From the NCBI GenBank assembly GCA_020402865.1, contig JADBYT010000012.1, positions 62,001 through 126,000 on the forward strand: a stretch of DNA of 64,000 bases. The letters are read 5' to 3'. Below the pieces are notes generated by a model. That model saw nothing but the letters and a program-made list of their open reading frames with translations. It was not told where the DNA came from and searched no databases. How positions within the stretch are numbered: the first letter of the stretch is position 1; the number at the start of each line of letters is the position of its first letter. The translations under genes and the position numbers were made by a program. Positions 1 to 64,000 of the stretch are shown one piece after another. This DNA comes from Bacteroidota bacterium (GTDB lineage Bacteria; Bacteroidota; Bacteroidia; Palsa-965).

Positions 1-1
1 T

Positions 2-985
2 GCAGGAACTCCCACCTACGACGGAGGTTTTGTAATGTCGGGAAAAGACGGTTCAAACAGTTGTCTGGTTAAAGTAAATCTGAATGGAGGTGTTGACTGG
101 GGTTTTTCATGGAATCCGTGGAATAATGCTTACTGCCACACAAAAGATGTATGCCAGCTTAACGATGGAAGTATTATTGCGGGAGGTTATATTGATAATT
201 TGTGTTTTCTGCTCAAGGTGGATATTTCAGGATCAATAAGCTGGATTAAAACGTTTGGAGTTGGTACGGCAGCTAATCCTTCTGTATATCGTATTCATCC
301 GCTCTCTGATGGTTCTTTTCTGGCCTGTGGTGCAATGGTAAATTCTTTTACAAACCCCGGCGATTTTATTCTGAAAATGGATAGCGATGGGAATCTTATT
401 GGTGCTGCACAGCATACTTCAAATTATTCAACAATGAGTTATGCGCTTGATGGACGCTCTATGGTGAATCAATCGAATGAATTGTTTGTACTTCAGAATA
501 CATTTGCAGCAGGAAATCCGATTGAGCTCACCAAAATTGGCGTGGGTTTTGAATCGGGTTGCAACACCACACCCATTTCCGTTGCGTTTACTTCCCTGCC
601 TGTGCCGCCCATGTCATCGCTGCTGCGTACTGTATGGGCTGCCAATGATGGAATTGAGGTAACAGGCAATACACTTAGTGCATACCCGGTGAGCCTAACC
701 GTAAGTTTTATTTGTTTGGCAACCGGTATAACAGCCCCCCTACTGAGCAGTGATGCAAGTGTGTATCCCAACCCATCGGCAGCGGGCAATGTACTTCGCT
801 TTAATTCGGTGGGAACTGCGCGCTGGACAATAACTGATGCAGCAGGCAGCACCGTGCAGGAAGGGCGCGCCCAACCCGGCAACAATACATTGCCTGAGTT
901 AACGCTGAGCAGTGGCATGTACATGTTCCGCCTTGTAAACGATAACGGCGATGTACTTACGCAACAGAAACTGATTCGGGAATAA
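2..985 (+). CDS. T9SS-sorted secreted protein, C-terminal part
   Basis: The reading frame is open to the left edge of the window, so this is the C-terminal part of a larger protein. The visible 328 residues hold beta-rich repeats with recurring phrases such as GGYIDN and LLKVD, like the delta-60/NHL-like repeats of Bacteroidota surface proteins, though no clear family is assigned. The last 75 or so residues are a type A Por sorting domain: SVYPNPSAAGN, then a SGMYMFRLVND strand and a terminal KLIRE. Such domains are recognised by the type IX secretion system and removed or anchored at the cell surface. The gene is followed at once by a strong terminator. The substrate or role of the mature protein is unknown. 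Confidence 0.8.
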   Translation, partial: AGTPTYDGGFVMSGKDGSNSCLVKVNLNGGVDWGFSWNPWNNAYCHTKDVCQLNDGSIIAGGYIDNLCFLLKVDISGSISWIKTFGVGTAANPSVYRIHPLSDGSFLACGAMVNSFTNPGDFILKMDSDGNLIGAAQHTSNYSTMSYALDGRSMVNQSNELFVLQNTFAAGNPIELTKIGVGFESGCNTTPISVAFTSLPVPPMSSLLRTVWAANDGIEVTGNTLSAYPVSLTVSFICLATGITAPLLSSDASVYPNPSAAGNVLRFNSVGTARWTITDAAGSTVQEGRAQPGNNTLPELTLSSGMYMFRLVNDNGDVLTQQKLIRE

Positions 986-1004
986 CTCATATTGCTTTGT
1001 TTGT

Positions 1005-1042
1005 GAAGTCGTTTCAGCCTGGCTGAAGCGGCTTCTTTTTTT
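1005..1042 (+). terminator. Rho-independent terminator
   Basis: A long hairpin (GAAGTCGTTTCAGCC paired with GGCTGAAGCGGCTTC, with G-T pairs) is followed by seven or more T residues. It lies 20 nt after the stop of the T9SS cargo gene. Confidence 0.85.
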
Positions 1043-1059
1043 ATGGGGTGTAAACGGCA

Positions 1060-1090
1060 TTGTGTTTAGCCGGGCTTTTGCGTAAGTTCG
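1060..1090 (+). promoter_or_regulatory. Candidate Bacteroidota-type promoter
   Basis: A TTG at 1060-1062 is followed after 20 bp by TAAGTTCG (1083-1090), one mismatch from the TAnnTTTG -7 consensus. It sits 20 bp before the start codon of the aminotransferase-fold gene and just after a terminator, where a new promoter is expected. Confidence 0.4.
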
Positions 1091-1109
1091 TGTTTAAACA
1101 GAAAGTGCA

Positions 1110-2360
1110 ATGGATAAACGTTCGTTTCTTAAGAAAGCCGGTTTGCTTGGACTTGCAGCGGCATCGCGCATTTCATTGCCCGCACGCGAAACTGCGATCG
1201 CATTGCCCCAAGGCGATAACGACGAGGCCTTCTGGCAGGAAATACGCAATGGCTACGACCTGCCTGCCGATTTTGTGAATTTCGAAAACGGCTACTACTG
1301 TGTGCAACCCCGCTATGTTACCGAGAAATACATGGCACACATGCACGAAGTAAACCGGCTGGGCGCGCGTTACATGCGTACTGTACAGTTTGAAAACAAA
1401 AATGCCATAGCCGCAAGGCTTGCACAAACAGCAGGCGTGCAAAGCGACGAACTGATTATTACGCGCAACACAACCGAGGCGCTTGACATGGTGATTGCCG
1501 GTTTTCCGTGGCGCAAAGGTGATGAGGCGGTGATGGCCATGCACGACTATGGTGCCATGCTTGATATGTTTAAGCAGGTGGCGCGGCGGCACGGTGTGGT
1601 AAACAAACTGGTAACCGTTCCGCTTCATCCGCAAAGCGACGATGAAATTGTAAAGGTGTATGAAGCGGCTATTACCAAACGTACAAAGCTGCTCATGCTT
1701 TCGCACATGATAAATATTACCGGACAAATTCTTCCGGTGAAAAAAATTGCCGATATGGCCCGAAGCCGGGGCGTGCAGGTAATGGTTGACGGTGCGCATG
1801 CCTTTGCACATTTCCGGTTTTCAATTAATGACCTCAACTGTGATTATTACGCATGCAGTTTACACAAGTGGCTGAGCGCACCGCTGGGAGCAGGATTCCT
1901 GTGGATGCGAAAAGAACACATCCCCGCCATCTGGCCGCTTTTTGCCGAAGAAGGTATAGCGCCTGAAAAAATAGCACGCCTCAATCACACCGGCACACAT
2001 CCCGTACACACCGACCTCGCCATTGCCGATGCGCTTGATTACTACACGCACATTGGCACCGAAAGAAAAGAAAACAGACTGCGTACACTTCACCAGCGCA
2101 TCACTTCGCAACTCAGCAGCGCCACTCACCTTGTAATAAATACACCGGCTGATTCTGCAAGACATTGCGCTATTCTGAACATCGGTGTAAAAGGCATGCA
2201 ACCTGCCCAACTAGCTAAACGCCTTTTCGACGAACACAAAATTTACACCGTTGCAATTGACAACAACGGCGTGAGCGGCTGCCGCATTACCCCAAACATT
2301 TACAACACGCTTACAGAAGCCGACCAACTTGCACAGGCCTTACTTGCCATGAAGCCATAA
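1110..2360 (+). CDS. Class V aminotransferase-fold PLP enzyme (isopenicillin-N-epimerase-like), exported
   Basis: The 416-residue protein has the class V aminotransferase fold used by cysteine desulfurases, kynureninase-like and isopenicillin N epimerase-like enzymes. The PLP site is visible: TRNTTEALDM binds the phosphate, MVDGAHAFAHF carries the aspartate facing the pyridine nitrogen, and SLHKWLSAPLGAGFLW holds the Schiff-base lysine. The N-terminus (MDKRSFLKKAGLLGLAAA) is a Tat-like or short signal segment, with KR rather than RR, so export is likely but the route is uncertain. Family members act on amino acids, but the substrate cannot be told. It is monocistronic, followed by a hairpin. 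Confidence 0.85.
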   Translation: MDKRSFLKKAGLLGLAAASRISLPARETAIALPQGDNDEAFWQEIRNGYDLPADFVNFENGYYCVQPRYVTEKYMAHMHEVNRLGARYMRTVQFENKNAIAARLAQTAGVQSDELIITRNTTEALDMVIAGFPWRKGDEAVMAMHDYGAMLDMFKQVARRHGVVNKLVTVPLHPQSDDEIVKVYEAAITKRTKLLMLSHMINITGQILPVKKIADMARSRGVQVMVDGAHAFAHFRFSINDLNCDYYACSLHKWLSAPLGAGFLWMRKEHIPAIWPLFAEEGIAPEKIARLNHTGTHPVHTDLAIADALDYYTHIGTERKENRLRTLHQRITSQLSSATHLVINTPADSARHCAILNIGVKGMQPAQLAKRLFDEHKIYTVAIDNNGVSGCRITPNIYNTLTEADQLAQALLAMKP

Positions 2361-2391
2361 AAAACAGTGGTCCCTGCAAGAAACCACTGTT
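2359..2391 (-). terminator. Terminator between convergent genes
   Basis: AACAGTGGT (2363-2371) pairs with ACCACTGTT (2383-2391). On the minus strand the stem runs into six T residues, so it can end the DUF4382 lipoprotein transcript; the aminotransferase gene reads into it from the other side. Confidence 0.7.
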
Positions 2392-2447
2392 CCTGTAAAC
2401 GCAGGCAACATAGGGTTTGCCCTCGCAATGCTGCCCTGGCTTACAGA

Positions 2448-3218
2448 CTATAATGCACCAAGATCAACAAGTGCATTTGCATTTACAGTAACTACCGAAA
2501 CTGAAACCGCTGCGGCCACATCAGGCACATACACTCGCAAGGTGTAACTGCCCGGAGGCAAACCACGCAACATAAAATGTCCTGTAAGCCGGTCAGCATA
2601 GGTGGTATAAATCTGGTTGCCGCTTTGTGCTTCAATTACCACACCACTTCCCGCAGCTGCGGCATAATGACCGGTAATAGCACCCGTTTGCATGGCGTTA
2701 AACCCGCGTATTACCGGATGTAATTCATACGTACCATTCCCGTTCTGTCTTACAGAGCGGCCTGCATCAAAATCAAGAAATAACACCGTGGTGGCTGCAT
2801 TAGTTATTTCTTCGTTCACATTAATCTTCAACCCCGACTGACTGCCCGATGGCACGGTAAGCGGATGAAGCGCATTATTTACTTTGATACTGTTTTGTGA
2901 ACCCAGAATAAGCCGGAACTGTGTAAGCTTACCAGCCGGTATGTCGGAATTGATAAACAAGGTATCCACACCGTTTACAAAATCGAGCAGATTATACACG
3001 CCATTCTGCACAGGCAGACTGATCCATCCCGAACCCGCAAGATGCGCTTCGGCTCCCTGAATATCAACATTCACTTCCTCTACATTTCCCGCAATAGGGC
3101 TATCCATCATGCGGGCGTGCAAACGGCCTTTATCACTATCCTTCTTGCATGAAGAGGTGATAAGAAGCATAACCGCTACTGCTGCTGCTACAATTACTGA
3201 AGTTCGCATAAGCCTCAT
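2448..3218 (-). CDS. DUF4382 lipoprotein
   Basis: A 256-residue lipoprotein: a short hydrophobic signal ends in ITSSC, the lipidated cysteine, followed by KKD. The N-terminal half matches DUF4382, a beta-sandwich common in Bacteroidota and marine bacteria (opening GRLHARMMDSPI, then VNVDIQGAEAH and FRLILGSQNSIKVNN). The C-terminal quarter (AITGHYAAAAGSG to the end) looks like a carboxypeptidase-regulatory-like sandwich that often follows DUF4382. It is probably held in the outer membrane. No enzymatic residues are seen and its role is unknown. M4 at 3209 is an alternative start. Confidence 0.8.
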   Translation of the reverse strand: MRLMRTSVIVAAAVAVMLLITSSCKKDSDKGRLHARMMDSPIAGNVEEVNVDIQGAEAHLAGSGWISLPVQNGVYNLLDFVNGVDTLFINSDIPAGKLTQFRLILGSQNSIKVNNALHPLTVPSGSQSGLKINVNEEITNAATTVLFLDFDAGRSVRQNGNGTYELHPVIRGFNAMQTGAITGHYAAAAGSGVVIEAQSGNQIYTTYADRLTGHFMLRGLPPGSYTLRVYVPDVAAAVSVSVVTVNANALVDLGAL

Positions 3219-3304
3219 TTGTTAAGTTTAACAATGACAAAAGCGATGACCAGCCTTTGCTTTTACTACATTAAATTTCAATGAAGAATAAAACTGATTG
3301 CCGG

Positions 3305-3820
3305 TTAAAATGCCACACGCAGATTAAGCGCCGCGTCAAAAGCGCCGTCGAACCAGGGATATACATTCATAAACGGCTTTATATCGACACCGGCCGAAAG
3401 TGGTGTGCCTTTAAACCGGTATTCAAGCCCTATAATTCCGGCTATACCAAAACACGGAGCGCGGTAGTAATAATCATACTCGCGGTATTTCCAGTGATGA
3501 TATCTGTCGTGATAATACCAGCGGTTTCCACCAAACACGCCCACATACCCACCGGCACCATAGTATAAACTTAATCCGCTTGCAGCGGGAAATTCCTGAA
3601 AACGCTCGTACAGTACGGTCACCTGAAATGGTCTGTAGCCCGATCCGATAATACCTTCGATGGCACCCTTCCCCACATTTCCGCGCAGGGTAAGTCCAAT
3701 ATCTGACCCGAACCGGAAGCCTGCTGCAGCCTGCTGAGCCGTACACCACTTAAACTGCAGCAAAAACAGAAACAAAAGCACCATAGCTGCGTAAACCGGC
3801 TTTGTCATTAGTGCATTCAT
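3305..3820 (-). CDS. Small secreted outer-membrane-barrel-like protein
   Basis: The start is placed at 3820 because a rare strong Shine-Dalgarno (GGAGG) lies 5 nt before that ATG and the product then opens with a signal peptide (MNALMTKPVYAAMVLLFLFLL, cleavage near WCTAQQ). The 171-residue product has alternating short strands (LYYGAGGYVGVFGG, IIGLEYRFKGTPLSAGVDIKP) and ends in phenylalanine (LNLRVAF), as barrel proteins do. It carries a tyrosine- and histidine-rich insert (WYYHDRYHHW to YDYYYR). Likely a small outer-membrane barrel of unknown function. Confidence 0.7.
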   Translation of the reverse strand: MNALMTKPVYAAMVLLFLFLLQFKWCTAQQAAAGFRFGSDIGLTLRGNVGKGAIEGIIGSGYRPFQVTVLYERFQEFPAASGLSLYYGAGGYVGVFGGNRWYYHDRYHHWKYREYDYYYRAPCFGIAGIIGLEYRFKGTPLSAGVDIKPFMNVYPWFDGAFDAALNLRVAF

Positions 3821-3979
3821 AACAACCTCCTCTTGTGTGTGTAACTGTGCAAGTTTACGCGCGTACAAGGGCAAAGACCGGGAGCTTTCGACCCTCTGCA
3901 TAAAATCTCCGGTAATTGGTATCACATCAGATATAATTCTTTCTCTTACCTTTACGTTAATCACAAAAACACATCTGCT

Positions 3980-4669
3980 ATGCGTTGCCTGATTGTCGAT
4001 GATGACGAACTGATCCGGATTGATATCGAGAACCGTTTATCACAATTGCCCGGTTTTATGCTGGTGGGTTCTTGTGGTTCAGCAGCAGAAGCAGCCGCTT
4101 TACTCATGCACGAATCGGTTGATTTAATTTTCCTCGATGTGCAGCTCCCAAAGATGAACGGACTGGAGTTTTTGCGCACGCTTGATCAGCGCAGGCCGAA
4201 AATTATTATGATGACTTCCAATAAAGAATATGCCGCTGAGGCATTTGAATATGAAGTCAATGATTTTCTGGTAAAACCATTTACCGACGAACGTTTCATG
4301 CGCGCACTGCTGCGCCTGAAAAAAAATACCGAAGCCACACCGGCTTCCTCATCAGGTCAGGATCATGTATTTGTAAAAGTGAACGGCCTGCTTGAAAAAG
4401 TAAATTTTTATGACATTACCTATATCGAGGCGATGTCGGATTACATTCAAATACATGCCGCCGGCCGCAAGCTGGTTGTACACAGCACCATGAAAAATCT
4501 GGAACAGTCGCTGCCGGCTTCCGATTTTTTCAGAGTTCACAATTCCTATCTCGTGCGCCTCGACAGTATTACCCGTATTGATGACAATGCGCTTATTGTG
4601 GATGGGAAAGCTATTCCTGTAAGCCGTTCCAAGATGAAACCGCTGATGGAAAGGTTGCGGGTGTTGTAG
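3980..4669 (+). CDS. LytTR-family response regulator
   Basis: The 229-residue protein has a receiver domain (residues 1-115) with the acidic patch DDD at 7-9, phospho-acceptor D53 in FLDVQLP, a switch threonine in MMTSN and the conserved lysine in LVKPF. A LytTR DNA-binding domain follows (about 130-229: VFVKVNGLLEKV, IEAMSDYIQIH, FFRVHNSYLVRLD). It should bind direct repeats upstream of its target genes when phosphorylated. No LytS-type kinase adjoins it, so it may answer to a distant kinase. It lies divergent from the small barrel gene at 3820. Confidence 0.92.
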   Translation: MRCLIVDDDELIRIDIENRLSQLPGFMLVGSCGSAAEAAALLMHESVDLIFLDVQLPKMNGLEFLRTLDQRRPKIIMMTSNKEYAAEAFEYEVNDFLVKPFTDERFMRALLRLKKNTEATPASSSGQDHVFVKVNGLLEKVNFYDITYIEAMSDYIQIHAAGRKLVVHSTMKNLEQSLPASDFFRVHNSYLVRLDSITRIDDNALIVDGKAIPVSRSKMKPLMERLRVL

Positions 4670-4697
4670 TTGGTTTTATTATAAAGAAAAATCAAAA

Positions 4698-4852
4698 CTG
4701 CGTCCGGTTTTCTTCGTCGAAAGACGGAAGAAAACCGGACGCAGCCGTTTTCACAAACGCCGAAGGCGTTAGCTGTAAGCTGCGGAAAGTTTCTACCGGC
4801 AAAGCCGGTAAACTTTCCGCCCATTTGAAAGAAGTTTCCAACTTCTTTCAAA
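4698..4852. repeat. Cluster of four palindromes (REP-like)
   Basis: Four hairpins stand in a row between convergent genes: 4698-4718 with 4723-4744 (CTGCGTCCGGTTTTCTT arm, one unpaired base), 4756-4770 (AACGCC/GGCGTT), 4782-4820 (GCGGAAAGTTT/AAACTTTCCGC enclosing ACCGGC/GCCGGT) and 4824-4852 (a perfect 13-bp stem). The last one contains the stop codon of the minus-strand gene. The third shares its core (AAGTTT, CCGGC, three A or T, GCCGG, AAACTTTCC) with palindromes at 54739-54770, 56034-56065 and 56081-56105. None has a clear T run, so they are not simple terminators. Confidence 0.75.
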
Positions 4853-5819
4853 CCCTCCGGCGATAGATTTTCCGCTCCTCATTAGTCTGAATCATAATTC
4901 TATCAGCAGAAATTATCAGAAGCTCAAATTTATGATTAATCTTCAAGTCAAATCTTGCAGGAGATAATTGATAAAGTTGCGATTGGTATGAACTCGCGTT
5001 GAGCAGATAGGGAGTCTTCACGTCATTATATTTAATAATTAACAGAGTATCTTCTGAATTACTCTCATTTATCCACCTTCCCGTTGGACGAATGAGTATG
5101 TGAGACTGCCATTCTATAGACGAGTGTTTGGTTTGAAGTAAATTCTCATATTTCCTGTCTGAAAAATAATCAACTGATAATATATGCGCCAGAACAGTCC
5201 AATATGATTTTTCGGTACTTAAATTTTTTTGGGGAATAATCTTAAGACGAGCACGAGTATATATTTTTCTATTAACAGCACCAGAGTTTGATGTTCTTTG
5301 TTGAACAAAGTACTGGGCTGTTACTTTTTCCATTTCCAAATTATAGAATTCAAATTCATTTATTGGATCTAATAGATATGTACCAGCATTAATATGAACA
5401 AACCGGGGCAAGGGCTGAAATATAGTACTCATATAAAATTCATTATTATTACCATTTCTCAGAATTGGAAATGATTCAGTTTGCAAATTATAGACTCCAA
5501 AATTACAATCACTATAAAACGTATAAGTAGTATCAAAGTTGATTTGCCTCACCTGATTATTCACACTGGCTATTGTCCGGTCACAATACGGTTTCCATTC
5601 AAATTCATTATTCCGGCAACGGTTATATTCCTGCTTGTCGAAACGTTGCTGATAATGAGACAAATACCTTTCATTTTCCTTCAAACCTACATCAATATCA
5701 TAAATAGAAAGAAACATGAGAAACCCTGTATGGGGATACCAGAGCCGGTCAACCGTTTGCGCCTTTAGGAAATAAGGCCCGGTGATAAAAAAAAGCAGGA
5801 TAATCAGTTTAGTTTTCAT
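4848..5819 (-). CDS. Secreted hypothetical protein, AT-rich
   Basis: Start chosen at 5819, where MKTKLIILLFFITGPYFLKAQ is a standard signal peptide; the open frame continues upstream but that part is not protein-like. The mature part of about 300 residues is mixed alpha/beta with many aromatic and asparagine residues and no motif I recognise. It is visibly richer in A and T than neighbouring genes, which may point to recent acquisition. Its last codons and stop run into the palindrome cluster at 4824-4852. Confidence 0.65.
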   Translation of the reverse strand: MKTKLIILLFFITGPYFLKAQTVDRLWYPHTGFLMFLSIYDIDVGLKENERYLSHYQQRFDKQEYNRCRNNEFEWKPYCDRTIASVNNQVRQINFDTTYTFYSDCNFGVYNLQTESFPILRNGNNNEFYMSTIFQPLPRFVHINAGTYLLDPINEFEFYNLEMEKVTAQYFVQQRTSNSGAVNRKIYTRARLKIIPQKNLSTEKSYWTVLAHILSVDYFSDRKYENLLQTKHSSIEWQSHILIRPTGRWINESNSEDTLLIIKYNDVKTPYLLNASSYQSQLYQLSPARFDLKINHKFELLIISADRIMIQTNEERKIYRRRV

Positions 5820-6051
5820 GGTTATAATTTTTTTCAATAGTAAACCATACATTACACAAACAACTCCTACAATCTGATGAATTTCTATCCACACAAAATG
5901 AGAGCCGCATTGAATTAAGTTCCCAGCTTCATTCACCCTTCCAACAAACAATCCACAAAAACTCAACCAACCACCGACAAATATCCCCCAACGGCCGAAA
6001 TTCCTGAACTTTTACTATTTCCTGTTGCATCTTGCGTACAGATTCAACCAC

Positions 6052-6231
6052 AGCAGCCGGGTTCCACACACTCAGGGCTGCTTCGGGATAAAGACTTCGG
6101 ACCCGCGTATCTGCGGCAGGGGGAGCTGCCTGCGATACACCTTTTGAAGAGGTATAATGTTTGCCCGGGTCCGCCTCCGTCCGAATCATTATACCTCGTA
6201 CACCCGCCCCAAAAGGGTGGGTGTTTTTTTT
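6052..6231 (+). ncRNA. Candidate structured RNA with pseudoknot, ending in a terminator
   Basis: The 5820-6297 stretch holds no convincing gene, but its second half is full of paired segments on the plus strand: AGCAGCC/GGCTGCT (6052-6058, 6076-6082); CGGACCCG/CGGGTCCG (6098-6105, 6166-6173); an imperfect hairpin 6107-6138; GAGGTATAATG/CATTATACCTC (6149-6159, 6187-6197); then a terminator at 6200-6231. The second and fourth helices interleave, so both can form only as a pseudoknot; TTCGGAC/GTCCGAA (6096-6102, 6179-6185) is a competing pair. No plus-strand gene precedes the terminator, so it ends either a small RNA or an attenuated leader of the Hpt-kinase operon. I recognise no known RNA family. 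Region 5820-6051 shows nothing. Confidence 0.45.
6200..6231 (+). terminator. Rho-independent terminator upstream of the Hpt operon
   Basis: ACACCCGCCC pairs with GGGTGGGTGT around AAAA and is followed by eight T residues. It faces the plus strand with no plus-strand gene before it. Confidence 0.8.
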
Positions 6232-6297
6232 GAATGAATTTTAAGACCAACGATAAACGCAATTCCCATGATCCGCGTAACTTCGTTCCATCACGCT

Positions 6298-6654
6298 ATG
6301 AGTAATTTCAGCCATATTCATCTCGGCGAGTTGGAGAACATGTCGCGCGGAAATCAGTCGTTTGTGGTTCGTATGCTGCAAACCTGCCTGAAATCGATTC
6401 CAGAGCAAATGGAAATCATGCAGCAGGGTTTGAGCAGCGACAACCGCGAAGATGTGAAACTGGCGGCACACCGTCTGCGCCCGGCCTTTCATTATCTGGG
6501 GCGGGCCGACATCAGCGCACAGCTCGAACAGCTTGAACAGCGCGCCTTCAGTGGCGAGCGTGATGAACTTCTCGAATCCATCACCTCACTCAGCCAACAG
6601 GCTACGCTGGTTATTTCAGATACCCGTGCAGCACTTAGCGGCTATCATGCCTGA
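6298..6654 (+). CDS. Stand-alone Hpt (histidine phosphotransfer) protein
   Basis: A 118-residue all-helical protein with the Hpt signature: helix GELENMSRGNQSFVVRML near the start and AAHRLRPAFHYLG, in which the first histidine (H58 from this start) is the expected phospho-acceptor. The usual lysine/glycine after it (HSLKGS) is changed to RLRPA, as seen in some Bacteroidota Hpt proteins. It should relay phosphate between the hybrid kinase just downstream and a response regulator. The start at 6298 puts the first Hpt helix at the N-terminus; an in-frame ATG at 6268 is the alternative. Its stop overlaps the kinase start by 8 nt, so the two are translationally coupled. Confidence 0.82.
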   Translation: MSNFSHIHLGELENMSRGNQSFVVRMLQTCLKSIPEQMEIMQQGLSSDNREDVKLAAHRLRPAFHYLGRADISAQLEQLEQRAFSGERDELLESITSLSQQATLVISDTRAALSGYHA

Positions 6655-8797
6655 ACCGCGCCGGAATATGCAGCAGCGTAATTTTTTCATTACCGGAAAA
6701 GCGGTGTTGGGTTTCCTGCTCATGGCAGGCATATTCGGCTTTGGTATTTATCTTGTGTTCCGTTCGTTGCAACAGCTTTCGGGCGAAGTAGCCGTAATTA
6801 ACGAGCCCAACCGCAAACTGGCCGAGTGGAAAGCATTGCGGGCGAAAGTAAATGAAGCCGCCGACCTGGTGCGCCGTTATGCGCTGAGCGGCAATGAAGA
6901 AGAGCTTGACCAGTTTGAAGATCTGCGCATCGATTTGCCGCTGTATATCGATTCATTGCGGCAGCAACTTCCCGACTCGCTCCGGCACTATACCGACTCG
7001 CTCGAAACCTTGTCGGGCGAACGGCTCGATTTACTCTCACTGCTTTCGAGTGCACCCGAAGCCGAAGCCGAAGGCAGTGTGCTCGACGAAGCAGTGAATG
7101 AACTCAACCGCATACAACAAGACAGCCGCCTGCTGGCCGAAACTACTGTTACGCGTATCAATCTGAAACCATTGCCGGCAAACACGTTTAAGAAAGACAG
7201 TGTTGCCGCAGCGGCAAAGAAAAAACGCCGCAAAAACGAGTCGGTAGCTTTGCCCGATGATACAGCGACGATTGAAACGCCGGTTACGCAATCAATCACC
7301 AAAATCACCTACACTCCTCAGGCGCAGCGCGATGCCGAGATTTACAGCTCATTGAACCGGCTCCGCTGGCGTGAAAAATTTGCCGAAAAAATTCGTAACG
7401 AAGGCCGGCTTGAACTCCTGCTCAAAAATCAGGAAATTGAGCAGCGCATCACCGATTTGTCGGAAGCCTTTGAAGCGCAGGAACTCAAGCAAAGTGCCGC
7501 ACTCATCCAGTCGGCCACATTGTTTGCCGAGAAACGCGCCAGACGTATTGCCGAAGCGCTGGCCGTGGCCGGACTTATTCTCATTTTGTTTTTCACGCTG
7601 CTCATTCACCGCGACAGCCGCCGCTCAGTGCGTTTGCGCTTGCAAACCGAGCGTGCACGCGACAACGCCGAAGAGCTGGCAAAGGCACGCGAGCAATTTG
7701 TAGCCAACATGAGCCACGAAGTGCGCACACCGCTTAATGTAATCAGCGGATTCACCGGCGCACTCATGCGCACACCGCTCAACAGCGAACAACTCCGACA
7801 GGTGCAATCGGTTAACCGCGCTTCGCAATACCTGATCGCGCTTATTAATGATACGCTCGATTATTCGAAAATGAATGCGGGAAAATTCGAACTCGATCAT
7901 TTTCCGTTCAGCACTGCAGAGCTGTTCAGTGATATTGAATCGGCCTTTGAAGGAGAAGCCAAAAACAGAGGCATTGGTTTGCGCTTTGATATTGACAGCA
8001 AGGTTCCCGCCTACCTTACCGGCGACCCGATGCGATTGCGGCAGATTCTGTTTAATCTGGTAGCCAATGCCATTAAATTCACAGCCAAAGGCGAAGTGGC
8101 TGTTGCTGCTGAAATAACCAATGCCGGAGAACAATCGGTTGATTTCGTGATCAAAGTAAGTGATACCGGCATAGGAATTCCGGCCGATAAACTGAACAGC
8201 ATTTTTGAAGCCTTCAGTCAGGCCGACAACAGCATTACCCGCCGCTTCGGCGGTACCGGACTTGGCCTCACCATTTCGCGCCTGCTTACCGAACGCATGA
8301 ACGGCACACTTCAGGTAAGCAGCGAACCAGGACAGGGGTCTGTATTTACGGTGTCGCTGCCGGGCATGGTACTCGCTAAAGATCAGCTCCCAAAAGCCGA
8401 TACACCAAAAGCGTACAACACGCTCAAAGGATTGCAGGTGCTGGTGTGCGACGATGAAGAACTGAACCGGATTGTTGCACAGCAATTACTCAGCCATTAT
8501 GAAATTGAAGTAACGGAGGCCGGAAGCGGCAGCGAAGCAATAGCAGAACTTGAGCGGCAGCACGTACACATTGTGCTGATGGATGTGCAGATGCCCGGTC
8601 AGAGCGGAATTGACACGGTACAGCAAATCAGAAAAACAGCCGGTATCGAAGCGAGTATTGTTGTGGCGGTTACGGGCAACGCCTTACCGGAAGAAAAACA
8701 GCGTTGTATGGATGCCGGCATGAATGCCTATCTCGCAAAACCATATACCGAGGCACAGCTGCTTGATCTTCTCATTCAGCTCGACCCCAGAAATTGA
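6647..8797 (+). CDS. Hybrid sensor histidine kinase
   Basis: The start at 6647 overlaps the Hpt stop; the 716-residue product has a membrane segment at about 13-40, a helical periplasmic sensor region of about 260 residues with a lysine-rich patch (AAAKKKRRKN), a second membrane helix at about 302-322, and then the catalytic core. HisKA has NMSHEVRTPLNV with H357; HATPase_c shows NAIKFT, DTGIGIP and GGTGLGLTIS. A C-terminal receiver follows with CDDEE, D646 in LMDVQMPG and AYLAKPYT. The likely relay is H357 to D646 to the Hpt histidine, then to a separate regulator such as the receiver protein just downstream. The sensor ligand is unknown. Confidence 0.93.
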   Translation: MPEPRRNMQQRNFFITGKAVLGFLLMAGIFGFGIYLVFRSLQQLSGEVAVINEPNRKLAEWKALRAKVNEAADLVRRYALSGNEEELDQFEDLRIDLPLYIDSLRQQLPDSLRHYTDSLETLSGERLDLLSLLSSAPEAEAEGSVLDEAVNELNRIQQDSRLLAETTVTRINLKPLPANTFKKDSVAAAAKKKRRKNESVALPDDTATIETPVTQSITKITYTPQAQRDAEIYSSLNRLRWREKFAEKIRNEGRLELLLKNQEIEQRITDLSEAFEAQELKQSAALIQSATLFAEKRARRIAEALAVAGLILILFFTLLIHRDSRRSVRLRLQTERARDNAEELAKAREQFVANMSHEVRTPLNVISGFTGALMRTPLNSEQLRQVQSVNRASQYLIALINDTLDYSKMNAGKFELDHFPFSTAELFSDIESAFEGEAKNRGIGLRFDIDSKVPAYLTGDPMRLRQILFNLVANAIKFTAKGEVAVAAEITNAGEQSVDFVIKVSDTGIGIPADKLNSIFEAFSQADNSITRRFGGTGLGLTISRLLTERMNGTLQVSSEPGQGSVFTVSLPGMVLAKDQLPKADTPKAYNTLKGLQVLVCDDEELNRIVAQQLLSHYEIEVTEAGSGSEAIAELERQHVHIVLMDVQMPGQSGIDTVQQIRKTAGIEASIVVAVTGNALPEEKQRCMDAGMNAYLAKPYTEAQLLDLLIQLDPRN

Positions 8798-8890
8798 CCC
8801 TGAATACCGTTCATTTTTATCCTACTGCCGAAAATAACCGCACTTTGCTTTTCTTCATTCGTATTATTGATTGAAGAAAGGAGGGGGATT

Positions 8891-9262
8891 ATGCTAACTG
8901 TATTAATTATAGATGACGATCCACTTACACGACGTGCACTGTTTTTCGAAATCAACCGCGCCGGCCATCAGGCTGAATCAGCTGCCGATGCATATGACGG
9001 ATTAAAACTTGCCGAATACCGGAATTATGATCTGATTATCTGCGACATTATTCTCCCGCAAATTTCGGGTTTGATACTTGCCAGCCTGCTCAGACAATTC
9101 AGCAGCAGACAAATCCCGTTGTTGCTGATGTCGTCAACCAAAGAATTCAATTCATTTATTAAACAACATGATTTCGGAGCCATTGGCTTTTTGCATAAAC
9201 CTGTGCGGCGTCCGCTCCTGTATAGTTGGCTGAACCGGATTGAAGAAATGAAGGGCCTTTAA
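8891..9262 (+). CDS. Single-domain response regulator
   Basis: The start is fixed by a strong Shine-Dalgarno (GGAGGGGG) 5 nt before the ATG. The 123-residue protein is a lone receiver domain: DDD near residue 8, D52 in ICDIILPQ, a switch serine in LLMSSTKEF and lysine in FLHKPVRR. It has no output domain, so it acts by protein contact or as a phosphate sink. It lies 93 bp after the hybrid kinase and completes an Hpt, kinase and receiver set. Confidence 0.88.
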   Translation: MLTVLIIDDDPLTRRALFFEINRAGHQAESAADAYDGLKLAEYRNYDLIICDIILPQISGLILASLLRQFSSRQIPLLLMSSTKEFNSFIKQHDFGAIGFLHKPVRRPLLYSWLNRIEEMKGL

Positions 9263-9300
9263 TTGCAGGCTCCTTCATTCTTCAGTTTAACATGCTCGAA

Positions 9301-10125
9301 TTACCTGGGAAGCAATTCCACCGCACGTTTGAAAAGGGCGGTAAGTTTTAGTTCGGCTTTTCCGGCCACTTCAATTATTTCTGCAATATCTACCGGCTTC
9401 AGATTATCGGGATCGCACTCATCGGTGATTACGGAAACTGCCGCACAGGGCAAACTCATGTGATTGGCCACGATAACTTCGGGCACAGTACTCATGCCCA
9501 CGGCATCAGCACCGATGCGATGCAGAAAACGATATTCAGCCCGCGTTTCGAGATTAGGGCCGGGCACCGATACATATACGCCCTCGCGCAGTGTGAGTTG
9601 TTGCTCAATTGCAGCCTGTTTAAGCAACACATTCATTTCCTTCGAATACGGGCAGCTCATATCAGGAAAACGTGGCCCCCAGGCGTCAACATTGGCGCCG
9701 ATGAGCGGATTGCCCGGCTGCAGGTTAATGTGATCGTCGATGAGCATGAGATCGCCTTTTTTGAGTGCGGTGTTCATGCCTCCGGCCGCATTGGAAATAA
9801 AAAGCCATTTCACGCCAAGCAGTTTCATTACACGCACCGGAAGGGTAATTTGCTGCATGGTGTAGCCTTCGTAAAAATGAAAGCGTCCTTTAAACGCAAT
9901 TACTTTGCGGCCTGCAAGCGTGCCGTAAATGAGTTTACCGGCATGAAACTCAACCGTTGCTTCGGGAAAATGCGGAATGTCGCTGTAAAGCACTTCTGTT
10001 TCGGGCGTAATTTCCGTGGCTAAATTGCCCAGGCCCGTACCGAGAATAATTCCTGCCTCGGGATTTACGATTCCGCGCGAGCGCAGGTAATCGGCAGCGG
10101 CATTTACTTGTTGCTCGTAATTCAT
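9301..10125 (-). CDS. punA: Purine-nucleoside phosphorylase, last gene of arsenosugar operon
   Basis: Class I (trimeric) purine nucleoside phosphorylase of 274 residues. Family motifs are all present: GTGLG, FKGRFHFYEGYTM, SNAAGGMN, GPNLETRAEY and STVPEVIVANH. The base-binding asparagine of the human-type enzyme is replaced by aspartate (D235 in ITDECDP), while the glutamate of the LETRAE segment is kept. In the human enzyme the same change favours 6-aminopurine nucleosides. In the operon it would release adenine from an arseno-adenosine made by ArsS. The start at 10125 (MNYEQQ) lies 11 nt after the arsM stop; an upstream ATG at 10146 would overlap it. Confidence 0.9.
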   Translation of the reverse strand: MNYEQQVNAAADYLRSRGIVNPEAGIILGTGLGNLATEITPETEVLYSDIPHFPEATVEFHAGKLIYGTLAGRKVIAFKGRFHFYEGYTMQQITLPVRVMKLLGVKWLFISNAAGGMNTALKKGDLMLIDDHINLQPGNPLIGANVDAWGPRFPDMSCPYSKEMNVLLKQAAIEQQLTLREGVYVSVPGPNLETRAEYRFLHRIGADAVGMSTVPEVIVANHMSLPCAAVSVITDECDPDNLKPVDIAEIIEVAGKAELKLTALFKRAVELLPR

Positions 10126-10136
10126 GCGATGGAGTA

Positions 10137-11117
10137 TTAGCAGCATCCGCCGCCGTCGTAAAAATAGGTGGAGGGTGAAATGAAAATATCGTTGCGGCCA
10201 AGTGAGGCCAGCGCACCGGCAGTTTTATCGCACACGGCAAGCGGCTGGTTTTGAAGCAGCGTGTGGCCTTTTTTATCGTCGAAGAATTGTTCGCTGCCAA
10301 AATAGATTGCTGTTTTGCCGGTAAACACACAAGGGCCGTCGGCCGGCATCGGATCTTTAATGGCACATACTTCCACGCTTTCAATGTAAATGAGCTGATC
10401 GGTGTTGTAGTGGCCGGGAGCAAGAATGCGGTACGGACGTTTGGCGCGTATTTCAACAGTTCCGAAGCCGGTGTCGGTAATCATTTTTATGTATTCGCTG
10501 AGCGGAAGTGCGCCGCTGAGACAAAGCGCGCGGAGGCGCTCATCGTTTTTCAAGGCCTCGGGCATGGCCGTTTCACAGGTCGGATCAGACAACACAAGGC
10601 GGCCGTGCGGCTTGAGTACACGATACATTTCGCGCAGTGCTTTTTTCAAATCTTCGGTATCGAAAATATTGAACAAGCAGTTTTGCGCAGCCACATCAAT
10701 CGAATTATCTGCTACAGGTAACGCCAGTGCATCACCTTTGCGGATATCCACAAATTCATTTTTAAACCATGCATTGGTGCGCTCTGCTTCGCGCAGGTTT
10801 TCGCGGCAGGCTTCCATCATTTCATCCACCACATCCACACCAATTACTCCACCCGGCCGGCGACTGAAATACGAAAACTGAAACACTTCCATTCCGCCAC
10901 CCACACCTACATAAAGTATGGAAGGATTGTTTACCAGATCGCGGGGATTAACCGTGCTGCCGCAGCCATAATTCATTTCAAGCATTTTTGCTGGCATGTG
11001 CAGGTCGGGCAACTGCCACACGGGAGTGGTTGTGCAGCAAAGGCCTACATCGGGCTTCAATGCTGCATCACGATAAACATTCTTTGTGGTTTCGAGATAG
11101 GTTTTGGTTACTGTCAT
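10137..11117 (-). CDS. arsM: Arsenosugar-type arsenite methyltransferase ArsM
   Basis: SAM-dependent methyltransferase of 326 residues, of the branch found in arsenosugar operons. The SAM site is LYVGVGGGMEVFQF, followed by VGIDVVDEMMEACREN-like sequence and the motif AQNCLFNIF. Cysteines expected to hold As(III) are at C27/C28, C52 and in QNCLFN; the protein ends in GGGCC, an unusual thiol-rich tail. A C-terminal domain (about 230-326) follows the Rossmann fold. It should methylate arsenite to the dimethyl form used by ArsS. It sits between the TIGR04283 glycosyltransferase and the phosphorylase with gaps of 15 and 11 nt. Confidence 0.88.
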   Translation of the reverse strand: MTVTKTYLETTKNVYRDAALKPDVGLCCTTTPVWQLPDLHMPAKMLEMNYGCGSTVNPRDLVNNPSILYVGVGGGMEVFQFSYFSRRPGGVIGVDVVDEMMEACRENLREAERTNAWFKNEFVDIRKGDALALPVADNSIDVAAQNCLFNIFDTEDLKKALREMYRVLKPHGRLVLSDPTCETAMPEALKNDERLRALCLSGALPLSEYIKMITDTGFGTVEIRAKRPYRILAPGHYNTDQLIYIESVEVCAIKDPMPADGPCVFTGKTAIYFGSEQFFDDKKGHTLLQNQPLAVCDKTAGALASLGRNDIFISPSTYFYDGGGCC

Positions 11118-11132
11118 GTGATGGATATTGAA

Positions 11133-11822
11133 TTACCAGTTGAGTGATTTTTTATAGGTATCGCGGATAATTACCGGATCGACACCACGATTGAACTGAC
11201 GCATGGCGCGCAGGTTTGCAAGCTGCACACGAAGCCAGGTGTTTTTTTCGTATTTACGGGTTGATGTAATTGTGGCACAAGGAAGTACGGCAAACGAAAA
11301 TTTATTCCGGGCACGTTTGAGCAGGTCGTATTCTTCCATAATAATATACTTTTCATCAAATCCGCCAAGCTGTTCAAATGCATTACGGGCAAAGAAAATG
11401 GTTTGATCGCCGCCACGCACATAGAGGCTGTTGAAACGGGTAAACCAGGCATTTACATGCAGCAGCATACCTGCCTCTTCAAATTTCTGCCTGCAGGCTC
11501 CCAGCTGATGGCCTGCTGCCAATGCGTTTTCGATGGCGGTTAAAAACGATGCGGGAGGCAGCACATCGGCATGCACGAAGTAAAATACATCGCCTTTTGC
11601 GGCAGCCACTCCGGCATTGAACTGAACGGCGCGGCTGGCTTTGGGCGTTTGCACAAGCACTGCTCCCCTTTCGCGCGCTATCGCCACTGTGCGGTCGGTA
11701 CTGCCGCCATCAGCCACAATAATTTCGAGCAGGCGCTCATCGGCATGTGCGGCAAGATGCGTAAGCAGGCGGCCTATGAACTTTTCCTCGTTCAGCGTAG
11801 GTATGATTACACTCAGTTTCAT
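11133..11822 (-). CDS. TIGR04283-family arsenosugar biosynthesis glycosyltransferase
   Basis: GT2-fold (GT-A) glycosyltransferase of 229 residues: MKLSVIIPTLNEEKF opening, IVADGGSTDRTVAIA, and VHADVLPP, the metal-binding DxD-like site, followed by IMEEYDLLKRAR. The set matches the TIGR04283 branch, which is named for its place in arsenosugar clusters. It probably transfers or rearranges the arsenoribose unit onto an aglycone, though the exact step is not established. The start at 11822 overlaps the stop of the preceding gene as ATGA, indicating coupling. Confidence 0.87.
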   Translation of the reverse strand: MKLSVIIPTLNEEKFIGRLLTHLAAHADERLLEIIVADGGSTDRTVAIARERGAVLVQTPKASRAVQFNAGVAAAKGDVFYFVHADVLPPASFLTAIENALAAGHQLGACRQKFEEAGMLLHVNAWFTRFNSLYVRGGDQTIFFARNAFEQLGGFDEKYIIMEEYDLLKRARNKFSFAVLPCATITSTRKYEKNTWLRVQLANLRAMRQFNRGVDPVIIRDTYKKSLNW

Positions 11823-12424
11823 GTGCGGCCGATGAAATGTTGATGTGCAATCCAATCATGCTCAGTATCCACATCGCTGAGCACGGGAAGCTGATAGGCC
11901 ATCAGGCCCAGCAACTGTGCATCACGCAGCGTGTCGGAAAGCACGGTGTCTGTACTCCAGTTTTTGCCGCTGAACAAGGTGGCGTAAAGGCGCTTCATGC
12001 CCAGCAGGTAGTAACCGCCATCGGCAGCCGGCCCGGCCACAAGATCATAAAGCTCAAGTGCCGAAAAGGCCTCCCGCAAAATGGCCGGCGTAAGCCCCGG
12101 GCAATCAGTCCCGATAATTACTGCCGCATCGTACCCGGAAGCAAACACATCGGCAAAGGCATTGCACATGCGTTGCCCGAGATCGTCGCCACGCTGCACA
12201 CGTATTTCATAATCGCGGTTGCTTTCAAAATCAGCCTCGTAAAAACTGCTGTAAAAAAGCCATTTCGTGGCAGCCACATTGTTTGCGGCCTGATGCGTAT
12301 GCGCAGTAAGCAACTTGTAAATGCGCAAGGCCTCGTCGTTGCCCGTTGTTTGAGCAAGACGCGTTTTCACTTTGCCATGTTCGGCATTTTTCTGAAAAAT
12401 CAGTAACGCCTGTTTATGCTTCAT
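11819..12424 (-). CDS. TIGR04282-family (DUF2064) arsenosugar biosynthesis glycosyltransferase
   Basis: A 201-residue nucleotidyl/glycosyl-transferase-fold protein. Recognisable parts are LIFQKNAEHGKVKTRLA, the nucleotide-binding start, IIGTDCPGL, the metal-binding aspartate, and AADGGYYLLGM. It belongs to the TIGR04282/DUF2064 family that pairs with TIGR04283 proteins in arsenosugar loci; the two genes are coupled here through an ATGA overlap. The exact reaction is unproven. Confidence 0.88.
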   Translation of the reverse strand: MKHKQALLIFQKNAEHGKVKTRLAQTTGNDEALRIYKLLTAHTHQAANNVAATKWLFYSSFYEADFESNRDYEIRVQRGDDLGQRMCNAFADVFASGYDAAVIIGTDCPGLTPAILREAFSALELYDLVAGPAADGGYYLLGMKRLYATLFSGKNWSTDTVLSDTLRDAQLLGLMAYQLPVLSDVDTEHDWIAHQHFIGRT

Positions 12425-12463
12425 ACACGCTATACATTTGATGGAAACCCGGCCGTTTGTTAC

Positions 12464-13516
12464 CTAAGCAACCGAACCTCCGCAGCTCGATCCTGCTCCG
12501 GCCGTACAGCCAAAGCAGTGCTGATTAACCACAATACTCCGGTTCTGCAATGCCTCCGTTTTCCACTGCGACACGTGCAACGATTCGGGTACAGCCACTT
12601 TTAAATCGAGCATCTGATTGAAATCGCAGTCGTAGAGAAAACCATCCCAGCTCACCGAAACAGTATTGCGGCACATTACGTTGGCGGCCGCAGCCGGATT
12701 GTAAGCGCCAATGAGTTTATCCATATATGCATCGTAGTTGCCGCTTTCGATGAGGTAATCGAGAAAACGGCTTACTGGCAAATTGGTAATGGCAAACAGA
12801 TTATTGAATTCAATTTCCCAGCCTTTGCGCAGTTTTTGCTTAAACTCATTTTCAAGCCCTGCCTGATCGGCCGGAAGGAAAGCGCCCGAAGGATTGTACA
12901 CCAGATTAAGCATAAGCCCTGTGCCGGGCATTCCGTAGCCAACAGCATTGAGCATTTTAAGCGCACGGATGGAGCGTTCAAACACGCCCTCTCCCCGCTG
13001 CGAATCAGTACGCACGGCTGAGAAATACGGAAGCGAGGAAACCACTTCCACATTATGCGCTTTGAAAAACTCAGGCAAATCGTTGTACTTTGGATTGGCC
13101 ACAATAATAGTGAGGTTGCAACGCACGATAATCTTTTTGCCAAGTGCAGCGAGTTCTTGTACAAACCAGCGGAAATCGGGATTCATCTCCGGAGCGCCGC
13201 CGGTAATGTCAACCGTATGCGCACCGCTCCGTTTCACTGCATTAATGCATTGCTGCATGGTTTCGCGGGTCATTATTTCCTTGCGGTCGGGCCCCGCATC
13301 CACGTGGCAATGTTTGCAAACCTGATTACACATCTTGCCCACGTTCACCTGAAAAATTTCGATCTGTGTGGGCGTAAGCGGAAACAAATTGCTTTCTCGC
13401 AGCTTGGTAGTAAAAGCATGCGGCTCGTTACCGAACGGTGTGCTTTCACTAAGTATCTGTAATTGCCGCTGCGTATCGGAAAGTTCGCTGTGGCGGGCAA
13501 GCAATGATTTTGTCAT
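12464..13516 (-). CDS. arsS: Arsenosugar biosynthesis radical SAM protein ArsS (Cys form)
   Basis: Radical SAM enzyme of 350 residues. The 4Fe-4S motif is CNQVCKHCH (C63, C67, C70), followed by DITGGAPEMNP (the GGE-like SAM strand). The C-terminal SPASM-like/DUF3641 part ends in CFGCTAGAGSSCGG. Many relatives are selenoproteins with UGA in that tail; here the codon is TGC, so this is the cysteine version. ArsS is thought to attach the 5'-deoxyadenosyl group of SAM to a dimethylated arsenic, giving the nucleoside precursor of arsenosugars. It is second in the operon, 21 nt after the AhpD-like gene. Confidence 0.9.
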   Translation of the reverse strand: MTKSLLARHSELSDTQRQLQILSESTPFGNEPHAFTTKLRESNLFPLTPTQIEIFQVNVGKMCNQVCKHCHVDAGPDRKEIMTRETMQQCINAVKRSGAHTVDITGGAPEMNPDFRWFVQELAALGKKIIVRCNLTIIVANPKYNDLPEFFKAHNVEVVSSLPYFSAVRTDSQRGEGVFERSIRALKMLNAVGYGMPGTGLMLNLVYNPSGAFLPADQAGLENEFKQKLRKGWEIEFNNLFAITNLPVSRFLDYLIESGNYDAYMDKLIGAYNPAAAANVMCRNTVSVSWDGFLYDCDFNQMLDLKVAVPESLHVSQWKTEALQNRSIVVNQHCFGCTAGAGSSCGGSVA

Positions 13517-13537
13517 AGGCTTTAACGGGAAATCCGT

Positions 13538-13870
13538 TTACATCGAAAGTTCTTTGTACTTGTTCATCATTTGCACACCATGCACCAGCGAAGCACCTCC
13601 GCGGATAGCAGCTGTAACATGCACGGCTTCCATCATCTGTGCCTCGTCGCATCCTTTTTCAAGTGCATCAGAAGTATAGGCATCAATACAGTACGGACAT
13701 TGTACGGCATGCGCCACAGCCAGTGCAATAAGCGATTTTTCGCGTGCTGTGAGCGCACCTTCCTTGAACACTTCGCCGTAATAATCGAAAAACTTCTTGG
13801 CAAGATTGGGCTCAAAATCGGCAATATTTCCAAATTTCTTAAGATCCTCAGGATTGTAGTAGGTTTTCAT
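13538..13870 (-). CDS. Arsenosugar-associated AhpD/carboxymuconolactone-decarboxylase-like protein
   Basis: A 110-residue all-helical protein of the AhpD/CMD family, with the redox pair CPYC (C58, C61) in ALAVAHAVQCPYCIDAYTS. The histidine that usually follows (CxxCxxxH) is tyrosine here. The form matches the peroxidase-like protein that opens arsenosugar clusters; it may act as a thiol reductant keeping arsenic trivalent, which is inference. It is the first gene of a six-gene minus-strand unit running to 9301. No ArsR-like operator is obvious upstream. Confidence 0.85.
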   Translation of the reverse strand: MKTYYNPEDLKKFGNIADFEPNLAKKFFDYYGEVFKEGALTAREKSLIALAVAHAVQCPYCIDAYTSDALEKGCDEAQMMEAVHVTAAIRGGASLVHGVQMMNKYKELSM

Positions 13871-13958
13871 AACGGTGGTGTTTTATGAAGGTAAGATACG
13901 TAATGCGAAGAAAAACGGATTGAACAAAAACCATATCCGATAATTTTTCGTTTCTCTA

Positions 13959-15110
13959 TTGATCAATACCTTTGACAAACTGCCATTAAATCAAACCCAT
14001 TTGCTCTGCAAATCAAGTATAAGTGCACTTTTTTTCTGTTTCATTGCGGCGTATTCATTTGCCGGAAGCAATGATTCTCTTATCGACGGAACAGAAAAAA
14101 GAAATCCGCGGAACCGGTTTTATGCCTTCCCTGTTTTGTATTATACACCCGAAACCCGTTTCAGCATTGGAGCAGCTGGAATTTATGCTTTCCGTTTCAG
14201 AAGCGACAGCAGTAATGCCCGTCCTTCGCGTATTAATTTCGGACTCGCGGTGACTCAAAACCGGCAGTTGCTGGTGTATCTGCCTTTTCAGTTATTTCCA
14301 CAAAACGGACGGTTTACCATTTATGGTGAAGCAGGTTGGTACCGTTACAATTATTACTTTTTTGGCGTGGGCAACACGCAGCCGCAGGATTACCGCGAAC
14401 GTTACGCGGTGGATTATCCCCGATTCAGAATAAATGCGCTGCGCAAACTCGGAAAAGGTTTCTATGCCGGGTTTCGTTACTGGTATGAAGACTGGAAACT
14501 GAGTGAGCTTGATCCCGCCGGACAACTCGCACAGGGTGCTGTACGGGGAAGCAATGGCGGAGCAGTAAGCGGGCCGGGATTTGTAGTGAACTACGACACG
14601 CGCGACAATATTTTTTATCCGCAGCGTGGCGTGTTGATTGAAAGTGCCATTCAGTTTTTTGACAAAAACACCGGAAGTGATTTCTCATTCACCCGCACGC
14701 TGCTTGATGCTGCGACTTACGTCAGACCAACTAAAACCGCTGTGGTGGCTGTAAATGCAATTGCCGATCTGAACACGGGTACGCCCCCGTTTTACCTCAT
14801 GGCACTGATGGGCGGCACCAAACGCATGCGTGGCTTTTACGAGGGGCGTTTCCGCGACAATAATCTTATACTTTTTCAAACCGAATGGCGGCAGCACATC
14901 TGGAAACGCTTTGGAGCAGTGGCTTTTGGAGGCACCGGAATTGTGGCCGATAAGATTAGCCACCTGCGCATTGCCGACACACGTTTTACTTATGGTCTCG
15001 GCCTGCGATTTACGCTCGACAAAAAAGAACACATCAACATCCGCCTCGATTACGGCCGGGGCACATACAACAGTGCTGGCTTCTATCTCACAATAGGCGA
15101 GGCTTTTTAG
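13959..15110 (+). CDS. Omp85/BamA-family outer-membrane barrel without POTRA domains
   Basis: A 383-residue protein with a signal peptide (SSISALFFCFIAAYSFAG) and a 16-strand-type surface-antigen barrel ending in ...YLTIGEAF, a terminal phenylalanine. Late strands carry the family phrases GGTKRMRGFYEGRFRDN (the VRGY/F-like loop-6 motif) and FRITYGLGLRF-like sequence. POTRA repeats are lacking, as in the short TamA/D15-like proteins of Bacteroidota. No ATG is in frame before the signal peptide; TTG at 13959 is the first usable start. It is divergent from the arsenosugar operon, with 88 bp between. Confidence 0.85.
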   Translation: MINTFDKLPLNQTHLLCKSSISALFFCFIAAYSFAGSNDSLIDGTEKRNPRNRFYAFPVLYYTPETRFSIGAAGIYAFRFRSDSSNARPSRINFGLAVTQNRQLLVYLPFQLFPQNGRFTIYGEAGWYRYNYYFFGVGNTQPQDYRERYAVDYPRFRINALRKLGKGFYAGFRYWYEDWKLSELDPAGQLAQGAVRGSNGGAVSGPGFVVNYDTRDNIFYPQRGVLIESAIQFFDKNTGSDFSFTRTLLDAATYVRPTKTAVVAVNAIADLNTGTPPFYLMALMGGTKRMRGFYEGRFRDNNLILFQTEWRQHIWKRFGAVAFGGTGIVADKISHLRIADTRFTYGLGLRFTLDKKEHINIRLDYGRGTYNSAGFYLTIGEAF

Positions 15111-15115
15111 CAAAA

Positions 15116-15135
15116 CAGGCACCTTTCGGTGCCTG
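15116..15135. terminator. Bidirectional terminator
   Basis: CAGGCACC pairs with GGTGCCTG between convergent genes; AAAA precedes it, so it gives a short T run on the minus strand. Confidence 0.65.
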
Positions 15136-15141
15136 CCTGAT

Positions 15142-15981
15142 TTATCGGATGTAAATTTTCTTTGTGGAAATCTGTCCGTTTGACTCAACCCTTACAAAAT
15201 AACAGCCTGTAGCCAGGTTGCCGAGTTCGATACGGTTTGAGGTATCGTTGAGTTCACGCACCAGCACTTCCTGACCGGTGGTGTTGTACACGCTTACACG
15301 TGCTGTTTCGGGTGTTTGCGGGAACGATACAAACAACACGCCATCGTATGAATGGATATTCGCTGCCGGCGATGCAGTTTCGTTCAGGCCCACCGTTAAT
15401 CCGGCACCAATGCCCAAACCGGCATTCTGGTTGTAGGCCAGATCCTTCACAATAATGGTATCCGCATTGGCACTTACACTGAGGCGAACCCAGCCATAAT
15501 AGACCAGTGCGTTATTCACAAACTTCACCCCCACATACTTATCCGAAGCGGCAAGCCACTCACCAAATCCGCCCAGCGATGTAGCCACAGCCCCAAGCAC
15601 GTGTGCACCATAATTGGCATACTGCGGATTCCAGGTTGAGCCCACATCAATCATATCGCCCATGCCAAGTGTATCGGCAAACGGATAATTCTGATACGTA
15701 AACCCGGCCGTACCGGCTGCCGGTGGTGCATATACATTAATAAGAGCAAGTTGTGCCGGAATCGCGTAGGCCGTAATGGTTGAATCGAGTGTTTGAAAAC
15801 TAAAATCAATGGTTCCATTCAAATCCATATCGAGACGATACTGCGTGGTATCGCTTACCACAAAATCGGGCGAAATGTCTCGGTAAACAATTTGTGCATC
15901 AAGCGAACCGGCAGTTGCTGTGAGTGCCCCGGCCAATGCAGAGTAGGCTTTAAGTTTGTCTTTACGTGTAGTTGTAGGCAT
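15142..15981 (-). CDS. T9SS cargo protein, paralog 1 of 4
   Basis: A 279-residue protein that shares its layout with the three genes upstream. N-terminal KDKLKAYSALAGALTATAGSLDAQIVYRD is a weakly hydrophobic signal-like segment ending in AQ. An Asp/Asn-rich loop follows (LDMDLNGTIDFSF), resembling a single calcium loop. The middle has YVGVKF and YYGWVRLS, and the C-terminus is a type A Por sorting domain (VSVYNTTGQEVL, LATGCYFVRVES, KKIYIR). It is the most diverged of the four. The role outside the cell is unknown. Confidence 0.82.
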   Translation of the reverse strand: MPTTTRKDKLKAYSALAGALTATAGSLDAQIVYRDISPDFVVSDTTQYRLDMDLNGTIDFSFQTLDSTITAYAIPAQLALINVYAPPAAGTAGFTYQNYPFADTLGMGDMIDVGSTWNPQYANYGAHVLGAVATSLGGFGEWLAASDKYVGVKFVNNALVYYGWVRLSVSANADTIIVKDLAYNQNAGLGIGAGLTVGLNETASPAANIHSYDGVLFVSFPQTPETARVSVYNTTGQEVLVRELNDTSNRIELGNLATGCYFVRVESNGQISTKKIYIR

Positions 15982-16002
15982 GTGAAAATGGGTTTATGGC
16001 AT

Positions 16003-16034
16003 TAAAAATACAGAATTCATCCTGTTGCTCCCAA
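16003..16034 (-). promoter_or_regulatory. Candidate promoter of paralog 1
   Basis: On the minus strand TTG (16034-16032) is followed after 21 bp by TATTTTTA (16010-16003), one mismatch from TAnnTTTG, 21 bp before the start codon at 15981. Confidence 0.4.
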
Positions 16035-16095
16035 ATATCTTTCCCTTGTAATTGTTAAACAAATTAAAACAACATCAGGAGGCTGCATCAAACAC

Positions 16096-16124
16096 AAAGG
16101 CTGCCCGAAAATGGGGCAGCCTTT
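16096..16124 (-). terminator. Hairpin after paralog 2
   Basis: AAAGGCTGCCC pairs perfectly with GGGCAGCCTTT (16114-16124), 20 nt after the stop of the gene at 16146-16994. The T run is short. Confidence 0.65.
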
Positions 16125-16145
16125 GCACGTTGAAAACAGCGTCTG

Positions 16146-16994
16146 TTAGATATAGATCTTACGTGTAACCACTTCGCCGTTGGGCTGGATTACCTGCACA
16201 AGATATACCCCCGAAGCAAGATCACCAAGCGAAATACGCATGGATGCCTCGTTGATACTTTCGGTGTACACTACCTGACCGGTGGTGTTAAACACCTGCA
16301 ATGTTCCACCGAGTTGCATTTCCGGTGTAAGATTTACAAACAAGGTACGATCGTACACATGCACGGCAGGTGTTCCTGCGGGCTGTTCGGCCACACCCAC
16401 TGCGGTGGTTTGTCCGGCCACAATACCCTGCCCTGCAGTGGTGTTGTATGCGTACTCTTTCAGCGTAATGGTACCACCATCAGCACTTACCGAGAGGCGG
16501 GCCCAGCCATAGTGGGTTTGTGAACCTGCGGCAAAACGCACACCGATGTATTTATCGCTGATTCCCGGCCAGTTGCCATACATAGGTCCGGGCTGTGGCA
16601 GTACAACGGCAAGGTATTGATAGCCGTTGTTAACGCTGCCATCTTGCCAATCTGTTGCACCGGGGCGGATACTGTCGCCGGCATTGAGAGCAGAGGGGAA
16701 TGGATATGTATTTGAAAACAAATTACCTAATACGGCATTTACAACCGGAGGTTCAACGTCCAGAAGTGCATATCCTGATAGCGAGTTGGCCGAATCGAGG
16801 TAATTGAATGCATACAGGCTAAATTCAGCTGTATTATCATTATTTATGTCAAGCGCATAAGTTGCAGCTGAATCAATTACAATATCCGGCGATGGATCCG
16901 TATGTATGATTTGACCTTGAGCGGCTACTGCAGCGGTAAGTGAACCGGCTGTGAGCGAATAAGCTTTGAGTTTCTTTTGAAGTGTTTTGTCCAT
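16146..16994 (-). CDS. T9SS cargo protein, paralog 2 of 4
   Basis: A 282-residue member of the tandem family: LKKLKAYSLTAGSLTAA-like leader ending AQGQIIHTD, then PDIVIDSAATYALDINNDNTAEF with a calcium-loop-like aspartate/asparagine cluster, YIGVRFAAGSQTHYGWARLSVS in the core and a Por sorting domain (LQVFNTTGQVVY, LASGVYLVQVIQ, RKIYI). It is closest to paralog 3 in its core. Each gene of the set has its own terminator or gap, so they may be separately transcribed. Confidence 0.83.
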   Translation of the reverse strand: MDKTLQKKLKAYSLTAGSLTAAVAAQGQIIHTDPSPDIVIDSAATYALDINNDNTAEFSLYAFNYLDSANSLSGYALLDVEPPVVNAVLGNLFSNTYPFPSALNAGDSIRPGATDWQDGSVNNGYQYLAVVLPQPGPMYGNWPGISDKYIGVRFAAGSQTHYGWARLSVSADGGTITLKEYAYNTTAGQGIVAGQTTAVGVAEQPAGTPAVHVYDRTLFVNLTPEMQLGGTLQVFNTTGQVVYTESINEASMRISLGDLASGVYLVQVIQPNGEVVTRKIYI

Positions 16995-17180
16995 TGTTAG
17001 TTGAGCTATTTTATTCTTGTTACTTAGTTACTTACAAACACGGGATTTTTATTTTCCGTCTTTGCTAAATAACAACCGGTGGCAAAAATACCTATTTTAA
17101 ATCAACAATCGCATCACAACACATTTCATTTAATAGTAAGCGATTTTTTTGACCAACAGGCACCCAACTTAATAAAAAGA

Positions 17181-17216
17181 GAGGCTGTCTCAAAAGGTTG
17201 AGACAGCCTCCTTTTT
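17181..17216. terminator. Strong bidirectional terminator
   Basis: GAGGCTGTCTCA (17181-17192) pairs perfectly with TGAGACAGCCTC (17199-17210), flanked by A5 on one side and T5 on the other. It ends the paralog 3 transcript. Confidence 0.85.
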
Positions 17217-17230
17217 ATCACTAATCAAGA

Positions 17231-18076
17231 CTATAAATAGATTTTGCGTGTTACTGTTGTACCATCAGGCTGAATGATTTGCACCATATACACACCTGTT
17301 GCAAGATCGCCAAGCGAAATGCGCATTGCAGGATCTGTAATACTTTCGGCACGTACAATTTGCCCTGAAGCACTGAACACCTGAAGCATACCACCGGTTG
17401 GTGTTTCTGCCGGAAGATTCACAAACAAAGTGCGGTCATAAACGTGAACGTTCGGAACGCCTGCTGTTTGTTCAGCTACGCCAACAAGAGTGGTTTGCCC
17501 GGCTGTAATACCAGCTCCGGGAGTTGTATTGTAAGCGTATTCTTTTAATGTAATAGTACCCCCATCGGCGCTGACCGATATGCGTGCCCAGCCATAGTGG
17601 GTTTGTGAACCGGCAGCAAAACGCACACCGAGGTATTTATCACTGATTCCCGGCCAGTTGCCATACATAGGTCCGGGCTGTGGCAATACAACGGCAAGGT
17701 ACTGGAAACCACCGTTAACTGAAGCATCGATCCAATCGGTTGCACCTGGACGGATACTGTCGCCGGCATTGAGAGCAGTGGGGAATGGATAAACGCCCTG
17801 AAACAAATTCCCAAGCACAGCATTGGTTACAGGCTGATAAGCCTCCAGAATGGAATAGCCGTATGTTCCGGCAGAATCCGTGTTGGTTAAGGCATACATA
17901 GCAAACTCCGGCGTGGCATCGTTATTCACGTCGAGGGCATATACAGCCGCGGAGTCAATAACCATATCCGGCATTACATCGGTATGCACAATTTGCCCTT
18001 GTGCAGCGGCAGCGGCAGTAAGTGACCCGGCTGTGAGCGAATACGCTTTAAGTTTCTTTTGTAGTGAAATATCCAT
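17231..18076 (-). CDS. T9SS cargo protein, paralog 3 of 4
   Basis: A 281-residue family member with the leader QKKLKAYSLTAGSLTAAA, the PDMVIDSAAVYALDVNNDATPEF loop region, the YLGVRFAAGSQTHYGWAR core shared with paralog 2 and a Por sorting domain (LQVFSASGQIV, LATGVYMVQIIQ, RKIYL) almost identical to paralog 4. The mixed similarity, core to one neighbour and tail to the other, suggests gene conversion within the array. Function unknown. Confidence 0.83.
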   Translation of the reverse strand: MDISLQKKLKAYSLTAGSLTAAAAAQGQIVHTDVMPDMVIDSAAVYALDVNNDATPEFAMYALTNTDSAGTYGYSILEAYQPVTNAVLGNLFQGVYPFPTALNAGDSIRPGATDWIDASVNGGFQYLAVVLPQPGPMYGNWPGISDKYLGVRFAAGSQTHYGWARISVSADGGTITLKEYAYNTTPGAGITAGQTTLVGVAEQTAGVPNVHVYDRTLFVNLPAETPTGGMLQVFSASGQIVRAESITDPAMRISLGDLATGVYMVQIIQPDGTTVTRKIYL

Positions 18077-18150
18077 TCTAATTTGTTTTTCAGTGCAATT
18101 TACTAATTATTTGCCCCAACGAAGATATTTTGAGTTTTTAGCTATCCCCT

Positions 18151-18996
18151 CTATAAATAAACTTTACGTGAAACCACACTTCCGTCAGGCTGGATGATTT
18201 GCACCATGTACATACCTGTTGCAAGATCACCAAGTGCAATGCGCATTGAAGGATCGGTAATGCTTTCGGTATGCACAATTTGCCCGGAAGCGCTGAACAC
18301 TTGAAGCATACCACCGGTTGTTGTTTCTGCCGGAAGATTTACAAACAGGGTTCGGTCGTAAATATGTATGCTGGGAATACCGGCAGACTGTTCGGCTACA
18401 CCAACTACCGTTGTTTGCCCGGCAGTTAAACCAACACCCGGCGAAGTGCGGTAAGCAAAATCTTTTACCACAAGCTGATTGGCTGTAGCTCCAATCGTAA
18501 GCCGAATCCATCCATAATGCGGCTGGTTGTTAATGTTGAAACGAATCCCAACATATTTATCGGTTGAGCCTAACCAGTTGCCAAATGATACCGACTGGTT
18601 AAGATAAGTATTATATACCGCAAGATACTGAGCGCCTTGGAAGTATGATGAATCCCGCCAATCAGTTGCAGCAGGGCTAATACTGTCGCCGTTGTTTAAT
18701 GGTGTGGGGAACGCAATATAACTCTGAAACAGATTTCCAAGTGTAGCCGTATTATCAAAAACGACTTGATAGATCATAGATACACTGCTTACAGAATCGA
18801 CCAACGAATAAAAGAAAAACTGTAACTCGGGCTGGCCATTATTATCCATATCGAGATTGTAGTTTGAAGGCCCGTTCAGGCTAACATCCGGATTAATATC
18901 GGTGTAAACAATCTGACCTTGCAATGCCGAAACAGCAGTTAGTGAGCCTGCAGCAAGTGAATATGCTTTTAGTTTTTTGAGTATGGATGAATTCAT
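18151..18996 (-). CDS. T9SS cargo protein, paralog 4 of 4
   Basis: A 281-residue family member and the first of the array in the direction of transcription. The leader is KKLKAYSLAAGSLTAVSALQGQIVYTD; the acidic loop reads LDMDNNGQPELQF; the core has YVGIRFNINNQPHYGWIRL; the Por sorting domain matches paralog 3 nearly word for word (LQVFSASGQIVHTESI, KVYL). Its middle third differs clearly from the others, so the binding surface may have diverged while the secretion tail stayed constant. Confidence 0.83.
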   Translation of the reverse strand: MNSSILKKLKAYSLAAGSLTAVSALQGQIVYTDINPDVSLNGPSNYNLDMDNNGQPELQFFFYSLVDSVSSVSMIYQVVFDNTATLGNLFQSYIAFPTPLNNGDSISPAATDWRDSSYFQGAQYLAVYNTYLNQSVSFGNWLGSTDKYVGIRFNINNQPHYGWIRLTIGATANQLVVKDFAYRTSPGVGLTAGQTTVVGVAEQSAGIPSIHIYDRTLFVNLPAETTTGGMLQVFSASGQIVHTESITDPSMRIALGDLATGMYMVQIIQPDGSVVSRKVYL

Positions 18997-19071
18997 AGCT
19001 ATGCTTGTTTGTTTGCGAAAATACTATTTCTTGAATCAGGGAAAAAAAAACATTTTGTCTCTGAAAATCTG

Positions 19072-21627
19072 TTATTTCCCTGCTTTATTTCGGTAAAGAT
19101 CAGCATTTACAGCGGCTGCCATAGCTTCTGTATCAAGCGGCTGACCAATAAATGAAGCAATGCGGTAAGCAGCATCCATCGGATCTTCGACAATATGACG
19201 GTAATGCAGCTCAAGGGTTGCCACATTGGGCTGTGCTTTCATCCACGATTGTGCTTTTTCGGCTTGCTTTGACACCCCATCAGCCAATCCGGCCGGAAAG
19301 TTTTTGCCTTCGCCGCCGCGGCCCAGCATTTTAAGTTGCGACTGAAGTATTTCGCCCAGATCGCGGTGCATGTAGATAATTTTGTAGCTGAATCCCTGTG
19401 GCAAAAACTGCAGCAGGGGCGCAACAACTTTCAGCACTTTTCCATCGGCATCTTTGAGCCAGGTATTATCGAGGTGCAACCGTTTTACACGATCATCTTC
19501 GAGATAGCCCTGCGGATTATGCTCATCGCTCAACCGCTTATCATCGGTAACCGTTTCAAAACCGCCTGCACGGAGCATCTGCATCAGCATCGATGTACCC
19601 GAACGGGGCAAACCGGAAACAATGTAAATCGTACGGCTGATGTGATCGCGGATAAAGTTGCGGTGATATTCGGCTTTGTCGGGATTGCTGAGGTGGTTTT
19701 CGTAAAGCTGCACTAACCACTGATGTGCCCTGCTGTTTCCGGGCTGAAGGTGTACCGTAAGGCTGAATGCTTCGACGGCGCGTTCGTAAATACCGGCCTT
19801 CATAAGTGCTTCACCTAAGTTATAGTGTGCAGCCGGGAAATGGTGCAACAGCCCTACTGCATTAAGCGCCTCGTCAATAGCCTGCTCAATTTTATCACGC
19901 CTGAGCAGCGCTACAGCCAGTCCGTGGTGAGCGGCTGCATTGTCGGGATCGAGAGCAAGTGCGCGGATAAAAGCTCTTTCTGCATCGCGCCAATTACGTA
20001 CGGCAAGGTAAGACTGCCCGATGAGTTGCTGCAAACCGGGGGTCTGTGCCTGACTGAGTTCAGCCCGTTGCAATACGGTGAGGGCTTTGTGCGGCCGACC
20101 TTCGGCAAACAGCAGGTTACCTTCCAGAAAATCAAGCGTTGCCAGAGCATGTTCGTGATTCTTAATTCCTTTGCGCAACTCATCAATAATTCGTCGTGCA
20201 TCATTGCTGCGTGACAGCTTCAGATAGCAGTTCACGAGGCGCAGCGCATAGCGCGGAATATAAGGCGCAACACTGTAAAGTTCTTCAAGAATCGGTAGCG
20301 CCAGTTGCGGACGCTGCGTGGTGAGGTAAACCCGGGCTAAGTAGAACTGGCTTTCGAGACGAACAGCTTCGTTTGTTTTAGCAGCATCTTCGCCGGGCGC
20401 TTCAATGTAGCCCAACTCGGCAAGTTGTTTCAGTGCTTCCTGCGCCGCCCAGGGATCTTCGCGGAATTCGCCCGGATGCTGGCCGGTGTTGCCTTCAACA
20501 GTTTCCCAGGTAGGAATACGGGCCGGAATCTCGGGCGATTCGAATGCCTGTGTAAGCACACGGCCGGCCATATCATCGCCGGCAGGCAAACCAAACAGGG
20601 TAAGCACGGTGGGTGCAATATCAAGCAGAGTTGCTCCGTAAATGCGGTCGTCTTTGCGTATGCCCGGGCCGCTGATGCAAAGCACGCCGTAGGGCGCGTG
20701 CTCGTGTGCCGGAGCAGCCGGATCTTTGGGCAACTCACGCGGACGAAGATGATCAGAATGAAAGCCGTGATCGGAAAGCAGTACAAACACAGTGTCTTCA
20801 CCGGCAAGCTCCATTAACCGATCCAGCATCATATCATGGAAACGGTAAATGCTGTTCATCACACCTTTATACAGCTCAAATTCTGTGCTGTCGGTTTCGG
20901 GAAGCTGCGGCGGATGATATTTCATGAAAAGATGACTGAACTGGTCAATCTCATTCATATACAGCGCCAGAAATTCCCATTCCTGATTTTCGAGAATCCA
21001 GGTTGCCGCTGCGTGATACGATGAACTTTGTGCAAGCAGCACAGCAATGGAAGCCAGCTTCGTGTCTTTTTCCTGATCCACCTTTTGAAGCTCGGGCACA
21101 AAAGGCAGAAGATGCGCCCAGCTTAATTCAGAAGGATGCACACGGCATTGTGCAATTGCTTCAGCTACTTCGGGCGGATGTACGGTGTTTTCGGTCAGCG
21201 GCCAGTCGGCAAGCGACTTGCCATTTGGGCGGGCAAAGTTGTTGGAAACCGTAACTCCGTCGAGCGGTTCGGCCGGGTGACTGGGCCACCAGCCAACGGT
21301 GTGTGATTTGATGCCGTTTTGCTGGAGAATGTTCCAGAGTGCTTTTACTTTGCGGGAAGTTACCGTTGACGGCCTGATGTTTCCGGTATTCGGATCCGGC
21401 TCTACAAAGCCCAGAATTCCGTGCTTATCGGCCGTCATGCCGGTTGCAATGGAGGTCCAGAGCATAGGCGAAAGCGGTGGATCAAGCGTGGCAATATTAC
21501 CAATGACCCCGTTTTCAATCAGTTTCTGGAGCGCGGGGAGTTGTCCTGCATCCAGCAGCGGATTAATTATTTTCCAATCGGCAGCATCCCAGCCGAGCAG
21601 AATTACACGTTTAGCCTTTCTGCTCAT
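19072..21627 (-). CDS. Alkaline-phosphatase-fold / TPR / sulfotransferase fusion protein
   Basis: An 851-residue three-part protein. Residues 1 to about 380 are a type I phosphodiesterase/nucleotide-pyrophosphatase-type alkaline phosphatase domain: GWDAADW, PPLSPMLWTSIATG with the likely nucleophile, NEIDQFSH, LLSDHGFHSDH and HEHAPYG hold the two-metal residues. About 410-650 is a stretch of TPR helices (ALALDPDNAAAHHGLAVALL, AHYNLGEALMKAG). About 665-851 is a sulfotransferase with the PAPS 5'-phosphosulfate loop VSGLPRSGTSML and a 3'-phosphate-like MHRDLGEILQSQ. No signal peptide or membrane helix is seen, so it is probably cytoplasmic. Start 21627 is chosen because MSRKAKRVILLGWD begins the domain; it overlaps the upstream small gene. 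Substrate unknown. Confidence 0.85.
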   Translation of the reverse strand: MSRKAKRVILLGWDAADWKIINPLLDAGQLPALQKLIENGVIGNIATLDPPLSPMLWTSIATGMTADKHGILGFVEPDPNTGNIRPSTVTSRKVKALWNILQQNGIKSHTVGWWPSHPAEPLDGVTVSNNFARPNGKSLADWPLTENTVHPPEVAEAIAQCRVHPSELSWAHLLPFVPELQKVDQEKDTKLASIAVLLAQSSSYHAAATWILENQEWEFLALYMNEIDQFSHLFMKYHPPQLPETDSTEFELYKGVMNSIYRFHDMMLDRLMELAGEDTVFVLLSDHGFHSDHLRPRELPKDPAAPAHEHAPYGVLCISGPGIRKDDRIYGATLLDIAPTVLTLFGLPAGDDMAGRVLTQAFESPEIPARIPTWETVEGNTGQHPGEFREDPWAAQEALKQLAELGYIEAPGEDAAKTNEAVRLESQFYLARVYLTTQRPQLALPILEELYSVAPYIPRYALRLVNCYLKLSRSNDARRIIDELRKGIKNHEHALATLDFLEGNLLFAEGRPHKALTVLQRAELSQAQTPGLQQLIGQSYLAVRNWRDAERAFIRALALDPDNAAAHHGLAVALLRRDKIEQAIDEALNAVGLLHHFPAAHYNLGEALMKAGIYERAVEAFSLTVHLQPGNSRAHQWLVQLYENHLSNPDKAEYHRNFIRDHISRTIYIVSGLPRSGTSMLMQMLRAGGFETVTDDKRLSDEHNPQGYLEDDRVKRLHLDNTWLKDADGKVLKVVAPLLQFLPQGFSYKIIYMHRDLGEILQSQLKMLGRGGEGKNFPAGLADGVSKQAEKAQSWMKAQPNVATLELHYRHIVEDPMDAAYRIASFIGQPLDTEAMAAAVNADLYRNKAGK

Positions 21628-21796
21628 TGCTCTGTTTATTTTGGGACTGAATTGAAGCCGCACGGGCAGCTCTCCACAGCAGTAAACCGCGCCAACCCAA
21701 GGCAAGCAAACCTAGTGAACCTTCGGCCGGAACCGGATACGACTGCTGCTTTTCCTGCTTAGAAGCGTGCTGATGACCATTAGATATTAAATTCAT
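21611..21796 (-). CDS. Small protein translationally coupled to the phosphatase-sulfotransferase
   Basis: A 61-residue protein with a polar start (NGHQHASKQEKQQ), a YPVPAEGSLGLLALGWRG segment that could be one short amphipathic or membrane-contacting helix, and a basic, glutamine-rich tail. The frame overlaps the start of the fusion gene by 17 nt, which argues that it is translated and coupled. A -7-like box, CAATTTTG, lies 4 nt before the ATG. I do not recognise a family. The PAEGSLGLLALG phrase looks conserved in character and may be a docking or membrane-tethering peptide for the fusion enzyme. Confidence 0.6.
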   Translation of the reverse strand: MNLISNGHQHASKQEKQQSYPVPAEGSLGLLALGWRGLLLWRAARAASIQSQNKQSNEQKG

Positions 21797-21828
21797 GCGG
21801 CAAAATTGACAAAAAAATGCATACGGAG

Positions 21829-21858
21829 TTGCCTTCTTTATCGGATTATGTATATTAG
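21829..21858 (+). promoter_or_regulatory. Candidate promoter of the cold-shock gene
   Basis: TTG (21829-21831) and TATATTAG (21851-21858) are 19 bp apart, near the Bacteroidota consensus. The start codon lies 42 bp further on, leaving a leader typical of cold-shock genes. Confidence 0.45.
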
Positions 21859-21900
21859 AGGCAATTCAATTAATTCAAAATTCATTATCCATTCCTCCAA

Positions 21901-22095
21901 ATGAAAACAGGAGTAATCAAATTTTTCAACGCCACCAAAGGCTACGGTTTTATCAAGGACGACGAAACCGGCAAAGAAATTTTCGTACACGTAACCGGCC
22001 TTATCGACCAGCCTATTAATCAGGATGATAAAGTATCATTCCAGATTTCTTCAGGCAGAAAAGGCGACAACGCTATTAACGTAAAGAAAATCTGA
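21901..22095 (+). CDS. Cold-shock domain protein
   Basis: A 64-residue single cold-shock domain, an RNA- and single-strand-DNA-binding OB fold. RNP1 is KGYGFIKD and RNP2 is IFVHVTGL. Length is normal for the CspA family. It stands alone between a candidate promoter and a strong terminator, divergent from the 61-residue gene. Likely an RNA chaperone; cold induction cannot be judged from sequence. Confidence 0.95.
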   Translation: MKTGVIKFFNATKGYGFIKDDETGKEIFVHVTGLIDQPINQDDKVSFQISSGRKGDNAINVKKI

Positions 22096-22116
22096 TACCT
22101 GCTTCTCCCAGGGCCT

Positions 22117-22151
22117 ATGCTCCGCTTTACACACAAAGCGGAGCATTTTTT
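22117..22151 (+). terminator. Rho-independent terminator of the cold-shock gene
   Basis: ATGCTCCGCTTT (22117-22128) pairs perfectly with AAAGCGGAGCAT (22135-22146) and runs into six T residues. Confidence 0.9.
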
Positions 22152-22214
22152 ATTCCCATCTTTGCAAAACAGATAAACCCTGCGCCTTTTCGGTTGTTAT
22201 AGACGGGCGATTGT

Positions 22215-24521
22215 ATGTTTAACTTCATTCGAAAACACTTCCGTGTACTCAGCATTGTTTCACTTGCCTTTGTGCTGGTGGTTACAGTGTTTTCTGTTTT
22301 CACACTCCGCAGGATTTCGTTTGATTATGATTTCGAGAGTTTTTTTCCTACCGATGATCCTGATCTCGAAGTATATCTCAAATTCCGAAATACCTTCGAG
22401 TACGATAATGAATATGTGCTGCTTGCCATTGAAAACAAAAAAGGTGTTTTCGACTCCACATTCCTCTCGCACGTAAGTAGTTTTTCAGATTCACTGCGCG
22501 AATTGCCCGACATTACCCGTACTATTTCGCCTGTAGATATTGAGAACACCATTATTTCCGATCTGGGTGTAATGCGTGTGCCCTATCTGCACATTTCCGA
22601 ACCGGCCCGCTACACCGAAGACTCGGCGCTTATTTACAGGTCGGAAGAACTGCGCAGCACATTCTTTGCAAAAGATGCACGCTCGCTTTGCATTTATATC
22701 AAAACCACCGAAGGCATATCAAAACAGAAATCGGATACACTTCTGCAACGCGTCAACAACCTTCTTAATCAATTTAAGTTTGACAAGGTACACATGGCCG
22801 GAAAAATGAATGGACAAAAAGTGTATCTCGAAAAACTGCAGAGTGAGTTTCTGGTCTTTTTCCTTGCCTCTTTTTTTCTGGTAGTGCTGTTTCTGGCTAT
22901 CTCTTTCCGCTCGTTCTGGGGTGTGTGGGTACCGGTACTGATTGTGCTGCTGGCTATTTTATGGACGCTGGCACTGATGACGCTTACCGGTAAAGCACTG
23001 GATATTATGACCGTGCTGCTGCCCACCATGATGTTTGTGGTGGGGATGTCGGATGTGGTGCATATTGTAACCAAATACCTCGAAGAGCTCCGCGAAACGC
23101 GATTGCGTACCGGCACCCACAACCGGTTTGAGGCGTTGATTAAAACAATTAAAGAAGCCGGCTTTGCCACATTCATCACATTGCTTACCACGGCGCTTGG
23201 CTTTTTATCCCTGCTCAACTCGCACATTAAGCCTATCCGTGATTTTGGCATATATACTTCGCTTGGTGTGTTTGTGGCCTTTGTACTGGCCTACTCCATT
23301 ATGCCTGTAGTGCTGAATCTACTCCCGGAACCCAAGCTGAAACTGGAAAGCGGCACATCGCTTTTCTGGGATAAACGCCTGCACAGGCTGCTGCGCTGGA
23401 TTTTGCGCCACAGCCGCGCTATTGCAGTGGCCACGGTGGTACTGGTACTTTTGTGCATTGTGGGCATCTACAAAATCGAGCGCAACAATTTCCTCATCGA
23501 AGGCTTAACCCGCAATGATGAACTGCGAAAGGATTTCGATTTCTTTGAACGGCAGTATTCGGGTGTGCGCCCGTTTGAACTGCAGCTTACGCCCACAAAC
23601 CCGCAAAGCACATTGCTGGGCACCACTGAACTCCGCGCCATCGACACGCTCGAACATTTTCTGAAAACGCGCTATGGTGTGGGGTTTCTGCTTTCGCCGG
23701 CCACCGTGGTAAAAGCCATTAACAAAGCACAGCACAACGGCGATCCCGATTTTTTCAAACTCCCTGAATCCGACAGTGCGATAGCCAATGCAGTGGAAAT
23801 CGCAAGCCCGTTCAGAAAACGAAAAGAATACAAAATTCTCCTTACCACCGACGGGCGCACAGGCCGCATTACCGGAAAGATGAACGACATTGGCAGCCGC
23901 GAAGTGTTCAAACTCAACGACAGCCTTGCGCAATTCCTCAAAAATACACCGCTCATGCAATCGGTAAATGTGGTGATTACCGGTGGTGCCACCATGCTCG
24001 ACAAAAACAACGAATATCTGGTGGTAAATACGATGCAGGGCTTGGCGCTATCTATACTCGTGGTGGCGCTCATTATTGCGCTCATTCACCGCTCGTGGCG
24101 CATGGTGATTATTGCCGTAATCCCTAACCTGCTACCCATTATTTTTATTGGCGGATTAATGGGCTGGTGTGGCATTGAGCTTAAATCATCAACCTCCATT
24201 ATTTTCTCAATTGCATTTGGTATTGCTACCGACGACACCATTCACTTTCTGGCGCGCTTACGACTGGAACGAATGAAAGGAAAATCATATCCGCTGGCTG
24301 TAAAACGCACATTCCTTTCCACCGGCAAAGCAGTAATAGTAACCTCACTTATCTTATGTGCGGGATTTTTCACCCTTATCGGATCGGGCTTTGAAAGCAC
24401 ATTCTACTTCGGCCTGTTAGTGAGCATTACACTTTTTGTAGCCGTGCTTACTGATTTGCTCTTATTCCCGCTTCTTGTTCTCTGGCTTTCGCCACGCCAC
24501 AAGCCGAAAGCAGAAAAATAG
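22215..24521 (+). CDS. MMPL/RND-family membrane transporter
   Basis: A 768-residue inner-membrane protein of the MMPL branch of the RND superfamily. It has the usual duplicated plan: one N-terminal helix, an extracytoplasmic domain, five helices (from FFLASFFLVVLFLAISF), then the same again after about residue 395. Proton-relay type motifs are VVGMSDVVHIVTKYLEE in the first half and FGIATDDTIHFLARLRLER in the second. Members export lipids or hydrophobic compounds. No adaptor or outer-membrane partner is adjacent, as usual for this branch. It lies 119 bp after the cold-shock gene with its own transcription unit. Confidence 0.88.
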   Translation: MFNFIRKHFRVLSIVSLAFVLVVTVFSVFTLRRISFDYDFESFFPTDDPDLEVYLKFRNTFEYDNEYVLLAIENKKGVFDSTFLSHVSSFSDSLRELPDITRTISPVDIENTIISDLGVMRVPYLHISEPARYTEDSALIYRSEELRSTFFAKDARSLCIYIKTTEGISKQKSDTLLQRVNNLLNQFKFDKVHMAGKMNGQKVYLEKLQSEFLVFFLASFFLVVLFLAISFRSFWGVWVPVLIVLLAILWTLALMTLTGKALDIMTVLLPTMMFVVGMSDVVHIVTKYLEELRETRLRTGTHNRFEALIKTIKEAGFATFITLLTTALGFLSLLNSHIKPIRDFGIYTSLGVFVAFVLAYSIMPVVLNLLPEPKLKLESGTSLFWDKRLHRLLRWILRHSRAIAVATVVLVLLCIVGIYKIERNNFLIEGLTRNDELRKDFDFFERQYSGVRPFELQLTPTNPQSTLLGTTELRAIDTLEHFLKTRYGVGFLLSPATVVKAINKAQHNGDPDFFKLPESDSAIANAVEIASPFRKRKEYKILLTTDGRTGRITGKMNDIGSREVFKLNDSLAQFLKNTPLMQSVNVVITGGATMLDKNNEYLVVNTMQGLALSILVVALIIALIHRSWRMVIIAVIPNLLPIIFIGGLMGWCGIELKSSTSIIFSIAFGIATDDTIHFLARLRLERMKGKSYPLAVKRTFLSTGKAVIVTSLILCAGFFTLIGSGFESTFYFGLLVSITLFVAVLTDLLLFPLLVLWLSPRHKPKAEK

Positions 24522-24555
24522 CACTCAGAAATTCGTCAGCCGGTGATCCGGCCAG

Positions 24556-24801
24556 TTATTCGTCGCCAAGAAAACGTCCGAAAAACCGGGCACAGCTTCC
24601 GTATTTCCTGCGAGTGCGTTCGGCCATCCAGATTCCGGAGGCGGCACCTGTGGCAAGCAGGGCAATAACCGTAATTGTACTCCAGCTTTCGGATGAGGAA
24701 TTGAAAATGATTACGGCAGGAACAGACGCCAGGAAGAGCGGAAACATAAAAAGCTGCATCCAGAACACACCTTCGATAAAGAGTGCAACAACTCGTCTCA
24801 T
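24556..24801 (-). CDS. Small two-helix membrane protein
   Basis: An 81-residue protein with two membrane helices (VFWMQLFMFPLFLASVPAVIIF and TVIALLATGAASGIWMA) and a basic C-terminal tail. Its ATG follows the stop of the upstream lipoprotein gene directly (TAAATG), so it is the second gene of that operon. No family recognised. Confidence 0.65.
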   Translation of the reverse strand: MRRVVALFIEGVFWMQLFMFPLFLASVPAVIIFNSSSESWSTITVIALLATGAASGIWMAERTRRKYGSCARFFGRFLGDE

Positions 24802-26154
24802 TTATTTATTCATAGAAGCCAGAAACAATTGCCAGCGATGATCGCTTCTAAGCGGTGAGAGATCAGCCTCTGCGGCAGCGCGGTTTTTATCATTAAATCC
24901 GAGCTCAACCGCTTTGGTAAGTGCTTCAAAGGCAAGATCGGGCATGCCCAGCCTGGCATCGAGGCAGGCGCGCATGTATGCCCATTCGTTGTTTTGAGGA
25001 TCGATGATGGCGTATGTGGTAATGAGCTTATCGGCTCCGTTGGGATTGTTGCTTTTCAATGCGCGGTTGCTGTATGAATAGCAGAGCAAGCTGGCATATC
25101 CGCGCACACGTTTGCGCATCATCTGTTCGGGGCTTCCGGCGGGAGCATCAAACAGTTTACCGGCATTGGCCTGCCACCAGGCCGGGTCTTTCGCAAAAAC
25201 CGATTCCTGAATTTCGGTTTGAAGTGTTTTCTCTTTGGCTTCGGCAGCCATGCGGGCGGCGCTATGTTGTTTGGTACAGGCACGTGCAGCCAAAGCACTG
25301 CGCGCAGGTGTTTCGAGTTGCAGCCGCTGTTTTGGGAAATCACCGAGGCAGTTGCGTGCCTGATCAAAAAGCGCAGCGGCAAGATCGCAGTCGGTATTGC
25401 TCAGTGAGTCGATTTGTGCAGCTGCGTTGCGCAGAAAACGCGAAGCATGTTGATCCGAAGCCTGTTTTTTCTGCAGCAGCATACCGTCGAGCGCCAGTGC
25501 AAGTTGTGTGACGGGTGGCCAGCTATGCTCGCCGGCAAACAGGAAAAGTCCGCCAGCGGAATTTGCCGCAAACCAGTTTCGCATTTCGAGGTAATTCATA
25601 TCGCCAAGACCGGCCACACCGCACACTGCAATTTGCTGTGGCAATGCCTGCTGCGGAGCCGCCGAGCAGAGCACCACGCCACCGGCCTGCTGCCCTGCGG
25701 CAAGTGAAGCCGCCGCGCGTGCGCCGCCCGAAAAGCCGCAGAGGTAATATTGCTCTGCATCCATTCGGAACAATTGCGCAAGCGCCTGTTTTACGGCCAC
25801 CAGATGCGTTTCAATATCACCTGCAGCCACACCATTGGCCGAAAAATCAGATCCTGCAAAAACCATCCCCAGCGAATCGGCCAGCGCGCGATACTTCTGT
25901 AAAGGCAAAAGCCCGTCGGCATGCGGATCAAGAAAAAGCACCACCCCCAGCGGTTTAGCAGTATCAGCCGAAGCCGGAATGTACAACTCAAAACGGCTGC
26001 CGTCGGCCGCATTCCACGCCTGAATCACCCCGCGATTTACTGCTGGTTTTGCCGCAGGTATAGTCGCCGGATCCGTTTGATCTGATCCAGGTATGGAGTT
26101 TCCGCAGCCATAAAACAGCCCCCAAAAAAGTACCGGCCAAAGCAAAAGTCTCAT
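24802..26154 (-). CDS. Alpha/beta-hydrolase-fold lipoprotein with C-terminal TPR-like domain
   Basis: A 450-residue protein with a lipoprotein-like leader (FWGLFYGC). The first 220 residues look like an alpha/beta hydrolase: VVLFLDPHADG as the oxyanion strand, YLCGFSGGARAA with the nucleophile serine in GFSGG, and a candidate histidine in GEHSWPP. The second half is helical and ends in a TPR-like unit (EWAYMRACLDARLGM, LTKAVELGFNDKN). An esterase or peptidase at the cell envelope is likely; the substrate is unknown. It shares an operon with the small membrane protein that follows. Confidence 0.72.
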   Translation of the reverse strand: MRLLLWPVLFWGLFYGCGNSIPGSDQTDPATIPAAKPAVNRGVIQAWNAADGSRFELYIPASADTAKPLGVVLFLDPHADGLLPLQKYRALADSLGMVFAGSDFSANGVAAGDIETHLVAVKQALAQLFRMDAEQYYLCGFSGGARAAASLAAGQQAGGVVLCSAAPQQALPQQIAVCGVAGLGDMNYLEMRNWFAANSAGGLFLFAGEHSWPPVTQLALALDGMLLQKKQASDQHASRFLRNAAAQIDSLSNTDCDLAAALFDQARNCLGDFPKQRLQLETPARSALAARACTKQHSAARMAAEAKEKTLQTEIQESVFAKDPAWWQANAGKLFDAPAGSPEQMMRKRVRGYASLLCYSYSNRALKSNNPNGADKLITTYAIIDPQNNEWAYMRACLDARLGMPDLAFEALTKAVELGFNDKNRAAAEADLSPLRSDHRWQLFLASMNK

Positions 26155-26221
26155 TTTTCAAAGGTCATAAATTCCCCCAAAGTAGCCAAACAACCACGGC
26201 TTATGCGTAATTTCGGAAAAT

Positions 26222-27751
26222 ATGGCCGATTCAGCTACCGACCCTCTGCTGCTGCTCATCCGCTCGCTTACCACAGGCGAGAAGAACCATTTTCATCGTT
26301 CGGTTCCTAAAGGTGGTGATAACAAATATCTCATCCTGTTCAATATTATTGAAAGCCAGCCCGAAGCCAGTGAAAAACAGATACAGTCAGATTACAAGCG
26401 TAAAACCGGCAATACCGGACAATACGCACGTATAAAAGCGTATCTCTATCACCGCATCATTGAGTCGCTTTCCGACTATCACACACGTAATGTACCGCGT
26501 GTGGAAATACACGAACTGCTGAAACAGGCCGAAGTCCTTCTACTGAAACAACTCCACTCGCCCCTGCGTGATGTGCTTAAACGCGCACGGCAACTAATTG
26601 AAGAAGCCGAAGCCTTGGAAATGATGCCAGAACTGATCTGGCGCGAAAAAGCAAGTATTCCGATTGAACTTTCGCCAAACGAAATTTATAAGCAGATTGG
26701 CAAACTCAACGAGCAACTCGACAAGAGTCTGGTGAACATTCACGAATTGCATGAAATTGGCGACACCTCCTTTCTGCTTGCCACAGAAACCAACAACGAA
26801 TACCGCTACACAGAAGAAGAATACAAAGAGCGGCTTCAGAAACTCACTTCCGCACCTACTTTTCAAAAGCAGTTTGCCGAATTTAATTCAGAGCGGGCAC
26901 GCATAGGCGTGCTTTCGATGCGCGCATTCTACTATCTGGCTGTAAATGAGTATGAAGATTTTGTGCAGGAAGCTGAAAAACTCTTTGAGCGGCTTCGCAA
27001 TTCAGAAAATGCTACCACCGAGCATTACCTGCGCCACGCGAATAATCTGGCCAATGTAATTGTGGCGCTTCACCTGCTCAAAAGGCCAGCCGATGCACTT
27101 CCATATCTCGAAGAATTTGAAAAACTGCTTCAGTTTCTGGGCAGCATGGGATTCAGAGAAAAATACAATCCGCTTTATGTAAAGTATCTGCTTGCCAAAG
27201 CGCGTATTTTTTTTGCCCTCGATCGGTTTAACGAACTCATTGAATTACAGGCACAGTTCATTGCCATCGAAAGCGCTGTGATGTGGTCGGCTTCGTCAAA
27301 CTGGCGAAGACAACAATTTTTCATTCTGCTTTCAGGTGCCTATCTCCTCAGCGATCAGCCTAAAATAGCCGCGCGTATTATTGCCCGCGCACTTCAGGAC
27401 GAATCAGGACGAAAACGTCCTTATGCTGAAGAACTCCGCCAGATCGAACTTGCCATCAGCTATGATCTGCAGGATGAAGACCGCATGGAAAGCCTGCTCG
27501 GCAGTTTACGCCGCAAACAAAACAAAATCGAACAACAGAAAGAATTACACGGAAGCCTTGCCTACGAAACAGCCTGTTATGTAGGCTGGACAGAAATTAT
27601 TAGTAACCGCAGCAAAGGACTACAACAAACAGATATTTTCCGCCAGCTTCATCACGAACTGGTAACACAGCGCATTGGAAAGTCAGAGCACGATGCGCGT
27701 ACGCGATTTGTGTTTGAAAGATGGTTGCTGAAAAAAGCCGAAGGCAGGTAA
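26222..27751 (+). CDS. Large helical (TPR-like) hypothetical protein
   Basis: A 509-residue soluble protein, helical throughout, with repeat-like helix pairs. The N-terminus (LLLLIRSLTTGEKNHFHR, then YLILFNIIESQPEASEKQI and AYLYHRIIESLSDYH) is a form I have seen as an unnamed family in Bacteroidota, but I cannot assign a function. No catalytic motif, signal peptide or membrane helix is present. A TAATTTCG box lies 6 nt before the ATG, suggesting a leaderless or nearly leaderless transcript. It is followed by a long stem-loop. Confidence 0.75.
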   Translation: MADSATDPLLLLIRSLTTGEKNHFHRSVPKGGDNKYLILFNIIESQPEASEKQIQSDYKRKTGNTGQYARIKAYLYHRIIESLSDYHTRNVPRVEIHELLKQAEVLLLKQLHSPLRDVLKRARQLIEEAEALEMMPELIWREKASIPIELSPNEIYKQIGKLNEQLDKSLVNIHELHEIGDTSFLLATETNNEYRYTEEEYKERLQKLTSAPTFQKQFAEFNSERARIGVLSMRAFYYLAVNEYEDFVQEAEKLFERLRNSENATTEHYLRHANNLANVIVALHLLKRPADALPYLEEFEKLLQFLGSMGFREKYNPLYVKYLLAKARIFFALDRFNELIELQAQFIAIESAVMWSASSNWRRQQFFILLSGAYLLSDQPKIAARIIARALQDESGRKRPYAEELRQIELAISYDLQDEDRMESLLGSLRRKQNKIEQQKELHGSLAYETACYVGWTEIISNRSKGLQQTDIFRQLHHELVTQRIGKSEHDARTRFVFERWLLKKAEGR

Positions 27752-27760
27752 AAAAAAACA

Positions 27761-27857
27761 ACCGAACCGTGGATGCGGAGAGAGTAACGGGGTGAAGTTC
27801 CTTCAAACTGCACCCTGATCCCCTGCGTAAAACTCCCTGCCGCATCCACAGTTCGGT
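27761..27857. other. Long imperfect hairpin element
   Basis: ACCGAACCGTGGATGCGG (27761-27778) pairs with 27840-27857 with one mismatch, enclosing an inner hairpin GGGTG-AGTT/AACT-CACCC at 27790-27815. The element of about 97 bp begins 9 bp after a stop codon and lacks a T run. It could be a processed 3' end structure, a small RNA or a MITE-like repeat; the sequence alone does not decide. Confidence 0.5.
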
Positions 27858-28267
27858 GTTTAACCGCCCGGTAGAGTAATCGTCAAAACCGGTTCCGTTT
27901 TTCCGAATACCGGATTTCTTGTGCGAAATCCTGACACAAGTGTAGCAGGTTAGAAAATTCCGCTCAAAACTTAATCATCAAAACACTACGCCTAATGATT
28001 TTTATTTTTTACCACAAAACAATGATTAACAACATTATAAAAAGCCTTCATCATACCAAAGATTACGATTTTCAACGATAAAAATTCTGAAAACATGTGC
28101 GGAACACGCCTCTACTTTCTCGTAAGTTCTTACTAGCGCGAAACCCTGATATGTCCGAAATGAAAAATTGACAGGCTAGTTCGAAGCCCCCTTTTCACAC
28201 CTGTGTTTCAAAAAATCGCTACAACGATTTAGTGGTTTGTAAATCTTTCTTACTTTTCAACCTGTAA
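27858..28267. other. Intergenic region upstream of the glycan operon
   Basis: About 410 bp, AT-rich in the middle, without a credible gene. The only candidate signal is TACTTTTC at 28251-28258, near the -7 consensus, 9 nt before the GH92 start. The upstream region has space for regulator binding, but no clear operator repeat was seen. Confidence 0.4.
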
Positions 28268-31255
28268 ATGCATACATCAGTGTTCCAACTTCCGCTCCGC
28301 TTTGCACTCGTTTGGCTTGTATTGTGCTTCGCTTGCACGCAGAAAACGGTAATACCTGCCAGGCAGGTGTTCGGATGGACTGTACCTGCAAGCGGGCCGT
28401 TTAAACCTCAGCCCTACGCCGACCCGATGATTGGTACAGATGCACACGGACATACGTTTCCAGGAGCGACAACACCCTTTGGTATGGTGCAGCTTAGTCC
28501 GGATACACGTCTCGACGGCTGGGACGGCTGCTCGGGCTACCATTATTCGGATACGTTTATTTACGGCTTTTCGCACACACATCTGAACGGCACCGGCTGC
28601 AGCGACTATGGCGATATACTTGTTACCCCGGCAACAGAAAGGCCACTGCTGCATAACGGAGCTGATGGCAAGCCCGGTTATCGTTTTTCGTTTTCGCATT
28701 CCGGTGAACATGCCGAAGCCGGTTATTATTCGGTAAAAGCCGACAACGGTATTTTTTGCGAACTAACGGCATCGCCGCGCACGGGAGTTCACCGATATAC
28801 ATTTACAAAAGATGTTGAAGCACATCTGCTAATCGACCTCGTACACCGCGATGCGGTAACCAGTTCGGGACTGCGCATCGTTAACGACAGTACAATTAGC
28901 GGCTGGAGGCATTCTGAGGCATGGGCACGTGATCAGAAACTTTGGTTTACAGCCACTTTCTCGACACCATTTACAGCAGAAATATTCAGCAACGACAGCG
29001 CCCTCAAGACAAACAGCGCCGAAAGCAAAGCAATCAAAGCAATTCTTCGATTTGGCAAACTGAGCAAACCGCTGGAAGTAAAACTGGCCCTCTCTCCGGT
29101 GAGTGTGGAAAATGCCCTGCTGAATCTCGTGACTGAAACCGGCGGCATGAATTTCGACAAGGTGCGGGCTAAAGCAGTTGAACACTGGAATAGTGTGCTG
29201 GGAAAAATGGAAGTGGATACCGGGTCGGAAACACAAAAACGCATTTTCTACACGGCACTTTATCACTGCTACATTTCGCCTAATATATACAGTGATGTGA
29301 ACGGCGACTACCGGGGCCCCGACGGAAACGTTCACAGCGACACCACGCGCGAACACTACACGGTATTTTCACTTTGGGATACTTACCGGACATTGCATCC
29401 GCTCTTCACCATCCTGGAACCCAAACGAACAGGTGATTTTATTCACACCTTCAGCAGCTTTCACCAGCAAAGCAAACGACTGCCCATGTGGGAACTTTCG
29501 GCCAATGAAACCAATTGTATGATTGGTTATCACGGTGTTTCGGTTATTGCCGATGCGTGGATGAAAGGCATTACCAACTACGATACCACAGCTGCACTAA
29601 ACGCCATGCTCGAAACCGGAAATGGCAACTACCGCGTGCAACCGGTATATCGTGATAACGGTTTTGTGCCCGGAGATGAAGCCGAATCGGTTTCGCAAAC
29701 GCTGGAATATGCCTACGACGACTGGTGCATTGCACAAATTGCCGCGCGCGCCCACCGGCCTGCTGATGCGGAAGTGTTTGGCATACGAAGTCAGTACTGG
29801 AAAAACCTGTTTGATGATAAAACCAGGTTTTTCCGCGCCCGGCGCCGCAACCAGTTTACAGAACCGTTTACTCCGGAAGAAGTAAACATACACTATACCG
29901 AAGCCAATGCCTGGCACTACAGCCTTTATGTGCCGCAAAGCATTCACGAATTAATGACTCTGCATGGCGGCGAATCGCAGCTGGCTGCTTTCATCGACAA
30001 ACTCTTTACCTCTGACCCTGAAACATCAGGCCGCGAGCAAGCCGACATTACCGGCCGCATCGGTCAGTATGCACACGGCAACGAACCCAGCCACCACACA
30101 GCCTATCTCTACGCGTGGACCGGCCAACACTGGAAAACACAGGAACGTGTGCGTGAAATCTGCCAGACACTGTACACCGATAAACCCGACGGACTCTGCG
30201 GCAACGACGATTGCGGGCAGCTTTCGGCATGGGCGGTAATGAGTATGGCCGGATTCTACCCCGTTACGCCCGGTCAGCCGATTTATGTGATCGGGGCTCC
30301 TCAGTTCAACAAAGTCACCATTCACCTGGAAAACGGGAAAAAGTTCATTATTTCCTCTTCCGGTAAAGGCAACTACATTTCATCGGCCACACTTCAGAAA
30401 CAGGATTATCAAAAAGTGTGGTTAGGACATGAGACAGTGGTTCAAGGAGGAGAACTGCACTTTACACGAAGTGAAATACCGGATAAGCAATGGGGGGCAA
30501 AAATGGAAATGCGTCCCCCCTCGCCTTCGGCTTCAGCTTCGGGAACGTTAACGCTTTCACCGCGCATTAGCACACTGAAAGAAGATTTCGGGAAAAGCCT
30601 TCAGCTAAGTTTTACTACCCCGCAACCGGGCAGTGAAATTTTCTGGAAAAAGAAAGAAGATAAAGACTGGAAAAAATATACTTCTACACTCAAGGAAGGC
30701 TATGGCACTTATCTTGTATTTGCCACACGCAAGGGAGCTGCCAACAGCGATACACTGAGCATGAATTTTGTGCGGCCTCCGGCATGGAAAAGCATTACAT
30801 GCAGCAAAAAATACGCACCACAATATGCGGCATCGGGCCCGCGGGCGTTAATTGACGGGATAAACGGGACATCTGATTTTCGCACCGGCGACTGGCAAGG
30901 GTATTCAGAAACTGAGGTGGAATGGGTGATTGATCTTGGCGGATCTTCTCAGGTGAGTGAGGTAACGATGAATTTCCTTCACGATCAGCGTTCATGGATT
31001 TTTCTGCCCCGTGAAGTGGAATTTCTGGCATCATCTGATGGGGTCCATTATTCCACACTCAGCCACAATAAAAATCAGTTTGACGACCATAACGGTGATC
31101 CGAAAATAATTCCGTTCCGCGCTTCACTCAATGGTGAATACACCCATTTAAAAATAATTGCACGCGGCTTTGAAAAATGCCCTGAATGGCATCCCGGCAA
31201 AGGCAACCGGGCATGGATGTTTGCCGACGAGATAATTATTTCGCCCTCCAAATAA
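28268..31255 (+). CDS. GH92 alpha-mannosidase with C-terminal discoidin-like domain
   Basis: A 995-residue exported glycosidase. After a lipoprotein-like leader (CFACTQ) comes the GH92 region: YADPMIGTDAHGHTFPGA, PGATTPFGMVQLSPDT and HTHLNGTGC in the N-terminal sandwich, then the helical barrel with YHCYISPNIYSD, the general-acid region GNEPSHHTAYLY and the CGNDDCGQLSAW segment with the catalytic-base aspartates. GH92 enzymes are calcium-dependent exo-alpha-mannosidases acting on N-glycan mannose. Residues after about 760 add a chitobiase-type strand domain and an F5/8-type C-like domain (about 860-995) for carbohydrate binding. It opens an operon with glycosylasparaginase, permease and kinase. 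Confidence 0.95.
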   Translation: MHTSVFQLPLRFALVWLVLCFACTQKTVIPARQVFGWTVPASGPFKPQPYADPMIGTDAHGHTFPGATTPFGMVQLSPDTRLDGWDGCSGYHYSDTFIYGFSHTHLNGTGCSDYGDILVTPATERPLLHNGADGKPGYRFSFSHSGEHAEAGYYSVKADNGIFCELTASPRTGVHRYTFTKDVEAHLLIDLVHRDAVTSSGLRIVNDSTISGWRHSEAWARDQKLWFTATFSTPFTAEIFSNDSALKTNSAESKAIKAILRFGKLSKPLEVKLALSPVSVENALLNLVTETGGMNFDKVRAKAVEHWNSVLGKMEVDTGSETQKRIFYTALYHCYISPNIYSDVNGDYRGPDGNVHSDTTREHYTVFSLWDTYRTLHPLFTILEPKRTGDFIHTFSSFHQQSKRLPMWELSANETNCMIGYHGVSVIADAWMKGITNYDTTAALNAMLETGNGNYRVQPVYRDNGFVPGDEAESVSQTLEYAYDDWCIAQIAARAHRPADAEVFGIRSQYWKNLFDDKTRFFRARRRNQFTEPFTPEEVNIHYTEANAWHYSLYVPQSIHELMTLHGGESQLAAFIDKLFTSDPETSGREQADITGRIGQYAHGNEPSHHTAYLYAWTGQHWKTQERVREICQTLYTDKPDGLCGNDDCGQLSAWAVMSMAGFYPVTPGQPIYVIGAPQFNKVTIHLENGKKFIISSSGKGNYISSATLQKQDYQKVWLGHETVVQGGELHFTRSEIPDKQWGAKMEMRPPSPSASASGTLTLSPRISTLKEDFGKSLQLSFTTPQPGSEIFWKKKEDKDWKKYTSTLKEGYGTYLVFATRKGAANSDTLSMNFVRPPAWKSITCSKKYAPQYAASGPRALIDGINGTSDFRTGDWQGYSETEVEWVIDLGGSSQVSEVTMNFLHDQRSWIFLPREVEFLASSDGVHYSTLSHNKNQFDDHNGDPKIIPFRASLNGEYTHLKIIARGFEKCPEWHPGKGNRAWMFADEIIISPSK

Positions 31256-31259
31256 CGGC

Positions 31260-32255
31260 ATGATGAACCGAAGAAAATTTCTCAACCGGGCTGCACTGGC
31301 AGCGTTGTTTACAGGACTAGCCACACCTGCTGCTGCGACAGGAAAGAAGCGAAAGAAAAAAATGAACGCCGAAAGCCGCGCCGGAGGCCCGATGACCATT
31401 GCCACTTGGAATCATGGTATGGAAGCCACCGCCGAGGCCATGCGTATTTTGAAAGAGGGTGGACGTGCAATTGATGCTGCAGAAGCCGGAGTGCGGATCA
31501 CAGAATCTGACAAAACAAATACCAGCGTAGGCCTTGGCGGATTCCCTGACCGCGAAGGCATTGTAACACTGGATGCATCAATTATGGAAGGCAGCGGCCG
31601 ATGTGGCTCGGTGAGTTTTGTACAGGGCATCGATCATCCCATTACGCTGGCGCGAAAAGTGATGGACGATACGCCGCATGTAATGCTTACCGGACGCGGC
31701 GCTGAACTATTTGCCGAAAGTCTGGGCATGGTGAAACATCCCAACACACTTACCGACATATCGCGCAAGGCATGGGAAGAATGGATGAAAGAGAAAAAAT
31801 ACAAACCGGTAATCAATATCGAAAACCACGACACCATTGGCCTGCTTGCACTCGACAAAAACGGCAAACTGGCAGGAAGCTGCACTACAAGCGGACTGGC
31901 CTTTAAAATGCATGGCCGTGTAGGTGACTCACCCATTATCGGAGCCGGACTCTTCTGCGATGATGAGGCGGGAGCAGCTACCTGCACCGGACTGGGCGAA
32001 ACTGTGCTGCGCACACTGGCTTCGCACACAGCCGTTGAGCTTTTGCGTCACGGCGCCACTCCACAGGAAGCGGCAGAAGAAGCCATACATCGCATAGTTA
32101 AAAAACACAGCAACTTCAAAGATTTTCAGGTGGGCATACTTGTAATAACACCCACCGGCGAGCATGGTGCTTTCGGGCTGCACAAAGGTTTCAACTACGC
32201 CCTTTATCAAAACGATTCACACCGACTGATTGATGCCGCCAGCTTCACCCAATAG
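31260..32255 (+). CDS. Glycosylasparaginase (N4-(beta-N-acetylglucosaminyl)-L-asparaginase), Tat-exported
   Basis: A 331-residue Ntn hydrolase. The leader MMNRRKFLNRAALAALF has a Tat-like twin arginine. The autocleavage site is NHDTIGLLALD with T192 as the new N-terminal nucleophile; MHGRVGDSPIIGAGLF and TGLGETVLR are substrate-pocket segments. The enzyme cleaves the link between GlcNAc and asparagine of N-glycoproteins. It begins 4 nt after the GH92 stop, so the pair would act one after the other on N-linked glycans in the periplasm. Confidence 0.94.
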   Translation: MMNRRKFLNRAALAALFTGLATPAAATGKKRKKKMNAESRAGGPMTIATWNHGMEATAEAMRILKEGGRAIDAAEAGVRITESDKTNTSVGLGGFPDREGIVTLDASIMEGSGRCGSVSFVQGIDHPITLARKVMDDTPHVMLTGRGAELFAESLGMVKHPNTLTDISRKAWEEWMKEKKYKPVINIENHDTIGLLALDKNGKLAGSCTTSGLAFKMHGRVGDSPIIGAGLFCDDEAGAATCTGLGETVLRTLASHTAVELLRHGATPQEAAEEAIHRIVKKHSNFKDFQVGILVITPTGEHGAFGLHKGFNYALYQNDSHRLIDAASFTQ

Positions 32256-33633
32256 CAATACCCGTTCATACGTATTTGCGTTTGCGGTAATGACAGCCCT
32301 GTTTTTTCTCTGGGGCTTTGTTACTGTAATGAACGACATACTCATGCCTCATCTGCGCGAAGCATTCTCGCTCAGCAACACACAATCAGCCTTCGTACAG
32401 TTTGCTTTTTTCATTGCTTACGGCGTAGTATCACTGGGTTACTATCTCTGGTCAATCGGCAAGGGTGATCCGATTTCAAAAATTGGTTACCGCCGGGCAA
32501 TGACAATTGCACTTGGTATTTGCAGCCTTGGCTGTTTACTGTTTTACGTGGCTGCTGAACGTGAAACATATGGCTGGTTTCTGGCAGCTCTGTTCATTCT
32601 GGCTTCAGGAATTACCATTTTACAGATTTCGGCAAACCCTTATGTAGCACTGCTTGGCAAACCTGAAGGAGCTTCAGGTCGCCTTAATCTTTCGCAGGGC
32701 TTCAATTCGCTGGGTACTGCACTTGCACCGCTGGTGGGTGGCGCCATTGTATTTGGCTCAGGCAGCGTGGAGGTGGATGTATTGAAACTTCCATACGTGT
32801 TACTTGCACTCACTTTTCTTGCTGCTGCCCTGACACTTGCCTTTATCAAACTGCCCGAAGTACAAAGCGGGAATATGAGTAGCGGCGCCTGGAAATTCAG
32901 GCATCTGCGTTTGGGGATGCTTGCCATTTTTGCATACGTAGGTGCCGAAGTAACCATTGGCAGTTATGCAATACGTTTTATGGAGCTGCCGCAGGTAGCG
33001 GGCCTGACCAAAGATGTTGCCGATTCGTTTCTGGTCTATTACTGGGGCGGCGCCATGACCGGACGTTTTCTGGGCACCATAGCACTTTCGCGCTCACTGT
33101 CCTTCGTACAACGTTTGCTTGCCATGCTTACTACAGCGGCGGGGCTTACTGTTTTTCTGCTGCTGCTTACGGGCAAGGGTGTTAGCGAAGCCATTCCGTA
33201 TTTCATCCTCGTGGGCATCAACATACTTGGCTTTATTGCCGGCGGTAGCATATCCTCGCGCCTGCTGCTGCTGTTTGCATTAATTGCTGCGGGACTTATT
33301 TCTCTGGCAGCCTTTGGCACAGGATCGCCGGCATTGTGGGCATTGCTTGCAGTAGGTCTTTTCAATTCGGTCATGTGGTCGAATATTTTCACGCTCGGCA
33401 TTCGTGATCTCGGGCCATCAACCAGTCAGGGAAGTTCACTGCTTGTGATGATGATTATCGGCGGTGCGTTGTTGCCTCTGCTTGCCGGATTGGTTGCCGA
33501 TTCATCGTTCGGCTTACAGAAATGCATACTCATTACTATTCCCTGCTATCTCTACATTGCTTTCTACGGCTGGTTTACAGGTCGCATAAAATGGTCTGGA
33601 ACAGCTGCACAAAATTCAAATATCACACACTAA
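32233..33633 (+). CDS. Sugar MFS transporter (FucP/NagP-like)
   Basis: A 466-residue permease with 12 membrane helices of the FucP/GluP/NagP branch: FFLWGFVTVMNDILMPHLRE, the first-helix motif, and ANPYVALLGKPEGASGRLNLSQGFNSLGT, typical of the family. It imports a hexose or N-acetylhexosamine by proton symport. ATG at 32233 is preferred over TTG at 32230. The gene overlaps the glycosylasparaginase end by 23 nt. Mannose or GlcNAc are the sugars the operon would release. Confidence 0.9.
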   Translation: MPPASPNSNTRSYVFAFAVMTALFFLWGFVTVMNDILMPHLREAFSLSNTQSAFVQFAFFIAYGVVSLGYYLWSIGKGDPISKIGYRRAMTIALGICSLGCLLFYVAAERETYGWFLAALFILASGITILQISANPYVALLGKPEGASGRLNLSQGFNSLGTALAPLVGGAIVFGSGSVEVDVLKLPYVLLALTFLAAALTLAFIKLPEVQSGNMSSGAWKFRHLRLGMLAIFAYVGAEVTIGSYAIRFMELPQVAGLTKDVADSFLVYYWGGAMTGRFLGTIALSRSLSFVQRLLAMLTTAAGLTVFLLLLTGKGVSEAIPYFILVGINILGFIAGGSISSRLLLLFALIAAGLISLAAFGTGSPALWALLAVGLFNSVMWSNIFTLGIRDLGPSTSQGSSLLVMMIIGGALLPLLAGLVADSSFGLQKCILITIPCYLYIAFYGWFTGRIKWSGTAAQNSNITH

Positions 33634-34614
33634 ATGAAACTCAAACAGGTTTGTGCAGGAATTGATATTGGCGGCACCAATTGTCATATTGGCATTTGCA
33701 GTATCGAAGGTGCCGTAATTGCATCAACAGTGATGTCCACATCAAAATTCCCCGATGCAAAATCGTTTGCCGTGGCAGCCAGTCAATGGCTCAGGGCAAC
33801 AGCCATACGCGAAGGGCTTGAAATAGTGACGGCCGGCATCGGAGCGCCCAACGGCAACTATTACACAGGCAATATTGAGCACGCACCCAACCTTTCGTGG
33901 AAAGGTATTGTACCATTAGCCGAAGAATTTAAAACGGCAAGCGGAATTGAGGAAGCCGTAATAACCAACGATGCCAATGCAGCCGCCTTCGGGGAACAGT
34001 TTTTCGGCGGTGCAAAAGGGCTTGATAATTTTGCGGTAATTACACTCGGCACAGGTATTGGCGGCGGTTTTGTAGTGAACGGAAAAATGCTTTACGGCGC
34101 AGATGGCATGGGTGGCGAATTCGGTCACATGACGGTGGTGAACAACGGGCGTGTTTGCGCCTGCGGACGAAAAGGCTGTATTGAGGCGTATGCGTCGGCA
34201 GGCGGCCTGCTGCGCACTGCCCACGAAATGCTGGCAGAAGACAAACCGGCTTCTTCGGCCCTTCATGCCATAAACGCCGATACGTTGTGCTGCCCCGACA
34301 TTTTTGATGCGGCGCGGCAGGGCGATGTGCTTGCTGAACGAATTATCCGCGAAACAGCCGTACTGCTTGCCGAAGCATTAGTAAACATGACCGCGCTGTT
34401 AAGCCCCTCGCATGTATTTTTATATGGCGGCCTTGCGCTGGCCGGTGATGTACTGATGAATCCGTTGCGCACACATTTCAACCAGCATTTGCTCATACAT
34501 CAGCGCGGCCGCATTGAACTGCTTGTGTCGTCGCTGCCCGAAAATGCAGCCATTATGGGTGCTGCAGCTCTCGGCTGGGCCGAATTCGGGAAACATGAAT
34601 TTATTGAGGACTAA
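33634..34614 (+). CDS. ROK-family sugar kinase
   Basis: A 326-residue ROK protein. ATP-binding GIDIGGTNCHIG is at the start, TNDANAAAFGE holds the catalytic aspartate, TLGTGIGGGFV the second phosphate loop, and the zinc site is EFGHMTVVN with CACGRKGCIE. It lacks the helix-turn-helix of ROK repressors, so it is a kinase, likely for glucose, mannose or GlcNAc. It starts right after the permease stop (no gap) and closes the four-gene operon. Its TAA and the TAG of the convergent gene share three bases. Confidence 0.92.
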   Translation: MKLKQVCAGIDIGGTNCHIGICSIEGAVIASTVMSTSKFPDAKSFAVAASQWLRATAIREGLEIVTAGIGAPNGNYYTGNIEHAPNLSWKGIVPLAEEFKTASGIEEAVITNDANAAAFGEQFFGGAKGLDNFAVITLGTGIGGGFVVNGKMLYGADGMGGEFGHMTVVNNGRVCACGRKGCIEAYASAGGLLRTAHEMLAEDKPASSALHAINADTLCCPDIFDAARQGDVLAERIIRETAVLLAEALVNMTALLSPSHVFLYGGLALAGDVLMNPLRTHFNQHLLIHQRGRIELLVSSLPENAAIMGAAALGWAEFGKHEFIED

Positions 34615-36707
34615 AATTTGAAACGCACCTGCACCTTCACCTCGGTGCGCGTGTTACCCTGAATTTCATTCAGCGAACCTTCGCTGATGACCTCCTGATT
34701 TTTGTAAAACGTTTGCGCCGCACGTACCCAGATTTCAAAATTGCGCGATACATCCCAGTTAATCAGCGCATACACACGTGAACCGCGGCCGGAGAACGAG
34801 GGAATTGAAAACGCATAGATCATATCCGACTCATACGCATACACACGCGTGAAATAATTATCAGTCTGAAACAATGCGTACCGAGCAGTGAATGAAATGC
34901 GTTTTCCCAATTGTTTATAGGTGATATCCTGCCAGATAATAAAACCATTTTCCACTTCTCCGTTGTTTATCTGCGAACGCAGGAATTCAAGACGGTTTCT
35001 GAATTTGAATGAATTACCTACCGGGTATTGAATATTGAAGCGATAGTTTTCGAGCATCGTGGGACCGATGTAATCAATAACCGCATCATCATCAGATACT
35101 GAAAGTGATCTGTCGCGCCGGCGGTAGCGGAAATAAATATCGGTTTTCTTATCGGGGGTGAAATTAATTTGCGCGAAGAAATCACTTCCTCCCGAAGGCG
35201 CATCAATATTGAAGCGCAGCCACGGAAAACGGAACCTGTCCATGTATGCACTCACCGCTACCCGGCGGGAAGGTTTGTACTGCATGCCCAGAAAAACGCC
35301 ACGTTCATTGGCAATTGTGGTTCCTTCGGCAAACACATTACCGTATAAATTCTGAAACTTCTGTCCGAACCAGCGTGTATGCAGGCTTACTGCAAATTTC
35401 GGATCAAGGCTGGCGGTAACGCCGTTTACAAAAGCCCATGATCCGTTTGCGCTGCGCGCTGCTTCGCCGAAGAAGTGAAAGTTGCGGTAGAGAAAATCGT
35501 AATCGGCTCCAATAATCGTATTTGTGCGTGCGGAAAATTCAAACTGGTTATACAGGTTAAGATTACGGCTAAGCGTTGCGCTGTAACGTGAAGCTAATCC
35601 GGTTACGCCCATGCGCAGTTTCTTTGAGCGGAAAGTAACGTTTCCACCGCCAATATCTTCGCGCAACGCGTCTTTGTCTGCCACTTCACCGGGGGTGCTG
35701 TGGAGGCCAAAGGTTTGCAGGCTTGACACTTCGGTAATTTCAAAATTTGTATCAAGGGTATCAATACGCGTTACATTGGCATCGCGGCGCTTTATGGAAC
35801 CGAATGCCGTTACTTCTATCTTGCCAAACTGAAGCGTAACCGCCGAGCCGCGCAGAAAGCGATTTTCGTCGGACGAAATGTAAGGGCGGATACCCATGGC
35901 AGCGCGGCGGATGTTTAAGGCATCAGGGGTTTTGCCAAATGCAAAACCTGTCCACGCCGTAAGCCCCTGCCCGAAACTCACCTGATAATCGCCTGCTACG
36001 GCTGTTTTCACAATACCAATATTACGGATACAGATATGTCCGGCATAAAAATCAAAGCCCTGTTTTTGCGTACCGGTAAAAAATTCTTCGCCCGCATCTT
36101 TCTCCGCAATCATTCCCACACTTACAAAACGCGAATACGTAAACCGATAGCGCGTAAATATGCGGTATGGAGAACCGAGATAACGCGCATTGGGCCTCTC
36201 GGCCAGTTCGGCACTATCTATTGGCGTATAACCAAGCTGCTCTTCCATTATCCGCTGACCACGAACTACAAACTCATGCCGCCCCTCGCGCATCATTTCC
36301 GAAAAACTGAAATGTCCGGCATCAAAGCGTTCATCAACTTTTACGTAAGGAAGAATTTTATAGATCGTAGCGAGATCAAAGCCATCTACAGCCTGCAATT
36401 CATAAATGGAAATCAGATTTCCATAACGCGCAATATGTGTAAGCAAGTTGGAAATCTGTATATCGCTCAGCAGACCAAAATCTTCCAGCTCTTCGCGCGA
36501 GGCCGTATTCAGATTAATGGGATGGCCTGCATAATAAGCGAGATTATCAATAAGATTTGTGAAATCGGCATCTTCTGATTCGAGTGTTTCAGAGAGGTTT
36601 TCGATTTGCTGATTGAGCTGTTCACTGCCCGACGAATCAATTTGTGCCGAAAGTGGCCGGGCAAAACCCAGCAGCAAAAGAAGCAGAATCGAGTACAGGC
36701 CTTTCAT
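34611..36707 (-). CDS. Helix-hairpin-helix outer-membrane barrel protein
   Basis: A 698-residue exported protein (signal MKGLYSILLLLLLGFARPLSAQ). Residues about 60-130 form ComEA-like helix-hairpin-helix units (PINLNTASREELEDFGLL, NLISIYELQAVDGFDLATI). The remainder is a large beta barrel with many aromatic-flanked strands and a C-terminal VKVQVRFKF. This joining of a DNA-binding-type fold to an outer-membrane barrel recurs in Bacteroidota without an assigned role; the HhH part may serve protein contact or DNA binding at the surface. Its start overlaps the stop of the PorV-like gene (ATGA). Confidence 0.8.
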   Translation of the reverse strand: MKGLYSILLLLLLGFARPLSAQIDSSGSEQLNQQIENLSETLESEDADFTNLIDNLAYYAGHPINLNTASREELEDFGLLSDIQISNLLTHIARYGNLISIYELQAVDGFDLATIYKILPYVKVDERFDAGHFSFSEMMREGRHEFVVRGQRIMEEQLGYTPIDSAELAERPNARYLGSPYRIFTRYRFTYSRFVSVGMIAEKDAGEEFFTGTQKQGFDFYAGHICIRNIGIVKTAVAGDYQVSFGQGLTAWTGFAFGKTPDALNIRRAAMGIRPYISSDENRFLRGSAVTLQFGKIEVTAFGSIKRRDANVTRIDTLDTNFEITEVSSLQTFGLHSTPGEVADKDALREDIGGGNVTFRSKKLRMGVTGLASRYSATLSRNLNLYNQFEFSARTNTIIGADYDFLYRNFHFFGEAARSANGSWAFVNGVTASLDPKFAVSLHTRWFGQKFQNLYGNVFAEGTTIANERGVFLGMQYKPSRRVAVSAYMDRFRFPWLRFNIDAPSGGSDFFAQINFTPDKKTDIYFRYRRRDRSLSVSDDDAVIDYIGPTMLENYRFNIQYPVGNSFKFRNRLEFLRSQINNGEVENGFIIWQDITYKQLGKRISFTARYALFQTDNYFTRVYAYESDMIYAFSIPSFSGRGSRVYALINWDVSRNFEIWVRAAQTFYKNQEVISEGSLNEIQGNTRTEVKVQVRFKF

Positions 36708-37522
36708 CAGAAGCCGTATTGAAGTCCTACCGAAGGCGAAAAACCAAGCTGCGGGTGAAATGTGGAGGCTACATCGAGCCGCATTTTTTGAAGGATAAGC
36801 CCGAAGCCGAAAGCCGAAAGCCCCGGATTGGAAGCTGCGCCGGCGCGGAGGTAAAGTACTTCGGCCGGACGATATTCAATTCCGCCCCGGATTACCGGTT
36901 TGAAGTCGATATCCTTTTCGGCTTCGAGCGTCACCAGCAGGCGTTCAGAAAAACGGTAGGCGCCACCAATGCGCATTACGGTAGGGATATTTTCGTCGCT
37001 GTCGCCCCCCAGTTTGCTTCGGGTAAGGTTGAAGATATGAATGCCGAAGGAGAGGTTTTTTATGGGTTCGGAAATAAATCCTACTTCGGCCACTGCAGCT
37101 GAAGCGGCTCCGTAGTTGTTGCCAAAACGTGTGTACATCCAGTTCAGCTGTACGGCTGCAGAAATTTTCGGGCCGAAAGTTTTGGCAAATCCAAGCCCCA
37201 CTTTATTGGCCATGTACAAATTCTGCAAACTCAGCGAGCTCACCGATAGGCCGAATACGCCCGGCTTCACCGGCAAAGCCGCAGCTACGGCACTTTGTCC
37301 GAGCCCCGGCACCAGAAAGCGGCTTTCGTAAAATGCACCTGCCTGAAATTTGGGAATAAAACCAAGTGCAGCGGGATTGTTTTGCACGGCCCAGAGATCG
37401 GCTGATATAGCTACACCGCAACCGGCCATGCCCAGTGCGCGTGCACCAAGCGGAGGATTGTCGCCTGCGTGCAGCCACGTAGAAAGACAGAACGCCAGAC
37501 AAATGAGTAATGGTCGAATCAT
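36707..37522 (-). CDS. PorV/PorQ-like outer-membrane barrel
   Basis: A 271-residue protein with a signal peptide (LICLAFCLSTWLHAGD), then the motif GARALGMAGCGVAISADLWAVQNNPAALG, the hatch region typical of FadL-like and PorV/PorQ proteins, and a barrel ending in GLQYGF. PorV and PorQ carry cargo in type IX secretion; this may be a related shuttle or a UPF0164-type protein. It is translationally coupled to the HhH barrel gene, which suggests the two work together. Confidence 0.75.
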   Translation of the reverse strand: MIRPLLICLAFCLSTWLHAGDNPPLGARALGMAGCGVAISADLWAVQNNPAALGFIPKFQAGAFYESRFLVPGLGQSAVAAALPVKPGVFGLSVSSLSLQNLYMANKVGLGFAKTFGPKISAAVQLNWMYTRFGNNYGAASAAVAEVGFISEPIKNLSFGIHIFNLTRSKLGGDSDENIPTVMRIGGAYRFSERLLVTLEAEKDIDFKPVIRGGIEYRPAEVLYLRAGAASNPGLSAFGFGLILQKMRLDVASTFHPQLGFSPSVGLQYGF

Positions 37523-37565
37523 GAAGGGTTCCGGGCCCGAGCGGTTTACTCAAGGCAAGGTGATT

Positions 37566-37596
37566 TAAAAGTAACCGGAACGCAGCGTATCTGCAA
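37566..37596 (-). promoter_or_regulatory. Candidate promoter of the PorV-like/HhH operon
   Basis: On the minus strand TTG (37596-37594), 20 bp, TACTTTTA (37573-37566); one mismatch in the -7 box. The start codon lies 43 bp downstream. Confidence 0.42.
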
Positions 37597-37634
37597 GCGC
37601 AGTGCAAAAAAATAAATAAGCCGTAACGCAGAAT

Positions 37635-38174
37635 TTAGTTTCCGCCGGCTTCGTTACGCTTTACCTGAAAGGTAAATTCGGTTTTCTCGGTTTCATCAAG
37701 TGTGCCGAGCACTTTATTTTTCAGTCCGTCCTTAAAAGCCGCTACCCGCTCAAGTAAAGCCGGATCAGAAGCTGCAATAATCTGTGCAGCCAGAATACCT
37801 GCATTTTGGGCAGCGTTGAGTGCCACAGTAGCCACGGGTACGCCGTTGGGCATTTGCAGAATAGAAAGAATGGAATCCCAGCCGTCAATCGAATTCGACG
37901 ATTTTACGGGCACGCCCACCACGGGTAGCGGCGTTAATGAGGCCACCATACCCGGAAGATGTGCAGCACCGCCCGCGCCGGCAATAATTACCTTCAGCCC
38001 ACGCCCGGCAGCCGACTGTGCATAGTGTACCATACGTTCAGGCGTACGGTGTGCCGAAACAACTGTAATTTCAAACGGAACCTGAAACTGTTCGAGAATA
38101 GTGGCGGCTTCCTTCATAACCGGAAGATCGGAAGCGCTGCCCATGATAATACCTACGTGTGGCTGCATGGGCAC
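37635..38174 (-). CDS. purE: N5-carboxyaminoimidazole ribonucleotide mutase PurE
   Basis: A 179-residue class I PurE. GIIMGSASDLPVMKEAA is the phosphate-binding start, TVVSAHRTPERM carries the conserved histidine, and AGAGGAAHLPGMVA the substrate loop. It moves the carboxyl group of N5-CAIR to give CAIR in purine synthesis, using the product of PurK encoded just upstream. An alternative ATG lies two codons later. Confidence 0.96.
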   Translation of the reverse strand: MPMQPHVGIIMGSASDLPVMKEAATILEQFQVPFEITVVSAHRTPERMVHYAQSAAGRGLKVIIAGAGGAAHLPGMVASLTPLPVVGVPVKSSNSIDGWDSILSILQMPNGVPVATVALNAAQNAGILAAQIIAASDPALLERVAAFKDGLKNKVLGTLDETEKTEFTFQVKRNEAGGN

Positions 38175-38196
38175 AAAAGTAAGTGTTTGAACGTAA

Positions 38197-38496
38197 TCAG
38201 CTGAATACGGTGCTGTTTTCGTTTTCGAGCACTTCCATCTGAATTACCGAATGCAGCGTGATATAGCGGCCATCTCGCGTTTCGGCATCAATAAAGTCGT
38301 TGATGCGTTGCTGCAGCAGCTTGAGTGCCTTGATGCGGCCTTTTGACTGTTCGATCTCGTGTTGATCGCTTGAAGTGATGATGCGCTCAGTGTGATAACG
38401 GAGCTTTGCATCAGTAAGTAAATGAAGAACCTTCTTTGCTTCAGCCGTAGTGAAGCGCCCTTCAAGGAGTGAGAAATCAGCAATTAATGCAGCCAT
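38197..38496 (-). CDS. Small helical protein between purK and purE
   Basis: A 99-residue, soluble, helical protein (LLEGRFTTAEAKKVLHLLTDAKLRYH, then QSKGRIKALKLLQQRINDFI) and a short beta end. No family recognised. It has its own perfect -7 box (TATTTTTG, 38508-38501) 4 nt before the ATG, so it may also be transcribed alone with purE as a leaderless mRNA. Its place between two enzymes of one step suggests a link to purine synthesis, which is inference only. Confidence 0.65.
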   Translation of the reverse strand: MAALIADFSLLEGRFTTAEAKKVLHLLTDAKLRYHTERIITSSDQHEIEQSKGRIKALKLLQQRINDFIDAETRDGRYITLHSVIQMEVLENENSTVFS

Positions 38497-38500
38497 GCAT

Positions 38501-38508
38501 CAAAAATA
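38501..38508 (-). promoter_or_regulatory. -7 box directly before the 99-residue gene
   Basis: TATTTTTG on the minus strand, a full match to TAnnTTTG, with TTTC 18 bp upstream as a weak -33 box. Only 4 nt separate it from the ATG at 38496. Confidence 0.42.
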
Positions 38509-38561
38509 GAGCGAAATGCACCGCACGAAATTAAAAGCTGCGTTGTTTAACCTGCGTTTAA

Positions 38562-39692
38562 TCAGGCAATCACTTTTAATGTCTCTTTCACGAACAAGGC
38601 TTTGCGGCGTGCCTCTTCGAGTGTGGGGGCCGTAATGGTGATGTGCCCCATTTTGCGGAACGGCTTGGTGAGTAATTTACCATACAAATGTACATACACC
38701 CCCGACTGGCCGAGAATCTGCTCGAGCCCCTGATACACAGCGGTTCCTTCAAAGCCTTTCTCGCCGAGCAGGTTCACCATTACGCTTGGCTGTATGAGTG
38801 AAGTATCGCCAAGTGGTAAGCCAAAGATGGCGCGCAGGTGTTGCTCATATTGTGAGGTAATGTTTCCCTCAATGGTTTGGTGGCCACTATTGTGGGGGCG
38901 GGGGGCAATTTCGTTTACAAGCACCTGACCATCGCGGGTGAGGAAAAGTTCTACAGCCAGCAGACCTACAATACCTAATTTTCGAGCCACCATTTCGGCA
39001 ATACGTTTGGCTTCCTGTTCAACAGCTGCAGGAATTTGAGCTGGCGAGAATAAAAACTCAACAAGATTGGCTTCGGGATTAAATTCCATATCCACCACCG
39101 GGAAGCTTTTTATTTCGCCTTTTGTATTCCGGGCCACAATTACCGCCAGCTCTTTTTCAAAGTCCACAAACTTTTCGAGTACGCTGGGGGCGTCAAACGC
39201 ACTGTCAATATTGGCCGCATTGGTAAGCGGTGTAACACCTTTCCCGTCGTATCCCCCCTTACGGAGTTTTTGCATGTAGGGGAAGGTGGCGGCGTGCTGA
39301 AGAATTTCGCTTTTGCTGTTTACCAGTTCAAAGGGTGCGGTAGGAATGCTGTTATCGCGGTAAAACTGCTTTTGCAAACCTTTATCCTGAATGATGCGAA
39401 GCACAGCCGGTTGCGGATATACGGGTAAACCTTCCTTTTCAAGGGCTTCGAGCGCATCTACATTTACATGCTCAATTTCGATGGTAAGCAGGTCAACATT
39501 TTTCCCGAACGCATAAACCGTATCATAATCCTGCAAACTTCCGTGCATAAACGAGTGGCTGATGGCCTTGCAGGGCGCATCGGCATCGGGGTCGATAGTA
39601 TGTACAGGGATGTTTAAACTGATTGCATCCTGAATGAGCATGCGGCCAAGCTGGCCACCGCCAAGCACACCTAGTTTGTAATTTGGAAACAT
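38562..39692 (-). CDS. purK: 5-(carboxyamino)imidazole ribonucleotide synthase PurK
   Basis: A 376-residue ATP-grasp enzyme. The start at 39692 gives MFPNYKLGVLGGGQLGRML, the usual N-terminus; further residues include RKGGYDGKGV (ATP clamp), VEKFVDFEKELAVIVAR-like sequence, LAVELFLTRDGQVLVNEIAPRPHNSGH (metal and ATP site). It makes N5-CAIR from AIR, ATP and bicarbonate. It forms a gene set with the unknown 99-residue protein and purE. Confidence 0.95.
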   Translation of the reverse strand: MFPNYKLGVLGGGQLGRMLIQDAISLNIPVHTIDPDADAPCKAISHSFMHGSLQDYDTVYAFGKNVDLLTIEIEHVNVDALEALEKEGLPVYPQPAVLRIIQDKGLQKQFYRDNSIPTAPFELVNSKSEILQHAATFPYMQKLRKGGYDGKGVTPLTNAANIDSAFDAPSVLEKFVDFEKELAVIVARNTKGEIKSFPVVDMEFNPEANLVEFLFSPAQIPAAVEQEAKRIAEMVARKLGIVGLLAVELFLTRDGQVLVNEIAPRPHNSGHQTIEGNITSQYEQHLRAIFGLPLGDTSLIQPSVMVNLLGEKGFEGTAVYQGLEQILGQSGVYVHLYGKLLTKPFRKMGHITITAPTLEEARRKALFVKETLKVIA

Positions 39693-39696
39693 GCGG

Positions 39697-39704
39697 CAAA
39701 GATA
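39697..39704 (-). promoter_or_regulatory. -7 box directly before purK
   Basis: TATCTTTG on the minus strand, a full match to the consensus, followed by CCGC and the purK ATG. The mRNA would begin at or next to the start codon. Confidence 0.42.
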
Positions 39705-39754
39705 ATCCGGGCAGGCCAATATCCGAAGGTCTGCTTTTCTGCTTTCTCAATCTT

Positions 39755-40642
39755 TTAGTTGTCCGGTGAAGCCACAAGTGCACCGGCATCTTCATCCCCT
39801 TCTTTGTTTTCGTTCCACATCGGGCTGTCAACCGGTGCAATATGCTTCAATTTATTCAGTGCATCCAGTTGTTGCTTGGCCGCTGCACAAAGCGCATCAT
39901 AACGAACACCGGCAGGCACTCCCTGTTGGATCAAAATCGAGTTGTAGCTTTCAAGATTTGCAAGTACGGTGAGCTGATACAGATTGGCCAGATCACGAAT
40001 ATTCTGCCCCAGTTTGGTTTCTTTCGGGTGTTGTCTGCGCCACTCTACCGATGTGATACCAAACACAGCCATATTGAGAAGTTCAGCCTCATCACTGTAT
40101 ATGATCTTGGCCTGTGCAGGTGTTAATTGAAATCGTTCTATCAGGCTTTCCTGAATTGCATCCGTGTGCAAGCGATAATTAATTTTCGAAAGAAAACGGC
40201 CGTAATGCCATTTTTGGTTGTGTGCCTTGCTCTCACGGTCTTTAAGTCGCTGAAATTCCTTAATGAGGTAGAGTTTAAACTCGGGACTTATCCATGACCC
40301 GAATTCAAAAGCAATATCGCGGTGTGCGTATGTTCCGCCGTAGCGACCTGTTTTGGCAATAATTCCGGTGGCATTCGTTCTGGCTACCCACTCCTTGACA
40401 CTCACCTTGAAGGAATTGAGCCCGGCACGGCTTTTAATTGCGGCGAATTCGCCATAATTAAAAGTAGGGTTATTGACTGACTCCCAGATACTTAGAAATT
40501 CCAACGTGTTTCGATTTCGCAGCCAGTCTGTGATAAAAAAATCACCTTCTTTAGACCGGAGCATATCTGTTAAACAGATGTAATCCTCGTTTTGAAATTT
40601 GATAATTGAAATGTCGTGGCCTTTTACTTTGATCTTGCTCAT
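39755..40642 (-). CDS. KilA-N domain protein
   Basis: A 295-residue protein. The start at 40642 gives MSKIKVKGHDISII, followed by the KilA-N core: YICLTDMLRSKEGDFFITDWLRNRNTLEFL, KSRAGLNSFKVSVKEW, and AKTGRYGGTYAHRDIAFEFGSWISPEFKLYLI. KilA-N is a DNA-binding-associated domain of phage and virus origin. The C-terminal part is helical and may form oligomers (LYQLTVLANLESYNSILIQQG). No phage genes adjoin. The protein may be a domesticated phage gene or a defence-related protein; function unknown. It has the clearest promoter in the window. Confidence 0.87.
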   Translation of the reverse strand: MSKIKVKGHDISIIKFQNEDYICLTDMLRSKEGDFFITDWLRNRNTLEFLSIWESVNNPTFNYGEFAAIKSRAGLNSFKVSVKEWVARTNATGIIAKTGRYGGTYAHRDIAFEFGSWISPEFKLYLIKEFQRLKDRESKAHNQKWHYGRFLSKINYRLHTDAIQESLIERFQLTPAQAKIIYSDEAELLNMAVFGITSVEWRRQHPKETKLGQNIRDLANLYQLTVLANLESYNSILIQQGVPAGVRYDALCAAAKQQLDALNKLKHIAPVDSPMWNENKEGDEDAGALVASPDN

Positions 40643-40694
40643 TTGTAACAGATAAATTGATAAAAAAATAGAATGTATCGTGAAAAATCGGCGG

Positions 40695-40726
40695 CAAACA
40701 TACAATCATTTTATACTACAAGTCAA
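40695..40726 (-). promoter_or_regulatory. Promoter of the KilA-N gene
   Basis: TTG (40726-40724), 21 bp, TATGTTTG (40702-40695): the -7 box is a perfect match. The start codon is 52 nt downstream of the box. Confidence 0.55.
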
Positions 40727-40812
40727 GTATTCATTAAAAAAAATCAACTAATTCTCCTATTGAGGTAAATACCTCAAAAAAATCCGGCTCAAAAAAGGCA
40801 ATTAACTCCTGT

Positions 40813-41628
40813 TTACCTACGCAACAGTTCGAGCGCATGATATACGCTGCGATGCAGAATGGTAGCATGCGTTTCATGTGGGAGATAATCAAAACTAACC
40901 GACGCACCTGTGGCATGATGCTTTAATATCCGTTTCAGTGCACGCGCATCGCGGCGCATAATGCGATGCTCATGCCCTACCGATACATAAATACGTTTTG
41001 AGTGATAGTCTTTCGCCAGTAAATAGGTGCGGGCTTTTTTAAGCAGCGACTGATTGTCCCACCAAAGGCTCGGGCTCACGATAATATATGTATCAAAAAG
41101 TTCGGGGCTGGTGAGCAGAATCTCAGTAGCCAGCAAGCCTCCCAACGACTGCCCAATAATTGTTTTTCCGGTATTTACCCTGAACTTTGATTTCATGTAG
41201 GGTTGCAACTCTTTCCCAATAAACGAAATGAATTTTGCCGAACCGCCCGAAGTGGGTATTGCTTCTTTATCTTTTTTAATTGTAGTAGGAAATGTAAAAT
41301 CGCGCTTACGATCCACGTTGGCAATCCCCACAATAATCGAAGGGCTCATCAGCTCATACATACTCATAAATTGTGTGAGCCCGGCAATGTGCGGGTAATC
41401 TTCATGTGCGGAGCCATCGAGAAGGAAAATTACGGGGAATGATTTCAGTGAATCGAAATAATATTCTTCCGGCACATATATATTGAGCGTGCGCATCTCA
41501 TTCAGTTCGGCCGACCAGAGTTGATGTATAACGCCGAACGGAAACGGTTTGGGTAATGCGGGAACTGTTTGCTGTGCATGAATTGATAAGCAAACCAGAG
41601 AAAGGAAAATGAAAAGACCTTTTTTCAT
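40813..41628 (-). CDS. Secreted alpha/beta-hydrolase (esterase D/enterochelin-esterase-like)
   Basis: A 271-residue protein whose start at 41628 gives a signal peptide (MKKGLFIFLSLVCLSIHAQQ). The fold is that of EstD/IroE-type esterases: RTLNIYVPEEYY, FPVIFLLDGSAHEDY, IGQSLGGLLATEIL with the nucleophile serine, and a C-terminal HETHATILH supplying the histidine. It may cut siderophores or other esters in the periplasm. It is last in a unit with the YcxB-like and threonine aldolase genes. Confidence 0.83.
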   Translation of the reverse strand: MKKGLFIFLSLVCLSIHAQQTVPALPKPFPFGVIHQLWSAELNEMRTLNIYVPEEYYFDSLKSFPVIFLLDGSAHEDYPHIAGLTQFMSMYELMSPSIIVGIANVDRKRDFTFPTTIKKDKEAIPTSGGSAKFISFIGKELQPYMKSKFRVNTGKTIIGQSLGGLLATEILLTSPELFDTYIIVSPSLWWDNQSLLKKARTYLLAKDYHSKRIYVSVGHEHRIMRRDARALKRILKHHATGASVSFDYLPHETHATILHRSVYHALELLRR

Positions 41629-41683
41629 ATTACGTAATTCTGTCCTTGAAAATAAAGTGCCCACATACTACATTCACCCTGAT

Positions 41684-42226
41684 TTAAAGAATGCTTTTAC
41701 TCAAAAGATCTTTGGTGTTTTTCTGCACCATCTCCTTCAGTTTGTTGTAATCGGCTCCGCACACTGAGCGTGAAATCATAAACAGCAATTTCGACTTTCC
41801 GTCAAATACCATCAGTACATCTTCTTCCTCATGCGAAAACACGCATTCTTTCCAGTTAAATGAAGTGGTTTCGTCTTTTCGTTTCCACTTAATTAATTCG
41901 TCATTGGCCATAAACTTCAGCCGCTGCGATTGCACACTTTCTTCTTCCAGCCATTTTTCAATGCCGGCTTTTGCTTTACGTGCTCGGCGATAACTCAGTC
42001 GCATAAAAATAGCAAAGAGCGGAAAGGCGAGTAAGATGAGCCACACGAAAATTACACTCCGCATCACCGCAAAAAACACGGCATTAAGCACAAGTATGGC
42101 AATGAGCCGCCAAAGCATTTTCCGTATGTCGTGCCGGGTTGCCTTTAAGCGAAATTCAGCATACGTGAGCCACATTTTGCGGTGCATTTCAGGCTCCACA
42201 GTGGCTTCAAATTCTATTTTACTCAT
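41684..42226 (-). CDS. YcxB-like membrane protein
   Basis: A 180-residue protein with two adjacent membrane helices (LIAILVLNAVFFAVMRSVIFVWLILLAF) and a C-terminal YcxB-like/PH-like domain (IKWKRKDETTSFNWKECVF, LMVFDGKSKLLFMISR). Function unknown. Its ATG overlaps the threonine aldolase stop (ATGA). Confidence 0.72.
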   Translation of the reverse strand: MSKIEFEATVEPEMHRKMWLTYAEFRLKATRHDIRKMLWRLIAILVLNAVFFAVMRSVIFVWLILLAFPLFAIFMRLSYRRARKAKAGIEKWLEEESVQSQRLKFMANDELIKWKRKDETTSFNWKECVFSHEEEDVLMVFDGKSKLLFMISRSVCGADYNKLKEMVQKNTKDLLSKSIL

Positions 42227-43245
42227 ACAGAAAAAGACTTTAGCACCTGCACCGTTTCATCGAGCATCGCATCGTTAAAATCGAGGTGAGTTACAAAGCG
42301 AACGGTTTGCGGGCCGAACTGCACGGCTTTTATTCCCTGCTCTTCGAGGTATTGCAGAAATCCTCCCACGGGAAGATTATCGTGAAGGGAGAAAATTACG
42401 ATGTTGGTTTCGGTGGGCAGCTGACTTTTCACATATGGAAGTGAAGCCAGCGTATCGGCCAGCACAGCAGCGCGGGCGTGGTCTTCGGCAAGCCGGGCTA
42501 TATGATTATCGAGTGCATAAATTCCTGCCGCAGCCAGATAGCCGGCCTGCCGCATGCCCCCGCCAAACACTTTGCGCACACGCCGGGCCTGTGCTATAAA
42601 ACTACGACTGCCCAGCAATACCGAGCCAGCCGGGGCGCCCAGTCCTTTTGAAAGACACACCGACACCGAATCAAAGCAGGCGCCGATTTGTAAAGCCGTT
42701 TGCCCCGATGCAATCAACGCATTAAAAATACGCGCTCCGTCGAGGTGGCAGGCGAGATTGTGTTTTAGCGTAACGTCTCTGATTTGCCTAAGCGACGCAA
42801 TATCGTAGTAGCTTCCGCCGGCCCGGTTCGCGGTGTTCTCAACAGACACCAGCCTGGTGCGGGCCAGCCAGTCGAAATTGCCGTTTACAGAGGCCTCTAC
42901 CTGAGCAGCCGTCATACGCCCCCGGTTTCCCTCCACCAGCCGGGCCTGCACGCCCGAATTGCGACTGATGCCTCCGCCTTCATAATGATAAATATGCGAA
43001 TTCTGTTCGCATATCACTTCGTCGCCCGGACGGGTATGCACGTTGATGGCAATCTGGTTGGTCATCGTGCCCGAAGGGCAAAATAGTCCCGCTTCGTGAC
43101 CGAAAAGCCCGGCCGCTTTAGCTTCCAGCGCATTCACGGCAGGATCCTCGCCAAACACATCATCCCCTACTTCGGCCTGAAACATGGCATCCAGCATACC
43201 GGCGGTGGGCCGCGTTACCGTATCACTTCGCAAGTCGATTATCAT
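42223..43245 (-). CDS. ltaE: Low-specificity L-threonine aldolase
   Basis: A 340-residue PLP enzyme of fold type I. The start at 43245 gives MIIDLRSDTVTRPT, the family's usual opening; further motifs are FCPSGTMTNQIAI, HIYHYEGGG, CHLDGARIFNA and SVCLSKGLGAPAGSVLLG with the PLP lysine. It splits threonine or allo-threonine into glycine and acetaldehyde. A TACTTTCG box ends 5 nt before the ATG. It leads a three-gene unit with YcxB-like and esterase genes and is divergent from the subtilase. Confidence 0.93.
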   Translation of the reverse strand: MIIDLRSDTVTRPTAGMLDAMFQAEVGDDVFGEDPAVNALEAKAAGLFGHEAGLFCPSGTMTNQIAINVHTRPGDEVICEQNSHIYHYEGGGISRNSGVQARLVEGNRGRMTAAQVEASVNGNFDWLARTRLVSVENTANRAGGSYYDIASLRQIRDVTLKHNLACHLDGARIFNALIASGQTALQIGACFDSVSVCLSKGLGAPAGSVLLGSRSFIAQARRVRKVFGGGMRQAGYLAAAGIYALDNHIARLAEDHARAAVLADTLASLPYVKSQLPTETNIVIFSLHDNLPVGGFLQYLEEQGIKAVQFGPQTVRFVTHLDFNDAMLDETVQVLKSFSV

Positions 43246-43341
43246 AGCTGCGAAAGTACGATTTCGGCACGGCTTGAGGGAATTTTGCATATTTGTAGTT
43301 GAGCGACACACACCTTTTCTCCCATTCGCGCTTTACATACC

Positions 43342-44907
43342 ATGATAAAACGCCTACTCTTTTGCCTGCTTGCCATGCAGCCTGTGCTTTGTGCTGCACA
43401 GGATTACTGGTGGGTTTATTTCACCGACAAAAAAGCCTCAACGTTCAATCCGTACACTTACTTTGCTCCCGAAGCCATTGAACGACGGCAAAACCAGCAC
43501 CTGCCCGTATGCGACTCGAGCGATTTCCCGGTATCAGGAATTTACCTCCGTCATGTGCAAGACCTGGTAATGCAAACAGGATATGCCTCGCGCTGGTTCA
43601 ATGCGGTGAGCGTTCAGGCCACTTCCGCACAAGCCGAAAAGCTGCGCAGCCTGCCATTTGTGCGCAGCGTGGAACGGCATAGCAACTGGAACTGGACTGC
43701 GGCCACGGCCGACACCATCAGCGAATGGCCGTTTAAAGACGTGAAGCCTTCTGATCATCTTCAGCCGCTTCAGGCGAAGTACTTTGCCGGCGGCGGATAC
43801 AAAGCGAAAGGTATTGTAATTGCCGTGCTCGATGTGGGGTTTCATGGCACCGACAGGCACGAGGCATTCAGGCATCTTTATTTCAACAACCGCGTGAAAG
43901 CCACGTTTGATTTTGTGGAGAACGACTGGAATGTATATGACAACCGCGAAGATCACGGCACCATGGTACTTTCCTGTCTGGCCGGGCAGTTTGGCGAATA
44001 TCAGCTCGGCATGGCTACAGAAGCGACTTATCTGCTGGCCCGTATCTCGCGCGATTTTGGTAATCAATATCGTGGCGAGGAGCGTTGGATTGCTGCGATG
44101 GAATGGGCCGACCAGCAGGGCGCAAACATCATCAACACATCCGGCGGGCCCAATGAAGAAGCCTATTTCCGCGAACAAATTGACGGAAAAACAGCCATCA
44201 TTACCCGCGCCGGAAACGTGGCTGCACGCAAAGGCATTCTGGTAGTAGCTGCGGCAGGCAACAACGGCGAATTTGAACGCGCATTTCTGCTTCCGCCTTC
44301 TGATGCCGACAGCGTGCTTACCGTTGCCGCCACCGACAACTCGGGTATGCATGCCGAATACAGCGCAACCGGCCCTACCTGGGACTTCCGCCGCAAACCC
44401 GATCTCTGTGCGCCCGGCGATGCTCCGGTGGCCAACGGAAAAGGGAAATACTCGATGGTGCAAGGCACTTCATTTTCCTGCCCAATTGTGGCCGGTATGG
44501 CAGCCTGCTTTATGCAGAAATATCCGTCGGTTCCGGTTATGGGTGTCGCGGATTCGCTTCGTCAATCGTGCAACCGTTATCCATATTACGACTACATGCA
44601 CGGATATGGCATGCCGCAGGCTGGCCGCTTTTTCGGAGCTCCCCCCGCTGCAGCTCCATCCTGCTTCACCTTCGAGCGCGCAGGTGATTCACTCATGGTA
44701 AAACTCAGCGCAGGTGTGGTACCTGCTTTCGGCCAAACAGCTCCGCCGCTGTTTTACAATCTTGAAGATGCCCGCGGTCGTATTTACGAGTACCATGTAA
44801 TTCGTCCGGGAAGCGCCACACCAGTAATTATAAATGGTTCGCAGCGCGCCGCAGGCGGAAAAATAAATGTGTATTACGAAGGTTATTATGCCAGCTATGC
44901 GTTTTAA
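43342..44907 (+). CDS. Secreted subtilisin-like (S8) serine peptidase
   Basis: A 521-residue peptidase with a signal peptide (LLFCLLAMQPVLCAAQ) and a propeptide with VRSVERH at its end. Catalytic residues: aspartate in IAVLDVGFHG, histidine in NREDHGTMVLS, asparagine in AAAGNNGEF and serine in QGTSFSCPIVAGM. A short C-terminal beta region follows, but no Por sorting domain is seen, so it may stay periplasmic or be secreted otherwise. The next gene starts inside its last codons. Confidence 0.92.
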   Translation: MIKRLLFCLLAMQPVLCAAQDYWWVYFTDKKASTFNPYTYFAPEAIERRQNQHLPVCDSSDFPVSGIYLRHVQDLVMQTGYASRWFNAVSVQATSAQAEKLRSLPFVRSVERHSNWNWTAATADTISEWPFKDVKPSDHLQPLQAKYFAGGGYKAKGIVIAVLDVGFHGTDRHEAFRHLYFNNRVKATFDFVENDWNVYDNREDHGTMVLSCLAGQFGEYQLGMATEATYLLARISRDFGNQYRGEERWIAAMEWADQQGANIINTSGGPNEEAYFREQIDGKTAIITRAGNVAARKGILVVAAAGNNGEFERAFLLPPSDADSVLTVAATDNSGMHAEYSATGPTWDFRRKPDLCAPGDAPVANGKGKYSMVQGTSFSCPIVAGMAACFMQKYPSVPVMGVADSLRQSCNRYPYYDYMHGYGMPQAGRFFGAPPAAAPSCFTFERAGDSLMVKLSAGVVPAFGQTAPPLFYNLEDARGRIYEYHVIRPGSATPVIINGSQRAAGGKINVYYEGYYASYAF

Positions 44908-45622
44908 GTTTCTGCTCCTTCTGCTTGTATGCAGCGCAACCGGTTATGCGCAAAATATTCATGTGCGTGTAGATACCACACAGCAGATTCCCCGCGTTGG
45001 CCCTAACCGGCTTTTTCACTACGACCTTTGCCTTGGCATAGGTATTATTGCCGGCCCCGAACAGAACGGAGCCGCTATTAACTGGTGGTCAAGCTCCGTT
45101 TCGTTTTCGGCAAGAGGCAAATTAAAACTCTGGTCGTGGGAGTCACTTGTTCTTGACCTGGGCTATCGTTACGACCGTTACAGCCTTAATCAGAAAAAAG
45201 CAAAACGTTTACCGGTTGATCCCCTGGCGCATCAGCGCGAAAGGATTTCAGTAAGCAATGTTTCAGCGGCCTTCTGCAACCGCATCAGTCTTGGACGGCA
45301 TGGCAATGTACAGGGAAGGTTTATTGATGCGGGCGTGTATGCCGACTGGGCGTTCCGTGGCAGCAATGTGTATCTCGATCAGTTTTTTGATTCGAATTCA
45401 CCTGCGGGAAGAGCACGTATTAAAACCAAACTCACCCGCCTGAATTATATTGAGCCGGTCAATTACGGGCTCGTGTTTCGAGTGGGCAGCGATAATGCCG
45501 CAATGTTCGGGCAGTGGCGTCTCAATGAACTCATCAAAGACAGTGCTGACCGCAACTATCCCGATTTGCCACAACTCATCTTCGGGGTGCAGCTTACCGG
45601 CTGGCTTTCGGGAAAATACTAA
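44888..45622 (+). CDS. Secreted hypothetical protein coupled to the subtilase
   Basis: A 244-residue protein with a signal peptide (FKFLLLLLVCSATGYAQ). The mature part has beta strands with many aromatic residues (SLVLDLGYRYDRYSL, VSFSARGKLKLWSWES) and may be a small barrel. ATG at 44888 or 44897; both overlap the subtilase stop, so expression is coupled. No family recognised. Confidence 0.7.
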   Translation: MPAMRFKFLLLLLVCSATGYAQNIHVRVDTTQQIPRVGPNRLFHYDLCLGIGIIAGPEQNGAAINWWSSSVSFSARGKLKLWSWESLVLDLGYRYDRYSLNQKKAKRLPVDPLAHQRERISVSNVSAAFCNRISLGRHGNVQGRFIDAGVYADWAFRGSNVYLDQFFDSNSPAGRARIKTKLTRLNYIEPVNYGLVFRVGSDNAAMFGQWRLNELIKDSADRNYPDLPQLIFGVQLTGWLSGKY

Positions 45623-45733
45623 AGCCTGATTAAAAGTGCTTATTTTTCGATGTAATTCTCCATCGAAATCTTATCTTAACCTTCCAATAAACAAAACCGG
45701 CTTCCTTCCAGGAAACCGATATAAATTGATCGT

Positions 45734-47518
45734 ATGGAAGTAACCCGCGTATTTGAACTTCTTGAAAACTATCAGTCGTTAGTAAGCGACAAACCCGATG
45801 CGCTTGCCGGCAAGGTGAATGGGCAATGGGTAAAGTACAGTCTGAAAGATTTCGTCAGACTCTCGTATGAACTTGCGGCGGGTCTTATCGAAGCCGGCAT
45901 AAAGCCTGGCGATAGAATCGGCCTCATTTCCAATAACCGGCCGGAGTGGAACATCAGCGATTTCGGTGCACAACTTGCCGGTGCGGTTTCAGTTCCGGTT
46001 TATCCGACAGTTTCTGATAGTGATTTGAAATTTATTTTCAACGACTCGGGAGTTTCCATGGTATTGCTTTCCTCACAGGATCTGGTAGAGAAAGTAAAAG
46101 CAGCCACTACTGATTTGCCGGGCTTTAAAGGCATTTACAGTTTCGAAAAAACAGAAGGTGTTCCGCACTGGTCGGAACTCACAAACGCAGGTGCCAAAAC
46201 ACCGCATAAAGAGACAATCGAGCAGATCAAGAAAAATACCCAAACAGATGATTTGCTCACATTACTTTACACTTCGGGCACCACCGGTACACCCAAAGGT
46301 GTAATGCTTACACACCGCAACTTATCGAGTAACTTCACAACACTTTGCAACCTTCCTCCGGTTGATTCATCGTGCCGTGCGCTGAGCTTCCTTCCACTCA
46401 ATCATTCCTACGAACGCATTATTGTGTACGTCTATATACTCAAGGGTGTATCTATTTATTATGCCGAAAGTCTGGAAACAATCGGCGACAATATGCGCGA
46501 GATAAAACCGCATATTTTCAGTTGTGTACCTCGTTTACTTGAAAAAGTATATGACCGTATTGTGAATAAAGGCGCCGAGCTGACCGGCATTAAACGAAAG
46601 CTGTTTTTCTGGGCCATTTCACTGGGCGAGAAATACGACAACCGTGAAGGCGTAAACAGCTGGTTTTACAAACGCCAGCTGGCACTTGCCTCCAAACTTA
46701 TTTTCAGCAAATGGCGTGAGGCACTGGGCGGCAATGTACGTGGCGCCATTTCGGGTGGTGCGGCACTTAATCCGAGGCTTGCACGTATTTTCTGGGCCGC
46801 CGGTATTCCGGTACTCGAAGGTTACGGCCTAACCGAAACATCACCTGTAATTGCGGTAAACAATTTCGAACCCAACAGCGTGCGCTTTGGCACAGTTGGC
46901 CCTGTTATTAATGGCGTGGAAGTAAAAATTGCCGAAGACGGCGAAATTCTATGCAAAGGGCCCAACGTAATGAAAGGCTACTACAACCGGCCCGATGCTA
47001 CCGCCGAAGTAATTGACAGCGAAGGCTGGTTCCATACCGGCGATATCGGCCATCTTGAAGAAGGGCGCTTCCTGAAAATTACCGACCGGAAAAAAGAAAT
47101 TTTCAAAACTTCGGGTGGAAAATACATTGCCCCGCAGGCACTCGAAAACCGCCTCAAAACATCGCGCTTCATTGAGCAGTCGATGGTAATTGGTGAAAAC
47201 CGCAAGTACCCGGCCGCTCTTGTGGTGCCCGCATTCGCATTTCTGCGCGACTGGGCAGCACGCAAGAACATTAAACTGCCCGAAGAAAATGCGGCTATTA
47301 TTGAAATGCCCGAAGTGCGCAACCGCCTCGATGCCGAAGTGGACGCACTGAACAAGGAGCTTGCACAATACGAGCGTATTAAACGCATTATTCTGCTGCC
47401 CGCAGAGTGGAGCGTAGCCGGTGGCGAACTCACGCCAAAACTCAGTTTACGCCGTAAAATCATATACAAAGCCAACGAGGATAAAATTGAAAAACTCTAC
47501 GGCAGCGATAATGATTAA
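45734..47518 (+). CDS. Long-chain fatty-acid-CoA ligase
   Basis: A 594-residue AMP-forming ligase of the long-chain acyl-CoA synthetase branch (FAA1-like). Core motifs are LYTSGTTGTPKGVMLTHRN (P-loop), GYGLTETSPVIAVNN, WFHTGDIGHLEEGRFLKITDRKKEIFKTSGGKYIAP and the C-terminal lysine region LTPKLSLRRK. It loads fatty acids with CoA at the inner face of the membrane. It is a single-gene unit followed by a terminator. Confidence 0.94.
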   Translation: MEVTRVFELLENYQSLVSDKPDALAGKVNGQWVKYSLKDFVRLSYELAAGLIEAGIKPGDRIGLISNNRPEWNISDFGAQLAGAVSVPVYPTVSDSDLKFIFNDSGVSMVLLSSQDLVEKVKAATTDLPGFKGIYSFEKTEGVPHWSELTNAGAKTPHKETIEQIKKNTQTDDLLTLLYTSGTTGTPKGVMLTHRNLSSNFTTLCNLPPVDSSCRALSFLPLNHSYERIIVYVYILKGVSIYYAESLETIGDNMREIKPHIFSCVPRLLEKVYDRIVNKGAELTGIKRKLFFWAISLGEKYDNREGVNSWFYKRQLALASKLIFSKWREALGGNVRGAISGGAALNPRLARIFWAAGIPVLEGYGLTETSPVIAVNNFEPNSVRFGTVGPVINGVEVKIAEDGEILCKGPNVMKGYYNRPDATAEVIDSEGWFHTGDIGHLEEGRFLKITDRKKEIFKTSGGKYIAPQALENRLKTSRFIEQSMVIGENRKYPAALVVPAFAFLRDWAARKNIKLPEENAAIIEMPEVRNRLDAEVDALNKELAQYERIKRIILLPAEWSVAGGELTPKLSLRRKIIYKANEDKIEKLYGSDND

Positions 47519-47522
47519 TAAG

Positions 47523-47552
47523 AAGTCCGGCACCTGACAAAGAGCCGGACTT
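47523..47552. terminator. Terminator between convergent genes
   Basis: AAGTCCGGC pairs with GCCGGACTT (47544-47552), followed by a T-rich stretch; it lies just after the ligase stop and the DUF72 stop. Confidence 0.75.
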
Positions 47553-47557
47553 TCATT

Positions 47558-48460
47558 TTAAAACAACGTGGGCTGCTGCTCGTTGAGAAAGCGGCAGGGA
47601 CTGAGCTGAATACCGGGCAAGGCATTCAGCTGCTCAGCGGCATACTTCACCAAATGCGGCATTTGCGCATGCGTGGGGCTATGTACAAAAAAGTAAAATG
47701 TTTCGAGCCCCTGCTGCTGCCATGCGGCAAGCTGAGAAGCCCACTGCTGCATGCGCGGATAATCGGTAGGATGTAAATCGTTTGCTGTAAAACGGATAAA
47801 TGCAGTAGTAGTTGTAAGGCGCTGATGCAATACGTCGCGCCTTCCGGCTGTATCGGTAATAACCACGGTTACTTGCAATTCTTCAAGCAAACTGCATACT
47901 TCATCAAACGCATTCCCTCTAAACCAGTTTTCCTCCCTGAATTCCACAGCAAGTGGAATTTCGCGCGGGAAATTTTCGAGGTATTCGCGCAAGAGCGAAA
48001 AACGCTGCGGACCAAAATGTGGAGGAAGCTGCAGAAATGCAGTCCCGAGTTTGCGGCCAAATTCCATTGCGGCCAGACAAAAAGTTTCTGTTAAAGCCTC
48101 ACACGCAAGCAGCTGACGGGTATGGCTTATTTCCTGCGGAATTTTTGGACAAAAACGGAATGTATCGGGCACAGCTTCAGACCAGTTACGCACCGTTTGC
48201 GGGGCAGGGATACGGTAATACGTACTGTTTAATTCGATGCTGTTAAACTGTGTGCCGTAGAATTTCAGAAAATCCTTCTCCTTTGCATTCGCAGGATAAA
48301 TCATCCCCGTCCAGTTCTTCTCGCCCCACACCGGGCATCCCAGCCATGCTTCCAGCTGATGAAAACTGCTTTTGCTGTTCAGCAATACCGCATTGTGCGC
48401 CTCATCGGGCGGCAACGAAAAGTTTACCTGCGAAAGATCAGAAAGGCGACCAAAATCCAT
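47558..48460 (-). CDS. DUF72 (YecE-like) protein
   Basis: A 300-residue TIM-barrel protein of the DUF72 family: GCPVWGEKNWTGMIYP, FNSIELNSTYYRIP, FRFCPKIPQEISH and LAVEFREENWF are family segments. A role in nucleic-acid or sugar metabolism has been suggested elsewhere but none is proven. The first 35 residues precede the usual domain start and a later start is possible. TATCTTCG at 48482-48475 is a possible -7 box. Confidence 0.88.
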   Translation of the reverse strand: MDFGRLSDLSQVNFSLPPDEAHNAVLLNSKSSFHQLEAWLGCPVWGEKNWTGMIYPANAKEKDFLKFYGTQFNSIELNSTYYRIPAPQTVRNWSEAVPDTFRFCPKIPQEISHTRQLLACEALTETFCLAAMEFGRKLGTAFLQLPPHFGPQRFSLLREYLENFPREIPLAVEFREENWFRGNAFDEVCSLLEELQVTVVITDTAGRRDVLHQRLTTTTAFIRFTANDLHPTDYPRMQQWASQLAAWQQQGLETFYFFVHSPTHAQMPHLVKYAAEQLNALPGIQLSPCRFLNEQQPTLF

Positions 48461-48536
48461 AGCGATGCAGCTTACGAAGATAACAGACAGAATTGCTTTT
48501 TGTGCTGAATATAACGCCGCAGTGCATCAACAAAAC

Positions 48537-48544
48537 TATATTTG
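48537..48544 (+). promoter_or_regulatory. -7 box of the HMBD lipoprotein gene
   Basis: TATATTTG, a perfect TAnnTTTG match, 15 nt before the ATG. No clear -33 element is visible. Confidence 0.4.
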
Positions 48545-48559
48545 CAGATAGAATTTACA

Positions 48560-48733
48560 ATGATGAAAAAACTTTTTACCGCTGCCACGCTGCTTTTGCT
48601 GCTTGCCTCCTGTTCATCGGCCAATCAAAAAACCGTGTATGCCTGTCCGATGGAATGCGAAGGCACAAAGGTGTATGAAAAGCCCGGCCAGTGTCCGGTT
48701 TGCGAAATGGATCTTGAAGCAAAAAAGCAATAA
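48560..48733 (+). CDS. Heavy-metal-binding-domain (HMBD) lipoprotein
   Basis: A 57-residue lipoprotein (leader ending LLASCSS) that consists of one heavy-metal-binding domain: YACPMECEGTKVYEKPGQCPVCEMDLE. The CPM and CPxCxM motifs are those of the short domain found at the start of CusB/CzcB adaptors and copper ATPases. Stand-alone copies probably bind copper or another soft metal in the periplasm. It stands alone, followed by a strong terminator. Confidence 0.85.
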   Translation: MMKKLFTAATLLLLLASCSSANQKTVYACPMECEGTKVYEKPGQCPVCEMDLEAKKQ

Positions 48734-48753
48734 CTGGTATTTTATAAATAAGT

Positions 48754-48800
48754 AAAGACCGTCCCGAAGTGTGCGTACACAGCACTTCCGGACGGTCTTT
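48754..48800 (+). terminator. Long terminator hairpin
   Basis: AAAGACCGTCC and GAAGTG pair with CACTTC and GGACGGTCTTT (48782-48800), with one bulged base. It lies 20 nt after the HMBD gene. Region 48801-48898 shows nothing else. Confidence 0.75.
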
Positions 48801-48898
48801 CGCGCTCAGTATGGCAGCTTACTGAGTGGCAGCGGAGGTTATCTCACACAGATGAAACAACCGCCACGTGCGTGGCGAGACTATGAATACACCCAATG

Positions 48899-49138
48899 TT
48901 ACTTTTTGGGTGTAGCTACGGCAGCAGGGCGTGCTGTTCGCGCAGGCTGAACTTTGGCCTTACGAACAACGCCTGACCGGGTTTTGAAGCTGGTGGTGGA
49001 TTTCGACACCGCTGCTTTGGGCGCAGTATGCGGATGCGGGTTCGGGCAAACAGTGCCGGTTTGTTTGGGCGGATCCTGTGCAAACACAGCCGCTGAAAAC
49101 AGCAGGCCAAAACCGAGAAGAAACAGTGACTTTTTCAT
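48899..49138 (-). CDS. Small secreted basic protein
   Basis: A 79-residue protein: signal peptide (KKSLFLLGFGLLFSAAVFAQ), then a short proline-, histidine-, alanine- and lysine-rich chain (CPNPHPHTAPKAA, end AVATPKK) without predicted fold. It has a single cysteine in the mature part. Divergent from the MFS gene. Function unknown; could be a metal- or surface-binding peptide. Confidence 0.6.
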   Translation of the reverse strand: MKKSLFLLGFGLLFSAAVFAQDPPKQTGTVCPNPHPHTAPKAAVSKSTTSFKTRSGVVRKAKVQPARTARPAAVATPKK

Positions 49139-49213
49139 GTTCTGTATTTTTTACAGACATTGGTACTCCAATTCCAATGCCAAACTTATTGCTGGTATCA
49201 CAATTTACAACAA

Positions 49214-50452
49214 ATGCGCAGCTGGCTCACAAAAACGGTACTCATTCTTTCCCTGGTAAGCCTGCTTAACGACGCAGCGAGCGAACTGTTGTTTCCGGTG
49301 CTGCCGATGTGGATGAAACAGGCCGGCTACGGTTTGCTGTGGATTGGTATTGCCGAAGGTATTGCAGAAGCGGTGGCCGGTTTAACCAAAGGCTGGTTCG
49401 GGCAATGGTCAGACAGGCGCGGCGAGCGATTGCCGTTTGTACGCTTGGGCTACCTGCTCAGCGCACTGGCCAAGCCACTGCTTCCACTCATTGCCTCAGC
49501 GCCCTGGGTTGTTTTTATGCGCAGCAGCGATCGTCTTGGTAAAGGCCTGCGCTCGGGTGCACGTGATGCTTTACTTTCGCAACAATCGGCTCCCGAAGAG
49601 CGCGGACGGGTGTTTGGTTTTCATCGCTCTATGGATACGCTGGGCGCGGTAATTGGTCCGCTGCTGGCGCTGCTCTGGATCTGGCTGCATCCCGGCCAGT
49701 CTTACACCACGCTTTTTATGCTGGCTTTAATTCCGGGTTTGCTGAGTGTATTGTTGCTGCTGTTTCTGAAAGAGAAAAAAACAGAAGCTGTAAGCAGCAA
49801 GCCACCACCATTCTGGGCGGCATTCAGCTACTGGAAGCAGGCACAACCGGCCTATAAAAAGCTAACGGTGTGGCTTGTACTGTTTGCATTGTTCAACAGC
49901 TCCGATATGTTTCTGCTGCTGCTTGCACACGAAGTATTGCCCGAAAAGCTGCACCTGTTTGGCCAAACGTTTACTGCCGATTTTGGCGTAGTGGGGCTGT
50001 ACATTTTCTACAACCTCGTGTATTCAGCAATGGCTTATCCGGCAGGCTGGCTGAGCGACAAATTCCATCCGCGTATGATGCTTTACACCGGCCTGGCTGC
50101 CTTTGCCATTACTTACGCAGGTATGGGCTGGATGAGTATTCAGGAAAATGCACCGCTTGCACTTTTGCCGGTGCTGTTTTTCGTATATGGTTTTTACACG
50201 GCCTGCACCGATGGGGTAAGTAAGGCGTGGACAAGCACACTATGCGGCAAAAACGAAAAAGCCAGCGCACTCGGGCTTCAGGCAGGGCTTAACAGTTTGG
50301 CTTTGCTGGTGGCCAGTTCAGCCGCAGGGCTGATATGGTCAACGGCTGGTGCGGCTTATGTGTTCTGGCCGGCGGCGGCGGCGGCTCTCATTTGCATTGC
50401 CGGATTGCATTTCGCTCGAATTTCTCGCAGTGCAGATACCTCAAAAAACTAA
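49214..50452 (+). CDS. MFS transporter
   Basis: A 412-residue, 12-helix permease. Start at 49214 gives MRSWLTKTVLILSLVSLLNDAASELLFPVLP, the normal first helix; upstream residues overlap the divergent gene region. Family segments include GWFGQWSDRRGERLPFVRLGY, the loop 2-3 motif, and SDRLGKGLRSGARDALLS. The latter resembles a clade of export permeases of unknown substrate. It ends in a bidirectional terminator. Confidence 0.88.
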   Translation: MRSWLTKTVLILSLVSLLNDAASELLFPVLPMWMKQAGYGLLWIGIAEGIAEAVAGLTKGWFGQWSDRRGERLPFVRLGYLLSALAKPLLPLIASAPWVVFMRSSDRLGKGLRSGARDALLSQQSAPEERGRVFGFHRSMDTLGAVIGPLLALLWIWLHPGQSYTTLFMLALIPGLLSVLLLLFLKEKKTEAVSSKPPPFWAAFSYWKQAQPAYKKLTVWLVLFALFNSSDMFLLLLAHEVLPEKLHLFGQTFTADFGVVGLYIFYNLVYSAMAYPAGWLSDKFHPRMMLYTGLAAFAITYAGMGWMSIQENAPLALLPVLFFVYGFYTACTDGVSKAWTSTLCGKNEKASALGLQAGLNSLALLVASSAAGLIWSTAGAAYVFWPAAAAALICIAGLHFARISRSADTSKN

Positions 50453-50473
50453 AGCCGGAATATTTCCGGCTTT
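50451..50473. terminator. Bidirectional terminator
   Basis: AAAGCCGGAA and TTCCGGCTTT form a perfect stem that includes the last two bases of the MFS stop codon; the converging gene ends 22 nt further on. Confidence 0.75.
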
Positions 50474-50494
50474 AGTTTATCTGCTCGCAATAAT

Positions 50495-52261
50495 TTACTG
50501 CACAATAAGTCTGCGTGTTTCAGTTTCTCCGTTCGTAATAAGGGAAACAGAATACATACCCGCTGGAAGATTACCCAAACTCATCGGTTGCGAATACCCG
50601 GCTGGGAGCGTAACGGAAAACACTTCTCTTCCGGCCACGTCAGTTACTTTCACCACGCTTGTCACATCCATCGCTTTATTAAATTTCACCATCACCTGAT
50701 CCGTGGCTGCTGATGCCGGGTTGGGGTAAACTGTAAAACCAGCACCTTCATTCATCCACTCATTCGTTTCCGGCTCTTCATTTGCCAGGCGCGATGAGGC
50801 GCTGAAACAAACAGGGGTTGGCACAAGCCATTCATACGCATACGAAATGGCTTGCTTCGTAATACCTTCAGTTGCATCAATAACACCTGCATAGGAAACA
50901 GTAGTGGCCGGTGAACTGTAAGCGCAACTTGAAGCAGTATAAGAACAGGGTACAGTTAATGCTGAATTCGTATGCGCAATCCAGCCATGATTTTCATTAA
51001 TCCACGAAAAACCCGACATCGCCACAGCATGCGTATTTCCGGCTACCCGTGTGGCATGGCTTATGCTTTCGTCCCATGCACCGCCATAGGTAAACCATTG
51101 GCCGGAAAACGGAATACCGCCTTTATTCAAATGCACTACATGCGCATTCCAGCCCATTCCCGGCGAGGTATTTTGTCCGGCCAGCGCATACGATACCGCT
51201 CCATACATATCAGTAAGTTCGATTACTTTTACATTGCGCTCAAAATAACCGGTAAACGGATAAATCTGCCTGTTCCAGTGCACTGTGGTAGCGGAAAGAT
51301 TAATGAGCATGCCCCAGGCATCAGAATCATAAGACGATCCTCCGAAATAGGTATTGAAAGCGCCTGCAAGCAGCAGACAATTGCCATAATTAGCCGTGCT
51401 CACATGAATCATGTCAAATACTTCGATGGACGAAGAAATGCCAGGTTCAATAAGTTGTGCATTGGCAAGAGGTGTACCGTTAGCTGCATTTACACGTTGT
51501 ACAAACAACACAGGTACATTACCACGTACAGGATCTGCTTTTATGGCTGAACCGGCTACCGCCAGTTCTGCACCACCCGAAGGGCCGGCCGGAACTTCGC
51601 AAACAGTTCTTGCTTCGTCGTTTTCGTTACTGCCGTTCATCAGAATATTGTATGAGCGGCACCAGAGCAATGTGCCGGAAAGATCAACACACATTACCGA
51701 TGCGCGATAAGCTGAGTTTGCAGTATCATACGTTTTACCACAGATATACAACCAATCAGGATTTATCTGCGAACGGATAACCTGAAAGGCCTGACCATTG
51801 CTGGTAAATTCATACATTTTTGTTTGGAGTGGAAACCCGGCGGCATCCAATTTTTGCCAGTACACACCTCCTAAATTGGATCCGTCGGTCTGGTAATAAT
51901 TCCCAATCACAATTGTTTGTCCATCATTTATCGGGAAAGCAGCAAGGCCTGTGGCTGGTCTGTATTGCCCGAGATCGTTGTAAATGATATATGTTTTTTT
52001 GAAATTAACAGGTTGGGTTAGTGTTCCGTTTTTATCACTTCTTAATACAACCGGAAAACGATAGGCAAGGTTGGTGGCAATTCGGGTTTCGCCAGCTGTG
52101 ATATAACCTAAAGGGGTTGCCGGAATGTTTTCTACGGGTGTTATCTGATTAAAAAACACATCATACCCGCTTATTCCCGACGGATACACATTGTGATAGT
52201 TCTGCGCCTGAGTAGCTGCAAAAGAAAGCACAGCACAAATCAGAGTAATGGATTTTTTCAT
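50495..52261 (-). CDS. T9SS-sorted secreted protein
   Basis: A 588-residue cargo protein with a signal peptide (MKKSITLICAVLSFAATQAQ) and a long beta-repeat region in which phrases like VVIGNYYQ and LLLAGAFNTYFGG recur, in the style of delta-60 repeat surface proteins and akin to the partial gene at the left edge of the window. The C-terminus is a type A Por sorting domain (FTVYPNPASAATDQ, VTDVAGREVFSV, LPAGMYSVSLI, RRLIVQ). No enzyme motif. Cell-surface or released. Confidence 0.85.
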   Translation of the reverse strand: MKKSITLICAVLSFAATQAQNYHNVYPSGISGYDVFFNQITPVENIPATPLGYITAGETRIATNLAYRFPVVLRSDKNGTLTQPVNFKKTYIIYNDLGQYRPATGLAAFPINDGQTIVIGNYYQTDGSNLGGVYWQKLDAAGFPLQTKMYEFTSNGQAFQVIRSQINPDWLYICGKTYDTANSAYRASVMCVDLSGTLLWCRSYNILMNGSNENDEARTVCEVPAGPSGGAELAVAGSAIKADPVRGNVPVLFVQRVNAANGTPLANAQLIEPGISSSIEVFDMIHVSTANYGNCLLLAGAFNTYFGGSSYDSDAWGMLINLSATTVHWNRQIYPFTGYFERNVKVIELTDMYGAVSYALAGQNTSPGMGWNAHVVHLNKGGIPFSGQWFTYGGAWDESISHATRVAGNTHAVAMSGFSWINENHGWIAHTNSALTVPCSYTASSCAYSSPATTVSYAGVIDATEGITKQAISYAYEWLVPTPVCFSASSRLANEEPETNEWMNEGAGFTVYPNPASAATDQVMVKFNKAMDVTSVVKVTDVAGREVFSVTLPAGYSQPMSLGNLPAGMYSVSLITNGETETRRLIVQ

Positions 52262-52535
52262 GGTTCAGTATTTTTTTTTGACGAAAGTAGCTGCATACTA
52301 AGCAGGCTTACAAAGTGGATCAAAAGGCAAAGTGAGTTGAAAAATCATTCCCCGCCAAATCAGGCAAAACACATTATTCACTGAATATCAATACTATAAA
52401 CGGTGTTATTTTTTAAGCACTGTGTATGAAAGACATACTCGATTTTCTTTCTCGCTGGCAAAAATGCTGTCATAAAATCAGTTCATGAATTGTTTTGAAC
52501 TTTTTGATGAGCGTCTGTTAGCCGTTAGTCAATAA
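52262..52535. other. Intergenic region
   Basis: AT-rich stretch without a credible gene or a clear promoter match. It ends at the terminator hairpin of the next minus-strand gene. Confidence 0.4.
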
Positions 52536-52566
52536 AAAATCCCGGCTCAAATGGGCCGGGATTTTC
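52535..52566 (-). terminator. Terminator of the CpxP-like gene
   Basis: AAAATCCCGGC (from 52535) pairs with GCCGGGATTTT (52555-52565). On the minus strand the stem leads into a T run. It lies 17 nt after the stop. Confidence 0.82.
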
Positions 52567-52582
52567 AAATTATCGGGATGGA

Positions 52583-53071
52583 TTATTCGCCGTCGAGTTC
52601 AGGATCTTCGTCTGTGTCAACTTCTTCGGCACCTGCGCCGGAACCGGTTTGCTGAGGCTTAGCTTTTCCTTTGCCCTGTCCTTTACCTTTTCCCTTTGCT
52701 TTGCCTTTTGCTTTTTCAGCTTTCTTCTTCTGCATTTCAATCCACTTGGCATACTGCTCGGGGCTGAGGGTCGATTTCATTCCGTTATGGAACTCGTCGC
52801 GTGCTTTTTTGCGCTCTTCTTTCCATACTTTTTTGTCCTGATCTTTATATTTCTCGCGCAGTTCTTTCATTTTGTTGGCACGGGCCAAAGCAAGATCATG
52901 CACTTTCTTTTTCTGCTCGGCGTTGAGGCCGAGGTCTTTTTCCATTTTATTGGCGTAATTGGTGGCACGCTCTTCGGGTGTTTTCTTTGGTTTGCTTGAA
53001 TCGGGTTTCTGAGCCGAAGCTGTTACAGCAAAGCTTACGATCAAAAGCGCAAGGGCAAGAATACGTTTCAT
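52583..53071 (-). CDS. Secreted lysine-rich Spy/CpxP-like (DUF4890-like) protein
   Basis: Start at 53071 gives MKRILALALLIVSFAVTASAQ, a clear signal peptide. The 162-residue product has the helical layout of Spy/CpxP-type periplasmic proteins, with LGLNAEQKKKVHDLALARANKMKEL and STLSPEQYAKWIEMQKKK, the two LTxxQ-like repeats. A lysine-glycine tract (KAKGKAKGKGKGQGKGKAK) and an acidic end (DTDEDPELDGE) follow. Such proteins may chaperone envelope proteins or sense stress. TATCTTTA about 24 nt upstream is a possible -7 box. Confidence 0.75.
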   Translation of the reverse strand: MKRILALALLIVSFAVTASAQKPDSSKPKKTPEERATNYANKMEKDLGLNAEQKKKVHDLALARANKMKELREKYKDQDKKVWKEERKKARDEFHNGMKSTLSPEQYAKWIEMQKKKAEKAKGKAKGKGKGQGKGKAKPQQTGSGAGAEEVDTDEDPELDGE

Positions 53072-53166
53072 TTTTTGTTGGTTAAGTTTGGCTAAAGATA
53101 GACAAACTGCGTGCCAAAGCGAAAATCCGTTGTACGGGGCATAATTTTTGCGTGACAACATCATCT

Positions 53167-54624
53167 ATGAAGATTATTTACACGATTTTATTATGCTTGA
53201 TTTCACCCGCTTTTGTATTGGCACAAACTAATCTTGTGCGTAATCCTTCATTTGAATTTGATACCATTGCCCCGCCGGTAGATCAGTTCAACTGGCACAG
53301 GTATGAGTCGTGGATGTCGGACCGGGCAAGCGATGCAGCCAATCCGCAAATTGTACTTACAAAAGACTGGTATCAAACCACTAAGGGCACGCCCGACTAT
53401 TTCAACTCGTGGCAGTCGAGTCACGTGGGTTTTGCCACAAAAAACGCCCGCACCGGAAAAGGGCGAATGGGTATTATAGCCGGCGTATGCCACCACAGCC
53501 CCGCCTCTTGGCTGATTTACCAGAACGGCTACTCAGAATATGTATCCACACGGCTAACCCAACCGCTGGAAGCTGGCAAAACCTATTGTGTGCGCTACTA
53601 CACGGCACTCGACCGCAAATCGAATTTTGCCGCTGCACGCATGGGAGCACTGCTCACCCGCGACAGCATGCTCATGCCGGAGTATGAACAGCAAATCTGG
53701 CAACAGCAACCGCAGGTAATGAACGACAGTAACCGCTACATTACCGCAAACATGGGCTGGGTAATGATTTGCGATACGTTTATCGCAAAAGGTGGCGAGG
53801 AATTTCTCACACTCGGCAATTTCGATTTTTACCGTCCGCGAAACATCCACAAAGTAAACCACAAACTGCATGGCGGTATCCGCTGGAGTCCGATGGATAA
53901 GTTTGCGTATTACTACATTGATGATGTGAGTGTGACTGAAGTGCCGGATGATGCACCGGTTTGTGCAATTACGCGCGATAGTGTGGCGCGGAATAATCTC
54001 CTGCTGATTATTGACATTGAGAAAAACGAGCTGGATGTGGTGGCCGTGCAAACTGCGGTACATCAACTTGCGCAAACCATCAATCACAATGACATGATTA
54101 CGCTTGTAATTCATTCACCAAATGGCGGGCAGGTACTTCTGGAAAACTGTCCTGCCGATTCATTAGAAAAGATCAGCGCGGCACTTGGGCAAATTCGTTT
54201 AAGTGAACATCTGAAAAATAACTACACCGCTGTATGGGGTTATGAAGCCTTGCTTAAAAATTATTTACGTGATGGGAATAATCATGCAATTCTTATTACA
54301 AACAGGGAATTTAGCTATGACAGAAATAATTCGCACGTGATAGAAGATGCGGGGTATTATCGGGATGTAAAGTTTTCGATGATTATGCTTGATAACAAAA
54401 CAGCTCCGCGAAAAATGGAAAAACTGGTTGAAGAAAATAACGGGAATATCTTGGGCGCGGACGAAAAAACGCTTGCGGATGTGCTTGTGAAACAGGTTCC
54501 GCTTGAACAGCAAGACACGAAATATTCGGGGAAGAAAAACTATGTCATTGCCAGCTGGATATTTCTAAGCAAGGTGCTTCCGGTGTTGCTGGTGGTGATT
54601 TTGTTTGGGGCGAGAGGGATGTGA
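53167..54624 (+). CDS. Secreted VWA-like protein with C-terminal membrane anchor
   Basis: A 485-residue protein: signal peptide (IIYTILLCLISPAFVLAQ), an N-terminal beta domain opening NLVRNPSFEFDT (about residues 20-260; a carbohydrate-binding-like jelly roll is possible), then a von Willebrand A-like fold from NNLLLIIDIEKNEL. The metal site DxSxS is not kept (DIEKN), so it probably binds partners without metal. The last 23 residues form a membrane helix (SWIFLSKVLPVLLVVILFGARGM). The DNA for that tail is duplicated 1.3 kb downstream. Function unknown. Confidence 0.72.
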   Translation: MKIIYTILLCLISPAFVLAQTNLVRNPSFEFDTIAPPVDQFNWHRYESWMSDRASDAANPQIVLTKDWYQTTKGTPDYFNSWQSSHVGFATKNARTGKGRMGIIAGVCHHSPASWLIYQNGYSEYVSTRLTQPLEAGKTYCVRYYTALDRKSNFAAARMGALLTRDSMLMPEYEQQIWQQQPQVMNDSNRYITANMGWVMICDTFIAKGGEEFLTLGNFDFYRPRNIHKVNHKLHGGIRWSPMDKFAYYYIDDVSVTEVPDDAPVCAITRDSVARNNLLLIIDIEKNELDVVAVQTAVHQLAQTINHNDMITLVIHSPNGGQVLLENCPADSLEKISAALGQIRLSEHLKNNYTAVWGYEALLKNYLRDGNNHAILITNREFSYDRNNSHVIEDAGYYRDVKFSMIMLDNKTAPRKMEKLVEENNGNILGADEKTLADVLVKQVPLEQQDTKYSGKKNYVIASWIFLSKVLPVLLVVILFGARGM

Positions 54625-54810
54625 GAAGGAGAATGAATGTGAGAATGAGTAGTTGTATTTGACGGGAAGTTTCTGGTAATATTATTGGTGGATGTAAGCA
54701 CTCTCGCGGCAAGTTGCAAACTTGCGAAAAGGTGGAGAAAAGTTTATCCGGCTTTGCCGGGGTAAACTTTCATCAGCGTTGTTTTATCCGATTTTGCGGG
54801 TGTAAACCTT
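54551..54810 (+). repeat. Direct repeat, copy 1 (left boundary of AT-rich cassette)
   Basis: This stretch, beginning inside the last 74 bp of the VWA-like gene, reappears at 55846-56105 at an offset of 1,295 bp. The first 221 bp differ at three positions (including ATG to GTG in the last codon); the last 39 bp, around a decayed palindrome, differ at about ten. It includes the palindromes GCAAGTT/AACTTGC (54709-54725) and AAAGTTTA-CCGGC/GCCGG-TAAACTTT (54739-54770). Confidence 0.9.
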
Positions 54811-54953
54811 CTTCCTATGATTACAGCATTATTAGATTTTCTTTTTTTGCAAACCCCACATCATTAATTAAGTGTCAATAAATTACAATATCACAGAATT
54901 AAAATCAATAGATCTAGGGATATAAATACATAGAATAATCTTCATTTTTGAGT

Positions 54954-55838
54954 ATGGAAATAGGTCGTGTTTTATCAGTTAAAGATATTTTTGGATACAT
55001 TATTCCTGGCGGAATAATCATGGTATGCCTCCTAATATTAAAAAACTGGATACTAATTTCGGTACACACTGGAGTTATTCAAGAAATAGACCTCTGTTTA
55101 TTTAATAAATATCCCTTATGGAAGTGGATTATAATAATTATATTATCAGTAGGAATTGGTTTTATTAATGCTGCTGTAATGAAAAACCTATCAATTATTT
55201 TAGGACAACTTACAAAAGACAATAGTGAAATCAGTATTCGACTAAGAGATTTTCTCAGAAAAATAAAAATAAAACCCAATGGAATTTCCTCAATAATTAA
55301 AGGAATTATTTTTTTTAGTCGAGCTATTAGTTCTACAATAAGAGTTAATGATGTAAAACTAGATAAACATTTAATTTCCTCAATCATTGAAATTGCAATT
55401 GAGGATTTACCATTTTATTCCAAATACAGCTCTGTCAACATCAACGAAAAGTCAATTTCATTTAGGGAACGAGAGATTATGGAGAATGATGACTTTATTT
55501 ATGAATGTAGGGACAGAGTCTATATGAACCATAGAAATGATAATGACTCAGTTTTAATGAAACACTTGGATAGACTTTCAAGTAAAGAACAACTAATGCT
55601 AAATTTGGTTATACCCATAATGGTACTCGCATTTATATATATGTTTGGATTTTACAGACATGGTGATTCTTCAGAAATTTGGTTATTGATAGCAATTTTT
55701 GTAAGCCTTGTTTCAGGTTTTATATGTAAGTGGGCCCACGGCTACTGGAAAATGAGCTGGGCACAGGAAGTTTATCTTATATACTATTTATCTGTACTTG
55801 AAAAACGCAAAAACACCACTATCCAGACATCAGAGTAA
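54954..55838 (+). CDS. AT-rich four-helix membrane protein
   Basis: A 294-residue protein with two membrane helices near the N-terminus (DIFGYIIPGGIIMVCLLIL and WIIIIILSVGIGFINAAVM), a soluble middle of about 140 residues rich in lysine, isoleucine and asparagine, and two helices near the C-terminus (LVIPIMVLAFIYMFGFY and IWLLIAIFVSLVSGFICKWA). ATG at 54954 preferred; TTG at 54948 is an alternative. Codon use is strongly AT-rich, unlike its neighbours, and it lies between two long direct repeats: a likely acquired gene. The DIFGYIIPG opening resembles unnamed membrane proteins seen in accessory regions. No function can be assigned. Confidence 0.75.
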   Translation: MEIGRVLSVKDIFGYIIPGGIIMVCLLILKNWILISVHTGVIQEIDLCLFNKYPLWKWIIIIILSVGIGFINAAVMKNLSIILGQLTKDNSEISIRLRDFLRKIKIKPNGISSIIKGIIFFSRAISSTIRVNDVKLDKHLISSIIEIAIEDLPFYSKYSSVNINEKSISFREREIMENDDFIYECRDRVYMNHRNDNDSVLMKHLDRLSSKEQLMLNLVIPIMVLAFIYMFGFYRHGDSSEIWLLIAIFVSLVSGFICKWAHGYWKMSWAQEVYLIYYLSVLEKRKNTTIQTSE

Positions 55839-55845
55839 TACTGCA

Positions 55846-56105
55846 CCAGCTGGATATTTCTAAGCAAGGTGCTTCCGGTGTTGCTGGTGGTGATTTTGTT
55901 TGGGGCGAGAGGGGTGTGAGAAGGAGAATGAATGTGAGAATGAGTAGTTGTATTTGACGGGAAGTTTCTGGTAATATTATTGGTGGATGTAAGCACTCTC
56001 GCGGCAAGTTGCAAACTTGCGAAAAGGTGGAGATAAGTTTATCCGGCTTTGCCGGTGTAAACTTTCCTCAGCTATGGGTTATCCGGCTTTGCCGGGGTAA
56101 ACTTT
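55846..56105 (+). repeat. Direct repeat, copy 2 (right boundary of AT-rich cassette)
   Basis: Second copy of 54551-54810. It starts 8 nt after the stop of the AT-rich gene and keeps a remnant of the VWA-like gene tail (23 codons, now ending GTG TGA), in frame with the stop codon of the AT-rich gene. The palindromes are better preserved here than in copy 1. Confidence 0.9.
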
Positions 56106-56113
56106 CCTCAGCT
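56034..56113. repeat. Tandem palindromes (REP-like)
   Basis: Two copies of a 33-bp unit around CCGGCTTTGCCGG with AAACTTTCCTCAGCT (56041-56073 and 56081-56113, 40-bp period, one mismatch). Each can fold as a hairpin, the first with outer arms AAGTTTA/TAAACTT. The same core is found at 54739-54770 and at 4782-4820. Confidence 0.75.
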
Positions 56114-56157
56114 GGCGCTTGTCAGCCTTTGCCTGCAGCTACGCTGCATGTGAGTAA

Positions 56158-59100
56158 TTATTCGGTTTCCTGCTGGATGTCAATCATCGGCTTCAGTGCC
56201 ACCAGCGCAGCGGCAATAGAAGCAACACCTTCAAACGTTAGTGTGAGTTTGTTGTTGGCTTCTTTCATTTTAGCTGCGCGGGGATTGGCCTGAACGAATT
56301 TGAGTACAGAAGTAAATGCGTCAGACGAATAGTAGGGTGATTGCTGATTGCTGATGAAGTAGCAAATCATTTTTCCGTTTTTGAGCAGCACTTTTTCGAT
56401 GCCGATATCCATGGCTATCCAGCGCAGGCGCACCGCATCAATGAGTTCAGTTACCGATTCGGGGACAGGGCCGAAACGGTCGCGGAGCATGCTTTCGAAA
56501 CGCATGAGGTCGTTGTCGGTCTGGCTGTCATCGAGCTGGCGGTAGAGTGCCAGACGTTCGGTGATGGTTTGCACATAGCCGTCGGGGATGTGAATGCCGA
56601 GATCGGTGTCGATTTGTGTATCTTTTACATACACGCCGATGTGGCGGGCGTTTGGATCATCGCGGCGGCGGGTTTTGCGTTGCTGTTCTTCTTCGCGGAA
56701 GAGGTCTTTAAACTCGGTTTCCTTAAGTTCCTGAATGGCTTCGTCGAGAATTTTCTGATACATATCAAAACCAATATCGGAGATGAAGCCGCTTTGTTCG
56801 CCGCCCAGCAGGTTGCCTGCGCCGCGTATGTCAAGGTCGCGCAGGGCAATGTGGAAGCCGCTGCCGAGGTCGGAAAATTCTTCAATGGCTTTGAGCCTGC
56901 GCTGCGCCTCGCTGGTGAGCATAAACGGCGGCGGCGTAAACAGGTAACAGAATGCCTTTCGGTTTGAGCGGCCCACGCGGCCGCGCATCTGGTGCAAATC
57001 GCTGAGACCAAACATGTGTGCATCGGTAATAATTATCGTGTTTGCGTTGCTCACATCAAGGCCCGATTCGATAATGGTGGTGGCCACCAGCACATCGTAT
57101 TCGCCTTCAATGAAATCGACCATTGCCTGCTCCAGCTTCCCGGCTTCAAGCTGTCCGTGCGCCATTACCACACGTGCATCGGGACAAAGCCGCGAAACCA
57201 TTCCGGCAATTTCGGGCAGGGTCTGCACGCGGTTATGCACCACAAACACCTGTCCGCCCCGCTGCATTTCATACGAAACTGCATCGCGTATTACCTCTTC
57301 ATTAAACGTATGCAGCTCGGTTTGCACCGGAAAACGGTTTGGCGGCGGCGTGTTGATCACACTCAGGTCGCGCGCACTCATGAGCGAAAACTGCAGCGTG
57401 CGCGGAATAGGCGTAGCCGTGAGCGTAAGCGTATCCACGTTTGTTTTCATGGTCTTGAGCTTATCTTTCACGGCTACACCAAACTTTTGCTCTTCATCAA
57501 TTACAAGCAAACCAAGATCTTTAAACTTGATATCTTTGCTTGTAAGTGTGTGCGTACCAATGAGAATATCAATTTTCCCTTCGGCCAGTTTCTCAAGCAC
57601 TTCCTTCTTTTCTTTTGCTGTGCGGAAGCGGTTGAGGTAATCTACTTTGGCCGGAAAATCCTTCAGCCTGTCGCGGAATGTTTTGTAGTGCTGCAATGCA
57701 AGAATGGTAGTAGGCACAAGCACAGCCACCTGCTTACTGTCGCACACGGCTTTAAACGCGGCGCGAATAGCCACCTCTGTTTTCCCAAATCCCACATCAC
57801 CACACACAAGTCTGTCCATCGGCGCATCGCTTTCCATATCGCGTTTTACGTCCTGCGTAGCTTTAAGCTGGTCGGGCGTATCTTCATAAATGAATGAAGC
57901 CTCAAGCTCGTTCTGCAAATAATTGTCCTGCTGAAACGCGTGCCCCACCTGCGCTTTACGTGATGCGTAGAGTTTGATAAGATCGAAGGCTATTTCCTTC
58001 ACCTTCGTCTTTGTTTTCTGCTTGAGGTTCTGCCACGAAGCCGAGCCGATTTTATCAATGCGCGGCACCTCGCCTTCTTTACCGGCGTATTTCGCAATGC
58101 GGTGCAGCGAATGGATACTCACGTAAAGCACATCGTTATCGCGGTACATGAGGCGTATGGCTTCCTGTACTTTGCCGTTCACCTCCATTTTTTCAAGACC
58201 GGCAAAACGCCCCACGCCGTGGTCGATGTGAGTTACGTAATCGCCGGGCTGCAGGCCGCGCAGTTCTTTGAGCGTCATGGCTTCTTTCTTGCGCTGATAG
58301 CCGTCGCGCAGGCGGAAGCGGTGGTAACGTTCAAAGATCTGGTGATCGGTAAAGCAGGCTATTTTCAGCTTGTGATCGATAAAGCCTTCGTGAATGGAAG
58401 CCACAAGCGGCGTGTAATCAATACGCCGGCCAATATCGTCGAAGATGGCGCGGATGCGTTCGGCCTGCTTGGCGTTATCGGCAAAGATCAGGTTGCGGTA
58501 GCCGTTGGTGGTGTGTTTGGAAAGTGTTTGCGTGAGCAGGTCGAAGTTTTTATTGAATGCCGGCTGCGGCACAACGGTAAACGTTAAGCTGTGTGAAGCC
58601 TTGAGGGCAAAGCGATTTCCGAACTCTACGGCCGTAAGCTTTTCGAGTGAACGGCGAAAATCGTCGGCACCAATGTATTGCTCTTCGGGCGAAAGCCTGC
58701 GCACGGTGCTGCCTTCCACTTCGGTGCTGAAAATTTTCTGCGCCTGTTCAAACTCTTTCTGGATAAGCCCTTCGGCCTGCTCAATATCCATGAGCCACAA
58801 CGCCTGGCTGAATTTTCCGTTGCCTGCCGAGATGAAGTAATCGAAAAACGATTCACGGCTTTCGGCCAGCAGCTTACCCTGCACGTTGGGAATAATGGTA
58901 AGGCGGTCGAGATTTTTTAACGAAAGCTGCGTGAGCGGGTCAAAGGTGCGGATGGAATCTACTTCATCGCCAAAAAATTCGATGCGGTACGGATGTTCGT
59001 TGGCAAAGGAAAACACATCCACAATGCCTCCGCGTACCGCATATTGCCCGGCTTCATACACATAATCCACATGCTCAAAGCCGTATTCAAAAAGCAGATC

Positions 59101-59601
59101 GGTGACAAACGCAATCGACACTTTTTCGCTGCGTTTGAGTTCGAGTGTATTTTTGGCGAGGAGTTGCCGTGTCACCACTTTTTCCGACAGCGCCTGCGGA
59201 TACGTAACCACTACTGCACGCCCGTCGCGGCGTATGCGGTCGAGCACTTCGGCTCGCAGCAGTACATTGGCATTGTCGGTTTCTTCAATCTGGTAAGGCC
59301 GGCGGTACGAAGCAGGAAAGAACACGAGCGGAATTTCCAGCTTTTCGTCGCCTGCTTCATTGGTGGTGGTGAGCAGTGTTTCGAGGTCGTTCAGGAAATA
59401 CGCGGCAGCTTCTTTATCGGGCAGCACAAACATGTGCGAGAGCGGTGTTTCACGCATCACTGCTGCCGCAATAACCGCCGGCAACGAGCCCGCCAGTCCG
59501 CGTAAATGCACACGTGCAGGTTGTGTTTCGCCAAAAGCGGCAGTAAGTTCGCGCACCTGTGTATCGGCGGCATATTGCTGTTGTAATTCCTGTAACGTCA
59601 C
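56158..59601 (-). CDS. mfd: Transcription-repair coupling factor Mfd
   Basis: A 1147-residue protein of full family length. In order: UvrB-like N-terminal modules, the RNA-polymerase-interacting domain with LQPGDYVTHIDHGVGRFAGL, the RecG-like translocase with Walker A GDVGFGKTEVAIRAAF, Walker B LLVIDEEQKFGV, TATPIPRTL, and helicase motifs including QMRGRVGRSNRKAFCYL, then the TRCF C-terminal domain (about 1000-1147). It frees stalled RNA polymerase and recruits UvrA. The start codon is GTG, preceded by AAGG. Hairpin CTCCGTTTC/GAAACGGAG at 59657-59679 lies upstream. Its 3' end faces the palindromes at 56.1 kb. Confidence 0.97.
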   Translation of the reverse strand: MTLQELQQQYAADTQVRELTAAFGETQPARVHLRGLAGSLPAVIAAAVMRETPLSHMFVLPDKEAAAYFLNDLETLLTTTNEAGDEKLEIPLVFFPASYRRPYQIEETDNANVLLRAEVLDRIRRDGRAVVVTYPQALSEKVVTRQLLAKNTLELKRSEKVSIAFVTDLLFEYGFEHVDYVYEAGQYAVRGGIVDVFSFANEHPYRIEFFGDEVDSIRTFDPLTQLSLKNLDRLTIIPNVQGKLLAESRESFFDYFISAGNGKFSQALWLMDIEQAEGLIQKEFEQAQKIFSTEVEGSTVRRLSPEEQYIGADDFRRSLEKLTAVEFGNRFALKASHSLTFTVVPQPAFNKNFDLLTQTLSKHTTNGYRNLIFADNAKQAERIRAIFDDIGRRIDYTPLVASIHEGFIDHKLKIACFTDHQIFERYHRFRLRDGYQRKKEAMTLKELRGLQPGDYVTHIDHGVGRFAGLEKMEVNGKVQEAIRLMYRDNDVLYVSIHSLHRIAKYAGKEGEVPRIDKIGSASWQNLKQKTKTKVKEIAFDLIKLYASRKAQVGHAFQQDNYLQNELEASFIYEDTPDQLKATQDVKRDMESDAPMDRLVCGDVGFGKTEVAIRAAFKAVCDSKQVAVLVPTTILALQHYKTFRDRLKDFPAKVDYLNRFRTAKEKKEVLEKLAEGKIDILIGTHTLTSKDIKFKDLGLLVIDEEQKFGVAVKDKLKTMKTNVDTLTLTATPIPRTLQFSLMSARDLSVINTPPPNRFPVQTELHTFNEEVIRDAVSYEMQRGGQVFVVHNRVQTLPEIAGMVSRLCPDARVVMAHGQLEAGKLEQAMVDFIEGEYDVLVATTIIESGLDVSNANTIIITDAHMFGLSDLHQMRGRVGRSNRKAFCYLFTPPPFMLTSEAQRRLKAIEEFSDLGSGFHIALRDLDIRGAGNLLGGEQSGFISDIGFDMYQKILDEAIQELKETEFKDLFREEEQQRKTRRRDDPNARHIGVYVKDTQIDTDLGIHIPDGYVQTITERLALYRQLDDSQTDNDLMRFESMLRDRFGPVPESVTELIDAVRLRWIAMDIGIEKVLLKNGKMICYFISNQQSPYYSSDAFTSVLKFVQANPRAAKMKEANNKLTLTFEGVASIAAALVALKPMIDIQQETE

Positions 59602-59785
59602 CTTACCTTACTTTTAATTGTAGCTGCAAAACAGCAAAAGCCCGAAAGCACGTTTGCTCCGTTTCGGAATGAAACGGAGTGTTGCGGCCTGTGGCTGAAC
59701 TGAAATTGCGTGGCAAAGGTAAGGGTTTGCGGGATTCTCAAATGGTCCCCCGCATTAATCATAAGCTGCACAACATTAAATTAAC

Positions 59786-60220
59786 TCAGGCATTTTCATT
59801 GCTGCGAATTTCCATCAACTCACCTATCCTGCTTTCTACACTCACACGCCACACTTCCGTAGTTTCATACATTTTCACTTCATACCTGAAAAACGTATTA
59901 TCGTCCGCATCGTCCTGAAATAAGCTGCTTACTGAAATAATTTGTTCTGACTTCCTGCCTTTTTCAAAATACTGTTTACACGCCGTGTTATTTTTATAAG
60001 GCAAAAAGGGCTTTTGCAGAAAATACACCAGTAATCCGTCCCCGCCAATCACTGCAAACTTTTCATCGCGTGAAATCAGCGCACAGGAAGGGTCTCCGTA
60101 AAAATGACCAAGAAATTTTGTAGCCCGTTGTGCTGTTTTAAAATCAAGAAATGCGCTTTCATATTCGTGTGTCACGAGATAGTTTTCACTTTCGGCAAGT
60201 ATGTTATCGCGTTCCCCCAT
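59786..60220 (-). CDS. Hypothetical protein coupled to the propeller/SpoIIE gene
   Basis: A 144-residue soluble protein with mixed alpha/beta character (YESAFLDFKTAQRATKFLGHF, FAVIGGDGLLVYFLQKPF, RYEVKMYETTEVWRVSVES). No family recognised. ATG at 60220 shares one base with the TGA of the upstream phosphatase gene, so it is translated as part of the same message. It may be a partner or target of the phosphatase, which is inference from position. Confidence 0.65.
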   Translation of the reverse strand: MGERDNILAESENYLVTHEYESAFLDFKTAQRATKFLGHFYGDPSCALISRDEKFAVIGGDGLLVYFLQKPFLPYKNNTACKQYFEKGRKSEQIISVSSLFQDDADDNTFFRYEVKMYETTEVWRVSVESRIGELMEIRSNENA

Positions 60221-63200
60221 CAAAACCGCACACCCATCACCAGAATATCATCCACCTGCTCATTCGCACCCATCCACGCTTTCAGTTCCTCATCCATCTT
60301 CGCATTCTGAATATTCATTGGTTGCGAATGTATTGTGCTGAGTAAAGTTTTAAAACGCGAATACAAATACTTCTTCCCTTTTTCGCCTCCAAACTGATCG
60401 GGATAGCCGTCGGTGAAAAGGTAAATGGCGTCGCCGGGGGCGATGTCGATTGTGGTTTCGGTGAAGGGATGGAGTACATCGCCGTAAGCGCCGATGGGTT
60501 GTGCGTTGGTTTTGTATTCGGTGAGTGAGCCTGCGCGGAAATGATAAAGCGGATTGTTTGCGCCGCTGAAGATGAGTTTACCGGTGTGGCGTTCCCAGCA
60601 GCAGAGCACCATGTCCATGCCGTCGCGGTTTTCGGAATCGGCGCCGCGCTGGCGCAGGGCAAGCATAAGTTTATCGCGCAGGGTGTTGAGGATGTGTGCG
60701 GGCGAAGGCGTTTCTTCTTCGTTGAGAATTTCGTGCAGGAGTGAGTTACCGATGATGCTCATGAATGCGCCCGGCACGCCATGCCCGGTGCAGTCGATGG
60801 CGGCAAAATAAATACGGTCGCCTTTGGGGAAATGCCAGTAGAAATCGCCGCTCACCACATCGCGCGGACGGAAGAACACGAAATGATCGGTGAATGTTTT
60901 GGCGAGTTCCTTGGCCTCGGGCAGCATGGCGGTTTGAATACGGCGTGCGTAGTTGATACTGTCTTTAATGTCTTTGTAGGCCACCGAAAGCTGGTCGTTG
61001 GCCACGCGCAACTCGGCAGTACGTTCCTGCACGCGGTCTTCGAGCACTTTTTTCTCGCGCTGCAAGCGTGCGGTGCGCGTGCGGATAAATGCATAAATGC
61101 CGGCCACACTCAGCAAGGCCATGAGGGCAATGAACCACCATGTTTTCCAGAACGGCGGGCGAATGGAAAACGGATAGCTGAATACCACATTGCTCCACAC
61201 GCCGTCGCGGTTTTGTGCTTTTACCACAAAACGGTAATCGCGGCCGGGCGGAATGTTGGTGTACACTGCTTCGTTGCCTGTAGTAAGCGGCGACCAGTTA
61301 TCATCAAGCCCTTCGAGCATAAACTGATAGCGCACATTGTCGGTGCTGAGCGCCTGAAAGTCGAACGTAAGGTGATTATCGCGGTAGCTGAATACGGGAT
61401 TGAGCGGGTAACCTTTTAACGGATCTGGCGTGAGGCCGAGTTTGGCCCAGTCGGCCGGCTGATAAAACAAACGAATGCCGTTGAGCACAACTGCCGGCGG
61501 GTTGGTATTTGGAAAATCAAGGCGCTGATTCCAGCGGGCAAGTCCTTCGCCTGTTCCCATCCACACCAATCCGTTTTTATCTTCAAACAAGGCATTCTGG
61601 CTTACTTCCGGGCTTCTCATTCCGTCGCCGGTACCAATAAATTTAAGCTTCGACACTGTAAATCCGCCTCCGAAAGCAAGCACATTGATGCCTTTATCTG
61701 TACCCACCCAAAGCTGACCTTTGCTGTCGGTTAAAAGCGCATAAATCAGGTCGGAGCAAAGCCCTTGGGCCGAACTGATTACCGTAAACCGGCCACCGCT
61801 GAAACAGGAAATTCCGTTATCGCTGGTACCGAAATACAAACTGCCACCGGCACCGGTTGTTGCAGACCAGACGGTGTTATCGCCAAGCCCTTCCTTTTCG
61901 GTAAATGGGGTGGTTTTGCCATCAGGGGCAAAACGAATTACGCCCTGCTGCAGCGTGCCTATCCAGATATTTCCGGCATTGTCTTCGCACATTGAAAGCA
62001 GGTTGTTTGTTGGCAATCCGGTGCTGTCGGTAAAACGGCGGAACTGGTCTTTCTGTTCGCTGGCGGGAAACACGGCCAAACCGTTTCCGTATGAAATTAC
62101 CCAGACATTCCCGCTTCTGTCGCAGTGAATACGAGGTATGGTGCGTGTGGCAAAGTAAGTGTTATAGGTAGCTGTTTCGGGAAGTTTTTCCCATTTGCCG
62201 TTTTGCCAGCCAAGTACCACAAAACCTTCGGGCTGGTTTTCGCAACCCACCCAAAGACGGCCTTTACGGTCTTCGCAGATCGCAGTAACCGAATGTCCGT
62301 TGAGTTCGGGAATATCTACCGGCACCATTTTGTTTTCTATAATTTGCAGCAAGCCGCCATTGGACACACCAGCCAGCTGATTGCCCCGGCTGTCGGTAAA
62401 AAAAGCCGTAACCACTTTTCGCGGCAGCCCTTCCTTGTCGGTATAATGCACAATGGCTTCGTTACGGAACAAACAAAGTCCGGCTGTAGTGCCAATCCAG
62501 ATGTTGCCTTCCGCATCTTCAATAAGCGAAAGGATATTGTTTGAAGGCAGTCCGTTTGCTTCGGTGTAAAGAAAAGAGCCTGCTGCATTGTATTTGTAGA
62601 GGCCGGTTTTGGCGGCTATCCAGTAATTGCCGTGGTGGTCTTCCACCATGCCTGAAATGAGCCCGCCTTCAATTTCGGGCACGGCAAGATGCCGCGCCTT
62701 ACCGTTTTTTCCCAAAATATCAATGCCTTTGGATACCGATGCCAGCCACACTTCTCCTTTCGAATCGGCCAGAATGGAGTAATAGGAAGTAGCCGTTAAT
62801 CCGTTATCTGCATTGTAGTTGGTAAACGTTTTCCCGTCGAAACTGAATACCCCTTTCCCACGCGACCCAAGCCACACAAGCCCCTTCTGATCAATTGTAC
62901 CTTTCAGCAGGTGTGAGGCCGGAAGTCCGTTTTTTTCATTGAACACATCAAAATCCTTCCCGTTAAACCGGGCCAGTCCGCCACCAAAAGTAGTCACAAG
63001 CATATTCCCCGCCTTGTCGGGAAAAACAGCATATACGGTATTGTGCGGCAGTGCCTTCGGATTTTTTTTGTCTTTATCCTCCTGAAAAACAGTGAACCCT
63101 GTTCCGTCATATTTTGCTACACCAAAACCATAGGTGGCAATCCAGATATTCCCCTTCCCGTCTTCCGAAATGGAGGTAATGTCGTTCCCGGGTAATCCGT

Positions 63201-63429
63201 TTTTCTCCGTAAAATTTACAAAATGTTTACCATCAAAACGGCTCACACCACCCTGGGTTCCGAACCAAAGATAGCCGCGACTGTCGCGGAAAATGGTCTT
63301 TACAATGGAATGCACAAGACCATCGCGGGTGCCATACAGTTTAAAATTATATTGCTGGGCATAAACCGGCCATGCGGCTAACAAAGCCACACACAGCATT
63401 AAGCGACGAAAAAGGGGAATTACAGGCAT
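60220..63429 (-). CDS. Two-component-regulator-propeller / Y_Y_Y / SpoIIE phosphatase signalling protein
   Basis: A 1069-residue membrane sensor. After a signal peptide (LMLCVALLAAWPVYAQQ), about 14 repeats of the regulator-propeller type (GNIWIGTTAGL, GLVWMGTGEGL and alike) build two beta propellers, then a Y_Y_Y domain (YRFVVKAQNRDGVWS), one membrane helix (WWFIALMALLSVAGIYAFI), a coiled coil and a C-terminal SpoIIE/PP2C phosphatase with metal residues in AIDCTGHGVPGAFMS, DGMDMVL and LFTDGYPDQFGG. It should turn an extracytoplasmic signal into serine/threonine dephosphorylation, probably of an anti-sigma-antagonist-type protein. ATG at 63429 preferred over GTG at 63435; M13 also possible. 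Confidence 0.9.
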   Translation of the reverse strand: MPVIPLFRRLMLCVALLAAWPVYAQQYNFKLYGTRDGLVHSIVKTIFRDSRGYLWFGTQGGVSRFDGKHFVNFTEKNGLPGNDITSISEDGKGNIWIATYGFGVAKYDGTGFTVFQEDKDKKNPKALPHNTVYAVFPDKAGNMLVTTFGGGLARFNGKDFDVFNEKNGLPASHLLKGTIDQKGLVWLGSRGKGVFSFDGKTFTNYNADNGLTATSYYSILADSKGEVWLASVSKGIDILGKNGKARHLAVPEIEGGLISGMVEDHHGNYWIAAKTGLYKYNAAGSFLYTEANGLPSNNILSLIEDAEGNIWIGTTAGLCLFRNEAIVHYTDKEGLPRKVVTAFFTDSRGNQLAGVSNGGLLQIIENKMVPVDIPELNGHSVTAICEDRKGRLWVGCENQPEGFVVLGWQNGKWEKLPETATYNTYFATRTIPRIHCDRSGNVWVISYGNGLAVFPASEQKDQFRRFTDSTGLPTNNLLSMCEDNAGNIWIGTLQQGVIRFAPDGKTTPFTEKEGLGDNTVWSATTGAGGSLYFGTSDNGISCFSGGRFTVISSAQGLCSDLIYALLTDSKGQLWVGTDKGINVLAFGGGFTVSKLKFIGTGDGMRSPEVSQNALFEDKNGLVWMGTGEGLARWNQRLDFPNTNPPAVVLNGIRLFYQPADWAKLGLTPDPLKGYPLNPVFSYRDNHLTFDFQALSTDNVRYQFMLEGLDDNWSPLTTGNEAVYTNIPPGRDYRFVVKAQNRDGVWSNVVFSYPFSIRPPFWKTWWFIALMALLSVAGIYAFIRTRTARLQREKKVLEDRVQERTAELRVANDQLSVAYKDIKDSINYARRIQTAMLPEAKELAKTFTDHFVFFRPRDVVSGDFYWHFPKGDRIYFAAIDCTGHGVPGAFMSIIGNSLLHEILNEEETPSPAHILNTLRDKLMLALRQRGADSENRDGMDMVLCCWERHTGKLIFSGANNPLYHFRAGSLTEYKTNAQPIGAYGDVLHPFTETTIDIAPGDAIYLFTDGYPDQFGGEKGKKYLYSRFKTLLSTIHSQPMNIQNAKMDEELKAWMGANEQVDDILVMGVRF

Positions 63430-63434
63430 TGCCA

Positions 63435-63442
63435 CAAATGTA
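63435..63442 (-). promoter_or_regulatory. -7 box directly before the propeller/SpoIIE gene
   Basis: TACATTTG on the minus strand, a perfect TAnnTTTG, 5 nt before the ATG at 63429. No clear -33 element. Confidence 0.38.
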
Positions 63443-63632
63443 TAAGATTGACACGAACCATAAAACCCTGATTCAGTTTGGTTGGCTGCTTGAGAAAATT
63501 ACGGCTGTAACCTGATTTTTTATCACAAAATCATTATAAAAATGCGGCTTAAAACAGGATCAATAAGCCTGAAAAGCCTATTTTAGTATTGAATTCCCAG
63601 ACCTCAGAACCGTTTCCAGAAAAAATTACTGC

Positions 63633-64000
63633 ATGAATAAAATAGTTACCCGTCTCTGCATTGTGTTTTTTGTGCTTGTATCACATGCGGGCTACGCACA
63701 AACACCTTCTTCAAATATTCAATTTGCATCGCTGGGCACTACCAGTTACAATATTAACTGGACATCCGGCACCGGTGTGGGCCGTATTGCGGTGTTGCGT
63801 GCCTCATCAAGCAGCATTGCTTTTCCGGTTGATAATACGGTGTACACAAACAGTTCTACGTTTGGTTCTGGTTCCAATCTGGGCAATGCGAACTATGTAA
63901 TTTATAAAGGCACAGGTTCTTCCATTACGGTTTCGGGTCTTACGCCGTTTACCAACTACACTGTGACCATCTTTGAGTACAGCGGCTCGGCGGCGGTGCC
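63633..64000 (+). CDS. Secreted protein with fibronectin-III-like repeats, N-terminal part
   Basis: The frame runs off the right edge, so only 122 residues are visible. Signal peptide: CIVFFVLVSHAGYAQ. The visible part reads as fibronectin type III or similar beta sandwich (SYNINWTSGTGVGRIAVLRA, then ITVSGLTPFTNYTVTIFEYSG). Such N-termini are typical of long T9SS-secreted adhesin-like proteins, but a sorting domain would be outside the window. Confidence 0.75.
   Translation, partial: MNKIVTRLCIVFFVLVSHAGYAQTPSSNIQFASLGTTSYNINWTSGTGVGRIAVLRASSSSIAFPVDNTVYTNSSTFGSGSNLGNANYVIYKGTGSSITVSGLTPFTNYTVTIFEYSGSAAV

Follow-up and report, generated by a model that had tools for sequence, protein, structure and literature searches.

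In the 64,000-nucleotide stretch of Bacteroidota DNA analysed here (the window), one gene codes for a chain in which an AP domain (of the alkaline phosphatase superfamily) is followed by a TPR superhelix and then by a sulfotransferase (ST) domain of the PAPS type, which raises the question of what such a protein acts on. We favour a cytoplasmic enzyme that modifies proteins and is dedicated to one group of exported surface proteins, which bear an N-terminal tag and several of which are coded beside it (Table 1); we regard this reading as evenly balanced between right and wrong.

Table 1. Features of the enzyme locus, in window coordinates
Feature	Position	Strand	Remarks
AP-TPR-sulfotransferase enzyme, 851 aa	19072..21627	-	ATG at 21627
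AP domain, NPP/PafA-like, ~residues 1-385	20473..21627	-	D14, S53, D228, H232, D286, H287, H310 invariant
TPR superhelix, ~residues 415-662	19642..20385	-	
PAPS-type ST domain, ~residues 664-851	19075..19638	-	R675 (loop), E710, R755, S763
Small 61-aa protein with VPAEGSLGLLALGWRGLLLWRAAR	21611..21796	-	shares 17 nt with the enzyme start; recurrent partner
Tagged exported protein 1	18151..18996	-	T9SS type A tail
Tagged exported protein 2	17231..18076	-	
Tagged exported protein 3	16146..16994	-	
Tagged exported protein 4	15142..15981	-	
N-terminal tag LKAYSLAAG, exported protein 1	18946..18972	-	
N-terminal tag LKAYSLTAG, exported protein 2	18026..18052	-	
N-terminal tag LKAYSLTAG, exported protein 3	16944..16970	-	
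N-terminal tag LKAYSALAG, exported protein 4	15928..15954	-	

The three-domain chain described in the initial annotation is borne out by a Pfam search, with matches to Phosphodiest (PF01663, E 6.8e-27), to TPR families and to Sulfotransfer_3 (PF13469, E 8e-11, 43 bits vs a cut-off of 27), the TPR lying between the AP and ST domains. The plus-strand frame across 19072-21627 contains many stops. The mechanical open reading frame extends upstream as far as 21705, where it has a TTG; in the first alignment, the closest relative of full length begins at the ATG. Structure prediction, suggested by the initial annotation as a check, gave a confident AlphaFold2 chain (pLDDT 90.2, pTM 0.81) that opens with a beta strand. 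No signal peptide was seen on the enzyme by eye, which supports the cytoplasmic location proposed earlier.

At least 506 relatives of the enzyme were found in at least 587 stretches. The best 80, which were analysed, come from several phyla, are 40-64% identical to the enzyme and nearly all have the same AP-TPR-ST layout. The alignment holds 80 rows, the query and 79 loci; L074 (loop GLPRAGTSM) is excluded from this count because its open reading frame missed the start pattern. It should be mentioned that gene calls in the loci are the longest non-overlapping open reading frames, and that some loci are close or near-identical (e.g. L036/L037, L045/L046/L047, L102/L103, L106/L111), so that the counts given here are not independent. 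The seven AP residues of Table 1, as well as P54 and W57, are present in 80/80 aligned rows, which together with the identity range of the 80 loci indicates that the layout is more than chance; the relatives at these loci also rule out an annotation artefact. Among the ST residues, R675 is kept in 74/77, E710 in 74/77 and S763 in 74/78 rows. Loss of catalytic residues across homologs, which would mark one domain as a degenerate module, was thus looked for and not found, and the complete active sites claimed in the initial annotation are supported for both catalytic domains. In a plasmid collection, none of 53 records covers 80% of the enzyme; the ten listed are AP-domain matches.

Departures from the common layout concern the ST domain. 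In three Flavobacteriales-like loci it is degenerate yet retained in the chain, and each of these loci also codes for an ST with the loop, the Glu and the 3' Ser. For two of three ST-less enzymes, another gene in the locus codes for an ST that has all three key residues; L056 and L077 code for the ST as a protein of its own, adjacent to the enzyme. An intact ST, whether within the chain or elsewhere in the locus, can be assigned to 79/80 aligned enzymes, all but L105; we count this in favour of the preferred reading. The retained degenerate copies, and the overlap of the tag with the signal peptide of the exported proteins, are what might be expected of a targeting or chaperone factor whose TPR holds tagged precursors for Sec/T9SS and whose AP and ST domains are binding folds. 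The strict conservation of the AP and ST residues and the intact ST gene in every locus with a degenerate copy make this role very unlikely.

The AP domain has the two-metal ligands and the Ser/Thr nucleophile of the NPP/PafA branch of its superfamily. Its fold compares best to PafA (Z 28.5) and to NPP rows (26-27), and the nucleophile is placed by alignment to the phosphonoacetate hydrolase PhnA, in which S53 falls on the Thr that entry 3t02 has as Ala. The enzyme thus shares fold and full metal set with NPP/ENPP, PafA and PhnA, but differs in having no signal peptide, a Ser nucleophile followed by PMLW, and a fusion to TPR and ST. Formylglycine (type I) sulfatases carry (C/S)xPxR at the nucleophile; the motif here is S53-P-M-L-W, and a formylglycine sulfatase is ruled out. 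Because of this motif, and because the nearest folds are the PafA and NPP phosphatases and phosphodiesterases, there is no need to assume that the AP domain reverses sulfation, and the opposite activities that the initial annotation saw in one molecule are doubtful. The same two observations weigh against a writer and eraser in one chain, in which the ST would sulfate the tag tyrosine or the mature N-terminal tyrosine, the AP domain would strip sulfate or phosphate, and export would be gated. The predicted maintenance of both activities in 79/80 aligned enzymes, the position of the TPR between them and the closeness of the tag Tyr to the Sec core in most exported proteins are consistent with such an arrangement, which we nevertheless judge decidedly unlikely.

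The genes for the tyrosine-sulfated peptide RaxX, its sulfotransferase RaxST and an exporter lie in one cluster in Xanthomonas. By the criteria given in PMC6637879, sulfotransferases have an Arg in the 5' motif, a His/Glu base between the motifs and a Ser in the 3' motif; the ST domain, with the loop GLPRSGTSML and a score above the Pfam cut-off, has all three, resembles RaxST in this respect, and is likewise coded beside an exported substrate-like protein. The RaxST likeness is drawn at the level of these motifs and of the gene neighbourhood, and there are differences: the ST here is fused to TPR and AP, and its partners rely on Sec-type signals and carry T9SS or PEP-CTERM tails, not a type I exporter. 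From the intact PAPS residues, the domain is predicted to carry out PAPS-dependent sulfate transfer, with E710 as candidate catalytic base. In a profile search, small-molecule SULTs are nearest (E 9e-7), and protein-tyrosine sulfotransferases (TPST) match weakly (E 0.002-0.007) and over the P-loop only, which counts against the preferred reading. The genome codes for an APS kinase, which we count as PAPS supply in its favour; at one of 81 loci (L048) an APS-kinase-like gene lies immediately downstream of the enzyme. The genome also codes for CysQ (250.9 bits, above the curated cut-off of 228.8), so that PAP removal by the AP domain is unlikely to be needed, and a requirement for it in PAP disposal is rejected. 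The initial annotation had proposed that the AP domain clears away PAP next to the ST, or that a single lipid or glycan precursor in the cytoplasm is switched by the two domains. Their presence in one chain would fit either, but with CysQ in the genome and the ST a separate protein, though adjacent, in L056 and L077, we consider this proposal highly improbable.

We then turn to the exported neighbours. P0002, P0003, P0004 and P0005 score 31.4, 32, 37.5 and 44.1 bits, respectively, against TIGR04183 (T9SS sorting, cut-off 23), by which the exported partners are T9SS cargo; the tail fold gives Z 10.9 to the RemA CTD, and fold searches with the exported protein match mainly to the T9SS tail. The PEP-CTERM route is drawn from two proteobacterial loci, the ones tested for it. 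Within the signal peptides lies the tag, with the consensus L-x-x-Y-[ST]-x-x-A. Among neighbour proteins, 84 of 87 could be aligned (three did not), and the tag Tyr is present in 73/84; the background count is 23/358, some unclustered tagged proteins being among the 23. In the single clade of L097, L102 and L103, where an intact ST is present separately, Phe replaces the tag Tyr in 5/6 neighbour proteins. Tyrosine is also frequent at the mature N-terminus, with His there in two of the window's four. A signal-peptide motif read by a dedicated system has a precedent in KxYKxGKxW and accessory Sec. There too a signal-region motif marks a small protein set for dedicated cytoplasmic machinery; motif and enzyme are different and the hosts here are Gram-negative. 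The likeness is drawn at the level of motif role.

No neighbour family recurs more often than the exported-protein cluster, found at 57/81 loci. In the 56 loci with the enzyme placed, the nearest exported copy shares the enzyme's strand in 53 and lies within 200 bp of it in 46, and all four copies in the window's own genome adjoin the enzyme. Profile matches occur in 41/50 enzyme-positive genomes, and in 8/15 of those held out from the profile, vs 3/295 other genomes of the phylum. At E 0.001 the profile finds no match in 9/50 enzyme-positive genomes; the enzyme-positive G064, from the phylum sample, also has none. Among 12 genomes of the own order, the tagged protein is present in exactly the four enzyme-positive ones, with the limits that the sample is small, that completeness is 59-84% for five of the eight negatives and that all four positives contributed profile rows. 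One match (L116, in G168) falls within a long frame that extends past the edge of the locus, its start being outside. Copies away from the enzyme were sampled as 60 stretches from 122 profile matches, and three that proved to be in enzyme loci (L183, L192 and L204) were dropped; the tag Tyr is present in 46 of the 57 and absent in 11. In G306, which has a single enzyme, all 19 copies (19/19) carry it, and one homolog of the protein body, from a genome that lacks the enzyme, has a signal peptide of the ordinary kind, with no tag in it. Both the co-occurrence and the keeping of the tag Tyr far from the enzyme count for the preferred reading.

Alternatively, the product of the enzyme could be a small molecule, lipid or glycan, sulfated or processed at a phosphate, that the exported proteins only use, bind or export, the tag being a signal-peptide class with a separate reader. 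The closeness of the ST profile to small-molecule SULTs points in this direction, as does the NPP/PafA-like fold of the AP domain, a fold that acts on nucleotides and lipids, and inspection of neighbour clusters by eye finds a sugar-transferase-like gene at 4/81 loci and an ABC ATPase at 5/81. Such genes are, however, far rarer than the tagged proteins, and a small-molecule product leaves unexplained the tag Tyr of the distant copies and its absence from the homolog in the enzyme-negative genome; we rate it an unlikely though serious contender. Set against the tagged proteins and the small protein described below, the same gene counts lend little support to the lipid or glycan precursor, or switch, of the initial annotation.

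The second recurrent partner is the small protein, whose core GSLGLLALGxxGLxxWR is present at 45/78 loci and was not found at 33/78. In L043 and L052 it is fused in frame to the enzyme, which counts for the preferred reading; one enzyme-negative genome carries it alone. Its core resembles PEP-CTERM/PFE-CTERM tails, coming close to the PFE_CTERM cut-off in L036 (22.8 bits vs 24, the best of five copies scanned). Against PEP-CTERM, scores are 16.3 and 15.8 bits (cut-off 20.7), and the window copy (P0007) matches only Xrt_dep_XDP1, at 12.9 bits vs a cut-off of 125. All five copies thus stay below every cut-off, in which the protein differs from these families, and an ordinary PEP-CTERM/PFE-CTERM protein is rejected on the cut-offs. 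By eye, no Sec signal peptide was seen. Pfam and NCBIfam hold no name for the small-protein and exported-protein families beyond sorting tails. The small protein is probably a partner subunit or membrane tether of the enzyme.

From the gene layout, residue conservation, co-occurrence, tag and fusion we infer the binding, chemistry and step order as follows. The TPR superhelix may bind the tag of the unexported precursor, so that the enzyme would perhaps recognize its substrates through its TPRs, as OGT and SPINDLY choose theirs among proteins. These two, both among the top Foldseek rows, likewise have a TPR superhelix beside a transferase domain; here a sulfotransferase replaces the glycosyltransferase and an AP domain is added. 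The ST would then move sulfate from PAPS onto a precursor hydroxyl, most simply that of a tyrosine, either in the tag or at the mature N-terminus, and the modification before export is accordingly predicted to be, probably, sulfation. The AP domain, where conservation is strictest, could add a further and obligatory phosphoester reaction, with either the same precursor or a phosphorylated intermediate as its substrate. At the enzyme start, the small GSLGLLALG protein would serve as subunit or tether. Sec would then export the modified precursor, and sorting would follow by T9SS in Bacteroidota or by the PEP-CTERM route. Several observations count against this scheme: the tag Tyr would normally leave with the signal peptide, His is found at the mature N-terminus of two window proteins and Phe in the tags of L097/L102/L103, and there are tag-less away copies, profile-negative enzyme genomes and loci where the small protein is missing. 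A more far-reaching version, a pre-secretion system across phyla and outer-membrane sorting routes in which a one-chain enzyme reads the LxxY tag and does sulfate and phosphate reactions on one exported precursor, possibly as a reversible, export-gating tyrosine mark, with a CTERM-mimicking small protein as adaptor, is in our view unlikely.

To our knowledge, bacterial protein sulfation is known almost only from RaxX, and we know of no N-terminal-tag-directed modification of T9SS or PEP-CTERM cargo. The main text of a review on modifications of extracellular bacterial proteins contains no words beginning with sulf or sulph (PMC10450907), and neither the fusion nor the tag nor the small protein was found described in the literature searched, which includes a minority of subscription papers. 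Since the substrates often adjoin the enzyme gene, the system is directly testable in the named and apparently cultured hosts Fluviicola chungangensis MAH-3 (L085) and Portibacter marinus 10MBP4-2-1 (L098). If the preferred reading is true, these genes would represent a tag-guided system of protein modification that is widespread and often has its substrates encoded nearby, and would give a functional handle on a branch of the AP superfamily and on the two protein families that are so far named by their sorting tails at most.

The 851-residue enzyme joins three Pfam-recognized parts in one reading frame: an alkaline-phosphatase-superfamily (AP) domain (PF01663, E 6.8e-27), TPRs and a PAPS-type sulfotransferase (ST) domain (PF13469, E 8e-11). 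No signal peptide was seen on inspection by eye. The AlphaFold2 model from a 56-row alignment (pLDDT 90.2, pTM 0.81) has a beta strand at the chain start. In structure comparison of the model, the AP domain has Z 28.5 to PafA and Z 26-27 to NPP/ENPP enzymes, and the TPR region matches the superhelices of consensus TPR, OGT and SPINDLY. The ST-domain profile finds cytosolic SULTs, with 2zpt as the best match (E 9.2e-07), and also TPSTs, with the match confined to the P-loop. Nearby, a cold-shock-protein-like ORF was noted that diverges from the enzyme operon.

Features of the enzyme locus in the window and of related loci (L, fetched locus)
Feature	Location	Strand	Basis
AP-TPR-ST enzyme, 851 aa	window 19072-21627	minus	reading frame, Pfam
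Small partner	window 21611-21796
Cold-shock-protein-like ORF	window 21901-22095	plus	by eye
Small partner-enzyme in-frame fusion	L043:7821-10526
Small partner-enzyme in-frame fusion	L052:7866-10544
APS-kinase-like gene	L048:10559-11152
Enzyme with degenerate ST	L103:7908-10529
Separate intact ST gene	L103:13363-15810
168-205 aa protein	L091:7163-7780
168-205 aa protein	L112:3549-4055
Solitary small partner	L223:1435-1668

Residue conservation was counted over 80 rows, the query and 79 loci. The AP residues D14, S53, D228, H232, D286, H287 and H310 show no variation. S53 is aligned with the Thr of phosphonoacetate hydrolase, which is Ala in entry 3t02, and a formylglycine motif was not found in the AP domain of the 80-row alignment. 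In the ST domain, R675 and E710 are each kept in 74 of 77 aligned rows and S763 in 74 of 78. These three correspond to residues that PMC6637879 lists as indispensable in sulfotransferases, an Arg, a His/Glu and a Ser, and we infer that E710 is the ST base. The in-chain ST is degenerate in L097, L102 and L103 and absent from the chain in L056, L077 and L105, the last being a sequence that stops ~800 bases past the enzyme. A separate ST gene is found immediately 3' of the enzyme in L056 and L077, immediately 5' in L097, and farther along the locus in L102 and L103; the loop is intact in all five, as are the Glu and the 3' Ser. Since intact ST genes are present in five of the six loci where the in-chain domain is degenerate or absent, the AP and ST activities, as predicted from these residues, are kept together in one chain or one locus in 79 of 80 cases. 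The proposal of the initial annotation that the AP domain is there to remove PAP is weakened, because CysQ scores above cut-off in the own genome. APS kinase is also present there. In L048 an APS-kinase-like gene begins at the enzyme end, which suggests a PAPS-supply operon.

Neighbour proteins were clustered over 81 loci, made up of the window plus 80 more; apart from the enzyme, the family that recurs most is one of exported proteins, with 87 members in 57 loci. For the 56 loci with a placed enzyme, the nearest exported protein shares the enzyme strand in 53 and is no more than 200 bp away in 46. The remaining clusters are small, the next-largest covering six loci. A sugar-transferase-like gene (L033, L067, L076, L110) and an ABC ATPase (L056, L061, L075, L083, L107) were noted by eye near the enzyme in four and five loci, respectively, and could indicate a connection with an envelope glycan or lipid. 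In the window, four exported proteins immediately downstream of the enzyme have C-terminal sorting domains of T9SS type A, and no other Pfam/NCBIfam family was found in them above cut-off; in its model, the first has a body of beta structure together with the T9SS tail fold. The L064 copy contains a cadherin domain, and the tagged proteins of two proteobacterial loci, L091 and L112, carry PEP-CTERM tails above cut-off. In these two bins the tagged protein is separated from the enzyme by a 168-205 aa protein; neither Pfam nor NCBIfam matches its L091 copy.

In most exported partners the signal peptide opens with a shared tag, L-x-x-Y-[ST]-x-x-A. Written as a single regular expression, it occurs in 61 of 82 exported partners versus 23 of 358 other signal-peptide-like proteins of the same loci, a background that includes some unclustered tagged proteins (L091, L095, L104). 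Of the 84 neighbour copies that could be aligned, 73 have the tag Tyr. The other 11 comprise five with Phe, two truncated ORFs and four that are tagless or aligned off the tag, among which L087 and L108 show a tag-like stretch farther upstream. By eye, such a stretch lies well N-terminal of the hydrophobic core in L087, L092, L108, L091 and L112. All five Phe copies belong to the six tagged proteins of L097, L102 and L103; this change where the in-chain ST is degenerate is suggestive, but it comes from a single clade, and a separate ST is present there.

The tag follows the enzyme. Profile A2, built from tagged proteins, gave four matches in the own genome, every one beside the enzyme, and three weak matches in the 295 other phylum genomes, all in genomes without the enzyme. 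The N-terminus is readable in two of these three (the third is L116): L115 has an ordinary signal peptide and no tag, and L114 is lipoprotein-like. A2 gave no match in enzyme-positive G064, where the neighbour protein is divergent. Among the 12 genomes of the own order, A2 and the enzyme pick the same four (Fisher p 0.002; 1 in 35, by hand, with only the three negatives that are at least 98% complete), and G353 has a weak, tagless homolog; the test is small and all four positives gave profile rows, for which reason a held-out set was used, consisting of 15 enzyme-positive genomes with no profile row and no clustered partner in the locus. At E 0.001, A2 matched 8 of these 15 versus 3 of 295 (p 5e-10, uncorrected), some held-out loci, e.g. 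L047, being closely related to profile rows. Over all 50 enzyme-positive genomes, A2 matches 42 at E 0.01 and 41 at 0.001, those missed at 0.001 being G315, G317, G323, G325, G333, G338, G342, G344 and G345. Divergent tagged-looking proteins adjoin the enzyme, by eye, in the missed loci L091, L098, L105 and L112. Away from the enzyme locus, the tag Tyr is found in 46 of 57 fetched homologs; the 11 others include ordinary signal peptides (e.g. L179, L205). In G306, the genome of L053, it is present in 19 of 19 away copies, two of them near-identical. This genome holds 23 A2 matches and a single enzyme gene.

Among the 78 loci that could be tested (two more are too short), 45 have a small partner, mostly ~40-100 aa, with the core [VI]P-x-x-GSLGLLALG-x-x-GL-x-x-WR, and the core pattern found none in the other 33. 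Its ORF either overlaps the start of the enzyme or stops no more than ~100 bases from it; L043 and L052 have it as an in-frame fusion to the enzyme N-terminus. In the 296-genome sample its profile matches strongly in the own genome (G000) and G064, both with the enzyme, and in G243, which has a solitary copy (L223, contig C17) and no enzyme; six other matches are weak. The small partner resembles CTERM sorting tails, with scores under the cut-offs. Small proteins in L224 and L225 (G077, G143), for which the label PID-CTERM would fit, have a signal-peptide-like start and end in QAPIDGGLGLLAAAGG-x-YAW, a stretch similar to the core of the small partner.

Full-length enzyme relatives occur in the phylum sample of 296 genomes only in the own genome and G064. 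A scan of genome contigs found at least 506 relatives, and the best 80 loci, which were analysed, are Bacteroidota for the most part; the others include bins whose titles name Nitrospirae, Planctomycetota, Chlorobiota, Thiotrichaceae, Methylococcales, Hydrogenophilales, delta proteobacteria and Sulfotelmatobacter. From the sample and these bins together, the enzyme gene is sparse yet widespread.

The enzyme is best read as a modifier of proteins before export, given its predicted cytoplasmic location, a superhelix that is likely protein-binding, intact PAPS and metal sites, and tagged precursors encoded next door. In OGT the TPR selects the protein substrate; by analogy, the enzyme TPR would choose the protein, though the enzyme is not classed as an OGT member. 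A second proposed likeness is to RaxST, for which a sulfated exported peptide is described in PMC6637879: the enzyme, not classed as a RaxST member, would likewise act on an exported substrate. Candidate sulfate acceptors on the precursor would be the tag Tyr, a mature Tyr or a site elsewhere, and the AP domain would remove or transfer a group.

Follow-up and report, generated by a model that had tools for sequence, protein, structure and literature searches.

Two copies of a gene's 3' end, with a single AT-rich gene between them, pose the question of how such an arrangement arose: was the second tail brought in with foreign DNA, or was it made on the spot from the resident gene? The locus lies in a 64,000-nucleotide stretch of one contig, which we call the window. 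A first-pass annotation had read it as the integration of a circular molecule by homologous recombination at a gene end, in a setting of REP-like hot spots. Here, the repeat and its cargo are described, the same layout is sought elsewhere in the genome and in other species, and the divergence between the tail copies is used to weigh the possible origins.

The duplicated gene end and its cargo

The upstream host gene (53167–54624, + strand) is intact and encodes a protein of 485 aa, called VWA-like in the annotation, with no Pfam match. From codon 462 of its 485 codons onwards it is part of a 264-bp block (copy 1, 54551–54814, + strand) made up of the last 74 bp of the gene, including its stop codon, followed by intergenic DNA and two palindromes. 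The block recurs as a direct repeat 1,295 bp further on (copy 2, 55846–56109, + strand), in an ungapped alignment with 95% identity and 14 mismatches. The gene tail in copy 2 has no start codon and ends in GTG in place of the last codon ATG, and the copies have one coding difference only. Thus, as had been noted, the upstream gene was kept whole and only its tail is present twice. Downstream of copy 2, and with its end facing it, is the host gene mfd (transcription-repair coupling factor; 56158–59601, − strand). The full-length repeat has just two copies in the genome and is a host gene tail without a transposase; a composite transposon was rejected on these grounds.

The mismatches are unevenly placed. 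Counted from 0 at the start of the repeat, they lie at offsets 68, 188, 210 and 221, and the remaining 10 all fall within the last 37 bp, so that the first 227 bp contain 4 mismatches and the earlier count (three differences over the first 221 bp) is correct. The distal clustering is strong (KS p = 2e-6). Palindrome 1 of copy 2 (56035–56064, + strand) was located from its DNA fold (z-score −3.4), and its counterpart in copy 1 (54740–54769, + strand), of the AGTTTATCCGGCTTTGCCGGGGTAAACT type, was placed by a 1,295-bp shift from the copy 2 fold. Palindrome 2 of copy 2, at about 56083–56095 (+ strand) in the same fold, is where the distal differences lie, and it appears homogenised with palindrome 1. 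An Rfam search at the locus gave no match. The 7-mer CAGCTGG bounds the repeat unit on both sides: it is found at the start of each copy (54552 and 55847) and just past palindrome 2 of copy 2 (56109); it could be the mark of a microhomology junction, or a shared palindrome tail.

The copies are separated by a spacer of 1,031 bp (54815–55845) with a GC content of 29.7%, compared with 48.2% for the window; the lowest-GC 1-kb segment of the whole window, starting at 54801, falls here. The spacer holds one ORF, which we call M (54954–55838, + strand, 294 aa), and its stop codon is followed after 7 bp by the start of copy 2. No recombinase gene was found in the spacer. The GC3 of M is 0.26, against 0.51 and 0.59 in its two neighbours, and M is compositionally foreign to the genome. 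In its hydropathy profile, residues 11, 58, 214 and 240 mark strong peaks and residues 32 and 111 weaker ones, and M is predicted to have a soluble middle flanked on either side by two strongly hydrophobic helices; the first description of M as an AT-rich, four-helix membrane gene is thus borne out. A single-sequence AlphaFold model of M had a mean pLDDT of 42 and was set aside.

No family match to M was obtained in Pfam, PADLOC, NCBIfam or PHROGs, and no homolog was found among 395 genomes of the class and 395 of the phylum, in GTDB genome contigs, viral contigs, plasmids, phages or PDB sequences, or in any of the same-genus genomes searched. A weak match in one genome (G317) is not a relative; it falls inside the ORF of a gliding-type transporter subunit. 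With M found in no other genome, there was no instance of the gene at this site without the duplication, an arrangement that would have spoken against the integration first proposed. The absence of M from the same-genus genomes agrees with a recent, species-specific gain. Because of its architecture and the nature of the other cargoes of this type, our guess is that M is an accessory membrane protein that is mobile and acts as a stand-alone toxin or defence protein.

Comparison with relatives was limited by distance. Same-genus homologs of the upstream gene have ∼40% protein identity and none adjoins mfd, which in relatives has other neighbour genes. Since the nearest relatives are this distant, no empty or alternative-cargo version of the window locus was found. 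Nor was a donor or an excised form found. In one same-genus genome (G006), the upstream 485-aa gene has two paralogs in tandem, separated by 120 bp (L062, contig C133:30842–33784).

Recurrence of the layout

We scanned 1.55 of the 4.89 Mb of the genome for direct repeats (length ≥70 bp, identity ≥80%) spaced 0.3–8 kb apart. This gave 10 direct pairs and 1 inverted pair. Near direct repeats of the window type are thus rare, and a chance origin of the window pair is excluded.

Besides the window locus, four further loci in the scanned 1.55 Mb have the order gene tail, cargo, gene tail. At all five, the 3' end of an intact gene is duplicated, with repeats of 104–264 bp. The four are a ykgJ-like gene (PF03692) with a 237-aa cargo gene (C19:46412–47459), an rluB-type pseudouridine synthase gene with a 480-aa cargo gene (C5:1378–3268), a glycosyltransferase gene with a 199-aa cargo gene (C15:186029–187066) and a sugar transferase gene with a two-gene cargo unit (C15:189974–191187). 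No ends are shared among the cargoes of the five loci. The other five direct pairs were rejected as repeats in long repetitive proteins (C2, C10), tandem paralogs (C6) or a transposase/Rhs-like locus (C15:112309). At the last of these (C15:112309–117573), repeated Rhs-like fragments surround a transposase-like 421-aa gene, and it is perhaps an exchange locus for Rhs tips.

The suggestion of REP-like hot spots did not hold up. Only the window locus and C15:186029, two of the five loci, have palindromes within their repeat, and the rest of the genome gives four weak palindrome matches to the window repeat, so that the palindrome family is neither dispersed nor common to the insertion sites. The glycosyltransferase-locus repeat (C15:186029–186186, L120) contains a large nested palindrome, GCAAAAACAAAAAACAAA ... 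CTCCGAGGTCTTTAAGACCTCGGAG ... TTTGTTTTTTGTTTTTGC.

The two-gene unit at C15:189974 encodes proteins of 61 and 191 aa with no Pfam match, and is toxin-antitoxin-like by layout only. It is sparsely distributed: of 295 genomes from the class, 59 have it. Across the loci L176–L205, the pair consists of a 58–70 aa protein with the motif ELDVDFIGGxxPLT and a protein of 180–190 aa. The pair is highly mobile, being found beside gene-end duplications, attC sites and transposase genes. Direct repeats of any kind flank it at 8 of 26 loci, compared with none of 46 control-gene loci. When the locus in our own genome is left out, 3 of 25 are host-gene-end duplications (L181, L186 and L194, in three other species) against 0 of 46 controls, a difference that is weak taken alone (Fisher p about 0.04). 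Not counted among these were loci with an integron attC array (L195, in G226), with transposase genes on the flanks (L201) or with other repeats (L183, L178). Near repeats in two relatives were also rejected: those in G004 were tandem paralogs or a G+C-rich repeat, and L064 in G006 was an integron attC array. This last (517–1794 of L064, contig C109), from the same genus, is an integron-like chromosomal array in which 135-bp palindromic attC-like sites, 97% identical, separate single genes.

One of the three loci in other species has more than one cargo. A thiL-type gene (AIR synthase family) in L186 (669–2126, G055) has its tail present three times, in the order intact thiL-type gene, two-gene pair, tail, RelE/ParE-type toxin pair (PF05016), tail. 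Since the nearer tail resembles the thiL-type gene more than the farther tail does, the two insertions look successive. Three congeners (G093, G286 and G212) have a single thiL tail, with neither pair within 1.5 kb; the next gene also differs. Over the loci of our own genome and of the other species together, repeat length differs by locus, from 48 to 264 bp.

Origin of the second tail

The differences between tail copies bear directly on whether the second tail was imported or copied locally. In 84 coding bp, the rluB tails have six differing bases in five codons, all of them synonymous and including a change of AGG to CGC (P = 0.0004 under random substitution, Monte Carlo). A synonymous-only pattern implies that both tails diverged within working genes of separate lineages, and by this comparison one rluB tail is shown to have originated in a diverged lineage, in a gene that was functional there, and not by local copying. 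The ykgJ tails also have a synonymous lean (P = 0.014), the fragment having since gained a stop codon. Moreover, the ykgJ repeat extends exactly to the point where two paralogous neighbouring genes have their start codons. The proteins of these neighbours have only 38% identity, against 92% DNA identity between the tails; this pattern is as expected if donor and recipient held different alleles of the next gene. The thiL tails point in this direction as well, with 3 of 4 differing codons synonymous and both stop codons kept (P = 0.065).

The location of the differences is also informative. Distal clustering is seen at four of seven loci (the window locus, with the KS value given above; ykgJ, p = 0.04; rluB, p = 0.02; thiL, p = 0.006). 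The distal mismatches of the window repeat fit a donor-derived distal end, but palindrome 2 of copy 2, as noted, also appears homogenised with palindrome 1. Proximal identity, which is seen at several loci, agrees slightly better with an illegitimate join on one side than with a circle.

Taken with this evidence, the window locus is probably the product of one gene acquisition, an insertion with long target duplication that arose by a single crossover of a donor fragment within the shared tail. A DNA fragment from a related strain would have carried the upstream-gene tail, the adjoining intergenic DNA and M. This fragment was probably trimmed and then circularised, or else illegitimately joined at one end, and a single RecA-type crossover inside the shared tail would then give the order seen: the upstream gene, its tail rebuilt; M; a tail fragment of original (or donor) origin; and mfd. 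A further crossover between the copies would delete M and leave the site clean. Of this scheme, we infer the circle, the part played by RecA, the direction of transfer and an origin of the window locus in the same way as that of the rluB locus. The genome does encode a ComEC-type competence protein (PF03772), a widespread type of protein that shows only that DNA uptake is possible. The integration originally proposed for the window locus is therefore upheld in part: the recurrence of the layout at four further loci and in other species and the donor evidence from rluB and ykgJ speak for it, whereas the window repeat, with its one coding difference, gives no donor signature either way.

We also put forward, tentatively, a broader scheme in which single genes and toxin-antitoxin-like pairs may spread without recombinases by serial single-crossover integration at gene 3' ends. 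Each event would rebuild the tail and leave the old tail behind, cargoes could stack, as at thiL, and they could be released as integration-competent circles.

The alternative that survives best, although we consider it rather unlikely, is that a widely staggered break, or template switching during replication, let M in and that repair synthesis duplicated the 264 bp locally. The final structure would be identical, and the variation in repeat length among loci is in keeping with it. At C15:189974, 4 of 5 differences between the tails are protein-changing, which fits local copying followed by decay of the dead copy, and the donor signature is thus not present at every locus. Local copying, however, can give neither the synonymous-only divergence at rluB nor the two different neighbours after ykgJ, and it predicts an even spread of differences, which is not what the window repeat has. 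The sister loci (rluB and ykgJ) therefore favour recombination with the gene end of a diverged donor over local copying.

Little credence can be given to a two-step origin in which the tail was first duplicated in tandem, by slippage or by unequal crossover between the CAGCTGG words at 54552 and 56109, and M was inserted at the junction later. The word does bound the repeat unit on both sides, but it belongs partly to the palindrome's own tail, and CTCAGCT follows palindrome 1 as well. Two independent events would be needed, five times over in one genome, and no cargo-free tandem tail duplications were seen at these genes.

An assembly artefact is slightly harder still to accept. The assembly is in 49 contigs, and a short repeat mis-resolved in an assembly from a metagenome, or a free circle (tail plus M) merged with an empty site, might be imagined; a circle and an empty site together would give identical short-read words. 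Against this, there are 14 mismatches between the copies, four more loci of the genome and assemblies of three other species show the layout too, and reads must contain the cargo-to-tail junctions.

Finally, gene 3' ends are classic attachment sites, the single-gene cargo is compact and cassette-like, and true attC arrays occur in related genomes (L064 and L195), but a small integrative element or integron cassette is highly improbable given a spacer without a recombinase gene, cargoes without shared ends, repeats that are far too long and different at each locus, and a window repeat with no attC-like core by eye.

Comparison with known systems

The event at the window locus is real and well formed, but of a kind already known. 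Its interest comes from the repeated appearance of the layout within a single genome, from cargo other than restriction genes, from the stacking at thiL and from the test based on synonymous differences. At rluB, that test places the second tail in a functional gene of a diverged lineage, and so indicates that homologous recombination with donor DNA, rather than local copying, produced the duplication. The comparison of synonymous with protein-changing tail differences is simple, can be scaled to thousands of genomes and could settle which mechanism is dominant. It could also reveal single-gene cargo (toxin, defence or immunity genes) that is missed by standard mobile-element searches.

Minimal mobile elements are alternative cassettes between conserved genes that are exchanged by homologous recombination; the term itself appears in PMC3082526. 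The window locus resembles them in that a small gene set would be exchanged, recombinase-free, at a fixed chromosomal spot; however, minimal mobile elements swap by double crossover and leave no duplicated gene end, and no alternative cassette was found for the window locus. With integrative elements and integron cassettes at gene 3' ends it shares a cargo behind an intact gene and a repeat of the gene end on the far side, but there is no integrase and no short att core, and the 104–264 bp repeats differ from locus to locus.

A closer mechanistic parallel comes from Escherichia coli, where linear DNA with one homologous end gave target duplication in 56 of 60 clones (PMC3240628). In 14 sequenced clones the duplications were 109–950 bp, and they were explained by trimming, recircularisation and a RecA-dependent single crossover; true homology-facilitated illegitimate recombination was rarer and made deletions (PMC3240628). 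The window locus is likewise characterised by one homologous end, a target duplication and an insert that encodes no recombinase, and the repeats in our genome are within or just below the E. coli size range. That was a laboratory system with plasmid DNA, whereas here the process is deduced from the sequence of an uncharacterised bacterium. Classical homology-facilitated illegitimate recombination, in contrast, deletes target DNA, and at the window locus the target is duplicated.

In structure, the best match is insertion with long target duplication (Nobusato et al. 2000, Gene 259:99, as given in PMC1643837 and PMC3031569), which was described using two genomes of Helicobacter pylori and has been associated with restriction-modification genes. 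In the account given by these two sources, it is defined by comparison of occupied and empty strains and mostly concerns restriction-modification genes. The window locus is known from the occupied site alone, and its cargo is an orphan membrane gene rather than a typical one. What is shared is a recombinase-free gene enclosed by direct repeats that are long and variable and derive from the host target. Most reports of long target duplication concern restriction-modification genes, and how it arises is debated; this genome provides five instances with other cargo. The window cargo is not of the restriction-modification type (no family match); such cargo is not a strict requirement of the structure.
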